A stretch of DNA of 48,736 nucleotides from Alphaproteobacteria bacterium (GTDB taxonomy: Bacteria; Pseudomonadota; Alphaproteobacteria; ATCC43930; CGMCC-115725), in contig JASHNY010000028.1 of NCBI GenBank assembly GCA_030041385.1, positions 1 to 48,736 on the forward strand. Direction: 5' to 3'. Below the pieces are notes generated by a model that saw only the letters and a program-made list of their open reading frames with translations, ran no database searches and was not told the DNA's origin. How positions within the stretch are numbered: position 1 is the stretch's first letter; each line of letters opens with the position of its first letter. A program made the translations under genes and the position numbers. Positions 1-48,736 of this stretch are shown piece after piece.

Positions 1-122
1 CGATGCTGCCGGCACAGGCCGAGGCTGCGGGCGAGCCGGGGCCGCCGCCGGTGCTCGAATCGGGGCTGGAACCCGAGCCCGGATCTGCGGCTGCCGGTCC
101 GGCAAAGGCGGCCGGTCATTAA
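1..122 (+). CDS. C-terminal tail of an unidentified protein (5' truncated)
   Basis: An open frame enters from the left edge and stops with TAA at 120-122. The visible 39 residues are dominated by Ala, Pro, Gly and Glu (for example EPGPPPVLESGLEPEPG), which is typical of a disordered C-terminal tail and not of a folded domain. Codons show the GC-rich third positions of the neighbouring genes, so it is probably a real coding end. The protein family cannot be told from this fragment. Confidence 0.55.
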   Translation, partial: MLPAQAEAAGEPGPPPVLESGLEPEPGSAAAGPAKAAGH

Positions 123-498
123 CCGGATGCCGCGACGGGGTGTCGCAGCCGGGCGGTTCAACGCGATCCGATTCTGTGCTAAAGCATAAGTTGATCACAG
201 AGGGTCTTTATGGTCGCTCCCGCAACCGATTCGCATTGATGACTAACAGGTTAGAGCGGTATCCGATCAGATCGCATCAATCGCCATGACCGCCCCCGGA
301 ACGCCCGCAGGGTGGCCATCCGGGGGTGACCCGGCCATCTGGGATGAAGCGGTAGGTCTCGCAGATGCCCGGATCAAGTCCGGGCATGACGAAGGGTAAA
401 AATGTTTCAACACGAATGGACCATGCTCTAACTGATTTGGAAAAGCGCTGGCCCGTGCGCCCTATAACTATGGCGAGGCCTTTGCAGGCGGAGGGGGA
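123..498. other. Intergenic region of about 375 bases with degenerate palindromic repeats
   Basis: No convincing gene is seen here. The first part (about 170-290) is more AT-rich than its surroundings and could hold promoter elements, but I see no clear -35/-10 pair. Around 310-340 there is a degenerate copy of a repeat with the core GGGTGACCCGGCCA, similar to the one at 27063-27081, and a well-formed palindrome lies at 365-387. The distal end, about 430-498, leads into the small membrane-protein gene. Confidence 0.6.
365..387. repeat. Intergenic palindromic repeat (ATGCCCGG ... CCGGGCAT)
   Basis: Two perfectly complementary 8-base arms, ATGCCCGG and CCGGGCAT, flank the 7-base spacer ATCAAGT. 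Sequences of this form (GTCATGCCCGGACTTGATCCGGGCATC) are, from general knowledge, widespread extragenic repeats in alphaproteobacteria. It lies in a gene-free stretch, as expected for this class. Confidence 0.8.
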
Positions 499-699
499 AT
501 GGTGCAGGCGATGACGCCGCCGGGTCAGCGGCATGACGCGGCGGAGAGCGACTACCTCGTCGAGCTCGAAAACGAGCGGCCGGCACCGCCGATCGCTGTC
601 CAGATGGTTCGGATATTGCGCGCCATTCTGGTGCTGATCGTGGCGGCGGTTTCGTTGGCGCTGTTCTGGCTGGTCGCGACGACGCTCGGCGTGCTGTAG
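499..699 (+). CDS. Small single-pass membrane protein of unknown function (66 aa)
   Basis: The polar N-terminal half (about residues 1-35, with ESDYLVELENERPAPP) is followed by one strong hydrophobic helix at about residues 38-62 (ILRAILVLIVAAVSLALFWL), ending almost at the C terminus. This is the pattern of a small inner-membrane protein. The ATG at 499 is preceded by a purine-rich GGAGGGGGA, a good ribosome binding site, which supports translation. It converges on the homospermidine synthase gene. I do not recognise the family and assign no function. Confidence 0.6.
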   Translation: MVQAMTPPGQRHDAAESDYLVELENERPAPPIAVQMVRILRAILVLIVAAVSLALFWLVATTLGVL

Positions 700-771
700 C
701 GAGCGGGCTCGCATCATGCGCCGGGCGCCGGCACGCGCAACATCGCCCGGGCGACCCGCCGAGCGGCCCGG

Positions 772-2184
772 TCAGACGACCCTGATGTTCTTGAACTGCC
801 AGGGATCGTCGCGGTCGAGGTCTTCGGGAAAAAGGCGCTCGCGGTCTTGGAGCGGTGTCCAGTCGCCCCACACGCCGACCATCTCGCCGAGGTAAGGGCC
901 GGCGATCTCGAGCACGCGAGCGTAATCCATCTCGTCCGGCTCGACGATGCCGCGGCGCGGGTTCTCGATCGCCCAGACGATCCCGGCGAGCACCGCCGCG
1001 GTCACCTGAAGCGAGGTCGCGTTGTTATGCGGCACCGCCCGCCGCGCCTCCTCGATCGACAGGCGCGAGCCGTACCAGTACACCCCGCGCGACGACCCCA
1101 TCAGCAATACGCCCAGTTCGTCGATCCCGGCCGTGATCTCGTCGACGATCAGGCGCTTGCGGGTCTGCAACTCCCAGTTCTTGCCCCCCAGCTCATGCAG
1201 GCTCAACACCGCGTCGTCGCACGGGTGGTAGGCATAGTGGCAGGTCGGCCGATAGCGCGCCTGGCCGCCATCGTGCACGGTCAGGTAATCGGCAATCGAG
1301 ATCGATTCGCCGTGGGTGATCAGGAACCCGAGATAGGGACCTTCGAGCGGGGTCCAGCTGCGCACCCGTGTCGCCGCGCCCGGCCGCAGCAGATAGATCG
1401 CCGCCCGGCTGCCCGCTGCATGCTCCCGCCCGTCGGCTGGAAAATGCCGCTCATGCGTGCCCCAGCCGAGTTCCGCCGGTTGCGATCCCTCGCTGAAGAA
1501 CCCGTCGATCGACCAGGTATTGACGAACTCCCCCGGCAATTTGGGGAGCGCGGCGACCTGCGTGTCGCGCTCGGCAATGTGGATGGCTTTGACCCCGATC
1601 GCCTCGGCGAGTCGGCCCCAGCCGTCGCGGTCGGCCGGAATGGCGGTGCCGGCGGCGGCGAGATCGACAAGCGCCTGCTTGACGAAATGCGACACCAGGC
1701 CCGGGTTGGCGCCGTGGGTGATGACCGCGGTCGGCCCGTCGGGGCTGCGGCTGCGCAGCGCCAGGGCACTCTCGCGAAGCGCGTAATTTGACCGCGCCGC
1801 CGGCGACAGACCGGGATCGGTATAGCCGCCGGGCCACGGTTCGATGCAGGTATCGAGATAGAGCGCACCCCGCTCCTGGCAGAATTCGATCAGCGCCAGG
1901 CTCGACACGTCGACCGACACGTTAAGCAGGAAATCGCCGGGGCCAAGCACGGTATCGAGAACCGCGCGATAATTCTCCCGCGTCAGCGGCGTTTCGACAA
2001 AGCGGACGCCGTATTCCGCGGCGACGGAGCGGCCGCGCTTCTCGGCGGTGATGATCGTGATCCGGTCGGGCGGCAGCGCGACATGGCGGCGGATCAGCGG
2101 CAGGACGCCCTGGCCGATGCTGCCGAACCCGACGATGACCAGACGACCCGGAAATGCGGCGTGAATGAGCTCAGGCATGATCAT
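772..2184 (-). CDS. hss: Homospermidine synthase
   Basis: A 470-residue protein that should make sym-homospermidine, the main long polyamine of many alphaproteobacteria, from two putrescines (or putrescine and spermidine) in an NAD-dependent reaction in the cytoplasm. The N terminus carries a Rossmann dinucleotide loop (VIVGFGSIGQG, about residues 16-26) followed by a strand and an acidic/charged region typical of the saccharopine-dehydrogenase-like fold, and the overall length fits bacterial Hss (about 470-480). The conserved blocks DTCIEPWPGGYTD and THGANPGLVSHFVKQAL are family features. The start is taken at the first ATG; a second ATG two codons later (2178) is also possible, and neither has a strong ribosome binding site. 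It is divergent from the FKBP gene. Confidence 0.92.
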   Translation of the reverse strand: MIMPELIHAAFPGRLVIVGFGSIGQGVLPLIRRHVALPPDRITIITAEKRGRSVAAEYGVRFVETPLTRENYRAVLDTVLGPGDFLLNVSVDVSSLALIEFCQERGALYLDTCIEPWPGGYTDPGLSPAARSNYALRESALALRSRSPDGPTAVITHGANPGLVSHFVKQALVDLAAAGTAIPADRDGWGRLAEAIGVKAIHIAERDTQVAALPKLPGEFVNTWSIDGFFSEGSQPAELGWGTHERHFPADGREHAAGSRAAIYLLRPGAATRVRSWTPLEGPYLGFLITHGESISIADYLTVHDGGQARYRPTCHYAYHPCDDAVLSLHELGGKNWELQTRKRLIVDEITAGIDELGVLLMGSSRGVYWYGSRLSIEEARRAVPHNNATSLQVTAAVLAGIVWAIENPRRGIVEPDEMDYARVLEIAGPYLGEMVGVWGDWTPLQDRERLFPEDLDRDDPWQFKNIRVV

Positions 2185-2372
2185 CCGTTGGCGAAAGAGG
2201 GTTCAGATGGGCCGGGTGCCGGCAAAGAACAACAGGACGACCGTGCGCCCGATCGTGATATCGTCGCGCGCGGCGCCGGGATTGGCGGCAACACGAGAGA
2301 TCGCGTCGCCGCCGGTTGTCGCCATGCCGGCCGCCGTTCCCGCCGTCTATATGGGATGTAGCATACCTCGCC

Positions 2373-2819
2373 ATGATCAAGCCAATCCGCTTAGCCTGCG
2401 CCGCCGCGGCGCTGGCGCTGTTGTCGCTATCGGTGCCCGCGCCGCGGGCGGAAGGAGCGCAGGGGACGATGACCGAAATGCCGGACGGCCTCAAATATGT
2501 CGATACCCAAACCGGAAGCGGCGCCATAGCCGTCTCCGGCCGCACCGTCACCGTGCAATATACCGGCTGGCTGTATCAGAACGGCAAGAAGGGCACGAAG
2601 TTCGACAGCTCCTACGACCACGGCGAGCCGTTCTCGTTCAAGCTCGGCGGCGGCCATGTCATCAAGGGCTGGGACGAGGGCGTCCCCGGCATGCGGGTCG
2701 GCGGCAAGCGCACGTTGATCATCCCGCCCCAGTTGGCCTATGGCGCCCACGGCGCCGGCGACGTGATCCCGCCCTTTGCGACGCTGATTTTCGATGTCGA
2801 GCTGATGAAGGTGGAGTGA
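2373..2819 (+). CDS. Exported FKBP-type peptidyl-prolyl cis-trans isomerase
   Basis: A 148-residue protein with an N-terminal signal peptide (basic MIKPIR, then an Ala/Leu-rich core, probable cleavage near PAPRA-EG at about residue 27) followed by one FKBP domain at about residues 40-148. Typical features are VTVQYTGWLY, FDSSYD, the substrate-pocket stretch GHVIKGWDEGVPGMRVGGKR, and the end LIFDVELMKVE. It should speed prolyl isomerisation of proteins in the periplasm. The ATG at 2373 is chosen because it is followed directly by the signal peptide; an upstream in-frame ATG at 2316 would spoil it. A ModE-like regulator follows after 37 bases on the same strand. Confidence 0.93.
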   Translation: MIKPIRLACAAAALALLSLSVPAPRAEGAQGTMTEMPDGLKYVDTQTGSGAIAVSGRTVTVQYTGWLYQNGKKGTKFDSSYDHGEPFSFKLGGGHVIKGWDEGVPGMRVGGKRTLIIPPQLAYGAHGAGDVIPPFATLIFDVELMKVE

Positions 2820-2856
2820 GGCTGCCGATGAGGCCCGGCCCGGCGAGACTGCGGCA

Positions 2857-3231
2857 ATGGCGCGGCTGACCCTGCGGATCGACTTCGACGGCGACCGCGC
2901 CATCGGGCCGGGAAAGATCCGGCTGCTCGAACTGATCGAGGCGAAGGGATCGATTTCGGCGGCCGGGCGCGAGATGGGCATGTCGTACCGGCGCGCCTGG
3001 CTGCTCGTCGACAGCCTCAACCGCTGCTTCCGCGAGCCGGTGGTCGCGGCCCAGACCGGGGGCGCCCATGGCGGCGGCGCCGTGTTGACCGGGCTCGGCC
3101 GAGCCGTGATACGCCATTACCGCGCCATCGAGGAGCGGGCGGCGGCCGCCGGCGCCGACCATGTCGGCGCTCTCGCCGCCGCGCTCGCCGAGGCCGAGCC
3201 GCCGGAATCGAAGGAACCGCCGCTGGATTAG
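2857..3231 (+). CDS. ModE-like molybdenum-type HTH regulator lacking the molybdate-binding domains
   Basis: A 124-residue protein matching the N-terminal winged helix-turn-helix of ModE/LysR type: IGPGKIRLLELIEAKGSISA followed by AGREMGMSYRRAWLLVDSLN covers about residues 20-60, then the wing region VVAAQTGGAHGGGAVLTGLGR. Full ModE (about 260 aa) carries two Mop domains after this; here the protein ends in a short Ala/Glu-rich tail, so it cannot sense molybdate through a Mop domain. Stand-alone ModE-type HTH proteins are common in alphaproteobacteria. It converges on modC, so a role in controlling modABC or another molybdenum gene is likely but inferred. Confidence 0.85.
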   Translation: MARLTLRIDFDGDRAIGPGKIRLLELIEAKGSISAAGREMGMSYRRAWLLVDSLNRCFREPVVAAQTGGAHGGGAVLTGLGRAVIRHYRAIEERAAAAGADHVGALAAALAEAEPPESKEPPLD

Positions 3232-3249
3232 GATTCTGGCGAAAGCCGT

Positions 3250-4386
3250 TCACCCCAGCATCATGTCGGCATCGGCACCGCCGCCGCCGCCCGGAAGGGT
3301 GCCGGCAAAGGCATGGCTGTCGAAGGCGATGCTCTTGATCACCGCATAGACCGGCCGTCCGGGCAGAAGCCCGAGCGTCTCGATCGATCGCCGCGTGAGC
3401 CGGGCGATCAGCGGCTCTCCGGCGCAGTCGAGCCTGATCTCGACCACCGGCCCGTCGGCGGCGCCGATCTCGGCCACGGTTCCCGGCAAGACATTGAGCG
3501 CGCTCAGCCCTTCGGGCCGAACCAGCGCGATCATTACATCGCGCGCCCGGATGCGCACGCGCAACGCGGTGCCGACGGCGAGGTCGAGGTGGGGCACCCG
3601 CAATTCCCCGGCCGCGGTGCGCAGCACGGTAAGGCCGAAGCGGGCATCCTCGCCGGCGATTGTGGTGGCCAGCATCGCGCCGGCCTCGGGTTGCCCGGCG
3701 AGCGGAAACAGGTCGAGCCGGCTCATCACCGCGGCCGGGGCTCCGGAAGCTGCGACCCTGCCGTCAGCCAGTACGACCAGGTTGTTGGCTAACCGGGCGA
3801 CCTCGGCGATCGAGTGGCTGACATAAACGATCGGTATCCGCATCTCGTCGCGCAGGCGTTCGATATAGGGCATGATCTCGGCCTTGCGCGGCTCGTCGAG
3901 CGAGGCGAGCGGCTCGTCCATGACGAGGAGGCGCGGGCGCGCCAGCAACGCACGGCCGATGGCGACGCGCTGTTTCTCCCCGCCCGACAGGTGAATCGGC
4001 CGCCGCGACAACAGGCCGCCAATGCCGAGCAGCCCGACGACCTGATCGATCTCTGCCATGCCGCCGGCATCCGGGGCGAAGCGGCGCCCATAGACGAGGT
4101 TCCGCCGCACCGTCAGATGCGGAAACAGCCGGCCCTCCTGAAACACATAGCCGACGCGGCGGCGATGCACCGGCACGAACACGCGATTCCGCGTATCGGT
4201 CAATACCGTACCGTCGACGACGATCCGCCCGTTATCCGGCTGGATCAGCCCGGCGATCGCGTTGATGACCGAGGTCTTGCCGGCACCCGAGCGCCCGAAC
4301 AAAGCGGTCAGCCCGCCGGCGCTTTCGAACGCGATATCGAGCCGAAAATTGCCGAGGCGATGGTCGATCGTCACGCTCAGCGTCAC
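3250..4386 (-). CDS. modC: Molybdate ABC transporter ATP-binding protein ModC
   Basis: A 378-residue ATPase that powers molybdate import. The Walker A motif GRSGAGKT is at residues 31-38, the signature LSGGEKQR and Walker B LLVMDEPLASLD follow, and VYVSHSIAEVARLA is the H-loop. The C-terminal third (from about residue 290, with LNVLPGTVAEI and LIARLTRRSIETLGLLPGRPVYAVIKSIAF) is the Mop/TOBE domain that binds oxyanion in ModC. The chosen start is GTG at 4386: it places TLSVTIDHRLGNF at the N terminus as in the family, and it overlaps the modB stop by 4 bases. The frame remains open far upstream, but that part is only the shadow of modB. Confidence 0.93.
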   Translation of the reverse strand: MTLSVTIDHRLGNFRLDIAFESAGGLTALFGRSGAGKTSVINAIAGLIQPDNGRIVVDGTVLTDTRNRVFVPVHRRRVGYVFQEGRLFPHLTVRRNLVYGRRFAPDAGGMAEIDQVVGLLGIGGLLSRRPIHLSGGEKQRVAIGRALLARPRLLVMDEPLASLDEPRKAEIMPYIERLRDEMRIPIVYVSHSIAEVARLANNLVVLADGRVAASGAPAAVMSRLDLFPLAGQPEAGAMLATTIAGEDARFGLTVLRTAAGELRVPHLDLAVGTALRVRIRARDVMIALVRPEGLSALNVLPGTVAEIGAADGPVVEIRLDCAGEPLIARLTRRSIETLGLLPGRPVYAVIKSIAFDSHAFAGTLPGGGGGADADMMLG

Positions 4387-5087
4387 GAGGCGGCCCCGTG
4401 TCGGGTCGCGCGGTAGGCGATCGCCTCGGAGGCGAAGAGCGCCGCGATCGAGATCACCACCGCGACCAGGGTCAGGCGCAAAGCGCCGAGATCGCCGCCC
4501 GGCACCTGGGTGAGGACGTAGATCGCGATCGGCAGGGTCTGGGTCTGGCCGGGGATGTTCGAGACAAAGGTGATCGTCGCGCCGAACTCGCCGAGCGAGC
4601 GGGCAAACGACAGGATCATCCCGGCGACGATGCCCGGCAGGATCAGCGGCAGGGTCACGGTCACGAAGACCCAGGCGGCATTGGCGCCGAGGGTTGCGGC
4701 GGCGTCTTCGAGGCGGCGGTCGACGGCGTCGAGCGACAGGCGGATCGCCCGCACCATCAGCGGAAACCCCATCACCGCGCTGGCCAGCGCGGCACCGGTC
4801 CAGCGGAACGCGAATACGATGCCGAACGTGTCGGCAAAGAACCGGCCGAGCGGACCGCGCCGCCCGAACAGCAACAGCAGGATGAAGCCGGTGACGACCG
4901 GCGGCATTACCAGCGGCAGGTGCACAATCGCGTTCAGCAGCGATTTGCCCCAGAACCGGCCGCGTGCCAGCAGCACGGCAACCCCCAGCCCGAACGGCAG
5001 GCTCGCCGCCATCGCCCATAGGGCGACCCACAGCGACAGGCGAACCGCCGTCAGCTCATCGGGCGAAAGCGCAAAAAGCGAGCTCAA
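4383..5087 (-). CDS. modB: Molybdate ABC transporter permease ModB
   Basis: A membrane permease of about 234 residues with five or six hydrophobic helices. Characteristic stretches are LVMPPVVTGFILLLLFGRRG, FRWTGAALASAVMGFPLMV, and the cytoplasmic EAA-like loop SLDAVDRRLEDAAATLGA that docks on ModC, followed by SLGEFGATITFVSNIPGQT. The most plausible start is TTG at 5087, 7 bases after the modA stop and just before SSLFALSPDELTAVRLSLWVAL, giving the usual ModB length. An ATG at 5174 in the same frame would put the start inside modA with an unlikely Arg/Pro-rich leader. Second gene of modABC. Confidence 0.92.
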   Translation of the reverse strand: MSSLFALSPDELTAVRLSLWVALWAMAASLPFGLGVAVLLARGRFWGKSLLNAIVHLPLVMPPVVTGFILLLLFGRRGPLGRFFADTFGIVFAFRWTGAALASAVMGFPLMVRAIRLSLDAVDRRLEDAAATLGANAAWVFVTVTLPLILPGIVAGMILSFARSLGEFGATITFVSNIPGQTQTLPIAIYVLTQVPGGDLGALRLTLVAVVISIAALFASEAIAYRATRHGAAS

Positions 5088-5094
5088 GCCAGGT

Positions 5095-5883
5095 TCATCC
5101 GCCCGGAGCGAGCACCGCGAACCCCGCGGCCTCGAAAATCTTGCGGGCCGCGGGACCGCGCAGATAGGCGGCAAAGGCGGCCGCCTTGGGGTTGTGCGAG
5201 CTCGCCGTCACGGCCATCGGGTAGATGATCGGCGGCACGCTGCGCGGTGGGAAGGTGGCCACCACCTTGACCCCGGGATCGACCGCCGCATCGGTCTTGT
5301 AGACGATGCCGAGCGGGGCCTCGCCGCGCGACACCAGCAGCAAGGCGGCGCGCACATTCTCCGCCGCCGCGACCCGCCCCGCTACCGACGGCCACACGCC
5401 GAGCTTGGTCAGTGCCGCCTTGCCGTAGATGCCGGCGGGCACCACGGCCGGGTCGGCCATTGCCAGCCGCCCATTGCCGAGCAGCTTGGCAAGCGGGAAA
5501 TTCGGAGCGATCGTCGTCGTCACCGTGCTGTCCTTCGGCGCGATCAGCACCAGCACGTTGCCGAGCAGGTTCACGCGGGTCCTGTCGGCGATCAACTTCT
5601 TGCCGTCGAGATAATTCATCCACTTGAGATCGGCCGATATGAATACGTCGGCCGGCGCCGCATTCTCGATCTGCTTGGCCAGCGTCGAACTGGCGGCGTA
5701 GTCGATCACGGCATGATTGCCGGCGCTTTTCTGCCATTCGGCATTGATTGCGTCGAGTGCATTCTTGAGGCTCGCCGCGGCGAAAACCACCACCGGCGAT
5801 GCCGGTGCGGCGAGGGCCGGCAGCGGTGCGGCAAGCCCCGCGGCGGCGCCGATCAATCCGAACACGAAAACCATTCGTCGCAT
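5095..5883 (-). CDS. modA: Molybdate-binding periplasmic protein ModA
   Basis: A 262-residue binding protein. It begins with a signal peptide (MRRMVFVFGLIGAAAGL, likely cleaved after the LAA/APALA region at about residue 25). The mature start VVVFAAASLKNALDAINAEW and the block VIDYAASSTLAKQIENAAPA, with serines that ligate molybdate in this family, then DVFISADLKWMNYL, identify ModA. First gene of modABC on this strand. The ATG at 5883 follows a G-rich ribosome binding site (AGGGGGG) at about 7 bases. A candidate ModE-type operator lies just upstream. Tungstate as an alternative substrate cannot be excluded from sequence. Confidence 0.94.
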   Translation of the reverse strand: MRRMVFVFGLIGAAAGLAAPLPALAAPASPVVVFAAASLKNALDAINAEWQKSAGNHAVIDYAASSTLAKQIENAAPADVFISADLKWMNYLDGKKLIADRTRVNLLGNVLVLIAPKDSTVTTTIAPNFPLAKLLGNGRLAMADPAVVPAGIYGKAALTKLGVWPSVAGRVAAAENVRAALLLVSRGEAPLGIVYKTDAAVDPGVKVVATFPPRSVPPIIYPMAVTASSHNPKAAAFAAYLRGPAARKIFEAAGFAVLAPGG

Positions 5884-5897
5884 CGAAATCCCCCCTT

Positions 5898-5921
5898 CGT
5901 TATAGCCGAATAGATACATTG
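5898..5921. promoter_or_regulatory. Candidate ModE-type operator upstream of modA
   Basis: The forward-strand stretch begins CGTTATAG and ends ATACATTG, an imperfect inverted repeat resembling the ModE box (CGTTATAT ... ATATAACG). It sits 15 bases upstream of the modA start, where a bound repressor would block transcription. The left half-site fits well and the right half-site is degenerate, so this is a candidate only. Confidence 0.35.
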
Positions 5922-6028
5922 CTGCGGGAGCGATGCCCAGCGTGCAGTGGTGGGAGCCCGGTGCGGCATTGGCGCGCTGCCGTCGTGCCGTTATGGTGCG
6001 CCGCGGCGGACGGAGCCGGAGCAGCAGG

Positions 6029-6793
6029 ATGAAATTGTTCGACCTCACCGGGCGCGTCGCCGTGGTTACCGGCGGCAATGGCGGCATTGGGCTCGGCATG
6101 GCGCGCGGCCTCGCGGCGGCCGGTGCGGCGGTGGCCGTGGCCGCGCGCAACCGCGCCAAGTCCGAGGCAGCGATGGCCGAATTGGCGGCCTTGGGGGCAG
6201 AAGCCGCCTTCGTCGCGCTCGACGTCGCCGATCCGGCTTCGTGCCGGGCCATGGTGGAGGCGGTCGTGGGGCGTTTCGGCCGGCTCGACATCCTCGTCAA
6301 CAATGCCGGCATGTCGATCCGCAAGCCGCCCGAGACCTATACGGTCGAGGAATGGCAGGCCGTGTTGAACACCAACCTGACCGGCGCTTTCGTCTGCTGC
6401 CAGGCGGCGCACCCGGTGATGAAACGCAACGGCGGCGGCAAGATCATCAATATCGGGTCGATGATGTCGGTGTTCGGCGGCGCTTATGCCGCGCCCTATT
6501 CGTCGAGCAAGGGCGGCATCGTGCAGATGACCAAGTCGTTAGCCACCGCCTGGGCGCGCGACAACATCCAGGTCAACGCGGTACTGCCCGGCTGGATCGA
6601 TACCGAATTGACCCGTGATGCACGCGACCAGGTGGCGGGGCTCAACGAGCGGGTATTGGCGCGCACGCCGGCGGGGCGGTGGGGCGTGCCCGACGATCTC
6701 TCGGGCACGGCCGTGTTTCTCGCCGCGCCGGCATCCGATTTCGTTACCGGCGCGGCGATCCCGGTCGATGGCGGCTACGCGTCGGAATTCTGA
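6029..6793 (+). CDS. SDR-family NAD(P)-dependent oxidoreductase
   Basis: A 254-residue classical short-chain dehydrogenase. It has the cofactor-binding glycine motif TGGNGGIG (about residues 14-21), the structural ILVNNAG, the catalytic serine region INIGSMMS, and the Tyr/Lys pair YSSSK followed by GGIVQMTKSLATAWA. The end GAAIPVDGGYAS is the usual SDR C terminus. Overall it resembles gluconate 5-dehydrogenase or 3-oxoacyl reductase-like members, but the substrate cannot be told. The ATG at 6029 follows GGAGCAGG at a good distance. It is divergent from modA, with about 145 bases between. Confidence 0.9.
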   Translation: MKLFDLTGRVAVVTGGNGGIGLGMARGLAAAGAAVAVAARNRAKSEAAMAELAALGAEAAFVALDVADPASCRAMVEAVVGRFGRLDILVNNAGMSIRKPPETYTVEEWQAVLNTNLTGAFVCCQAAHPVMKRNGGGKIINIGSMMSVFGGAYAAPYSSSKGGIVQMTKSLATAWARDNIQVNAVLPGWIDTELTRDARDQVAGLNERVLARTPAGRWGVPDDLSGTAVFLAAPASDFVTGAAIPVDGGYASEF

Positions 6794-6806
6794 CCGGCCG
6801 TCGCCT

Positions 6807-7109
6807 CTAGCGGGTCAACTGGGAATGGGTCAGCTGGGCCAGGTGCATCACGCTGCGGTCGTGCCTGCTCCAGATGCCGGTATTGTCGCCGACCACGGTC
6901 CGCATCCGCGCATAGCAATCGGCGCGCTCGCTTGGCAGAAAGCGGATGAACGAGCTGTTGTCCTGCTGGCACAGGGCGAGTGCGTGGGCCTTGTGCGGGT
7001 CCGCCGGGTAGCTGCTGTGATAGATCGCGGCGATCTGGTGGGGAAAGCCGGCCGCCGTGACGAGCAGCGCCGCCGCGGTGCCGAGCACGATTTTCTTCGC
7101 AAACCTCAT
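6807..7109 (-). CDS. Small exported protein of unknown function (100 aa)
   Basis: The N terminus MRFAKKIVLGTAAALLVTAAGF is a typical signal peptide, followed by a mature part of about 75 residues with two cysteines (ALCQQDNS and RADCYARMR) that could form a disulfide in the periplasm. The start at 7109 is preceded by GGAGGCGAC, a strong ribosome binding site; an earlier ATG at 7214 would add an Arg-rich leader and hide the signal peptide. I do not recognise the family. It lies between the SDR and the liv operon, with an AT-rich promoter-like island upstream. Confidence 0.7.
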   Translation of the reverse strand: MRFAKKIVLGTAAALLVTAAGFPHQIAAIYHSSYPADPHKAHALALCQQDNSSFIRFLPSERADCYARMRTVVGDNTGIWSRHDRSVMHLAQLTHSQLTR

Positions 7110-7213
7110 CGTCGCCTCCAGGAAACATCTGCCGGCGACCTGCCGGCATCGGTTTCTTCTCAAGCGACGTGCCAACCGTGCCAAATAATTCAAGATCAGG
7201 TTTTCTGCGGCCA

Positions 7214-7241
7214 AATATAGTTAATTATATCTATACGTAAA
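7214..7241 (-). promoter_or_regulatory. Candidate sigma70-type promoter in an AT-rich island
   Basis: Read on the minus strand there is TTTACG (7241-7236), a 16-base spacer, then TATATT (7219-7214), within a clearly AT-rich island of about 70 bases in otherwise GC-rich DNA. It points at the small exported protein gene, giving a leader of about 100 bases. Supported by sequence pattern only. Confidence 0.4.
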
Positions 7242-7332
7242 CGCTCGCTGCAAATTGCAACGGGATTTGCGTCGAATTCGACGGATTTTGCCGCTATCGC
7301 CGCGGCGATGGCAGGCTCAAGCGTGAACGGCG

Positions 7333-8064
7333 TTACAGGCCGAGATAGAATTTACGGACGAGCTCATTGTTGTTGAGTTCGTCCGTATTGTGGCCTTCAA
7401 ACGCGATATGGCCGTGGACGATGACGTAGCCGCGGTCGGCAATGCGCACCGCCTGGTTGAAGTTCTGTTCGGCCATCAGCACGGTCAACTCGAAGCGTTC
7501 CTTCAATTCCTTGATCTTGTCGATGGTGCGGCTGACGAGGATCGGCGCGAGGCCGACCGACGGTTCGTCGATCAGCAGGATGCGCGGCTCCGACATCAGC
7601 GCGCGGGCCAGCGCCAGCATTTGCTGTTCGCCGCCGGACATGCTGCCGGCGAGTTGCCGGCGGCGCTCGCGCAACACGGGAAACGTCGCGTAGGCGGAAT
7701 CGAGGTTGCGTGTGATGAGCGCGCGCGCACTGCGGCGAAACGCGCCGAGCAGCAGGTTTTCCTCGACCGTCAATTTGGGGAAGAGGCGGCGCCCTTCCGG
7801 CACCAGCGCGATGCCGAGGTCGACGATCTCCTCGGTGGTGCGGCCGACGAGGTCGTGCCGCGCCCCGTCGATCTCGGCGACGATGCTCCCGCTGGCCGGC
7901 CGCAACATCCCCATGATGCATTTCATCAGGGTGCTTTTGCCGTTGCCGTTGGTGCCGAGCAGCGCCACGGTCTCGGCATGGGCGACGGAGACGCTGACGT
8001 TTTCCAGCACCCGCACCCGGCCATAGCCGGCATTGACCCCGGTGAGCGCCAGGCTATTCGCCAA
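7333..8064 (-). CDS. livF: Branched-chain amino-acid type ABC transporter ATP-binding protein LivF
   Basis: A 243-residue ATPase, one of the two nucleotide-binding subunits of a HAAT-family importer. Visible motifs: Walker A LLGTNGNGKST (about residues 34-44), the LivF-typical MRPASGS and LVPEGRRLFPKLTVEENL, the signature SGGEQQMLALARALM, Walker B ILLIDEPSVGLAP and the H-loop MAEQNF. It ends with NNELVRKFYLGL, the usual LivF tail. Last gene of livH-livM-livG-livF; its start overlaps the livG stop by 11 bases. Such systems also import amides, urea, aromatic acids or short-chain acids, so the substrate is open. Confidence 0.93.
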   Translation of the reverse strand: MANSLALTGVNAGYGRVRVLENVSVSVAHAETVALLGTNGNGKSTLMKCIMGMLRPASGSIVAEIDGARHDLVGRTTEEIVDLGIALVPEGRRLFPKLTVEENLLLGAFRRSARALITRNLDSAYATFPVLRERRRQLAGSMSGGEQQMLALARALMSEPRILLIDEPSVGLAPILVSRTIDKIKELKERFELTVLMAEQNFNQAVRIADRGYVIVHGHIAFEGHNTDELNNNELVRKFYLGL

Positions 8065-8794
8065 GATAGGCCCTTTCCACCTCCGGGTTGCGGATCGTCT
8101 CCTGCGGGTCGCCGTCCGCCACCTTGTGCCCGGCGACCAATACCACGAGCCGGGTCGAGAAGTTCATCACCGCGCGCATGATGTGCTCGATCAGCACGAT
8201 CGTGATGCCCTGCTCGTTGAGGCGAAACAGCACCGCGAGGATTTCCTCGACCTCGGAGGGCGACAATCCGGCCATCGCCTCGTCGGCGAACAACAGCCGC
8301 GGCTGGGTCGCCACCGCGCGCGCCAGTTCGAGCTTGCGCATCTCGACCTGGGTGAGGTCGCCGGGCAGGCGCGTGGCCTTGTCGGCCAGCCCGACATCGT
8401 CGAGCAATTCCCGGCAGCGCACGGCCATCTGCGCCTCCGACAGGTGCTGCCCGTGCCGCGCATTGACCGTATAGACCAGCGGCACCCGGATGTTGTCGTT
8501 GAGAGTCAGGGTGCGAAACGGCTTCGGCAGCTGGAAGCTGCGGGCGAGGCCGAGCCGCGTGCGGTGGTGCGCGATCAGCCCGTTGACCGGCCGGCCGTCG
8601 AACGAGACCGTGCCGGTCTCGTTGCGCAGGGTGCCGCACAGGCAGTTGACCAGTGTCGATTTGCCCGACCCGTTCGGCCCGATCAGCCCGACCCGGTCGC
8701 CGGCGTTGATTGTCAGGTCGATGCCGTCGAGCGCGACGAACCCGCCAAACCGCTTGCCGAGGCCTCGCACCTCGAGCAATGCCGGGCCGGTCAT
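8054..8794 (-). CDS. livG: Branched-chain amino-acid type ABC transporter ATP-binding protein LivG
   Basis: A 246-residue ATPase, the partner of LivF. It shows LLEVRGLGKRFGGFVAL at the N terminus, Walker A LIGPNGSGKSTLVN, the LivG-type insertion with LARSFQLPKPFRTLTLNDNI, Walker B PRLLFADEAMAGLSPSE, and the H-loop VLIEHIMRAVM. The signature is degenerate (LTQVEMRKLELARAVA), as is normal in LivG proteins. The ATG at 8794 gives the expected N terminus and overlaps the livM stop by 4 bases, so translational coupling is likely. Confidence 0.93.
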   Translation of the reverse strand: MTGPALLEVRGLGKRFGGFVALDGIDLTINAGDRVGLIGPNGSGKSTLVNCLCGTLRNETGTVSFDGRPVNGLIAHHRTRLGLARSFQLPKPFRTLTLNDNIRVPLVYTVNARHGQHLSEAQMAVRCRELLDDVGLADKATRLPGDLTQVEMRKLELARAVATQPRLLFADEAMAGLSPSEVEEILAVLFRLNEQGITIVLIEHIMRAVMNFSTRLVVLVAGHKVADGDPQETIRNPEVERAYLGE

Positions 8795-9741
8795 CGCGCC
8801 CGCGCCCGCCGTCGCCACGACAGCACCAGCCCGACGATGCCGTTGGGCGCGATGATGACGAACCCGATCAACAAGAGCCCGACGATCAGCAGGTTGAGCG
8901 CCGACGAAATCGTCACCGTCGCCAATTGCTGGATCGTCCCAAGCAGGATCGATCCGACCACCGGGCCGATCCACGACGTCATGCCGCCGACCACCGGCAT
9001 CGCGACGGCATTGACCGCATAGGCAAGGCTGAAGCTCGAATCGGGGTCGAGATAGGTCACGTAATAGGGCAATGGCGCGCCGGCCATGCCCATCAACGCC
9101 CCGCTCAAGGTCGTCGAGATCAATTTGAGGCGCAATGTCGGCACGCCCCCGGCCTCGGCCGCCTGCTCGTCATCGCGAATCGCGGCAAAACCGAGGCCGA
9201 GGCGAGAGCGCTCGATGGTCCGGGCGATGCCGACCGAGATTACCGCCAGCACCAGCATCAGCGTATAGAGGTACTGGATATACGAGCCGGCGATCGGCGC
9301 CGAGGCCGGGCGGATGATATAGACGCCGCGCGAGCCGCCGACGAAATCCCAGTTGACGATCAGGGTCTGCATCACGATCGCCATGGCCAGCGTTGCGATC
9401 GCGAAAAACACGCCGCGCAGCCGCAGGGTCAGATAGCCGGTGCCGAGGCCGATGACGCCGGAAATGATGCCGCCGACCAGCATCATCACCGGCAACGGCA
9501 CCGAAACCGTCTTGTGCAATACCACCGAAGCGTAGGCGCCGAGCGCGAAGAACGCGCCGGTGCCGAAATTGGTGTATCCGGTATAGCCGCCGAGGATGTT
9601 CCACCCGGTCGACAACACGATGTACTGCAGCACCACATAGGCGGCGAAGTAATAATATTCGTTGGCGATCAGCGCCCGCGTCACCGCGAGAAAGGCGACG
9701 CCGGACAGTGCGGCCAACAGCCAGAAGACGCTGTTGCGCAC
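8791..9741 (-). CDS. livM: Branched-chain amino-acid type ABC transporter permease LivM
   Basis: A membrane permease of about 316 residues with eight or more hydrophobic segments. Family hallmarks are YVVLQYIVLSTGWNILGGYTG, NFGTGAFFALGAYA, LRLRGVFFAIATLAMA, and the cytoplasmic coupling loop RSRLGLGFAAIRDDEQAAEA. The start is taken as GTG at 9741 (RNSVFWLLAALSG), two bases after the livH stop. A longer frame upstream of it is the shadow of livH. The Arg-rich tail WRRRARAR ends in the overlap with livG. Confidence 0.92.
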   Translation of the reverse strand: MRNSVFWLLAALSGVAFLAVTRALIANEYYYFAAYVVLQYIVLSTGWNILGGYTGYTNFGTGAFFALGAYASVVLHKTVSVPLPVMMLVGGIISGVIGLGTGYLTLRLRGVFFAIATLAMAIVMQTLIVNWDFVGGSRGVYIIRPASAPIAGSYIQYLYTLMLVLAVISVGIARTIERSRLGLGFAAIRDDEQAAEAGGVPTLRLKLISTTLSGALMGMAGAPLPYYVTYLDPDSSFSLAYAVNAVAMPVVGGMTSWIGPVVGSILLGTIQQLATVTISSALNLLIVGLLLIGFVIIAPNGIVGLVLSWRRRARAR

Positions 9742-9743
9742 CG

Positions 9744-10619
9744 CTAGCGTCCCATCAACCCGGCCGGGCGCCAGGCCAGCGCCACCAGCAGAAAGCCGAA
9801 TGAGACCGCGGGCGCCCAGGACGGCCCGTAGAACGTCGCGGTGATGCTCTCGACGACGCCGAGGATGATCGAGGCGACGATCATCCCCGGCAGGCTGGTC
9901 ATGCCGCCGAGCACGCAGATTGCGAAGATGCGCCCGATATAGTCGCGCCCGATGGAGGGTTCGACCGGCTGGATGATGATCAGGAACGCGCCGGCCAATG
10001 AGCTGGTCGCGATCGAAATGCCGAACGCGGCCTGCTTGATCCGCGTCGGGTTGGCGGCCATCAACTGCAGCGCCGGCCCGTCTTGCGACACCGCCAGGAT
10101 CGCCCGGCCGAGAAAGCTGTGCGAGAGGAAGAATTGCAACAGCCCGATCGCCAGCAGCGAAATTACGCACGGGATCAGCATTCTCAGCGGCAGGTCGAGG
10201 ATGCCGAATTTGAGGCTGGGGCCGATATAGCTTGCTTCGACAAAGCGGTAATCGACCCCGAAGATCAGCACCAGCGAGACTTCGCCGACGAACAGCAGGC
10301 CGAAGAAAAACGCCAATCCCTGGATCGACTGGTCGCCGTGGCGCTCGAACGAGTGGTAGTAGAGCCGGTACACCGCCATTCCGAGCACATAAAACACCGG
10401 CGTCATGACCACGCCGATCAGGATCGGATCGAGGTGCAGACTGCGGTTGATCAGATAGGCCGCGTAGGAGCCCATCAGGATGAAGGCGGGCTGCGCGATG
10501 TTGGCGATGTCGAGCATCCCGAACGAGATCGTGATGCCGACGCTGACCGCGGCATAAAAGCCGCCGAGCAGAAGGCCGGCGACGACGGCGTTGATCAGCA
10601 GATTGAGGTCGATGGCCAT
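9744..10619 (-). CDS. livH: Branched-chain amino-acid type ABC transporter permease LivH
   Basis: A 291-residue permease with about eight membrane helices. Typical features are the N terminus LLINAVVAGLLLGGFYAAVS, the stretch FGMLDIANIAQPAFILMGSYA, and the coupling loop SHSFLGRAILAVSQDGPALQ near residue 190. First gene of the liv block. The ATG at 10619 gives the usual LivH N terminus. No gene for the periplasmic binding protein (LivK) lies next to it in this window, so the substrate cannot be inferred from a binding pocket. It is divergent from the molybdenum hydroxylase gene. Confidence 0.92.
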   Translation of the reverse strand: MAIDLNLLINAVVAGLLLGGFYAAVSVGITISFGMLDIANIAQPAFILMGSYAAYLINRSLHLDPILIGVVMTPVFYVLGMAVYRLYYHSFERHGDQSIQGLAFFFGLLFVGEVSLVLIFGVDYRFVEASYIGPSLKFGILDLPLRMLIPCVISLLAIGLLQFFLSHSFLGRAILAVSQDGPALQLMAANPTRIKQAAFGISIATSSLAGAFLIIIQPVEPSIGRDYIGRIFAICVLGGMTSLPGMIVASIILGVVESITATFYGPSWAPAVSFGFLLVALAWRPAGLMGR

Positions 10620-10971
10620 CGGAGGGCGGCGGATCCCCGCGCTAGTGCCGCCCGATGCGGCGGGGATGGCACACGGGTGGCGCGCCGCGGCGGCGCGCTC
10701 CAACTCGCAGCATGCGAATCCCCCCTCGACGGCGCTCGTTCAGCGGTGCTGATCGAGCACCAGCCACCATTAAATCAGCAACGGGGCCGTCTGTTAAGCG
10801 CCGTCGCAGCAGCCGGCTGCGGCATCGGCGCGATCTCGTCGCGCGGCTGCCGGCAGCCAGGCCGCGCACGACGAGGATCTCGGGCGCGATGCGGCAGGCG
10901 TGCGCCGCCGGCGATCGGTGTATGCTCGCCCGCCGGGATTGGGGGCCGGAAACAAACAGAGGCGGATGGGC
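10620..10971. other. Divergent intergenic region between livH and the molybdenum hydroxylase gene
   Basis: About 350 bases between two divergent starts, expected to hold both promoters. It is GC-rich, with a slightly AT-richer patch near 10765-10800 (ACCATTAAATCAGCAAC, CTGTTAAG). An extended -10-like TGTATGCT at about 10919-10926 could serve the rightward gene. I see no gene, repeat or RNA in it. Confidence 0.5.
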
Positions 10972-13293
10972 ATGAACGACGGCTTCGAGCCGCGCTTCGA
11001 GGATTTCCGGCTGGTGACCGGGGCCGGGCATTTTCTCGACGACGAGCGGGCGACCGGCGCCGCCTATGCCGCCTTCGTGCGCTCGCCGCATGCTGCGGCC
11101 GGTATTCGCGCGATCGACACTGGGGCCGCGCGGGCGGTGCCGGGCGTCGTCGCGGCGCTGACCGCCGCCGATCTCGAATGCGCCGGGCTCGGCGACATCA
11201 ACCTGATCACGCCGGTTCCGGGCGGTGCCGACATGGTGATCCCGCCGCATCGGGCATTGGCGGGCGATGCCGTGCGCCATGTCGGCGACCCGGTGGCGTT
11301 GGTCGTCGCCGATAGCGAGGCGGCGGCGCGCGACGGCGCCGAGCGGGTCGCGGTCGAGTACGAGGCGCGCCAAGCGGTCACCGACCTTGCCGGCGCGGTT
11401 CGTCCCGAGGCGCCGCGCGTGTGGCCCCAGGCGCCGGGCAATGTCGCGGTCGATTGGCACGGCTTCGCCCCGGACCCGGATGCCCGCCGGACCCTCGACG
11501 ACGCGTTCGCGAAGGCGGCGCATATTGTGCGCGTGCGCCTTATCAACCAGCGGATCGTCATGGCGCCGATGGAACCGCGCGGCGCGCTCGCCCAATACGA
11601 CGCCGAGAGCGGCCGCTACACGCTCTATTGCGCCTCGCAAAGCGCGATCGTCTTGCGCCAGCATGTGGCGGCGAGCCTCGGTGTTTCCGCCGAGACGGTG
11701 CGCGTCGTCACCGGCGATGTCGGCGGCGCCTTCGGCATGCGCACGACGGCCTATCCTGAATACGCGGCGCTGCTGCTGGCGGCAAGGATGACCGGCCGGC
11801 CGGTGCGCTGGCTGGCGACGCGGTCCGAAGGGTTTCTCAGCGACAATCAGGCGCGCGACACCGTCACGGAAGCGGCGCTGGCGCTCAATGCCGACGGCAG
11901 GTTTCTCGCCCTCGACATCGACGCGCTCGCCAGCATGGGCGCGTACCTGACCTCGCACGGTCCGTTCATCGCCACCGCCAATTTTGCCCGCTGTCTGCCC
12001 GGCATGTACGACATCCCGCGGATCGGGCTCAGGATTCGCTGCGTCTTCACCAACACGGTGCCGACCGGACCGTACCGCGGCGCGGGGCGGCCGGAGGCGA
12101 ATTACTGCCTCGAACGGCTGATCGATACGGCCGCGCGGCAGCTCGGCATCGACCCGGTCGAATTGCGCCGCCGCAACCTGATCCAGCCGGCGCAATTGCC
12201 GTTCAAGACCGCGCTCGGCACGGTATTCGATAGCGGCGATTTTGCGCCGCTGATCGACGCGGCGCTGCTGCGTGCCGATGTCGCCGGGTATCCGCAGCGC
12301 CGTGCCCGGTCGGCAGCGCGCGGCAAGCGGCGCGGGCTCGGCGTCGGCTGCTTCCTCGAAATCGCCGGCGGCCAGCCCGGGGAGGGGGCAAAGATCGCCT
12401 TCCCGGGCGGCAGCCGCCTGCTGCTGTCGATCGGCATCGGCCCGAGCGGGCAGGGACACGCCACGCTCTATCGCCGGCTCGCCGCCGAACGGCTTGGTCT
12501 ACCGGTGAACCAGGTCGAAATCGCGCATGGCGACAGCGATTCCGGTGTTCCCAGCGCCGGCGCCGTCGCCTCCCGCTCGACGATGTCGGTGGGCAGCGCG
12601 GTTTATGCTGCGGTCGACGCCGTCATCGAGAAGGGCCGGCGCGCGGCCGCCCATATTCTCGAAGCGGCCGAGGCCGATATCGCCTATCGCGACGGCGCGT
12701 TCGAAATCGCCGGCACCGATCGCCGGGTGTCGCTGTTCGAGGTCGCTGCGGCGGCGGGAAAACTGGTGCAGCAAGGGCTGATCGCCGAGGATCTCGATAC
12801 CCAGCGCTCGGTCGATGCCCTGCCGTCCTTTCCCAATGGCTGTCACGTCGCCGAGGTCGAGATCGACCCCGATACCGGCCGGGTTGTGCTCGCCGCCTAT
12901 ACCGCGGTCGATGATTGCGGGCGGGTGTTGCAGCCGGTCCTGGTCGAGGGCCAGGTTCACGGCGGCGTGGCGCAAGGCGTCGGCCAGGCGCTGCTGGAGC
13001 ACGGCGTCTACGACCCGGCGAGCGGGCAGCTTCTCGCCGGCTCGTTCATGGATTATGCGATGCCGCGCGCCGACGATCTGCCGGCGATCGCCGGCTCGTT
13101 CCATCCGGTGCCGAGCCGGCGGAACCCGCTGGGCGTCAAGGGGGTCGGCGAGGCCGGTACGACCGCGTCGCTGGCCGCGGTCATCAATGCGGTCGCCGAC
13201 GCCTTGCCCCCCGGCGCCGCGATCGACATGCCGGCGACGCCGGAGGCGGTGTGGCGCGTGTTCAAGCAATCCGAGAAAGGCGCAAAACCATGA
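10972..13293 (+). CDS. Xanthine dehydrogenase/CO dehydrogenase-family molybdopterin-binding large subunit (form II type)
   Basis: A 773-residue molybdenum-hydroxylase catalytic subunit. The N-terminal domain (VTGAGHFLDD ... HAAAGIRAIDTGAARAVPGV) is the a/b hammerhead. GGAFGMR at about 251-257 is the first molybdopterin-contact loop, PYRGAGR at 367-373 matches the form II active-site signature and not the form I AYRCSFR of true CO dehydrogenase, and GVGEAG at about 724-729 carries the catalytic glutamate. The substrate is unknown. ATG 10972 is preferred over ATG 10966 because of spacing from AGAGGCGG. Unusually, no adjacent genes encode the 2Fe-2S and FAD subunits this enzyme normally needs. 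The stop overlaps the next start (ATGA). Confidence 0.9.
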   Translation: MNDGFEPRFEDFRLVTGAGHFLDDERATGAAYAAFVRSPHAAAGIRAIDTGAARAVPGVVAALTAADLECAGLGDINLITPVPGGADMVIPPHRALAGDAVRHVGDPVALVVADSEAAARDGAERVAVEYEARQAVTDLAGAVRPEAPRVWPQAPGNVAVDWHGFAPDPDARRTLDDAFAKAAHIVRVRLINQRIVMAPMEPRGALAQYDAESGRYTLYCASQSAIVLRQHVAASLGVSAETVRVVTGDVGGAFGMRTTAYPEYAALLLAARMTGRPVRWLATRSEGFLSDNQARDTVTEAALALNADGRFLALDIDALASMGAYLTSHGPFIATANFARCLPGMYDIPRIGLRIRCVFTNTVPTGPYRGAGRPEANYCLERLIDTAARQLGIDPVELRRRNLIQPAQLPFKTALGTVFDSGDFAPLIDAALLRADVAGYPQRRARSAARGKRRGLGVGCFLEIAGGQPGEGAKIAFPGGSRLLLSIGIGPSGQGHATLYRRLAAERLGLPVNQVEIAHGDSDSGVPSAGAVASRSTMSVGSAVYAAVDAVIEKGRRAAAHILEAAEADIAYRDGAFEIAGTDRRVSLFEVAAAAGKLVQQGLIAEDLDTQRSVDALPSFPNGCHVAEVEIDPDTGRVVLAAYTAVDDCGRVLQPVLVEGQVHGGVAQGVGQALLEHGVYDPASGQLLAGSFMDYAMPRADDLPAIAGSFHPVPSRRNPLGVKGVGEAGTTASLAAVINAVADALPPGAAIDMPATPEAVWRVFKQSEKGAKP

Positions 13294-13730
13294 GCAGCGT
13301 GACCCTGGCCCAGGCTTCGATCATCGTCGATACGGCGCTCGCCAAGGGGCGCGAACTCGGCCTGCAGCCGCTGACCGTCGTTGTCCTCGACCCCGGCGGC
13401 CACATGGTGGCGATGAAGCGCGAGGACGGGTCGGGCATCCTGCGGGCCGAGATCGCCGGCGGCAAGGCCTGGGGTACGCTCGGCATGGGGTTCGGCGGGC
13501 GCGAATTCGCTCGCCGTGCGGCCTCCGGCGGCGCGCTGTTCCTGAATGCGCTGATGGCCGCCTCGGGTGGTCGCATCGTGCCGGCCCCGGGCGGCGTGTT
13601 GATCCGCGACAGGGCGGGCGCCGTCATCGGCGCCGTCGGGATCAGCGGCGATACATCCGACAAGGACGAAGCCTGCGCCGTTGCCGGCATTGCCGCGGCC
13701 GGGCTCAAAGCGGATACGGGCGAGCAATAG
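13290..13730 (+). CDS. GlcG/HbpS-family heme-degrading-type protein
   Basis: A 146-residue protein of the GlcG/HbpS (formerly DUF336) family: QASIIVDTALAKGRELGLQP, LTVVVLDPGGHMVAMKREDG, the AW/FGGREFA block, and the C-terminal GGVLIRDRAGAVIGAVGISG then SDKDEACAVAGIAA are characteristic. Members bind heme or cobalamin, or sit as small accessory genes next to oxidoreductases; no catalytic activity can be assigned from sequence alone. It overlaps the stop of the molybdenum-hydroxylase gene by 4 bases, so the two are almost certainly co-transcribed and probably act together. Confidence 0.88.
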   Translation: MSSVTLAQASIIVDTALAKGRELGLQPLTVVVLDPGGHMVAMKREDGSGILRAEIAGGKAWGTLGMGFGGREFARRAASGGALFLNALMAASGGRIVPAPGGVLIRDRAGAVIGAVGISGDTSDKDEACAVAGIAAAGLKADTGEQ

Positions 13731-13844
13731 CTAAGCGCCTGGTCCTTTTATCAAGGAAGGCCGGGAAACCACCTGGAATCAACGAGTTGATGGGCGACCG
13801 TTACGGTTGGCTCGCAACCGCCGTGGCCCGGAACCCGCCCCGGC

Positions 13845-14912
13845 CTACGCTCGCTCGTACCAAGCCCGTGACCACAGCACGAGACGCACGACCGAGAGCA
13901 TGACCGGCACTTCGACGAGCACGCCGACGACGGTGGCGAGTGCCGCGCCGGACTGAAAGCCGAACAGCGCAATCGCGGCGGCGACCGCCAGTTCGAAGAA
14001 ATTCGAGGCTCCGATCAGCGCCGAGGGGCAGGCGACGTTGTGCGGCACGCCGAGGGCGCGGTTGAGCGCGTAGGCGATGCCGGCGTTGAGATAGACCTGG
14101 ATGACGATCGGGATCGCCAGCAGCACGATCACCAGCGGCTGCCGCACGATTTCCTCGCCCTGAAAGCCGAACAGCAGCACGAGGGTTGCCAGCAGCGCGA
14201 CGAGCGAGACCGGTTGCAGGCGGCGCAGGGTGGCGGCAAGGGTCGGCTCGCCACCCTTGGCCAATAGCGCCCGCCGCCAGAGCTGCGCGGCGATCACCGG
14301 CACGACAATGTAGAGGACGACCGAGAGAAACAGCGTTTGCCACGGCACGGTGATCGACGAAAGCCCGAGCAGCAGGCCGACGATCGGCGCGAAGGCGAAC
14401 ACCATGATCGTGTCGTTGAGCGCAACCTGCGTCAGCGTGAAATTCGGCTCGCCGTCGCTGAGGTTCGACCAGACGAATACCATCGCCGTGCACGGCGCCG
14501 CCGCGAGCAGAATGAGCCCGGCGATGTAGCTGTCGATCTGCCCGGCGGGCAGCCAGGGCCGAAACAGCCAGCCCACGCACAGCCAGCCGAGCACCGCCAT
14601 GCTGAAGGGCTTGACCAGCCAGTTGATGCCGACCGTGACGGCGATGCCGCGCCATTGTTCGGCGACGCGGTGCAATGCGCCGAAATCGACCTTGATCAGC
14701 ATCGGCACGATCATCAGCCAGATCAGCACCGCGACCGGGATGTTTACCTCGGCGACGGTCATGCGGCCGAGCGCCCGAAACGGCGTCGGCAGCTGCCGAC
14801 CGAGGACGATCCCGGCGACGATGCACAGCGCGACCCACAGCGTCAGATAGCGCTCGAATGTGCCGAGCGCCGGGCGTGCGGGCCTCGGCGCGGCTTTGGT
14901 AGCGATGCTCAT
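13845..14912 (-). CDS. acr3: Arsenite efflux transporter of the ACR3 family
   Basis: A 355-residue inner-membrane carrier with about ten hydrophobic segments that exports arsenite. The conserved cysteine motif APCTAMVFVWSNLSDG in the fourth helix is the known arsenite-interacting site of ACR3, and ALNDTIMVFAFAPIVGLLLG, and PSALIGASNFFELAVAAAIALFG near the C terminus, are family blocks. It is distinct from E. coli ArsB. Last gene of arsR-arsM-arsC-acr3; the start overlaps the arsC stop by 4 bases. The rightward non-coding stretch at 13731-13844 separates it from the GlcG-like gene. Confidence 0.95.
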   Translation of the reverse strand: MSIATKAAPRPARPALGTFERYLTLWVALCIVAGIVLGRQLPTPFRALGRMTVAEVNIPVAVLIWLMIVPMLIKVDFGALHRVAEQWRGIAVTVGINWLVKPFSMAVLGWLCVGWLFRPWLPAGQIDSYIAGLILLAAAPCTAMVFVWSNLSDGEPNFTLTQVALNDTIMVFAFAPIVGLLLGLSSITVPWQTLFLSVVLYIVVPVIAAQLWRRALLAKGGEPTLAATLRRLQPVSLVALLATLVLLFGFQGEEIVRQPLVIVLLAIPIVIQVYLNAGIAYALNRALGVPHNVACPSALIGASNFFELAVAAAIALFGFQSGAALATVVGVLVEVPVMLSVVRLVLWSRAWYERA

Positions 14913-15427
14913 GAAACCTCTTGTGCCGAGCCGACGCGGCCGATCTCGTCAAGCCGCCGTTTGATCGCCATGCGATCGAGCTTGTCGATCGGCAGCGACG
15001 TGAAAAGCTTGATGCGGTTTTCGAGCGCGCGAAACGCTTCGCGAAAGGCATTGCGCCGCTCGATCTCCGATCCGACGAACGCCACCGGGTCGGGTACGCC
15101 CCAATGCGCGGTGATCGGATGGCCGGGCCAGACCGGACAGACCTCGCCGGCAGCCTGGTCGCACACCGTGAACACGAAATCCATCGCCGGTGCACCGGGC
15201 CGCGCGAATTCGTTCCAGCTCTTGCTCCGCAAACCGGACGTTCGCAGCCCGAGCGACCGCAGCAGATCGAGCGCGAGCGGATGCACGCTGCCGCGCGGAA
15301 AGCTGCCGGCGCTATAGCCCCGGAACCTCTCCTTGCCCCAATGCTCGATCAGCGCCTCGGCGAGGATGCTTCTCGCCGAGTTGCCGGTACAGAGGAACAA
15401 GACGTTGTAGATTTGCGCCGGAATCAT
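14909..15427 (-). CDS. arsC: Arsenate reductase, low-molecular-weight phosphatase (thioredoxin-linked) type
   Basis: A 172-residue enzyme that reduces arsenate to arsenite. The P-loop CTGNSARS (Cys13) binds the oxyanion, and the redox pair is Cys89 and Cys97 in FTVCDQAAGEVCPVWPGHP, the layout of thioredoxin-coupled ArsC. The stretch VPDPVAF then supplies the catalytic Asp of the phosphatase fold. It is about 30 residues longer than B. subtilis ArsC, with a charged tail (DKLDRMAIKRRLDEIGRVG) common in proteobacterial members. It overlaps arsM and acr3 by 4 bases on each side, indicating tight translational coupling. Confidence 0.95.
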   Translation of the reverse strand: MIPAQIYNVLFLCTGNSARSILAEALIEHWGKERFRGYSAGSFPRGSVHPLALDLLRSLGLRTSGLRSKSWNEFARPGAPAMDFVFTVCDQAAGEVCPVWPGHPITAHWGVPDPVAFVGSEIERRNAFREAFRALENRIKLFTSLPIDKLDRMAIKRRLDEIGRVGSAQEVS

Positions 15428-16212
15428 GGCCGCGGCTTGCGCGCTTCGATGATGGCCGAGACGACGTGGTTTTCGATCCCGCTGCCGGGAACCCAGGTCG
15501 CGATCAGCTCGCTGCTTTCAGGGCGCGGCGTGATGCGGATATCGACGAAACCGGCAGCCGCAAGCCATTCCTCGATTCGCGCAGCAGGAGCCGCGCCAGC
15601 GATGCAGCCGCACAGCAACTCGGGCTTGGCCGCCAGCTCGGCCGACAGCGGCACGACATTGATGACATCGGAGACCGCGAGCCGCCCACCCGGCTTCAGC
15701 GCGCGGAACGCCTCGCGGAACACCTGTGCCTTATCCGGGATGAGGTTGATCACGCAGTTCGAGATCACCACGTCGCCGGTGTTGTCGGCGATCGGCAGAT
15801 GCTCGATTTCGCCGAGGCGAAATTCGACATTGGCCGCGCCGATCGACGCAGCGTTGTGGCGGGCCTTCGCCAGCATTTCGTGGGTCATGTCGACCCCGAT
15901 GACATGGCCGCCCGCGCCGACCTGGCCGGCGGCGAGGAAGCAGTCAAAGCCCGCACCGCTGCCGAGATCGATCACGGTCTCGCCGGGTTGCATCGCGGCG
16001 ATTGCCTGCGGGTTGCCGCAGCCGAGGCCGAGGTTTGCCCCTTCGGGCACGGCCGCCAGCTCGCTGTCGGAATAGCCCATATTGCGGGCCTTCCTTTGTG
16101 CGGTCTCCGCAGGCCCGCAGCACGAGGAAGTCGGTGCGCAGCAACCGGTATCGCCGGCGGCGATGCCGCCGTAGCGCACGCGCACCATGTCCTTGATCTG
16201 CGCGTCATCCAT
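15424..16212 (-). CDS. arsM: Arsenite S-adenosylmethionine methyltransferase
   Basis: A 262-residue class I methyltransferase that methylates As(III) stepwise to volatile species. The SAM site VIDLGSGAGFD is at about residues 80-90, with GVDMTHEMLAKAR after it. Conserved arsenic-binding cysteines are Cys65 (GLGCGNP), Cys153 (SNCVINL) and the Cys201/Cys203 pair (CGCIAGA). The N terminus has an extra double pair, DTGCCAPTSSCCGP (Cys24, 25, 31, 32), which may help capture arsenic. Second gene of the ars operon, 22 bases after arsR. Confidence 0.94.
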   Translation of the reverse strand: MDDAQIKDMVRVRYGGIAAGDTGCCAPTSSCCGPAETAQRKARNMGYSDSELAAVPEGANLGLGCGNPQAIAAMQPGETVIDLGSGAGFDCFLAAGQVGAGGHVIGVDMTHEMLAKARHNAASIGAANVEFRLGEIEHLPIADNTGDVVISNCVINLIPDKAQVFREAFRALKPGGRLAVSDVINVVPLSAELAAKPELLCGCIAGAAPAARIEEWLAAAGFVDIRITPRPESSELIATWVPGSGIENHVVSAIIEARKPRP

Positions 16213-16234
16213 AGGCGGTTTCTCCTCCGTGAGA

Positions 16235-16594
16235 TCAGGCTACCGACGAGCGGGTCGGCGGCGCCGAGCAGCAGGCCGCGGCAGGGTCGCAGGCCGGCGC
16301 GGCCGACGCGCCCTGGCCGCAGCAGTTTTCGGTGAGGTAGGCCAGCAGCTCGTTCATCGCGCCGTATTCGGCCGAATAGATCAGCTGACGGCCGAGCCGG
16401 CGTTGCGTAATCAGACCGGCGTGCACGAGCTGTTGCAGGTGGAAGGTCAGCGATGCCGGGAGCACGCCGAGGCGATCCGCGATGATCCCGGCGGCCAGCC
16501 CGGCCGGCCCCTCGGTCACGAGCAGGCGAAACACGTCAAGCCGGGTTTCCTGGGCAAGCGCGCCGAGCGCGGCGAGGGCACCTTTCTTTTCCAT
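16235..16594 (-). CDS. arsR: ArsR-type arsenic-responsive repressor
   Basis: A 119-residue winged-helix repressor: AQETRLDVFRLLVTEGPAG is the N-terminal helix pair and LGVLPASLTFHLQQLVHAGL the recognition helix. The ELCVCDL metal site of E. coli ArsR is absent; instead the C terminus has ENCCGQG (Cys91, Cys92), Cys102 and CC at 108-109. This resembles the C-terminal three-cysteine site described for Acidithiobacillus ferrooxidans ArsR. It should repress the ars operon and release the DNA on binding arsenite. First gene of arsR-arsM-arsC-acr3. Confidence 0.94.
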   Translation of the reverse strand: MEKKGALAALGALAQETRLDVFRLLVTEGPAGLAAGIIADRLGVLPASLTFHLQQLVHAGLITQRRLGRQLIYSAEYGAMNELLAYLTENCCGQGASAAPACDPAAACCSAPPTRSSVA

Positions 16595-16608
16595 TGCACC
16601 GTCGACGT

Positions 16609-16625
16609 TTCGTCATTTCGACGAA
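16609..16625. promoter_or_regulatory. Candidate ArsR operator (perfect inverted repeat)
   Basis: TTCGTC and GACGAA form a perfect 6-base inverted repeat around ATTTC. It sits between the candidate promoter and the arsR start, over the expected transcription start, which is an ideal position for autorepression. Binding is inferred from position only. Confidence 0.5.
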
Positions 16626-16629
16626 GATC

Positions 16630-16657
16630 AAAATAACATCGATGGCGATCGAGTCAA
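16630..16657 (-). promoter_or_regulatory. Candidate promoter of the ars operon
   Basis: On the minus strand TTGACT (16657-16652) is followed after 16 bases by TATTTT (16635-16630), a good sigma70-type pair in an AT-richer segment. It points at arsR and would start transcription within the inverted repeat at 16609-16625. Confidence 0.6.
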
Positions 16658-16720
16658 CGAGATTTTGAAAAATATCAGAATGAACAGACCGGCAACGCCT
16701 TCGACACCTGGACTAACCGT

Positions 16721-17680
16721 CTAGTCCCGGCTGCAGGCAGCGCCGCCGAGCACGCAGAACTTGGCGCAATGCGGGTGGTTGAGCGGAACGCCGCCGCGCG
16801 CCGCGCGCAGGGTCGGGCCAAGGTCGAATTGCGGGTCGTCGGGCAACAGGGTGCAGGCGACGACGGTCGGTCGCGCCGCGCCCTTGCGCTTGACGACCAT
16901 GCGCGCCGACGCGCACATCACATTGTCCGGCGATTTCTTCAGGATGCCCCAGCACGCCTCGGTGATCTCGGGCACGTCGACGCTCGCATCCATCTCGGGG
17001 AAGATCATCAGCGCGACCGGGTCGTCGGCGTCGAGGGCGATGCCCAATTCGGCGAAAAGCCGGGCGAAGCCGCGGCGAATCGCCGCTTCCGGCTCGCCCG
17101 AAAGATAGCGGCTGGCGACGTTGATCGAAAACCCGCTGGCCGCCAGCCACGAGAGCCCGTCGAGCGTCGGCTGCCAGCTGCGCCGGCCGCGTTCGGCCTC
17201 ATGCACGGCGCTGCCGTAATGGTCGATCGACACGCGGATCGTCAGCCGGTCGCCGTGCCGCTCCTTCAGTTGGAGCAATTGCGCCTTGCACTTGCCCATC
17301 GGCCGCATCGCGTTGGTCAATACCAGCGCGTCGAAGCCGCGCGACAACACGGTCTCCAGCATTGCCGGCAGGTCGGGGTTCATGAACGGCTCGCCGCCGG
17401 TAAAGCCGATCAGCCGGGTTCCGAGCCGATCCCGGGCGATCTCGTCGAGATATTCGGTGACCTCGGCCGCGGTCAGATAGGCCAGCCGGTCGTTCCTGGG
17501 CGAGGATTCGATATAGCAATTGGCGCAGGTCAGGTTGCACAGCGTGCCGGTGTTGAACCAGAGCGTATCGAGCGATTTGAGCGCGACCCGGGCGCGGCGG
17601 TCGCCGCCCGCGGTGATGTCGGGGTCGCGGAATTTGCGCGGATCGAGCGGCACGGCGGCGGCGGCGAGCGGAAAAGCCAT
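16721..17680 (-). CDS. Radical SAM protein with SPASM-like C-terminal cysteines
   Basis: A 319-residue radical SAM enzyme. The SAM-cluster cysteines are Cys48, Cys52 and Cys55 in LCNLTCANCYIE, followed by GFTGGEPFMNPDLP (SAM-binding GGE) and VSIDHYG. The C-terminal part has further cysteines: NVMCASARMVV, VVACTLL and finally Cys305, Cys309 and Cys316 in HCAKFCVLGGAACS, which resembles a SPASM/Twitch domain holding an auxiliary Fe-S cluster. The reaction cannot be read from sequence. It is divergent from the urc genes (165 bases between starts) and 126 bases upstream of arsR on the same strand, so it could belong to either system. It lacks the RCCLKC motif I associate with the arsenic enzyme ArsL. 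Confidence 0.88.
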   Translation of the reverse strand: MAFPLAAAAVPLDPRKFRDPDITAGGDRRARVALKSLDTLWFNTGTLCNLTCANCYIESSPRNDRLAYLTAAEVTEYLDEIARDRLGTRLIGFTGGEPFMNPDLPAMLETVLSRGFDALVLTNAMRPMGKCKAQLLQLKERHGDRLTIRVSIDHYGSAVHEAERGRRSWQPTLDGLSWLAASGFSINVASRYLSGEPEAAIRRGFARLFAELGIALDADDPVALMIFPEMDASVDVPEITEACWGILKKSPDNVMCASARMVVKRKGAARPTVVACTLLPDDPQFDLGPTLRAARGGVPLNHPHCAKFCVLGGAACSRD

Positions 17681-17845
17681 GAACCCGTTCTTTTGAAGGC
17701 CGGCAGGTACCTAAAGGCTAGCACGACACGGGCGCGGTTCAATGGAACATCATCGCGCGGCGGCCCCGCCTTCGCGCGCGCAGGCTGCCATCTGGACGCG
17801 AAGGGTGCAGCGCCTATATTAGCTTTTTTCCGGGTGGCCGGTCCG

Positions 17846-19099
17846 ATGGAACCTTCGTTTCCTCGTCACATCCGCCTCACCTCTCACCCCGGTGACGGCG
17901 GGCCGGACAAGGTGCCGCTGCACTGGGGTGCGGCAAACGCCGCGGCCCGCGGCCCGGTGGTGGCGAGCCCGGCCGAACCGCGCCATCGCAACGCGATCGG
18001 CTCGCATTCCGGCTCCTATGCGGTCTATCGCGCACTGGCGGTGGCGACTCACGCGCTGGCCTCCCGCCATCGTCCCGATCTGACCGATACCGCCCCGGCC
18101 GCGCTGATCGGCCCGCAGCCGCAATGGGCCGATCCGGCAAAGATCGTCTCGCTCGACCCTTACGGGCATCTGGTCGGCGAAGTATTCGCCGAGCAGATCC
18201 GCGCCGGCATCGATGCCCGGCCGACGATCGCGGTGACGCGGGCGCGGATCAACCTGCCCGAAATCGCCGCCCGCCTCGGCCGTGGCGGCATCATGCCGGA
18301 CGGGACCATTGTGCTCGACAGCGGCGAGATCGCGGTGACCAAGGCGGCGATCGACCCGGTGTGGCACCTGCCGGGGCTCGCCGCGCGCTTCGGTGTTGCC
18401 GAACTCGACTTGCGCCGGACCTTGTTCGAAGAGACCGGCGGCATGTTTCCCGAGCTGGTGACCCGCCCCGACCTCGAAATCTTCCTGCCGCCGATCGGCG
18501 GCACCACGGTCTACCTGTTCGGCGATGTCGCGCGCCTTGCGGATCCGAACACGCCGATCGCCTGTCGCGTCCATGACGAGTGCAATGGCTCGGATGTGTT
18601 CGGCTCGGACATCTGCACCTGCCGGCCCTATCTGGTGCACGGCGTCGAGGTTTGCGTGAAGACGGCACAACACGGCGGCGTCGGCATCGTCGTCTACAAT
18701 CGCAAGGAGGGGCGGGCGCTCGGGGAGGTGACCAAGTTCCTGGTCTACAATGCGCGCAAGCGCCAGGAAGGGGGCGACCGGGCCGACACGTATTTCCACC
18801 GCACCGAATGCGTCGCCGGTGTACAGGACATGCGGTTTCAAGAGCTTATGCCCGATGTCTTCCACTGGCTTGGCATCCGCCGCATCGACCGCTGGGTGTC
18901 GATGTCGAACATCAAGCGGGAGGCGCTGCTGGCCCAGGGGATCACGGTCGCCGAGCAGGTGCCGATCCCGGAGGGGCTGGTGCCCCCCGACGCCCAGGTC
19001 GAGATCGCGGCAAAGAAGGCGGCCGGCTACTTTGCCCCGGCCGGGGTGCCGAGCGCTGCCGAGCTGCGCCTGACCAAGGGCCGCAGCTTCGATACGTGA
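17846..19099 (+). CDS. urc1: GTP cyclohydrolase II-like uracil catabolism protein (Urc1 type)
   Basis: A 417-residue member of the RibA superfamily. The zinc site HDECNGSDVFGSDICTC has Cys246, Cys257 and Cys259 in the C-x10-C-x-C spacing of GTP cyclohydrolase II; YNRKEGRALGEVTKFLVYNA corresponds to the RibA stretch RQEGRGIGLLNK; and SMSNIKREAL replaces the usual MTNNPxK. It is twice as long as RibA (about 200 aa), with an N-terminal half of about 220 residues found in the Urc1 subfamily. In yeast, Urc1 is essential for degradation of uracil through UMP. The next two genes, urc4 and upp, confirm the pathway. The ATG at 17846 gives the family N terminus; true riboflavin synthesis is unlikely. 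Confidence 0.88.
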   Translation: MEPSFPRHIRLTSHPGDGGPDKVPLHWGAANAAARGPVVASPAEPRHRNAIGSHSGSYAVYRALAVATHALASRHRPDLTDTAPAALIGPQPQWADPAKIVSLDPYGHLVGEVFAEQIRAGIDARPTIAVTRARINLPEIAARLGRGGIMPDGTIVLDSGEIAVTKAAIDPVWHLPGLAARFGVAELDLRRTLFEETGGMFPELVTRPDLEIFLPPIGGTTVYLFGDVARLADPNTPIACRVHDECNGSDVFGSDICTCRPYLVHGVEVCVKTAQHGGVGIVVYNRKEGRALGEVTKFLVYNARKRQEGGDRADTYFHRTECVAGVQDMRFQELMPDVFHWLGIRRIDRWVSMSNIKREALLAQGITVAEQVPIPEGLVPPDAQVEIAAKKAAGYFAPAGVPSAAELRLTKGRSFDT

Positions 19100-20289
19100 G
19101 CGGCGCGGCCGCCGCCTTGTTGAGCGCCACCGCGGTGCGCCAGCGCTGCGGGGTCGTGCTGGCGGCAGCCGAAGCCGGCGAGACCCGGCATTTCCGGGTG
19201 GTTCCGGGCCGGCTCGACGGCATCGCCGATCGCGTCGCCGCGGTGACCCGGCGGCGCTATCCCGATCTCGAAATTCCCTATCACAGCCGCTGGCGGCATT
19301 TCGCGGTCGGCGCGGTCGATCGGGCAGCGCTGGTTGCGCCTGGCGCTGGTGCTGCCGAGGCGGCGCGGGCGCGGCTCGACCTCGCTTTCGTCTCGGTATT
19401 GCTCGATGCCGGCGCCGGGTCCCGCTGGACCTATCGGGAGGCCGCGACCGGACTAACCCTGGCGCGGTCGGAAGGGCTCGCGGCTGCCAGCCTCAGGGCG
19501 ATGCAGGCGGGCCTGTTTTCCGCCGATCCGGGGTCGCCGTGGCGCGTCGATGCCGCGGTCTTGAGCGAACTCACCGCCGAGCGGCTTGCCGAGGCGTTCC
19601 AGCACCGGCCGGGCAACGAATTGGCGGGCCTCGACGGCCGCGCCGCCTTGCTGCGGCGCCTGGGGCAGACGCTGGCGGCGATGCCGCAGTGTTTCGGCAG
19701 CCCGGCCCGGCCCGGCCACCTCTACGATTTCTGGCTGCCGCAGCTTCATGGGCTCCCGGCGCCGGAGATGCTCGCTCTGGTATTGCGCGCGCTCGGCCCG
19801 ATCTGGCCCGGGAGGCTGTCGCTCGACGGCGTGCCGCTCGGCGATTGCGGCCGTCACGGCGCGGTTCCCGGCGACCATCTGGTGCCGTTCCATAAGCTCA
19901 GCCAATGGTTGGTCTACTCATTGGTCGAGCCGCTGGCCGAAGCGGGCTTCAACATCACCGATCTCGACGGTCTGACCGGCCTCGCCGAATACCGCAATGG
20001 CGGCCTGTTTCTCGATGGCGGGATGCTGGAGCCGTACGACGAGGGGCTGAAACGCCGGGTTCTCGATCCGGCGAGCGAGACGGTGATCGAATGGCGGGCC
20101 CTGACCGTCGCCTTGCTCGATCGCCTGGCGCCGCTGGTGGCTCTTCGCCTGGGCAAAGACCGCGATGCGTTTCCGCTGGCGCGGATGCTCGAAGGCGGCA
20201 GCTGGGCCGCCGGACGCGAACTGGCAGCCGAGCGCCGGCAGGATGGCAGCCCGCCGCTGTCGGTCGCCAGCGACGGAACGTTGTTTTGA
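19096..20289 (+). CDS. urc4: URC4/Urg3-family protein (DUF1688), uracil catabolism
   Basis: A 397-residue DUF1688 protein. Recognisable family blocks are [58 protein letters not shown], the aromatic-rich [12 protein letters not shown], and [22 protein letters not shown]1688 corresponds to yeast Urc4, needed for ring opening of the uracil nucleotide; its exact chemistry is not settled. The start is GTG at 19096, which overlaps the urc1 stop (GTGA), so the two are translationally coupled. A hydrophilic tail ends 11 bases before upp. Function is assigned by family and neighbours. Confidence 0.88.
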
Positions 20290-20300
20290 GGGCAAGCGCA

Positions 20301-20936
20301 ATGCCGGCTCCATCCCTTACCGTCGTCGAGCATCCGCTGGTGCGGCACAAGCTGGCGCTGATGCGCGATACCCGCACCTCGACCGCCAAATTCCGCCGGC
20401 TGATGCACGAGATCAGCCTGCTGCTCGCCTATGAGGCGACGCGCGATCTGCCGCTCGCCGAGACCGAGATCGAGACGCCGCTGGAGCGCGCCCGGTTCCC
20501 GGTGCTGGCCGGCAAGAAATTGTGCCTCGTTTCGATCCTGCGCGCCGGCAACGGCATTCTCGACGGCATGCTCGACCTGCTGCCCTCGGCGCGGGTCGGC
20601 CATATCGGCATCTACCGCGAGCCGCGCTCCCTGGCGGCGATCGAATATTACCTGAAACTGCCGGCCGATCTGGCCGAACGCGACGTGATCCTCGTCGATC
20701 CGATGCTGGCCACCGGCAACTCGGCGGTGGCGGCAATCTCGCGTCTCGTCGAATTGCAGGCGCGCTCGATCAAGTTCGTATGCCTGGTCGCCGCACCGGA
20801 CGGCGTCGCCAACGTCCACAAGGCGTTTCCCGAGGTGGCGATCGTTGCCGCTGCGCTCGACCGCGGCCTCAACGAGCACGGCTACATTCTGCCCGGCCTC
20901 GGCGATGCCGGCGACCGCCTGTTCGGGACCAAGTAG
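20301..20936 (+). CDS. upp: Uracil phosphoribosyltransferase
   Basis: A 211-residue enzyme that makes UMP from uracil and PRPP. The N terminus [18 protein letters not shown], the block [18 protein letters not shown], and [17 protein letters not shown] are family features; the PRPP loop is [11 protein letters not shown] (about 132-142), with Asn where most members have Gly. The end [18 protein letters not shown] is canonical. Normally a salvage enzyme, but as the third gene after urc1 and urc4 it most likely supplies UMP to the URC degradation route (the Urc6 role). Confidence 0.95.
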
Positions 20937-20951
20937 GCGCCGCCGCGCCCG

Positions 20952-21434
20952 CTAATGGTGTTCCCAGCGCTGCCGGTGCTCGCGCAACAAGGTGACGAAC
21001 TCGGCGCGCTGAGCCGGCGACAGGGCGGCCAGGAAGGAGAGCGTGTTCGCCGTCGCGTCGCGGGCGAAGTCGTGGCGCTTTTGGGCCGCCATGTCGAACA
21101 ATTGCGAAATCCTGGCCTGGTTCGGCTGGGGCTTGGCGATCTCGGCCCAGGCATCGGCGATGATCGGGTCGAGCTCGGCATGCATCAGCTGCGCCCGGGC
21201 CCGCATCGTGCGGAAATAGCGGTCGAAGGCGAGGCGCTGCTGGGGGTTGAGGTTGAGTTCGCCGGCAACTTCGCGGATTCGTTCGACCGGGCGCAGCGGC
21301 TCGTGCGTCCGCCTCCACACCGCACCGGCGACGAAGCACAGGTTCAGTACCGCCGACAAGACCAGCAGGACAACCAGCAGGCGCCGCCGGCCGGGCCGCG
21401 GTCCGGCACTTTCCCCGCCTGCGCCTGCGGTCAC
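20952..21434 (-). CDS. Membrane-anchored periplasmic CpxP/Spy-like (heavy-metal resistance type) protein
   Basis: A 160-residue protein with one membrane helix near the N terminus (RRLLVVLLVLSAVLNLCFVAGAV, about 17-39) and a helical, charged periplasmic part. The helices LNLNPQQRLAFDRYFRTMRA, IADAWAEIAKPQPNQARISQLF and LSPAQRAEFVTLLREHRQRW follow the CpxP/Spy/ZraP 'LTxxQ' pattern (here LNPQQ and LSPAQ). Such proteins sense or chaperone misfolded envelope proteins or metals. It overlaps the upstream putative anti-sigma gene by 4 bases, and probably works in that envelope-stress switch. The C terminus is histidine-rich (HRQRWEHH). Confidence 0.78.
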   Translation of the reverse strand: MTAGAGGESAGPRPGRRRLLVVLLVLSAVLNLCFVAGAVWRRTHEPLRPVERIREVAGELNLNPQQRLAFDRYFRTMRARAQLMHAELDPIIADAWAEIAKPQPNQARISQLFDMAAQKRHDFARDATANTLSFLAALSPAQRAEFVTLLREHRQRWEHH

Positions 21435-21982
21435 GATTCGAGGCCGTTGCTGATATTGGTCAACAGGCTGCCGGCGGGATCAAGCAAGTCGCCAAGGAAG
21501 TTGTCTTCGCTCGCCTGGGCGCCGGTGTGGTCGAGCATCAGCGAAGTATCGCTGCCGAGCGCAAAACCGAGCCAGCTCGCAACGAGAATAGCGGCGGCGA
21601 GACTGCCCCAGCGGGCGACGCCGTAAAGGCTCGGGCGCGGGCGGCGCACCCGCACGAAGGGCACCAGGCGCCCGTGCGGCGTCTCCTCCGGCCCGGCCAG
21701 CGCGATGGCGCGGTCGACGATCCGCCCGACAGCCGCGACCGCCGGCGCCGCCGCCAGCGCCTTCGCGGCGGCGACATCGGCGCGGGCATCGGGATCGGAG
21801 CCGAGCAGCGCCGCGACCCGCTCGTGCTCGTCAGCATCGAGGCGGCCATCGACAAAGCCGGCCAGGTCAAGGAACACGGCCTCCTCGTCCGGCACGGCAT
21901 CAACCGCCCGGCAGTATCGCCAGAGGGCCTGGTCGGACGGCTCCGCCGGCCGGTCGTTGTGCATCTGGTCCACTCGCCGCAT
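21431..21982 (-). CDS. Putative membrane anti-sigma factor
   Basis: A 183-residue protein. The N-terminal part (about 40-100: LDLAGFVDGRLDADEHERVAALLGSDPDARADVAAAKALA) has the helical pattern of zinc-less anti-sigma domains that begin 'aYvDGeLd'. One membrane helix follows at about 125-145 (GSLAAAILVASWLGFALG), with a short periplasmic tail. This layout, directly after an ECF sigma gene, indicates an anti-sigma factor holding that sigma factor at the membrane. The first ATG at 21982 is used; an ATG at 21964 is equally possible. Inference rests on context and topology, not on a strong motif. Confidence 0.72.
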   Translation of the reverse strand: MRRVDQMHNDRPAEPSDQALWRYCRAVDAVPDEEAVFLDLAGFVDGRLDADEHERVAALLGSDPDARADVAAAKALAAAPAVAAVGRIVDRAIALAGPEETPHGRLVPFVRVRRPRPSLYGVARWGSLAAAILVASWLGFALGSDTSLMLDHTGAQASEDNFLGDLLDPAGSLLTNISNGLES

Positions 21983-22055
21983 GCCGCTAACGCCCTATCG
22001 TCATTTCTACGATGCCCTCTTCATCACCATCCCCGCAACCTATTGGTTTCGGTGC

Positions 22056-22586
22056 TCACTCGATCTCTGCCTTGAAATGCGCGCGCAGTTTCAGCATCGC
22101 CTTGTGGTGCGCGCTGCGCACGGTCTGCGGATCGATGCCGAGCGCAGCGGCGACCTCGGCGACATCCATCTCGCGGTCGTACAGCATCGTCAGAATTTCG
22201 CGTTGTCGCGGCGACAACAGTGCCTCGGGCAGTTTGAGCTTGCGCACCGGCTCGACCGGATCGACGGCGAGCTGCGCCTCGGGCACTGCCTCGAGCGGCA
22301 GGGATTCGGCCCGGCGCCGGCGCAACCCGTCGCGCGCCGTGCTGCGGGCGACGATGGTCAGCCAGGTGGAGATTGCGGCGCGGGTCGGATCGTAGCTGCG
22401 CAACAGCCGGAAGTCGTCCTTGCACAGGCGCACGAACACTTCTTGGGTGAAGTCTTCGATGTCGCCGGCGACCATTGCCACGCTGCGCACGGCGGCGACG
22501 ATGAGCCCGGCGTAGCGGCGCACGAAGGCGTCCCACGCCTGCCGGTCGCCGCTTAGCAGCGCATCGAGGCCGCGGTCCCCAGCCAA
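22056..22586 (-). CDS. ECF-family RNA polymerase sigma factor
   Basis: A 176-residue sigma factor with region 2 (WDAFVRRYAGLIVAAVRS and the -10 recognition helix DIEDFTQEVFVRL, with DPTRAAISTWLTIVARSTARD) and region 4 (LSPRQREILTMLYDREMDVAEVAAALGIDPQTVRSAHHKAMLKLR). The ECF layout, with no regions 1 or 3, is clear. It is followed by the putative anti-sigma factor and the CpxP-like protein, a complete candidate stress-response module. Its promoter, if any, must lie in the 31 bases after the fumarase stop or within the fumarase gene. Confidence 0.92.
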   Translation of the reverse strand: MAGDRGLDALLSGDRQAWDAFVRRYAGLIVAAVRSVAMVAGDIEDFTQEVFVRLCKDDFRLLRSYDPTRAAISTWLTIVARSTARDGLRRRRAESLPLEAVPEAQLAVDPVEPVRKLKLPEALLSPRQREILTMLYDREMDVAEVAAALGIDPQTVRSAHHKAMLKLRAHFKAEIE

Positions 22587-22617
22587 TGCGAAGATCCCAC
22601 AGCCGAACCCGTCAGTC

Positions 22618-24240
22618 TCACGACAGTGCGGCGAAGAAGTCGTTGCCCTTGTCGTCGATGACGATAAAGGCGGGGAAATCGACGACCTCGATGCGCCAGA
22701 TCGCCTCCATGCCGAGCTCCGGATATTCGATCAGCTCGACCTTCTTGATGCAGTCCTGCGCCAGCCGCGCCGCCGCACCGCCAATCGAGCCGAGATAGAA
22801 CCCGCCGTGCTTCTTGCAGGCGGCGCGCACCTCGCCGCCGCGATTGCCCTTGGCCAGCGTGACGAAGCTGCCGCCCGCTGCCATGAACGCATCGACGTAG
22901 GAATCCATGCGCCCGGCCGTGGTCGGCCCGAACGAGCCCGAGGCATAGCCCGACGGCGTCTTCGCCGGGCCGGCATAGTAGATCGGATGGTCCTTGACGT
23001 ATTGCGGCAGGCCGTCGCCGCGGTCGAGCCGTTCCTTGAGGCGCGCATGGGCGATGTCGCGGGCGACGATCAATGTGCCCGAAAGGCTGAGCCGCGTCTT
23101 GATCGGGTATCGCGACAAGGTCTGGCGGATCTCGGCCATCGGCCGCGTCAGGTCGATCGGCACCACATCGCCCGCGAGCGAGGCGGCGTCGATCTCGGGC
23201 AGGAAGCGGGCCGGCTCGGTTTCGAGTTGTTCGAGGAAGACGCCGTCAGCGGTGATCTTGCCGAGGATCTGGCGGTCGGCCGAGCACGACACCCCGATGC
23301 CGATCGGCAGGCTGGCGCCATGCCGCGGCAGGCGAATGACGCGCACGTCATGGCAGAAATACTTGCCGCCGAACTGGGCGCCGATGCCGAGATTGCGCGT
23401 CAGCCCCAGCACTTCCTGTTCGAATTCGCGGTCGCGATAGGCCTGGCCGTATTTGTTGCCGGCATCAGGCAGGGTGTCGAGATAGCGGCAGCTCGCCAGC
23501 TTCACGGTCTTCAACGTCAGTTCGGCCGAAGTGCCGCCGATCACGATCGCCAGGTGATAGGGCGGGCAGGCCGCGGTGCCGAGGGTACGGATCTTTTCGT
23601 CGAGAAAGGCAATGAGCGATTTGGGGTTCAGCACCGCCTTGGTCTGCTGATAGAGAAAGCTCTTGTTGGCGGAGCCGCCGCCCTTGGCGATGAACAGGAA
23701 TTTGTACGCCTCGCCCGGCTCGGCATAGAGCTCGATCTGGGCCGGCAGATTGTCGCCGGTGTTGACCTCGTCGTACATCGACAGCGGCGCCACCTGGCTG
23801 TAGCGAAGGTTGGTATCGGTATAGGTGCGGCGAATGCCGGCAGAGATCGCCGCGGCGTCGTCGGCGCCGGTCCACACGTGCTGGCCCTTTTTGCCCATGA
23901 CGATCGCGGTGCCGGTATCCTGGCACATCGGCAATACCTTGCCGGCGGCGATATTGGCGTTTTTCAACAGGTCGAAGGCGACGAAACGGTCGTTGGCCGA
24001 GGCTTCCGGGTCGTCGAGGATTGCGGCGAGCGATGCGAGATGCCCCGGCCGCAGCAGGTGTGCGCAATCGACAAACGCCTCGCGCGCCAGCAGGGTCAGC
24101 GCCTCGGGCGCGACCTTGATTACACGCTCGCCGGCGAAATCGGCGGCCGCAACATAATCGCCGCCGAGCTTGCGGTAGGGCGTGTCATCGTCGCTCAGCG
24201 GAAACAGCTCGTGAAAAGGCAGATCGCCGGTTTGGCTCAT
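22618..24240 (-). CDS. Fumarate hydratase class I ([4Fe-4S])
   Basis: A 540-residue iron-sulfur fumarase of the TCA cycle. The three cluster cysteines are Cys106 (PMCQDTGTA), Cys225 (AACPPYHLA) and Cys319 ([13 protein letters not shown]). The alpha-domain block [18 protein letters not shown] and the beta-domain end [20 protein letters not shown] fit class I (FumA type, both domains fused). The ATG at 24240 gives the standard N terminus; the frame is open further left but with unlikely content. The stop lies 31 bases before the ECF sigma factor on the same strand. Confidence 0.95.
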
Positions 24241-24376
24241 CCTCGCGCTCCCGATAACATGGCGCCGCAGCATCATTGTTTCGGCGGCGCCGTCAAGCGG
24301 CGGGCGGCAGCCATGGGCAACCCGCCGCCCCGGCCTGACGAGCGATGGCGGGCGGCGAACATCCGGGCGGCAGGCG

Positions 24377-25105
24377 ATGACGCAAAACATTTACGACGAC
24401 GACGGGTTCTTTGCCGGCTACAGCCGGCTGCCCCGCTCGGTTGAGGGGCTCGATGGCGCCCCCGAATGGCCGGTCTTGCGGGCGATGCTGCCGGACCTGC
24501 GCGGCCGCCGCGTGGTCGATCTCGGCTGCGGCTTCGGCTGGTTCTGCCGGTGGGCATTGCAGCAGGGCGCGGCATACGTGCTCGGCCTCGACGTTTCCGA
24601 GAAGATGCTGGCGCGCGCCCGCGCCGATGGCGGCGGCGCCGCGATCGGCTATCGGCGCGCCGACATGGAGCGGCTCGAACTGCCGGAGGCGCCGTTCGAC
24701 CTCGCCTACAGCTCGCTGGCCCTGCATTATCTCGAACATCTCGACCGCGCGATGGCGGCGGTGCACCGTGCCCTGGTTCCCGGCGGCCGCTTCGTGTTCT
24801 CGGTGGAGCATCCGATCTTCACGGCGCCCGCGGCGCCGGGCTGGGTCGCGGGCGAGGGCGGGCGCAAGACGTGGCCGGTCGACCGTTATCTCGACGAAGG
24901 GCCGCGCTCGACCAACTGGCTGGCCGAAGGTGTCATCAAGCACCACCGCACCGTGGCGACCTATCTTAACCTGCTGATCAAAAGCGGCTTTACCATTCTG
25001 CGGATCGAGGAGTGGGGCCCGACCCCGGAGCAGATTGCGGCGCAACCGGCCTGGGCCGATGAGGTCGAGCGCCCGCCGTTTCTGCTGGTCGCGGCCACGC
25101 GGTAA
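24377..25105 (+). CDS. Class I SAM-dependent methyltransferase
   Basis: A 242-residue methyltransferase with the SAM motif [20 protein letters not shown] (about 46-65), the acidic strand [17 protein letters not shown], and post-motifs [17 protein letters not shown] and [17 protein letters not shown]. This resembles the UbiE/Methyltransf_11 small-molecule group. The substrate is unknown: neighbours (fumarase and sspB) give no hint. The ATG at 24377 starts [20 protein letters not shown], the usual beginning of this subgroup. Divergent from fumarase with 136 bases between starts. Confidence 0.88.
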
Positions 25106-25121
25106 CCAGGCGCCGGACCGG

Positions 25122-25583
25122 CTATCGCTTTCTGAAATTGTCGAGGGTGACGACCTCGGCGCCGCCGGTTTCCTTCTGCGGCGCGGCGGCGACCGTGGCC
25201 GGCGCCTCGTCCGGCTCCGCCGCGACCGCGGGAGCGGCAAATTCGAGCGCAAAATTGACCGAAGGATCGGCAAAGCTCTTTATTGCCGCGTAGGGGATGG
25301 TCAGCCGCTCCGGCTGGCGCTGAAAGCTCAGCGTCACGGAAAAGGCCTCGTCGCCGATGTCGAGATCCCAGAACTGATGCTGGATCACGATCGTCATTTC
25401 TTCGGGGAATTTGGCGAGGAGATGCGGCGGCAAGCCGACGCCCGGCTCGCGCGTGCCAAAGCCGATGTAGAAATGGTGGTCGCCCGGCAGCCCGGTGCGC
25501 GCCACCCGCCGCAGCGCGTCGCGCACGACGCTGCGCAGCGCGCGCTCGATCATCTTATCGTACTGGAACAGGTCTTGCGGCAT
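25122..25583 (-). CDS. sspB: SspB-type ClpXP adaptor for SsrA-tagged proteins
   Basis: A 153-residue alpha-type SspB. The N-terminal domain (LFQYDKMIERALRSVVRDALRR, then HHFYIGFGTREPGVGLPPHL, MTIVIQHQFWDLDI) binds the SsrA tag; FSVTLSFQRQPERLTIPYAAIKSFADPSVNFALEF completes the fold. A flexible Ala-rich linker follows, ending in EVVTLDNFRKR, which matches the C-terminal motif that docks on ClpX. It delivers tmRNA-tagged proteins to ClpXP. The tmRNA gene lies just upstream on the same strand. Confidence 0.93.
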   Translation of the reverse strand: MPQDLFQYDKMIERALRSVVRDALRRVARTGLPGDHHFYIGFGTREPGVGLPPHLLAKFPEEMTIVIQHQFWDLDIGDEAFSVTLSFQRQPERLTIPYAAIKSFADPSVNFALEFAAPAVAAEPDEAPATVAAAPQKETGGAEVVTLDNFRKR

Positions 25584-25639
25584 CGCCGTTCCTCAAGCCC
25601 GCTTCTCCGGAAGGAAGTGAGGGGCTTCTGTTGCCCGGT

Positions 25640-25924
25640 GCCCCTCGAACCGCGAGTTGCTCTAGGCTATGACCCCGCTAAGGGTTAGGCCGCAAGCGCC
25701 TCAGGTGCGAAGTTATCGTTCGCAGCTAAGTTTTGACCCGATAACGGCGGTATCATGCCGGGCGACGGACTTACCTTTACCACGCGCGTCGAGCCTGTTT
25801 CGCCCCCATAGGCTGCCGGTCCCGATTCGCCGGGCCGGCGGAAATGGTGGAGGCGCCGGGTACTGCCCCCGGGTCCGCTACGCTTATTCCATAAGCCGTG
25901 TATCGCCATAGTCGGTTGCCCGAC
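25640..25924 (-). ncRNA. ssrA: tmRNA (ssrA), circularly permuted two-piece type
   Basis: On the minus strand the acceptor piece comes first, ending in CGCCTCC-A-CCA at 25854-25845, with a 5-bp T-stem (CCGGG/CCCGG) and the loop GGCAGTA. After an intervening segment of 37 bases the coding piece starts with GGGGGCG at 25807, which pairs with CGCCTCC to form the acceptor stem, including the G3-U70 wobble that identifies alanine. The tag reading frame runs 25726-25685 and encodes AANDNFAPEALAA then TAA. The permuted order is the hallmark of alphaproteobacterial tmRNA. The outer ends (about 25924 and 25640) are estimates. Confidence 0.93.
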
Positions 25925-25930
25925 CGCGAA

Positions 25931-25959
25931 GATATAGGATGGGAACCGCCAAGGTGCAA
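25931..25959 (-). promoter_or_regulatory. Promoter of ssrA
   Basis: On the minus strand TTGCAC (25959-25954) is followed after exactly 17 bases by TATATC (25936-25931). This is close to the sigma70 consensus and would start transcription about 7 bases further on, just upstream of the tmRNA acceptor piece. Confidence 0.75.
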
Positions 25960-25998
25960 TCGCGGCGCGTCCTCTGTGACGGCCGCCACGCGGCCTTC

Positions 25999-26040
25999 TC
26001 AGGATGAGGGAGTTTCTGCGCCCTCTGTCCCTCATGCTGA
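25999..26040. repeat. Intergenic inverted repeat between ssrA and thyX
   Basis: TCAGGATGAGGG and CCCTCATGCTGA are complementary in 11 of 12 positions and enclose 18 bases. The sequence that follows (GAGGAGCCGTGCGCAGC ... CGTCTCGAAGCACGCAGG, to about 26078) belongs to the same, well-known alphaproteobacterial repeat type. It occupies most of the space between the ssrA promoter and the thyX start. Confidence 0.75.
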
Positions 26041-26092
26041 GGAGCCGTGCGCAGCGCGGCGTCTCGAAGCACGCAGGGCGGATGGAGCCACC

Positions 26093-27031
26093 ATGGGGCT
26101 GACCGACGAGCAGCGCGGCGAGATTGCGGCGGAGCGCGGCGAAAGCCGGTCGACGCGGCGGGTTACCGTGCCGGCGCTCGAAGAGATCCTGTACGAGGCG
26201 CTGCCGGTGCTCGACCACGGCTTCGTGCGGGTCGTCGATTACATGGGCGACGATGGCGCGGTCGTACAGGCGGCGCGAGTGTCGTATGGGCGGGGCACCA
26301 GGCGGGTCAGCGAAGACCGCGGCCTGATCAATTATCTGATGCGGCACCGCCACACCACGCCGTTCGAGATGTGCGAGATCAAGTATCACGTCAAATTGCC
26401 GATCTTCGTCGCCCGGCAGTGGATTCGCCACCGCACCGCAAACGTCAACGAGTACTCGGCCCGTTATTCGATCCTCGACAACGAATTCTACATTCCGGCA
26501 CCCGAACATCTGGCAGCCCAGGCCTCGACCAACCGCCAGGGCCGCGGCGCAGTGCTCGAAGGCGAGGCGGCGCGGCACGTGCTCGGCCTGCTTCGCGACG
26601 ACGCGGAGCGCGCCTATGCCGATTACAGCGAAATGCTCAACGTGGACGAGGCCGGTGCGCCGCGCGATCCGAGCTGGCCGGGCTTAGCCCGCGAGTTGGC
26701 CCGCATGAATTTGTCGCTGAATTTCTACACCCAGTGGTACTGGAAGACCAACCTGCACAATCTGATGCATTTCCTTAGCTTGCGGGCGGATGCTCATGCG
26801 CAATACGAGATCCGTGCCTATGCGGAGGCGATGCTCGGCACGCTTGAACGCTGGGTGCCGATGACCCATGCGGCGTTTCTCGAATACCGGATGAACGCGG
26901 CGACGATTTCGGCCGCGGGGCTGCGGGTGATCCGCCGCTTGCTCGCCGGCGAGGCGGTCGACCGGCAATCGAGCGGCCTCAGCCCGCGGGAATGGCGCGA
27001 GCTGATGGCCGTGATCGGGCGCGACGCCTAG
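26093..27031 (+). CDS. thyX: Flavin-dependent thymidylate synthase
   Basis: A 312-residue FAD-dependent enzyme that makes dTMP from dUMP with methylene-tetrahydrofolate and NADPH. The family signature RHRx7S is [11 protein letters not shown] at residues 112-122. The conserved block [29 protein letters not shown] and [21 protein letters not shown] support it. The C terminus is normal for alphaproteobacterial ThyX. The ATG at 26093 follows GGATGGAGCC, at a usual distance for the ribosome; an open frame further upstream crosses the intergenic repeat and is not expected to be translated. Confidence 0.95.
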
Positions 27032-27062
27032 CGTGACATTCGGGTACCCTCAAGCCGCCCTT

Positions 27063-27081
27063 GGCCGGGCGTGACCCGGCC
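27063..27081. repeat. Palindromic repeat between thyX and mrp
   Basis: GGCCGGG and CCCGGCC are perfect 7-base inverted arms around CGTGA. The rest of the 27032-27195 gap, between two convergent genes, holds further degenerate GC-rich palindromes of the same style (GGCCGGGTCCCGGC near 27170) and no gene. A related core occurs near 327-340. Confidence 0.65.
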
Positions 27082-27195
27082 ACCCACGTCTTTCTCAAGC
27101 CCGCGGGAGGTGAGCCGGAGGGTGCCTCAAACCGGCAAGGCCATGCCGTGGCCCGGCGATGCAGAAAAACGGCCGGGTCCCGGCGGGGTTCCGCG

Positions 27196-28311
27196 TCATT
27201 CGACGACGATGCGCGGCGGCGCCCGCACCGGCGTCTCGGCGCCGGTCAATTTCTGCCACAGCCGCGCCGCGATCTGGCGGAACAAGAGGGCATGGGCGCT
27301 GTCGGGTTGCGACACCGTCACCGGCTGCCCGCCATCGGAGGTTTCGCGGATCGCCAGGTCGAGCGGCACCTCGCCAAGGAATTCGGTGCCGAGCCGCTCG
27401 GCTTCGCGGCGGGCGCCGCCGTGGGAGAAGATCTCGCTGCGCTCGCCGCAATGCGGGCACAGGAAATAGCTCATGTTCTCGATGATGCCGAGCACCGGCA
27501 CGTTGACCTTGTTGAACATGCTGAGGCCGCGGCGGGCGTCGATCAGGGCGATGTCCTGCGGGGTCGAAACGATGACCGCACCGGCGAGCGCGACCTGTTG
27601 CGCCATCGTCAGCTGCGCGTCGCCGGTGCCGGGCGGCATGTCGACGATCATGATGTCGAGTTCGCCCCAATCGACGTCGCGCAGCATCTGCTGCAAGGCG
27701 CTCATCACCATCGGGCCGCGCCAGATCATCGCCGTGTCCTCGGGCACGAGAAACCCGATCGACATGCATTTCAGCCCGTAATTCTGCATCGGCCTGAGGA
27801 TCTTGCCGTCGGCCGAGCTGGGACGCCCGGAAATCCCCAGCATGCGCGGCATCGACGGGCCGTATATGTCGGCGTCGAGCACCCCGACCGCGAGCCCGTT
27901 GGCGTGCAATGCCAGGGCGAGGTTGGCCGCCACCGTCGATTTGCCGACCCCGCCTTTGCCCGAGGCGACCGCGACGATCGCCTTGACTCCGGGCACGAGA
28001 CCGCCCCTGGCCGCGGCCGGCTGGGGCGCCTGCGGGCGCGGCGCTGCGCCGGGGCGCGGGTGGGCTTCCGCGGTCAGTACTGCGGTCACCGAAACCACGC
28101 CGGGCAGGGCCTCGACCGCCGCCTCGGCGGCCTTGCGCAGGGGTTCGAGCCGGGGCCCGCGCTCGGGCTCGACCTCGATCGCGAATCCGACATTGCCGTC
28201 GCGCACGACCACGCCGGAAATCATGCCGAGCGAGACCACGTCGCCGCCTCGCGCCGGGTCGCGGATTTGTCGCAGCGCGGCAAGAACCTCCCGCTCGGTG
28301 ACTTCTGCCAT
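27196..28311 (-). CDS. mrp: Mrp/ApbC-family iron-sulfur cluster carrier ATPase
   Basis: A 371-residue P-loop protein that binds and delivers Fe-S clusters to target enzymes. The N-terminal MIP18/DUF59-like domain (REVLAALRQIRDPARGGDVV ... GVVSVTAVLT, about 1-82) is followed by an Ala/Pro-rich linker and the ATPase domain with VASGKGGVGKST (118-126, deviant Walker A), DADIYGPSMPRMLG, and MIVDMPPGTGDAQLT. The cluster-binding CxxC is CPHCG within MSYFLCPHCGERSEIFS. The ATG at 28311 gives the family start. It is divergent from hflK. Such a carrier could serve the class I fumarase and the radical SAM enzyme in this window. Confidence 0.95.
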   Translation of the reverse strand: MAEVTEREVLAALRQIRDPARGGDVVSLGMISGVVVRDGNVGFAIEVEPERGPRLEPLRKAAEAAVEALPGVVSVTAVLTAEAHPRPGAAPRPQAPQPAAARGGLVPGVKAIVAVASGKGGVGKSTVAANLALALHANGLAVGVLDADIYGPSMPRMLGISGRPSSADGKILRPMQNYGLKCMSIGFLVPEDTAMIWRGPMVMSALQQMLRDVDWGELDIMIVDMPPGTGDAQLTMAQQVALAGAVIVSTPQDIALIDARRGLSMFNKVNVPVLGIIENMSYFLCPHCGERSEIFSHGGARREAERLGTEFLGEVPLDLAIRETSDGGQPVTVSQPDSAHALLFRQIAARLWQKLTGAETPVRAPPRIVVE

Positions 28312-28437
28312 ACGCCTCTCCGACCGCTCCATTGGATTGACGGGATTTAGGCCTGCCGTGCCGGCTTGACAACCCGCGCGCGGGCGCCCTCTATCCGCTC
28401 CGGTCACCCACCGGACCCTCGGAAAGGCCAGGGGACG

Positions 28438-29685
28438 ATGATCTGGAAGAGTGAGGGCGGGGGCCCTTGGGGTACGGGGCCGCGCGGCGGCGGCCAGGGC
28501 CCGTGGGGCGGCGGCCGCGGCGGCGGGAACGGTCCCGGCCCGCGTCCCGGCGGCGGGCCGCAGCCGCCCAACCTCGAAGAAATTTTGCGCCGCAGCCAAG
28601 ATCGGCTTCGCCGCCTGTTTCCCGGCAACTTCCGCGCCGGGGCCGGCATCGGCGTTGCCGTGATCGCGGTCGTGGTGCTGTGGCTTGCCAGCGGGTTCTA
28701 CCGCGTGCTGCCTGACGAGGTCGGCGTGGTCCTGCGCTTTGGCGCCTATAACCGCACCACGCAGCCGGGGCTCAATTATCATCTGCCGGCGCCGATCGAG
28801 ACCGTGCTGACCCCGAGCGTGACCCGGATCAACCGCATGGAGATCGGCTATCGCTCCGGCGAAGGCAACTCGGGCCGGCCGAGCGCCCCGCGGCAGGTGC
28901 CGGAAGAGGCGCTGATGCTGACCGGCGACGAGAACATCGTCGATATCAACTTTGCCGTGTTCTGGCAGATCAAGAATGCGCAGGAGTATCTGTTCAACAT
29001 CCGCCATCCTGAAGGCACCGTGAAATCGGCGGCCGAAAGCGCGATGCGCGAGATCGTCGGCGAGACGCCGATCGCCGCGGCCCTGGCCGAGGGGCGCGGC
29101 AAAATCGAGACCGAGACTCAGCATCTGCTGCAGCAGATCCTCGATTCCTACGGCGCCGGGATCGAGATCACGCAGATCCAGTTGCAAAAGGTCGATCCGC
29201 CGGGTCCGGTCATCGAATCGTTCCGCGACGTGCAGCGCGCGTTGGCCGATCGCGCCCGCCTGCGCAACGAGGCCGAGGCCTACCGCAACGACATCCTGCC
29301 GCGGGCGCGCGGCCAGGCGGTCAAGATTCGCCAGGAGGCGGAAGCCTACAAGGCGGCGACGGTCGCCAAGGCCGAAGGCGACGCTGCGCGCTTCATCGAG
29401 GTCTACCGGGCCTTCAAGGCGGCGAAGGACGTGACGCTGCAGCGGCTCTACATCGAGACGATGGAAGACATCCTGAGGAACAGCAACAAGGTCATCATCG
29501 ACCAGGGTGCCGCGCGCACCAGCGGCGTGCTGCCCTATCTGCCGCTGCCGGGCCTCGCCACTTTCGGCAAGGGCAAGGCGGCGCCGCCATCGGGGGCGCC
29601 GGCGGGCGCACCGCACACGGCGGGCACCTCGTCGCCGTTGCCGTCGATCGCGTCGGCGCCGGTCGGACAGGAGCCCCAGCAATGA
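28438..29685 (+). CDS. hflK: FtsH-protease modulator HflK
   Basis: A 415-residue membrane protein of the SPFH/prohibitin family. It begins with a long Gly-rich tract (about residues 8-42, GGGPWGTGPRGGG and more), then one membrane helix (about 66-86, GIGVAVIAVVVLWLASGFYRV) and the SPFH domain in the periplasm (PDEVGVVLRFGAYN ... FWQIKNAQEYLFNIRHPEG). A charged Ala-rich helical region follows (RNEAEAYRNDILPRARGQAV). With HflC it forms a large complex around FtsH. The ATG at 28438 follows AAGGCCAGGGGAC. The stop overlaps hflC by 4 bases. Confidence 0.95.
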   Translation: MIWKSEGGGPWGTGPRGGGQGPWGGGRGGGNGPGPRPGGGPQPPNLEEILRRSQDRLRRLFPGNFRAGAGIGVAVIAVVVLWLASGFYRVLPDEVGVVLRFGAYNRTTQPGLNYHLPAPIETVLTPSVTRINRMEIGYRSGEGNSGRPSAPRQVPEEALMLTGDENIVDINFAVFWQIKNAQEYLFNIRHPEGTVKSAAESAMREIVGETPIAAALAEGRGKIETETQHLLQQILDSYGAGIEITQIQLQKVDPPGPVIESFRDVQRALADRARLRNEAEAYRNDILPRARGQAVKIRQEAEAYKAATVAKAEGDAARFIEVYRAFKAAKDVTLQRLYIETMEDILRNSNKVIIDQGAARTSGVLPYLPLPGLATFGKGKAAPPSGAPAGAPHTAGTSSPLPSIASAPVGQEPQQ

Positions 29686-30647
29686 ACCGGCCCGTGCTCG
29701 TTGTCGTCGCGGTCGTGCTGGTCGCGATCGGCGTATTGGCGACGAGTTCGCTGTTCATCGTCGATCAGACCGAGCAGGCGCTGGTGCTGCAGCTCGGCCA
29801 GCCGAAACGGGTGATCCGCCGGCCCGGCCTGTGGGTCAAGCGCCCGTTCATCGAGAACGTGATCTTTTACGACAAGCGCGTGCTCGATTTCGAGCCGCCG
29901 CCCGAAGAGGTCATCGCCTCCGACCAGAAGCGGCTCGTCGTCGACAGCTACACCCGCTACCGCATCACCAATCCGCTGCAGTTCTACCAGACGGTCGGCA
30001 CCGAAGAGGGGGTGCGCGGTCGGCTCGCCGCGATCGTCAGCGGCAGCCTGCGCCGCGTCCTCGGCAATGTCACGCTGTCCGACGTGCTGTCGGAGAAGCG
30101 CGCCGCGATCATGCATCACATCCGCGACGAGGTCGCCGCCGAAGCCAAAGGGTTCGGCATCAATGTCGTCGATGTGCGGCTGCGCCGGGCCGACCTGCCG
30201 CCCGAAAACAGCGAGGCGATCTATGCCCGCATGCAGTCCGAGCGGCAGCAGCAGGCGGCGCAGTACCGCGCCGAAGGCGCCGAGGCGGCGCAGACGGTGC
30301 GCGCCAATGCCGACCGCGAGCGTACCGTCATTCTCGCCGATGCCCAGCGCGATGCGCAGAGATTGCGCGGCGAGGGCGATGCCCAGTCGATCAAGATCTA
30401 CGCCGACGCCTTTGACCAGGATAAGAGCTTTTTCGCGTTCTACCGCTCGATGGAAGCCTATCGCGATGCCTTCGACGGGCGCACGACCTCGTTCGTGCTG
30501 AGCCCGCAAGGCGACTTTTTCCGCTTCTTCGGCAATTGGCAGGGAAACCCGGCGCCGGCGAACCCGCCGCAGCCGGCCGCGGATGCGAACTCGGCACGTC
30601 CGCCGGCGCGGCCGCCCGCCGCAGGGGCGGCCCGCCACGCACCCTGA
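29682..30647 (+). CDS. hflC: FtsH-protease modulator HflC
   Basis: A 321-residue partner of HflK. One N-terminal membrane helix (MNRPVLVVVAVVLVAIGVLA) anchors an SPFH domain with SLFIVDQTEQALVLQLGQPK and RLVVDSYTRYRITNPLQFYQ. The helical part contains SEAIYARMQSERQQQAAQYR, typical of HflC. After FDGRTTSFVLSPQGDFFRFF, the usual HflC end, there is a Pro/Ala-rich tail of about 40 residues. The ATG overlaps the hflK stop (ATGA), so the two subunits are translationally coupled. Confidence 0.95.
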   Translation: MNRPVLVVVAVVLVAIGVLATSSLFIVDQTEQALVLQLGQPKRVIRRPGLWVKRPFIENVIFYDKRVLDFEPPPEEVIASDQKRLVVDSYTRYRITNPLQFYQTVGTEEGVRGRLAAIVSGSLRRVLGNVTLSDVLSEKRAAIMHHIRDEVAAEAKGFGINVVDVRLRRADLPPENSEAIYARMQSERQQQAAQYRAEGAEAAQTVRANADRERTVILADAQRDAQRLRGEGDAQSIKIYADAFDQDKSFFAFYRSMEAYRDAFDGRTTSFVLSPQGDFFRFFGNWQGNPAPANPPQPAADANSARPPARPPAAGAARHAP

Positions 30648-30656
30648 CCCGCGCCG

Positions 30657-30842
30657 ATGCGGGACTTGGCCACGGCGCTCGCCCTCGTTCTGGTGATCGA
30701 GGGCATCCTCTATGCGCTGCTTCCCGAGGGAATGCGGCGGGCGGCGGTGCGGGCTGCAGCGACGCCGCCGCAGACCCTGCGCGGCGCCGGGCTTGCCGCC
30801 GCCTGCATCGGCGTCGTGCTGGTGTGGCTGTTGCGCCATTGA
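30657..30842 (+). CDS. Small DUF2065-family membrane protein
   Basis: A 61-residue protein with two hydrophobic helices (LATALALVLVIEGILYALLP and GLAAACIGVVLVWLLRH) and the conserved MRDLATALALVLVIEG start and LPEGMRR of DUF2065. Members are found next to hflC in many proteobacteria, as here (9 bases after hflC). The function is unknown; the location suggests an accessory to HflKC or membrane quality control. Confidence 0.85.
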   Translation: MRDLATALALVLVIEGILYALLPEGMRRAAVRAAATPPQTLRGAGLAAACIGVVLVWLLRH

Positions 30843-31022
30843 GGTGCGTCGTCGGGGCCTGCGAGGGGCGCGCCGGCGCAGGGTTATGCTTCGATCTGGC
30901 TTGCCGCGCGCTTCTCCCGTAAATTCCCCGGGCCGGGATGTCGGCGCGCGGCGCCGCTGCGGTAGCACGGCCGCTTTGCCCGCGCCCTAAAGCCCGCTGC
31001 TCTAAAGAAGGAGTCGGCTACG

Positions 31023-32528
31023 GTGTCGCTGCCGTCATTGCGCCTCGGTCGTGGGGCGTTTGTCGCGCTTCTGGTCATGCTGGTCGGGTTGCCGGCGGGG
31101 CTCGACCCGGCGAAGGCGCATCCGGGGCCCGACGGCTTCGCCGATCTGGCCGCCCGGCTGCTGCCGTCGGTGGTCAACATCTCGACGACCCAGACGATAA
31201 AATCCGAACACAGCAGCGAGCAGGCTTCCCCCGACCTGCCGCAGTTGCCGCCCGGCTCGCCGTTCGAGGAATTCTTCAAGAACTTCTTCAATCACAACGG
31301 CGACCATGGCAGCCAGCCCGACACCGAGTCACATCGGGCAACCTCGCTCGGTTCGGGCTTCATCGTCGACCCGGCCGGCTACATCGTGACCAACAATCAC
31401 GTGATCACCGACGCCGACCAGATCACCGTAATCCTGCACGACAACACCAACCTGAAGGCCACGGTGGTCGGCCGCGACACCAAGACCGACATCGCCGTGC
31501 TGAAGGTCACCACCAAGCACCCGCTTCCCGCCGTGACCTGGGGCGACAGCGAGGCGGCGCGGGTCGGCGACTGGGTGTTGGCGATCGGCAACCCGTTCGG
31601 GCTCGGCGGCACCGTCACGGCCGGCATCCTGTCGGCGCGCCAGCGCGACATCAATTCCGGCCCCTATGATGACTATCTGCAGACCGACGCATCGATCAAC
31701 CGCGGCAATTCCGGCGGGCCGATGTTCAACATGGCGGGCCAGGTGATCGGCATCAACACGGCGATCTACTCCCCCTCGGGCGGGTCGATCGGCATCGGCT
31801 TTGCGATCCCATCGTCGCTGGCAAAGCCGGTCGTGGCCGAGTTGATCGACGAGCCGGACCATACGGTCCATCGCGGCTGGCTCGGCGTGCGCATCCAGGA
31901 AGTCACCGGCGAGATCGCCGAGACGCTCGGCCTCGGCAAGCCGCGCGGCGCCCTGGTCGCCAGCGTCAACGACAAGGGCCCGGGCCAGGCCGCCGGCCTC
32001 GAGCCGGGCGACGTGATCCTGACCTTCGACGGCAAGCCGGTCGACGAGATGCGGGAATTGCCGCGCCTTGTCGCCGAGACGCGGGTGGATAAGGTCGTCA
32101 CGGTGACGGTGTGGCGCAAACGGCACGAAGTCACGCTGCAGGTCAAGCTCGGCCGGCTGCAGGAAACCGAGCAGGCAAGCGCGGAGGCGCCGGCAAAGGG
32201 CAAATCGCCCAAGAACGAGACGCAAAGCGTCACCGCGCTGGGGCTGACCCTGTCCGACGTGACCCAGGAATTGAAGGACAAATTCTCGCTGGCGGACGAT
32301 GCCAAGGGCGTCGTGGTGGTCGGCGTGGCCAAGAACAGCGGCGCCGCCGAAAAGGGCCTGAAGCCGGGCGATCTGATCATGGAGGCCGCGCAGGAAGAGG
32401 TTCAGACGACCGCCCAGATGACCGCCAGGATCGCCGCCGAGAAAAAATCGGGGCGCAAATCGATCCTGCTGTTGGTCCAGCGCCAGGGCGACCTGCGCTT
32501 TGTCGCGCTGCGTCTCGACCAGGGCTGA
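31023..32528 (+). CDS. Periplasmic serine endoprotease of the DegP/HtrA (Do) family
   Basis: A 501-residue protease and chaperone. A signal peptide (about 1-32, FVALLVMLVGLPAGLDPAKA) is followed by the trypsin-like domain with catalytic His126 (TNNHVITD), Asp156 (TKTDIAVL) and Ser230 (NRGNSGGPMFN), then two PDZ domains (GWLGVRIQEVTGEIAETLGL and GLTLSDVTQELKDKFSL onward). The start is GTG at 31023 with GAAGGAG about 8 bases upstream. It follows hflK-hflC-DUF2065, and is probably co-regulated, although a 180-base gap allows its own promoter. Whether it is DegP or DegQ cannot be settled. Confidence 0.95.
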   Translation: MSLPSLRLGRGAFVALLVMLVGLPAGLDPAKAHPGPDGFADLAARLLPSVVNISTTQTIKSEHSSEQASPDLPQLPPGSPFEEFFKNFFNHNGDHGSQPDTESHRATSLGSGFIVDPAGYIVTNNHVITDADQITVILHDNTNLKATVVGRDTKTDIAVLKVTTKHPLPAVTWGDSEAARVGDWVLAIGNPFGLGGTVTAGILSARQRDINSGPYDDYLQTDASINRGNSGGPMFNMAGQVIGINTAIYSPSGGSIGIGFAIPSSLAKPVVAELIDEPDHTVHRGWLGVRIQEVTGEIAETLGLGKPRGALVASVNDKGPGQAAGLEPGDVILTFDGKPVDEMRELPRLVAETRVDKVVTVTVWRKRHEVTLQVKLGRLQETEQASAEAPAKGKSPKNETQSVTALGLTLSDVTQELKDKFSLADDAKGVVVVGVAKNSGAAEKGLKPGDLIMEAAQEEVQTTAQMTARIAAEKKSGRKSILLLVQRQGDLRFVALRLDQG

Positions 32529-32547
32529 CCCCGCCGCCCGGATCGGT

Positions 32548-33438
32548 CTAGCTTGGCGCGCCGACGATGTCCTCGGCGCGGTAGCCTTGCGCATAAAGCA
32601 GCGCGGTGAGGTCGGCGTGGTCGATCCGCCAGCGCGCCGCCGCGGCGACCGCTGGCTTCGCGCGAAAGGCGATGCCGAGCCCGGCGGCGGCGAGCATCGG
32701 CAGATCGTTGGCGCCGTCGCCGACCGCGAGCGTCTGGCCGAGGGCGATCCCACGCTCTGCCGCCAGGCCCAGCAACGTGTCCCGCTTGGTCGCAGCGGTG
32801 ACGAGCGGGGCGCCGACGGTGCCGGCGATCCGGCCGCCGGCAATATCGAGCCGGTTGGCGACGATGCGGGCAAAGCCGAGATGCGCCCCCACCGGCTCGG
32901 CGAAGGCGGCGAAACCGCCCGAGACCAGCGCGGTTACGGCGCCGGCGGCACGCATCGTCGCGACCAGCGCGCTGGCGCCCGGCGTCAGCCGGATATGGCG
33001 GGCGGCCTCGTCGAGCACGGTTTGCGGCAGGCCTTTCAAGAGGGCGACCCGCTCGGCAAGCGCCGCGACGAAGTCGATCTCGCCGTTCATCGCCCGCCGG
33101 GTGATTTCGGCGACAGGCGCGCGCAGGCCGACGAACTCGGCCAGTTCCTCGAGCATCTCGTTTTCGATGATCGTCGATTCCATGTCGGCGACGAGGAGGC
33201 GTTTCCGCCGCCCGGCGCGCGGCTGGACCACCACGTCGATCGGGGCTGTGCCGATCACCTGCCGCGCGGCCGCCGCGGCGGTCTCGGGGCCGGCGCCGGT
33301 GCAGAACAGGTCGCAGGCCATGCCGGGAGCGAGCCAGTCGGGGCCGGCAGCTCCGACGATGCCGGCGAGCGCAGCGGCGCGGCCGGCGAGAACCCCGGTG
33401 CCGCCCGGCCCGGCGACCAAGGTGATGACCAGGTTCAA
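32548..33438 (-). CDS. serB: Phosphoserine phosphatase SerB
   Basis: A 296-residue HAD phosphatase, last step of serine synthesis. The N-terminal ACT-like part (about 1-75) precedes the HAD core: motif I is DMEST at 85-89, motif II is ALVSGGF, and motif III/IV are TKRDTLLGLAAERG and AVGDGANDLPML. Motif I normally reads DxDxT; the second Asp (general acid/base) is Glu87 here. The best start is TTG at 33438 (NLVITLVAGPGG), since no ATG or GTG fits. It is head-to-head with miaA, only 30 bases apart. Confidence 0.9.
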   Translation of the reverse strand: MNLVITLVAGPGGTGVLAGRAAALAGIVGAAGPDWLAPGMACDLFCTGAGPETAAAAARQVIGTAPIDVVVQPRAGRRKRLLVADMESTIIENEMLEELAEFVGLRAPVAEITRRAMNGEIDFVAALAERVALLKGLPQTVLDEAARHIRLTPGASALVATMRAAGAVTALVSGGFAAFAEPVGAHLGFARIVANRLDIAGGRIAGTVGAPLVTAATKRDTLLGLAAERGIALGQTLAVGDGANDLPMLAAAGLGIAFRAKPAVAAAARWRIDHADLTALLYAQGYRAEDIVGAPS

Positions 33439-33468
33439 GCCGCCCTCGCTTCCGGTGCAACGCCGCTC

Positions 33469-34392
33469 GTGGTGATCGCCGGGCCGACGGCGAGCGGCAA
33501 ATCCGCGCTGGCGCTCGAACTCGCGGCGGCGTTCCGCGGCGTCATCATCAATGCCGACTCGATGCAGGTCTACCGCGATCTTCGCATCCTGACCGCACGC
33601 CCCGACCCGGCGGCTGAGGCGCGCGTGCCGCACCGCCTCTACGGCTTTCTCGACGCGGCTGAACGCGGCTCAGTCGCGCGCTGGCGCGAACTGGCGGAGC
33701 GCGAGATTTCCGCCGCCACCGCCGCGGGCCGCCTGCCGTTTCTGGTCGGCGGAACGGGGCTCTATCTGCGCGCCTTGCTGGAGGGGCTGGCGCCCGTCCC
33801 GGAGGTGCCGGCGGCGGTCCGCAATGCCGGTGCGGCACTCTATCGCGAGCTGGGCGGCGACGAGTTTCACCGGCAGCTAGGGCTGCTCGACCCGGCGGCG
33901 GCCGCGCGCCTGCGCCCCGGCGACCGCCAGCGGCTGGTGCGCGCCTGGGAGGTGGCACAGGCGACCGGCGCGTCGCTCGATGCCTGGCATCGAGCGGCGC
34001 CGGCTCCGACACCCTATCGGGTCGCGACCATCGTGCTGATGCCGCCCCGCGCGCGGCTCTACGCCGCCTGCGACGCGCGCTTTGCCGCGATGGTCGCGGC
34101 GGGCGGGATCGACGAGGTGGCGGCGCTCGCAGCACGCGGCCTGGCGCCCGATTTGCCGGCGATGAAGGCGGTCGGCGTGCCGGAATTGTTGCGTTATCTC
34201 CGCGGCGAATTGGCGCTCACCGACGCCATCGCCGCCGGGCAGCAGGCGACGCGGCGCTACGCCAAGCGCCAGATGACCTGGTTTCGCCATCAGCTGCGCG
34301 CCGATCTGATCGTGGATGAGCAATTTTCGGAAAGTTTGCTGCACCGCTTGCGTCATTTTATTTACGAATTCCTGTTGACCGTCCAGGGATAG
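33469..34392 (+). CDS. miaA: tRNA dimethylallyltransferase MiaA
   Basis: About 307 residues; transfers dimethylallyl to A37 of tRNAs reading U-starting codons. The P-loop GPTASGKSALALE lies at the very N terminus, followed by IINADSMQVYRDLRILTARP, PHRLYGFLDA, LVGGTGLYLRALLEG and RRYAKRQMTWFRHQL. No ATG is in frame upstream; the usable start codons are GTG at 33469 and 33472, directly before VIAGPTASGK, without a clear ribosome binding site. The protein may thus be slightly short at the N terminus, or begin at a non-standard codon. It precedes ilvB by 74 bases. Confidence 0.9.
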   Translation: MVIAGPTASGKSALALELAAAFRGVIINADSMQVYRDLRILTARPDPAAEARVPHRLYGFLDAAERGSVARWRELAEREISAATAAGRLPFLVGGTGLYLRALLEGLAPVPEVPAAVRNAGAALYRELGGDEFHRQLGLLDPAAAARLRPGDRQRLVRAWEVAQATGASLDAWHRAAPAPTPYRVATIVLMPPRARLYAACDARFAAMVAAGGIDEVAALAARGLAPDLPAMKAVGVPELLRYLRGELALTDAIAAGQQATRRYAKRQMTWFRHQLRADLIVDEQFSESLLHRLRHFIYEFLLTVQG

Positions 34393-34466
34393 GCCAGTAC
34401 GGTTCGCCCCCCGCCTGCGGCTCTGCCGCGGCGCGGCGTTGCCTGTTCGCGCGAAAGGAGGGGGCC

Positions 34467-36230
34467 ATGTCGGCCGAGCCGATCTGTGGAGCGGATATCG
34501 TCATCAAGGCGCTCGTCGATCAGGGCGTCGATGTCGTATTCGGCTATCCCGGCGGCGCGGTCCTGCCGATCTACGATTCCCTGTTCAAGCAGAATTCGCT
34601 GCGCCACATCCTGGTGCGGCAAGAGGGCGGCGCGGTGCACGCGGCCGAGGGCTATGCCCGCTCGACCGGGCGGGTCGGGGTCGTCCTGGTGACAAGCGGC
34701 CCGGGCGCGACCAACGCGGTCACCGGACTAACCGATGCCCTAATGGATTCGGTGCCGGTGGTGTGCCTGACCGGGCAGGTGCCGACGCATCTGATCGGCA
34801 ACGATGCGTTCCAGGAAGCCGATACCACCGGGATCACCCGTCCCTGTACCAAGCACAACTATCTCGTTAAGGATGTCAATGAGTTGGCGCGCATCCTTCA
34901 CGAGGCGTTCTATGTCGCCAAAAGCGGGCGGCCGGGTCCGGTGGTCGTCGATCTGCCCAAGGATGTATTGTTTGCCCTTGGAAGTTATGCCGGGCCGGAG
35001 CAGGGGACGCACAAGACCTACCGGCCGCAGCTCGAGGCCGATCCGGCCCGTGTCGCCGAGGCGGCGGCGCTGATCGCGACGGCGAAGCGGCCGCTATTCT
35101 ACGGCGGCGGCGGCATCGTCAACTCCGGCCCCGAGGCTTGCGCCCGCTTTACCGAACTGGTGCGCCTCGTCGATGCGCCGTGCACATTGACCCTGATGGG
35201 GCTCGGGGCATTCCCGGCGAGCGACCCGCATTTCCTCGGCATGGTCGGCATGCACGGGCTCTACGAGTCGAACATGGCGATGCACGATTGCGACCTGATG
35301 ATCGCGGTCGGCTCGCGTTTCGACGACCGCGTCACCGGGCGGCTCAACGCGTTTTCGCCGGGCTCGAAAAAAATCCATATCGACATCGACCCGTCGTCGC
35401 TGAACAAGAATGTGCGCGTCGATGTGCCGCTGCTTGGCGATTGCGGCACGGTCCTGGCGGCCCTGATCGCGGCGCTGAAAGAGCCGTTGCGGCGCCCGGA
35501 CGGAGCGGCGCGCCAATCGTGGTGGCGCCAGGTAGACGCGTGGCGCGGGCGTGATTGCCTGCGCTACGACCGCTCGCGGAGCGATCTGATCAAGCCGCAA
35601 TACGCGATCGAGCGGCTCTATGCCTTGACCCGCGACCGCGACCCGTTCATCACCACCGAGGTCGGCCAGCATCAGATGTGGGCCGCGCAATTCTTCAAGT
35701 TCGAGCGCCCGTACCATTGGATGACCTCGGGCGGGCTCGGCACGATGGGCTACGGCCTGCCGGCCGCGATGGGCGTGCAGGTCGGGCATCCGGACGCGCT
35801 CGTCATCGACATCGCCGGCGAGGCGTCGATCCTGATGAACATCCAGGAGATGTCGACGATCGCGCAGTATCGGCTGCCGGTAAAGGCGTTCATCCTCAAC
35901 AACCAGTACATGGGCATGGTGCGCCAGTGGCAGGAGCTGCTGCATGGCGGTCGCTATTCGGAGAGCTACACCGCGGCCCTGCCCGATTTCGTCAAACTGG
36001 CCGAGGCGTTTGGCGCCAAAGGCATGCGGGTCGAACGTCCGGCCGAGCTCGACGACGCGATCCGGGCGATGATCGATGCGCCCGGCGCCGTCGTGCTCGA
36101 TGTCGCGGTCGACGAGATGGAAAACTGCTTCCCGATGATTCCGTCGGGTGCCGCGCACAACGAGATGCTGCTCGGCCCGCGCGACGAGGCGGCGCGCCCG
36201 GTCTCCGAAGAAGGCATGGTGCTGGTGTGA
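34467..36230 (+). CDS. ilvB: Acetolactate synthase large (catalytic) subunit
   Basis: A 587-residue thiamine-diphosphate enzyme, the first common step of valine, leucine and isoleucine synthesis. N-terminal VFGYPGGAVLPIYDSL and the catalytic Glu region VRQEGGAVHAAEGYARSTG, TSGPGATNAVTGLTDA, FAD-domain FDDRVTGRLNAF, and the TPP domain with SGGLGTMGYGLPAAMG and DIAGEASILMNIQEMSTIAQ. The GDG of the TPP motif reads GEA here, as I recall from other alphaproteobacteria. The ATG at 34467 follows AAAGGAGGGGGCC, a near-perfect ribosome binding site. First of ilvB-ilvN-ilvC. Confidence 0.96.
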   Translation: MSAEPICGADIVIKALVDQGVDVVFGYPGGAVLPIYDSLFKQNSLRHILVRQEGGAVHAAEGYARSTGRVGVVLVTSGPGATNAVTGLTDALMDSVPVVCLTGQVPTHLIGNDAFQEADTTGITRPCTKHNYLVKDVNELARILHEAFYVAKSGRPGPVVVDLPKDVLFALGSYAGPEQGTHKTYRPQLEADPARVAEAAALIATAKRPLFYGGGGIVNSGPEACARFTELVRLVDAPCTLTLMGLGAFPASDPHFLGMVGMHGLYESNMAMHDCDLMIAVGSRFDDRVTGRLNAFSPGSKKIHIDIDPSSLNKNVRVDVPLLGDCGTVLAALIAALKEPLRRPDGAARQSWWRQVDAWRGRDCLRYDRSRSDLIKPQYAIERLYALTRDRDPFITTEVGQHQMWAAQFFKFERPYHWMTSGGLGTMGYGLPAAMGVQVGHPDALVIDIAGEASILMNIQEMSTIAQYRLPVKAFILNNQYMGMVRQWQELLHGGRYSESYTAALPDFVKLAEAFGAKGMRVERPAELDDAIRAMIDAPGAVVLDVAVDEMENCFPMIPSGAAHNEMLLGPRDEAARPVSEEGMVLV

Positions 36231-36296
36231 CGGCAAAGGAGCGCGGGCCTCTCGCCCGCCTGCGGCCATGCCGGCCGCGGTCCGGGCCGGTGCACC

Positions 36297-36800
36297 GTGT
36301 CTGACACCGAGCGCCACACGATCGCCGTGCTCGTCGACAACGAGCCCGGCATCCTGGCGCGCGTCGTCGGGCTGTTTTCCGGCCGCGGCTACAATATCGA
36401 AAGCCTGACCGTCGCCGAGGTCGACCGCATCAACAACCTGTCGCGCATCACCGTGGTAACCTCGGGCACGCGCATGATCATCGAGCAGATCAAGGCGCAG
36501 CTCTCGCGCCTCGTGCCGGTGCACAAGGTTCACGATCTGACCGACGAGGGCCCCTATGTCGAGCGCGAGATGGCGCTGATCAAGGTGGTCGGCAAGGGCG
36601 AGGCGCGCGACGAATGCCTGCGGCTGGCCGATGTTTTTCGCGCCCGGGTCGTCGACTCGACGACCGAGAGCTTCGTGTTCGAGATGACCGGTTCGGCCGA
36701 AAAGCTGAACGCGTTCATTACCTTGATGGAGCCGCTCGGGCTCGCCGAAGTGTCGCGCACCGGCGCGGTGGCGATCGCCCGCGGCGCCGGGTCCTTTTGA
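36297..36800 (+). CDS. ilvN: Acetolactate synthase regulatory small subunit
   Basis: A 167-residue subunit that binds valine for feedback inhibition of IlvB. The N-terminal ACT domain (HTIAVLVDNEPGILARVVGL, FSGRGYNIESLTVAEVDRIN) is at about residues 7-80; the C-terminal domain includes EMALIKVVGKGEARDECLRL and ESFVFEMTGSAEKLNAFITL. The start is GTG at 36297, 66 bases after ilvB. The gene is the 'ilvH' type by length. It is followed by a repeat and then ilvC. Confidence 0.95.
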   Translation: MSDTERHTIAVLVDNEPGILARVVGLFSGRGYNIESLTVAEVDRINNLSRITVVTSGTRMIIEQIKAQLSRLVPVHKVHDLTDEGPYVEREMALIKVVGKGEARDECLRLADVFRARVVDSTTESFVFEMTGSAEKLNAFITLMEPLGLAEVSRTGAVAIARGAGSF

Positions 36801-36820
36801 GGCGGTCCGATGAAGTTTCC

Positions 36821-37948
<1,128 letters not shown>

Positions 37949-37966
37949 CCGCGCGGTGGCGCGGAA

Positions 37967-38066
37967 CCCTCACCCGGTTCCCCCGGCTTTCGCCGGGGTT
38001 CGCCACCCCCTCCCGCAATGCGGGAGAGGGGAGGGGCCCGTCGCCCGGCGACGGGAGGGGTGAGGG
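37967..38066. repeat. Compound palindromic repeat between ilvC and glgA
   Basis: The 100-base element is bounded by CCCTCACCC and GGGTGAGGG and contains nested hairpins (CCGGCTTTCGCCGG, CTCCCGCAATGCGGGAG and CCCGTCGCCCGGCGACGGG). This matches a repeat type very common between alphaproteobacterial genes. It ends 8 bases before the glgA start, so it could mask the ribosome binding site when folded. Confidence 0.88.
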
Positions 38067-38074
38067 CCGCCGGC

Positions 38075-39559
38075 ATGCCGCGCGCCCGGCACTCGAGGTG
38101 CAACACGCCGCTCCGCGTCCTTCACGTCGCCGCCGAGATCTACCCGTGGGTCAAGACCGGCGGGCTCGGCGACGTCGTGGCGGCATTGCCGGCGGCGCTG
38201 GCGGCGCATGGGGCCGATGTGCGGCTGTGCCTGCCGGGTTTTCCGGCGCTGCTCGATGCGGCGCCGGCCAGGGAGGTCGTGCGGCTCGCCACGCCTTTCG
38301 CCATCGAGCGCGTGCGCATCGGGCTCGCCCAATTGCCGGGCCAGCCGCCGGCCTATATCGTCGATCAGCCTTCCCTCTACGATCGGCCGGGAAACCCCTA
38401 TACCGGACCGACCGGTGCCGATTGGCCCGACAACCACCGCCGTTTCGCCTTGCTCAGTTGGGTCGCGGCGGCGCTCGCCGCCGGTGCCGACCCGAGCTGG
38501 CGGCCGGCGATCGTGCACGGCCACGACTGGCACGCCGGGCTGGCGCCGGCCTATCTGCGCGCATCGGGAAGCGCCGCGGCCAGCGTGTTCACGGTGCACA
38601 ACCTTGCCTACCAGGGGTTTTTTCCCGCCTCGGTCTTCGGCGAACTGGGGTTGCCGCCCGAGTTTTTCGCCATGCACGGGGTCGAGTATTTCGGCGGCGT
38701 GTCGTTGCTCAAGGCGGGTCTCTTTTACGCCGACCGGCTGACCACGGTCAGCCCGACCTATGCCGCCGAAATCCAGACGCCCGCCTTTGGCGCGAACCTC
38801 GACGGGCTGTTGCGTGCGCGCCGGGCAATCCTGCGCGGGATTCTCAACGGCGTCGATCCGAAGGTGTGGAACCCGTCGTCCGACCCCGCGCTGCCGCTCG
38901 CTTATGGCGTCGATGACGCCGAGACCGGCAAGGCGGCGGCGAAGGCGGAATTGCAGCGCCGGCTCGGGCTCGCCCGCAATGAGGCTGCACCGCTGTTTGG
39001 CGCGATCACCCGGCTGACCCCGCAGAAGGGGATGGATTTGCTGCTGTCGGCGGTTCCCGGGCTGGTCGAGCGCGGCGCGCAACTCGCCCTGCTCGGCAGC
39101 GGCGATGGCGGTCTCGAGGCCGGCTTCGCCGCCGCAGCATCCGCCTATCCGGGCCGGGTTGCCGGGATTTTCGGCTACGACGAAAACCTGTCGCGGCTGA
39201 TCTTTGCCGGCGCCGATGTGGTTGTGGTTCCGTCGCGCTTCGAGCCCTGCGGCCTCACCCAGCTTTACGCGCTGCGCTACGGTGCGCTGCCGCTGGTACG
39301 CCGCACCGGCGGGCTGGCGGACACGGTGGCCGATGCCACGCCCGATGCCCTCGGCGAGGGCAGCGCCACCGGCTTCGCCTTCGACGAGGAGAGCGCTGCC
39401 GGGCTGCTGGCGGCGGCCGGGCGCGCCCTGGTGCTGTACGGCAAGCAGGCAGATTGGCGGCGCATGATCCGCCGGGCGATGACCCGCGATTTCAGCTGGG
39501 ACGCTGCGGCGCGGCAATATCTTGCGCTGTACCGCGAACTGGTGCCGGTGCCGGCGTGA
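38075..39559 (+). CDS. glgA: Glycogen synthase GlgA
   Basis: A 494-residue GT5 glucosyltransferase that extends glycogen from ADP-glucose. The ADP-glucose site KTGGLGDVVAALPAAL is at about residues 24-40; HGHDWHAGLAPAYLR, FTVHNLAYQGFFPASVF, ILNGVDPKVWNP, and the C-terminal FEPCGLTQLYALRYGALPLVRRTGGLADTV are family signatures. The ATG at 38075 (MPRARHSRCNTPLRVLHVAAE) is chosen; an upstream ATG at 38018 would translate the repeat. No glgB, glgC or glgP lies next to it, which is unusual for this gene. Confidence 0.94.
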   Translation: MPRARHSRCNTPLRVLHVAAEIYPWVKTGGLGDVVAALPAALAAHGADVRLCLPGFPALLDAAPAREVVRLATPFAIERVRIGLAQLPGQPPAYIVDQPSLYDRPGNPYTGPTGADWPDNHRRFALLSWVAAALAAGADPSWRPAIVHGHDWHAGLAPAYLRASGSAAASVFTVHNLAYQGFFPASVFGELGLPPEFFAMHGVEYFGGVSLLKAGLFYADRLTTVSPTYAAEIQTPAFGANLDGLLRARRAILRGILNGVDPKVWNPSSDPALPLAYGVDDAETGKAAAKAELQRRLGLARNEAAPLFGAITRLTPQKGMDLLLSAVPGLVERGAQLALLGSGDGGLEAGFAAAASAYPGRVAGIFGYDENLSRLIFAGADVVVVPSRFEPCGLTQLYALRYGALPLVRRTGGLADTVADATPDALGEGSATGFAFDEESAAGLLAAAGRALVLYGKQADWRRMIRRAMTRDFSWDAAARQYLALYRELVPVPA

Positions 39560-39568
39560 GGCAGCTGG

Positions 39569-40408
39569 TCAATAGATCACGCTGTGCAATTTTGCCGTGG
39601 TGTCGATCAACTCCGCGACTTCCTCCTTGGTCGGCTCCGCGCTTCCTTTGCGCGCGCAGAGCGTGCGCAGCTGGGCCAGCCGTTGAACCTGATGCCAGGT
39701 CGGGATGCTGATCACGCCGGCGATCCTTAAAGCCTCGCTGTAATCCGACAGGGTCGGCGTTTTTTTGGCGGCCTTGAGGCCGTGGCTTTCGGCCACCCGC
39801 CTGAGGTGCCCCAGCAGGGCGACCCCCGCCACCAAGCCCGCCGCGCGGAGATGGCCGCCGCGCAGCAACTCCCGCGCCGCATCGATTTCGTCGTCCACCA
39901 GGTCTGACGACAACGCGCCGTGGATGTCGGCCAATACGCTGCCGACCTTGGGGACGACCGACCCGAGGATGTCGAGCTGAATGCCGAATTTTGCACTGAA
40001 CGTGCTGTGGTGGTTGTGGTTCGGCCCGCCGCGGCCTGTCGGCAGGCCCTGCAAATAATCGGATATGGCGTAATTTGCGCCGTCGACGGTCCGGCGGCTA
40101 TCCGCCTTGTACAAGGATTCGAATTCGCTTACCCGGTCGGGTGCCAGAAACCTGACGGTAGGGAATGCCAAAGAATACCACTTCTGATAGCTTTTATTGA
40201 GGGGAAACCTGATTTCTACGTCTTCTAACACCTTCTCCATTTCCGGTGTCATATTTCCAATCTTAATCTCGCCGGTTTTATGGAGCCGATATTGTTGCGC
40301 AGCCAGGATTGCGCTCCCGTCGGAAACCAGCCGCGCAACTTCGTCCGCGATTTGCTTCTCTCGCTCTTCCCTGATCACGTCGTGGGACCTCCACGCGATT
40401 TGCTGCAA
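39569..40408 (-). CDS. Accessory protein of unknown function, C-terminal half HEPN-like
   Basis: A 279-residue protein that I cannot name. The N-terminal half is charged and mixed (IREEREKQIADEVARLVSDG, IRFPLNKSYQKWYSLAFPTV). The C-terminal half, from about residue 165, is all-helical: LVDDEIDAARELLRGGHLRA, AGVALLGHLRRVAESHG, TPTLSDYSEALRIAGVISIP, and EPTKEEVAELIDTTAKL. This resembles HEPN/DUF4145-like proteins in which RNLCDHxK stands where this one has RTLCARKG (248-255). Its base composition, particularly at 40150-40420, is visibly more AT-rich than its neighbours, suggesting recent acquisition. Confidence 0.7.
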   Translation of the reverse strand: MQQIAWRSHDVIREEREKQIADEVARLVSDGSAILAAQQYRLHKTGEIKIGNMTPEMEKVLEDVEIRFPLNKSYQKWYSLAFPTVRFLAPDRVSEFESLYKADSRRTVDGANYAISDYLQGLPTGRGGPNHNHHSTFSAKFGIQLDILGSVVPKVGSVLADIHGALSSDLVDDEIDAARELLRGGHLRAAGLVAGVALLGHLRRVAESHGLKAAKKTPTLSDYSEALRIAGVISIPTWHQVQRLAQLRTLCARKGSAEPTKEEVAELIDTTAKLHSVIY

Positions 40409-40470
40409 TTACATCCGCTTACCTCGCTCCCCTGATCGAAGAAGTCATCGCGACGCTGGCAATCTGCCCG

Positions 40471-41394
40471 CTATCCCCCCAGAACCGTGCCGATTTCGAT
40501 CCCGGCTTCCGATGATTTGATTTTGGCGCCGTCGCCGAGCCGCACCCGCGACACTTCGATGAATCCGCCCTGGGCGTGGATGCGCATGCCCTCGGGACCT
40601 GATGATACCACTTCCCCGAGCTTTTTGCCGCGCACCGCGCCAAAGGTCGGGGCGATCAGCTTCTTGGCGTCGAACAAATACAGTTTCTGGTCGCCGCACA
40701 TCGTCCACGCGCCCGGCGCCGGATTGCAGCCACGGATCAAATCATAAACGAAATCCACATGGTTGGCCCAGTTGATGCGGGATTCGGCTTCGCGCACCCA
40801 GCCTTCATAGGTCGCTTCGCTTTCGTTCTGTGTCCATTCGGTAGCGCGGCCGTGGACGACAAGATCGGCGGTCTGCACCAGGGCCTCGACCCCGAGCGGG
40901 AAGATCTTGTCGAAATAGAGCGAGGCGGCGGTGTCGTCGGGACCGATCGTCACCCGCTTTTGCAGGATGACCGGGCCTTCGTCGAGGCCCGGCGTGGGCC
41001 GGAACACCGACAGCCCGGTCTCGGCGCGGCCGCGGATGATCGCCCACGGGATCGACGCCGGGCCGCGGTGCAGCGGCAACAGCGACGGATGGAACTGGAT
41101 CATGCCGTGCCGCGGGATGGCGCAGAATTCCGGCGGCGCAAACAGCAGCACATAGGCCATGACGCCGATATCGGCGTTAAGGCCGCGCAAGGCATCGAGC
41201 GCCTCGGGCTCGGAATATTTGGGGAACCGGAATAGCGGCAATTTGCGTTCCTCGGCGGCCATGACCAGCGGGTCGGGCCGCGCCCCCGGCCGTTCGGGGG
41301 CCGCGAAGACGCCGACGATGTCGTCGCCGCGCCCGCTGAAGGCCTCGAGCACGGCCTTGCCGAAAGCCTGCTGGCCCACGATGACGATGCGCAT
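40471..41394 (-). CDS. Stand-alone formyltransferase of the Fmt/10-formyl-THF hydrolase type
   Basis: A 307-residue protein. The formyltransferase core has His102 in FHPSLLPLHRGPASIPWAII and Asp138 in TPGLDEGPVILQK; Gln100 replaces the Asn usually found two residues before the His in Fmt. The stretch TYEGWVREAESRINWANHVD, followed by YDLIRGCNPAPGAWTM, resembles the hydrolase domain of 10-formyltetrahydrofolate dehydrogenase more than methionyl-tRNA formyltransferase. The C-terminal domain (EVVSSGPEGMRIHAQGGFIE) is an Fmt_C-like barrel. The ATG at 41394 gives the normal N terminus MRIVIVGQQAFG. It is likely a one-carbon or sugar-type formyltransferase; the exact substrate is open. Confidence 0.85.
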   Translation of the reverse strand: MRIVIVGQQAFGKAVLEAFSGRGDDIVGVFAAPERPGARPDPLVMAAEERKLPLFRFPKYSEPEALDALRGLNADIGVMAYVLLFAPPEFCAIPRHGMIQFHPSLLPLHRGPASIPWAIIRGRAETGLSVFRPTPGLDEGPVILQKRVTIGPDDTAASLYFDKIFPLGVEALVQTADLVVHGRATEWTQNESEATYEGWVREAESRINWANHVDFVYDLIRGCNPAPGAWTMCGDQKLYLFDAKKLIAPTFGAVRGKKLGEVVSSGPEGMRIHAQGGFIEVSRVRLGDGAKIKSSEAGIEIGTVLGG

Positions 41395-41568
41395 CTCAAT
41401 CCCTCCAAACGACGATGTGATGCGGCAGATTCCCATGCCGACACGCCTCCCGGCAAGCCTGTCGCATCGCCTCGGCAACGCCCTACGCCGAAGCGAATTT
41501 CGCGGTGGCGCGGTCGCGTTCGCGGCGATACCCTCAGCACGGGGTGACTTCGAGGGGAAGCCACGGCG

Positions 41569-41964
41569 ATGACCCGCACCCGGAGGATTTGGCTCGGCGT
41601 CCTGCTTGTCGGCGCGATGGCCGGCTGCGCCCCGACGACGCCGACGGAGGGCGACCGCTATCTCGTCTATTTCGACGAGTTCAGCGCCAATCTGACGCCG
41701 GCGGCGCATCAGGTCATTGCCGGCGCGGCAAAGCAGGCCAAAGAAACCAAGGCGACCTGGATCCGGATCGAAGGCCGCGGGAGCGCCACCGGCTCGCCCG
41801 CCGCCAACCACTATCTGTCGGCGACGCGCGTCCAGGTGGTCGCCGACGAACTGCAGAAAGACGGCCTCGACCCGGCGACGTTCCGCCAGGCCTATCTCGG
41901 CCAGACCGGCTCGGGCGATACCAGCGTCGCCGACCGCCGCGTCGATATCATTCTGCAGCACTGA
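41569..41964 (+). CDS. OmpA-like outer-membrane lipoprotein
   Basis: A 131-residue protein. The signal sequence ends in a lipobox (VGAMAGC, Cys20), so it should be lipidated. The rest is an OmpA/MotB-like peptidoglycan-binding fold in short form: FDEFSANLTPAAHQVIAGAA, IRIEGRGSATGSPAANHYLS, ATRVQVVADELQKDGLDPAT, and GDTSVADRRVDIIL. The conserved ending ADRRVDI is typical of the family. It stands alone between divergent and convergent neighbours. The start at 41569 is the only one giving the lipobox. Confidence 0.85.
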   Translation: MTRTRRIWLGVLLVGAMAGCAPTTPTEGDRYLVYFDEFSANLTPAAHQVIAGAAKQAKETKATWIRIEGRGSATGSPAANHYLSATRVQVVADELQKDGLDPATFRQAYLGQTGSGDTSVADRRVDIILQH

Positions 41965-41972
41965 CCCGGCGT

Positions 41973-43603
<1,631 letters not shown>

Positions 43604-43607
<4 letters not shown>

Positions 43608-44680
43608 GGCGCCACCTTGCGCGGATCGAAGGCGTCGCGTACCGCCTCGCCGACAAAGGTCAGCAGGCTCAGCATCAAGGCCAACACCGCAAACGCGGTG
43701 ATGCCGAGCCACGGCGCCTGCAGATTGTCCTTGCCTTGCGCCAACAGCTCGCCGAGCGAGGGCGACCCCGCCGGCAAGCCGAACCCGAGAAAGTCGAGCG
43801 AGGTCAGCGTCGTGATCGAGCCGTTGAGAATGAACGGCAGAAACGTCGTCGTCGCCACCATCGCGTTAGGCAGCACGTGGCGAAAGATGATCACGCGGTC
43901 CGACACGCCCAGCGCCCGCGCCGCCCGCACGTAATCGAAATTGCGTGCGCGCAAAAACTCGGCACGCACGACATCCACCAGGTTGGTCCACGAAAATACC
44001 AGCATCAAGCCGAGCAGCCAGCCGAAATTCGGCTGGACGAAGCTGGCGAGGATGATCAGCAGATAGAGGACCGGCAGGCCCGACCAGATCTCGATAAAGC
44101 GCTGCATGCTGAGATCGATGACGCCGCCGAAATAGCCTTGCACGGCGCCGGCGGCGACTCCGATCACCGAGGACGAGACGGTCAGGGCGAGGCCGAACAG
44201 GACCGAGATGCGAAACCCGTAGATCAGCCGCGCCAGCACGTCGCGGCCCTGGTCGTCGGTGCCGAGCCAGTCGGCGGCCGACGGCGGCGACGGGAACGGC
44301 CCGGGCGCCCGCGTGATTGTGTTGTAGCTGTAGGGAATCAGCGGCCACACGATCCAGCCCTTGGCGTCGATCATCTTGACGACGGCAGGGTCGTTGTAAT
44401 CGGCCTCGCTCGGAAACACGCCGCCGAATGTCGTTTCCGGATAATTGCGCAATATCGGCAGGTAAAACGCGCCGTCGAAGCGGATCAGGATCGGCCGGTC
44501 GTTGGCGATCAATTCGGCGAACAGGCTGATCCCGAACAGGACGAGAAAAATCCACAGCGACCAGTAGCCGCGCCGGTTGGCGCGGAAATTTTCGAGCCGC
44601 CGCCGGGTCAGCGGGGTGATGCGCCGACCGAAGAAGGTTTCGGCGGCGAACGGCAGGCCCGGCTGAGCAGGAAGCGACAC
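43604..44680 (-). CDS. yejE: Peptide ABC transporter permease (YejE type)
   Basis: About 358 residues. FFGRRITPLTRRRLENFRAN precedes the first membrane helix (WSLWIFLVLFGISLFAELIA), then a large periplasmic loop with PYSYNTITRAPGPFP and WLGTDDQGRDVLARLIYGFR, a YejE mark, and five or so further helices. The coupling loop VRAARALGVSDRVIIFRHVL docks on YejF. The start GTG 44680 (SLPAQPGLPF) lies 17 bases after the asd stop. No yejA or yejB is adjacent, so the binding protein and second permease must be encoded elsewhere if this transporter is functional. Confidence 0.9.
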
Positions 44681-44697
44681 CGCCGGCGGCAGAAAGC

Positions 44698-45765
44698 CTA
44701 GACCGCTCGACGGTGCAGCGGCGTGACCTTCGCGCCGGCGGCGCGGTGTCCGCCGAGATGGCGCTCGGCGAGGATTTCGGCGATCTGCACCGCGTTGAGC
44801 GCGGCGCCCTTGCGCAGATTGTCGGCGACCACCCACATAGCCAACCCGTTAGCCACCGTGGGATCGGTGCGGATGCGGCTGACATAGACCGTATCCTCGC
44901 CGGCGGCCTCGGCCGGGGTCACATAGCCGGCATCGTTGCGATGATCGACGACGGTGACGCCTGGGGCCGATCGCAGGGCCTCGCGCGCCGCAGACGCCGA
45001 GACCGGACGGGCGAACTCGACATTGACCGCCTCGGCATGGCCAATGAACACTGGCACGCGCACGCAGGTCGCCATGACGGCAATGTCGGGGTCGAGAATC
45101 TTGCGGGTCTCGACCGCCATCTTCCACTCCTCCTTGGTCGAGCCGTCATCCATGAATACGTCGATGTGCGGGATCACGTTGAACGCGATCTGCTTGGTCA
45201 AGTGCTCGGGCTTGATCGCATCGTTGACATAGACCGCGCGGGTCTGCCCGAACAATTCGTCCATCGCCGCGCGCCCGGCGCCAGAGACCGACTGATAGGT
45301 GGCAACGACGACCCGCTTGATCCGGAACAGGTCGTGCAGCGGCTTCAGCGCCACGACCATCTGGATGGTCGAGCAGTTGGGGTTGGCGATGATGCCGCGT
45401 TTCCGGTATTGGCCGATCGCGTCCGGGTTGACCTCGGGCACCACCAGCGGCACGTCCGGCTCCATGCGGAAGCACGAGGTGTTGTCGATGACGACGGCGC
45501 CGGCCTTGGCGGCGCGCGGCGCAAACCCCGCCGACACCTTGCTGCCCGGCGACGACAGGACGATGTCGGTGCCGCGAAAGTCGAAATTGTCGAGCGCCTG
45601 GACATCGAGCACGTCGTCTTCGCCAAACGACACCTGCTTGCCGATCGACTGCGACGAGGCCAGCGCGACGACATCGTCGGCGGGAAACTCCCGCTCGGCG
45701 AGGACGCTCAGCATTTCGCGCCCGACATTGCCGGTTGCGCCGACTACGGCTACCTTGAATCCCAT
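44698..45765 (-). CDS. asd: Aspartate-semialdehyde dehydrogenase
   Basis: A 355-residue NADPH enzyme on the way to lysine, diaminopimelate, threonine and methionine. VAVVGATGNVGREML is the nucleotide loop (5-19), NPNCSTIQMV carries the catalytic Cys, and SVSGAGRAAMDELFGQT and HIDVFMDDGSTKEEWKM are family blocks. The usual end is near AVQIAEILAE; here about 20 further residues (RHLGGHRAAGAKVTPLHRRAV) follow. The ATG at 45765 is preceded by a purine-rich GAGGGAG. yejE starts 17 bases after its stop, so they are probably co-transcribed. Confidence 0.95.
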   Translation of the reverse strand: MGFKVAVVGATGNVGREMLSVLAEREFPADDVVALASSQSIGKQVSFGEDDVLDVQALDNFDFRGTDIVLSSPGSKVSAGFAPRAAKAGAVVIDNTSCFRMEPDVPLVVPEVNPDAIGQYRKRGIIANPNCSTIQMVVALKPLHDLFRIKRVVVATYQSVSGAGRAAMDELFGQTRAVYVNDAIKPEHLTKQIAFNVIPHIDVFMDDGSTKEEWKMAVETRKILDPDIAVMATCVRVPVFIGHAEAVNVEFARPVSASAAREALRSAPGVTVVDHRNDAGYVTPAEAAGEDTVYVSRIRTDPTVANGLAMWVVADNLRKGAALNAVQIAEILAERHLGGHRAAGAKVTPLHRRAV

Positions 45766-45891
45766 CGCGAAACTCCCTCGGGGAGTTGGAATGCGGTCAG
45801 AAACGCTATATCCAGCGCCATGGCCGATGACTTACGATGCCGGCCTGCGCTTGACAAGCGGCGGCTGGAGAGGCCGCAAGAATTTGCCGCC

Positions 45892-46212
45892 ATGAGCTAC
45901 GACGAATTCTGGTCCGGCTATCTCGGCGCACATGCCGATCCGCGCACGCGCGCCCTGCATTACATCGGCACCCTGTCGGCGGCGGCGGCGCTGATCGCAG
46001 CCGGGCTCGGGCGCGACTGGCGCTGGCTCGCGGCGGCGCCGGTGCTCGGCTATGGGCCGGCCTGGATCGGCCATGCCGCGTTCGAGCACAACCGGCCGAA
46101 AACCTTCGGCCATCCGGCATGGTCGCTGTTCAGCGACCTGCGCATGCTGGGCTTGTTCGCGGCCGGCCGCCTCGGCGGCGAATTGCGCCGCGCCGGGGTC
46201 GGGAGGCGGTGA
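45892..46212 (+). CDS. DUF962/Mpo1-like membrane protein
   Basis: A 106-residue protein: FWSGYLGAHADPRTRALHYIG, two membrane-spanning stretches (TLSAAAALIAAGLG and LAAAPVLGYGPAWIGHAAFE) and the motif EHNRPKTFGHPAWSLFSDLRM define DUF962. Yeast Mpo1 of this family is an iron-dependent fatty-acid alpha-dioxygenase and the conserved His residues (HYIG, GHAAFEHNRP, FGHP) fit that. The function in bacteria is unproven. Start ATG 45892; an in-frame ATG at 45820 is less likely. The stop overlaps the next start (TGATG). Confidence 0.82.
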   Translation: MSYDEFWSGYLGAHADPRTRALHYIGTLSAAAALIAAGLGRDWRWLAAAPVLGYGPAWIGHAAFEHNRPKTFGHPAWSLFSDLRMLGLFAAGRLGGELRRAGVGRR

Positions 46213-46613
46213 TGGCGGCGGTTCCGCTGGTCGAGTACGAGGCGGCGAGCGCCGAGGTGCGCGCCGTCTATGACGACATCATGGCAACCCGGCAGACCGA
46301 CTGGATAAACAATTTCTGGAAGGCGTTGGCCAACGATCCGGCGACGCTGCGCCGCACCTGGGAAAGCCTCAAGGCGGTCATGGCGCCGGGTGCGCTCGAC
46401 CCGGCGGTGAAGGAATTGATCTATCTGGCCGTCAGCGTCACCAACGGCTGCCGCTATTGCATGGCCTCGCACGGGGCGGCGGCCCGGAAGCTCGGCATGA
46501 CCCCGGCGATGTTCGGCGAGCTGCTCGCCGTCGTCGGTATGGCCAACGAGACCAACCGGCTCGCCGACGGCTATCGCGTTCCGGTAGACGAGCGCTTCGA
46601 AAACCTGTTCTGA
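46212..46613 (+). CDS. Carboxymuconolactone decarboxylase/AhpD-family protein
   Basis: A 133-residue protein of the CMD/AhpD fold: AVYDDIMATRQTDWINNFWK, then LDPAVKELIYLAVSVTNGCRYCMASH carrying the redox CxxC (CRYC) and the proton-relay His, and LGMTPAMFGELLAVVGMANE. The CxxCxxxH motif indicates an alkylhydroperoxidase (AhpD-like) activity and not a true decarboxylase. It overlaps the Mpo1-like gene by one base, so both are co-translated, and a VOC gene follows 85 bases on. Confidence 0.88.
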   Translation: MAAVPLVEYEAASAEVRAVYDDIMATRQTDWINNFWKALANDPATLRRTWESLKAVMAPGALDPAVKELIYLAVSVTNGCRYCMASHGAAARKLGMTPAMFGELLAVVGMANETNRLADGYRVPVDERFENLF

Positions 46614-46698
46614 TGCTGCGTAAAGGCGCGCACAGCCGGCGCCGATGTCGCATGCGCTACCAACGCACAGGGCTGTCGGAGAAATGTCGGAGGGCTAG

Positions 46699-47685
46699 AT
46701 GGAGAATCCATTCGATCGTTCGGCCGAAAATCTCGGCAACGTCACCGGGCTCGAACACGTCAACCTCGAAATCCCGGATCAGGGGCTGGCGAGCGAATTC
46801 TACCTGATGGGCTTGGGGCTGACCCGCGACCCGTATCTGTTCCCCGGTACCAACAACATGTGGGTAAACGTCGGCCGCACCAGCCAATTCCACCTGCCCA
46901 CCGGCGATGCCCTGGTGCTGCGCGGCACGATCGGCCTCGTCACTCCCGACCGCGAGGCGCTGCTCCAGCGGCTCGCATCGGTGAAGGCGAAACTGAAGGG
47001 CACCAAATTCGCCTACAAGGCGGCCAACGATTACGTCGAAGCGATCTGCCCGTGGGGCAACCGCTTTCACCTGCACAGCCCCGATCTCGACCGCTTCGGC
47101 GCGATCAACCTTGGCATGCCCTATGTCGAGTTCGACGTGCCGGCCGGCACCGCCGGCGGCATTGCCCGCTTCTATCGCGAGATTCTCGGCGCGAAGGCCG
47201 AGGTCGAAGGCAATGGCAGCGGCAAGGTCGCGCGCATCGCGGTCGGCCTCAAACAGGAATTGCGCTTCCGCGAGACGAGCAAGAAGCAGCCGGAATATGA
47301 CGGCCATCACCTGCAGGTCTATGTCGACGATTTCGGCGGCCCGCACGACCGGCTCGCCGAGCTCGACCTGATCACCGAGGAAAGCGACCGCTGCCAGTAT
47401 CGCTTTGAGGACATCGTCGATATCGATACCGGCAAGGTGCTGTTCACGATCGAGCACGAGGTGCGCAGCATGACGCACCCGCTCTACCTGCGGCCGCTGG
47501 TCAACCGCAACCCGGCGCAGTCCAACCGCACCTATTCGCTGGGCGGCGACGCCTGGAACCCGACCCTCACCCAGTCGCTGGGGCCGGGCAACCGGTCGCC
47601 CGACCCGCTCAAGGATCCGAAGGTTCCGACGATCATGAAGCGTCGCGCCGCGCGCATGGCGGCGGAGGCTGCGCGGTCGTCCTAG
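46699..47685 (+). CDS. VOC-family protein (ring-cleavage dioxygenase/glyoxalase-like)
   Basis: A 328-residue protein with two vicinal-oxygen-chelate modules: GLEHVNLEIPDQGLASEFYL starts the first (about 17) and GMPYVEFDVPAGTAGGIARFYRE the second (about 137). The metal ligand pattern (His of HVNLEI, and HHLQVYVDDF, and a Glu in FTIEHEVRS) is that of VOC metalloenzymes. A C-terminal tail after residue 260 (HPLYLRPLVNRNPAQSN, then RSPDPLKDPKV) is specific to this subgroup. The substrate is unknown. Likely part of a degradation unit with the CMD and alcohol dehydrogenase genes. Closed by a strong terminator. Confidence 0.85.
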   Translation: MENPFDRSAENLGNVTGLEHVNLEIPDQGLASEFYLMGLGLTRDPYLFPGTNNMWVNVGRTSQFHLPTGDALVLRGTIGLVTPDREALLQRLASVKAKLKGTKFAYKAANDYVEAICPWGNRFHLHSPDLDRFGAINLGMPYVEFDVPAGTAGGIARFYREILGAKAEVEGNGSGKVARIAVGLKQELRFRETSKKQPEYDGHHLQVYVDDFGGPHDRLAELDLITEESDRCQYRFEDIVDIDTGKVLFTIEHEVRSMTHPLYLRPLVNRNPAQSNRTYSLGGDAWNPTLTQSLGPGNRSPDPLKDPKVPTIMKRRAARMAAEAARSS

Positions 47686-47712
47686 TCTGCCTGCTGACCA
47701 ACATCAAGATGA

Positions 47713-47746
47713 AGCCCTCTTCGCCTTGAGCGGAGAGGGCTTTTTT
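47713..47746 (+). terminator. Rho-independent terminator after the VOC gene
   Basis: AGCCCTCT (47713-47720) and AGAGGGCT (47734-47741) form a perfect 8-bp stem, followed by a run of six T. It lies 27 bases after the VOC stop and 20 bases before the iron alcohol dehydrogenase start, so the two genes are probably separate transcripts or partly read through. Confidence 0.9.
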
Positions 47747-47765
47747 GTTGAGGGGACCCCCGACC

Positions 47766-48736
47766 ATGCAGACCGGCACGTATCGTTTTCCGGAAATGGA
47801 CAGCGTGGTTTACGGCCGCCCGTTTGCCGAGGTGCTGAAGGAAGAGGTGGAGAAAACCGGCGCCCACGCCGTCTTCGTGCTCGCAAGCGGCACCCTGGCG
47901 CGGCAGACCGATGCGGTCGATCAGCTCCGCACCGTGCTCGGCAACGGCCTCGCCGGGGTCTGCGCCAAAATCGGCGCGCACACGCCGCGGACGGATGTGG
48001 TCGCCGCGGCAAATGCGGCGCGCGAGGCCGGGGCCGACCTGCTGGTCACGCTGGGCGGCGGGTCGGTCACCGATGCGGCGAAGATGGTGGCGCTGTGCCT
48101 CGGCAACAGGGTCGGCGACCCGGCGCAGCTCGATGCCCTGCGCAACAGCGTCGCCGCCGATGGCGCGATCGTGCGTGCCCGGGTCGAGCCGCCGTCGGTG
48201 CGCACGGTGTGCATCCCGACCACATTGTCGGCCGGCGAATACAGCGCGTCGGCCGGCTGCACCGACACGGTGCGCCACGTCAAGGAAAGCTTCGCGCACC
48301 CGCTGATGACGCCGAAGACGGTGGTGCTCGACCCGCGGGCCAGCATCCACACGCCGGAATGGCTGTTCCTGTCGACCGGCATCCGCGCGGTCGACCATGC
48401 GGTCGAGGACATCTGCTCGGATTACTGCCAGCCGCTTTCGGAAGCGGCGTCGTTTCACGCCCTCGAACTGCTCGGCCGGGGTCTGCGCCGGGTCAAGGAC
48501 GATGCGCTCGACCTCGAGGCGCGGCTCGATTGCCAGCTCGGCGCCTGGCTGTCGATGGTCGGCTCGCAGACCGGCGTGCCGAAGGGCGCGAGCCACGGCA
48601 TCGGCCATGTGCTCGGCGGCACCGCGCACGTACCGCACGGCTATACCTCGTGCGTGATGCTGCCGCATGTGCTGCGCTACAACCACGCGGTCAATGCCGC
48701 GCGCCAGGCCAGGGTTAGCCAAGCACTGGGTCAGCC
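47766..48736 (+). CDS. Iron-containing alcohol dehydrogenase family protein (3' end beyond the window)
   Basis: At least 323 residues of a group III dehydrogenase are visible, open to the window edge. GGGSVTDAAKMVAL is the NAD(P)-binding motif, PTTLSAGEYSASAGCTD and VVLDPRASIHTPEWLFLSTG follow, and the metal site is AVDHAVEDICS and GASHGIGHVLGGTAHVPHGY (Asp and three His). The block GYTSCVMLPHVLRYNHAVN resembles maleylacetate reductase, which would suit an aromatic-ring degradation role beside the VOC and CMD genes, but the substrate is not certain. Start ATG 47766, preceded by GAGGGGACCCCCGACC. Confidence 0.88.
   Translation, partial: MQTGTYRFPEMDSVVYGRPFAEVLKEEVEKTGAHAVFVLASGTLARQTDAVDQLRTVLGNGLAGVCAKIGAHTPRTDVVAAANAAREAGADLLVTLGGGSVTDAAKMVALCLGNRVGDPAQLDALRNSVAADGAIVRARVEPPSVRTVCIPTTLSAGEYSASAGCTDTVRHVKESFAHPLMTPKTVVLDPRASIHTPEWLFLSTGIRAVDHAVEDICSDYCQPLSEAASFHALELLGRGLRRVKDDALDLEARLDCQLGAWLSMVGSQTGVPKGASHGIGHVLGGTAHVPHGYTSCVMLPHVLRYNHAVNAARQARVSQALGQ

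Follow-up and report, generated by a model that had tools for sequence, protein, structure and literature searches.

The gene for tmRNA, ssrA, and the gene for SspB, the ClpXP adaptor that binds the tag encoded by tmRNA, lie side by side in a 48,736-nucleotide stretch of alphaproteobacterial DNA (contig JASHNY010000028.1, positions 1 to 48,736), which is called the window here. The question raised by this locus is whether the RNA that writes the tag and the protein that reads it are merely neighbours on the chromosome or are produced from one transcription unit, and whether the arrangement belongs to this genome or to the class as a whole.

The ssrA gene was identified by a match of 249.3 bits to the Rfam family alpha_tmRNA (RF01849; E 2.5e-71, gathering cut-off 50) and the sspB gene by a match of 142.7 bits to Pfam PF04386 (cut-off 27). 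The order that an earlier note on this DNA had read from the letters, a permuted ssrA followed by sspB on the same strand, is borne out by these matches (Table 1). The permuted layout, in which the acceptor piece precedes the coding piece, is confirmed by a second Rfam match (RF04321, tmRNA_permuted, 148.2 bits at 25685-25907) and by the tag found with ARAGORN, which places the tmRNA at 25594-25937. The tag read by ARAGORN is ANDNFAPEALAA; adding the alanine with which the tmRNA is charged gives AANDNFAPEALAA, the tag reported in the note. Its reading frame starts with ANDN, ends with AA and contains a single adaptor motif. The two promoter elements of ssrA were found where the note had placed them, and the columns of the -10 element fall within the alpha_tmRNA consensus of Rfam, although a generic sigma-70 scan of the window did not flag this promoter. 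The whole genome contains one tmRNA match and one SspB match. The gene shares its permuted layout, promoter position, tag type and 3' hairpin with the two-piece tmRNA of Caulobacter and Sinorhizobium (RF01849). In the RNA itself no difference from theirs was seen, and the interest lies in the gene that comes after it.

Table 1. Features of the ssrA-sspB locus and its surroundings, in window coordinates.
Feature	Position	Strand	Basis
ssrA, permuted alphaproteobacterial tmRNA gene	25616-25963	minus	Rfam RF01849 match extent, promoter region included
ssrA promoter: -35 TTGCAC (25959-25954), -10 TATATC (25936-25931)	25931-25959	minus	sequence
tmRNA acceptor piece, CCA at end, limits approximate	25845-25907	minus	RF04321 alignment, sequence
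Tag reading frame, ANDNFAPEALAA + stop	25685-25723	minus	ARAGORN, sequence
3' hairpin of tmRNA coding piece, GAGGGGC...GCCCCTC (25646-25640 with 25625-25619)	25619-25646	minus	sequence
ssrA-sspB spacer, 32 nt, with GAGGAA Shine-Dalgarno-like site at 25594-25589	25584-25615	minus	sequence
sspB (SspB-alpha), ClpXP adaptor	25122-25583	minus	Pfam PF04386, similarity to 2qas/2nys/2qaz
thyX, divergent neighbour upstream of ssrA (context only)	26093-27031	plus	TIGR02170, 204.4 bits
SAM-dependent methyltransferase, convergent with sspB (context)	24377-25105	plus	PF08241, 82.1 bits
Class I fumarate hydratase (context)	22618-24390	minus	PF05681 + PF05683

The Pfam match covers residues 11-135 of SspB and extends over the substrate-binding domain; none of the NCBIfam profiles matched the window protein. 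The closest chains of solved structure are 2qas, 2nys and 2qaz, the first and last of which are presumably SspB-alpha of Caulobacter crescentus. The alignment with 2qas spans residues 2-135 at 143.4 bits, and the likeness is one of sequence. The window protein ends in EVVTLDNFRKR, which we take to be a putative short ClpX-binding motif on a flexible tail. Most relatives have a C-terminus of the same LDxFRK type: the pattern [ILV]xLDxFR[KR] was found in 101 of the 130 relatives taken from the best-scoring 150 of 218 genomes. As far as can be judged from the letters, both ssrA and sspB carry the defining features of well-described families.

The junction of the two genes is short. The distance from the end of the tmRNA to the sspB start codon is 32 nt by the Rfam limits and 10 nt by those of ARAGORN, so that the 50-60 bases given in the note were too many. 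The hairpin at the 3' end of the coding piece is followed by ACTTCCTTCCGG, also given as ACTTCCTTCC, with no U-tract. Neither of the two scans found a terminator-like site on the minus strand in the gap, in agreement with the note, which had seen no strong terminator between the genes; the two terminator-like hits returned by the generic scan are both on the plus strand, and 1.1 are expected by chance. The top promoter-like site before sspB in the window is no better than those in shuffled sequences (p 0.19). At the level of sequence the locus has three features of an operon, namely a common strand, a short gap and a conserved order.

Conservation of the order was examined in 231 alphaproteobacterial genomes with a completeness of at least 90%, of which 213 have an SspB match and 221 a tmRNA match. 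The tmRNA was usable in 218; the 13 genomes dropped were ten without a match, two under the cut-off (G085 and G105) and one with a partial match (G143). SspB at E<=0.001 is absent from ten of the 218 tmRNA-bearing genomes, two of which (G152 and G194) have a very weak match with E of about 0.1; three SspB rows with one stop in frame (G045, G107 and G116) were retained. Both genes could be placed in 208 genomes. In 180 of these sspB is downstream of the tmRNA on the same strand and contig, and in 148, carrying 91 of the 121 family labels, it follows within 300 nt on the same strand, where distances run to the point at which the SspB profile match begins, roughly 30 nt beyond the start codon, and the counts are raw genome counts, uncorrected for phylogeny. 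The note had proposed looking for the adjacency in related genomes, and these counts establish it there. Five of the 180 have sspB more than 10 kb away and are not neighbours; together with four genomes in which the genes are on opposite strands and one in which sspB is upstream, they make up the 10 of 208 in which the genes share a contig and are not adjacent. In another 23 of the 208 the genes are on different contigs, which has little meaning for draft genomes.

The window's own family presents the same picture. A tmRNA match is present in 33 of its 39 genomes and sspB is beside the tmRNA at 28 of the 30 loci examined, the two exceptions being a tmRNA at a contig edge (L013) and a locus without an SspB hit in the flank (L020). 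A set of 80 named loci was chosen by SspB similarity and is therefore excluded from the rates; 68 of these loci have a tmRNA by ARAGORN, always on the same strand as sspB. Chance placement in genomes of 1-6 Mb would, by our estimate, produce such an arrangement in about one case in ten thousand. The pairing is neither due to chance nor peculiar to the source genome. It is a widely conserved combination of known parts.

Gap lengths, promoters and terminators were studied in detail in the best-scoring 150 of the 218 tmRNA genomes, using regions that ran from roughly 2.5 kb before the tmRNA to 3 kb after it, and further where SspB had already been placed on the contig. SspB was found in 130 of the 150 regions, downstream and on the same strand in every one. 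The start codon of sspB was taken as the one closest to where the profile begins, a choice that may be wrong in some genomes. Measured from the tmRNA to this codon, the gap is at most 300 nt in 108 regions, at most 100 nt in 78 and at most 40 nt in 30, the last group coming from 23 families; the shortest gap is 8 nt and the median 85 nt. A search for the tmRNA end by a fixed 3' motif was dropped because it lost 51 of 157 loci, and the gap statistics are consequently based on the Rfam ends. Six genomes (G041, G157, G239, G190, G249 and G060) have sspB on the same strand 3.6-8 kb downstream, with other sequence between the genes.

The 32-nt gap without a U-tract and without a promoter- or terminator-like signal in the window, together with the order and spacing conserved across the class sample, suggests that ssrA and sspB probably form one transcription unit and that this unit is very widespread in Alphaproteobacteria. 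From the identity, order, spacing and class-wide conservation of the genes, which are observed, we infer read-through, cutting and co-regulation, and the sequence of events would be as follows. RNA polymerase would start at the single ssrA promoter and yield the permuted tmRNA precursor, pass the 3' hairpin and run on into sspB. Nucleases would excise the two tmRNA pieces, leaving an sspB message with a short leader. The tag-writing RNA (AANDN...) and the tag-reading adaptor SspB-alpha would thus be governed by the same promoter, and SspB-alpha would deliver the tagged proteins to ClpXP. The note's idea of co-expression by read-through is supported in part. Since tmRNA greatly exceeds the level to be expected of an adaptor message, differing stabilities of the products would be needed if both are the output of one promoter. 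The genomes in which the two genes are apart, or on different contigs, indicate that sspB can be maintained without a preceding ssrA.

The main rival is that ssrA and sspB are neighbours only: transcription of the tmRNA would stop at the hairpin that closes it, and sspB would have a promoter of its own, placed either within the tmRNA body or between the genes. This is rather unlikely on the whole, and likeliest where the gaps are longer. The generic sigma-70 and terminator scan, which called no promoter and is of little use in DNA as GC-rich as this, was set aside in favour of a matrix derived from the ssrA promoters of the class itself. The matrix recognises the ssrA-type element only. Each family was tested with its own members left out and scored against block-shuffled sequence, p<=0.05 being taken as a detection. 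As a positive control, the ssrA promoter was detected in 101 of the 130 genomes with a median score of 12.91, the ssrA scores being slightly favoured, even with the tested family omitted, by a matrix made from best-of-region matches. In the group with gaps of at most 40 nt the same control detected the ssrA promoter in 18 of 30 genomes and missed it in 12. An ssrA-type promoter before sspB was detected in none of these 30 genomes (0/30), so that the separate sspB promoter which the earlier note had named as counter-evidence was not detected, as an ssrA-type element, in the closest-spaced genomes. There, such a promoter would have room only inside the tmRNA, and there is no sign of it. At wider spacing promoter-like sites before sspB do occur: 5/58 at gaps of 41-120 nt, 4/20 at 121-300 nt and 3/22 above 300 nt, or 12/130 overall (10/130 with an earlier version of the matrix), against 4/130 in a negative control inside sspB. 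The sites at gaps above 120 nt favour a promoter of its own for sspB, as does the minority of genomes in which the genes are apart, while the closest-spaced genomes speak against it, and so does the window, which shows neither a promoter nor a terminator signal.

Terminators also lend the separate-promoter reading some weight. A hairpin with six or more T among the next eight letters was taken as a terminator-like site. Of the 130 genomes with sspB downstream, 16 have such a site between the genes, compared with about 2.2 expected from shuffles, the scan covering the first 110 nt after the tmRNA where the gap exceeds 300 nt. Six of the 16 sites belong to the group with gaps of at most 40 nt. 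In genomes without sspB near the tmRNA, such a site was found in 4 of 20 (0.6 expected). The excess over expectation makes partial termination in some lineages likely and argues against read-through being complete in general; termination at the end of the tmRNA may be incomplete, and in certain lineages it may be what normally happens. The ten positions after the hairpin contain on average 3.86 T where sspB follows within 300 nt (n=108) and 4.40 in the rest (n=42; p 0.04), a difference that is small and decides nothing.

The gene order is also kept where thyX was not found upstream, which is a further point against a mere neighbourhood of ssrA and sspB. A divergent thyX gene, encoding a flavin-dependent thymidylate synthase, was found in the stretch before ssrA in 56 of the best-scoring 150 of 218 genomes, whereas sspB lies within 2.5 kb downstream of the tmRNA in 123 of the same 150. 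The steadier neighbour of tmRNA is therefore sspB, although part of the difference will be due to genomes that have no thyX and to the thyX survey being a single-sequence search, hence less sensitive than the search for SspB. A phage origin of the locus was considered and rejected, since the eight matching phage records match over thyX only.

With chance set aside, the alternative to function as the cause of the conserved pairing is shared descent. The ancestral gene order might have been retained neutrally and without benefit, which would be compatible with co-transcription of the two genes. Descent by itself conserves order, and the counts above carry no correction for it; the spread of the pairing within 300 nt over three quarters of the family labels, and a strand and order that stay unchanged even at gaps of 0.5-8 kb (22 of the 130 fetched regions with sspB), nevertheless make neutral retention improbable. 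Very doubtful, finally, is a refinement of the single unit in which trimming of the tmRNA 3' end and translation of sspB would be mutually exclusive and sspB output would report the precursor that escapes processing: gaps down to 8 nt would press the sspB ribosome site against the 3' hairpin, but the median gap leaves room for a cut between the two.

If ssrA and sspB are a working pair, the tag is expected to change where the adaptor has been lost. Among 205 SspB-bearing genomes with a readable tag, 184 have a tag starting with ANDN, as against 3 of the 10 genomes that lack SspB (Fisher p 2.8e-5, uncorrected for descent), and three further tags in SspB-bearing genomes were unreadable. The altered tags of the other seven SspB-less genomes (L199, L225, L246, L266, L318, L357 and L384) are exemplified by AKSDYAEYALAA and ANESYAIAA. 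All seven genomes, which carry four family labels, are at most 2.0 Mb in size, so that genome size confounds the association; the contrast persists in weaker form among genomes of at most 2.0 Mb, where an ANDN start is present in 46 of 64 with SspB and in 2 of 9 without it (Fisher p 0.006, likewise uncorrected for descent). ARAGORN may have misread the tags that diverge most. The association is consistent with the pairing and is no proof of it. At several loci of small genomes, L331, L178 and L183 among them, the tags are long, basic or diverged (for example AKTTKARRVTAANRNTVIGVRVAA) and sspB adjoins ssrA; the tags of these three keep an internal A-N-x-N.

Some tags contain ANDN, or its CNDN or SNDN variant, twice (L088, L090, L094, L099, L105, L338, L367, L379 and L343). 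They are 20-24 residues long, with the copies 7-9 residues apart and in frame, as in ANDNAQFVAANDNFVVEGDIAIAA (L088 and L379, perhaps one organism), ANDNNQFVAANDNSFVGEAIAA (L094) and ANDNVALVAANDNNVVAVRAAA (L090). ARAGORN begins these tags at the first copy and for L338 offers the second copy too. The copies mostly differ in their codons, which makes them unlike fresh repeats of DNA. SspB is a dimer, and a double motif could therefore bind to both of its halves simultaneously. Two-motif tags are also listed for Anaplasmataceae, so doubled tags may be known already. A broader and more tentative idea is that writer RNA and reader adaptor might come from one precursor throughout the class, their ratio being set by processing of the 3' end, and that tag and adaptor might evolve in a linked manner, of which the altered tags in most SspB-less genomes and the tandem-motif tags would be signs.

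In Escherichia coli, SspB is likewise a ClpXP adaptor and its gene belongs to the sspA-sspB operon; to our knowledge it is not located beside ssrA. The adjacency of ssrA and sspB is not stated in the titles and abstract openings that were searched. Lessner et al. 2007, reportedly the primary SspB-alpha paper, was outside this coverage, and the adjacency may be in print. The word sspB does not occur in the main text of PMC4287350, PMC4117421, PMC3616915 and PMC12403871. In Sinorhizobium meliloti the tmRNA has been reported to exist as two stable pieces, with a precursor that is unstable (PMC2873474). This fits the cutting of a longer RNA, and the accessible portion of that paper makes no mention of sspB.

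Other bacteria also have a tmRNA gene next to that of a protein it works with, in the smpB-ssrA neighbourhood; there the partner is SmpB, whereas in the window it is the proteolytic adaptor. According to PMC2245857, the smpB-ssrA neighbourhood is termed functionally associated, and in S. meliloti smpB is 1.1 Mb from ssrA. The same source (Ulve et al. 2007) describes both genes flanking the tmRNA as conserved in the alphaproteobacteria compared and a functional link as uncertain. To find the adaptor of the tag itself as one of the flanking genes would bear on that uncertain link. If ssrA and sspB are one unit, the amounts of the tag-writing RNA and of the adaptor would co-vary over much of the class, and the rescue of ribosomes would be linked to the speed with which the tagged products are disposed of.
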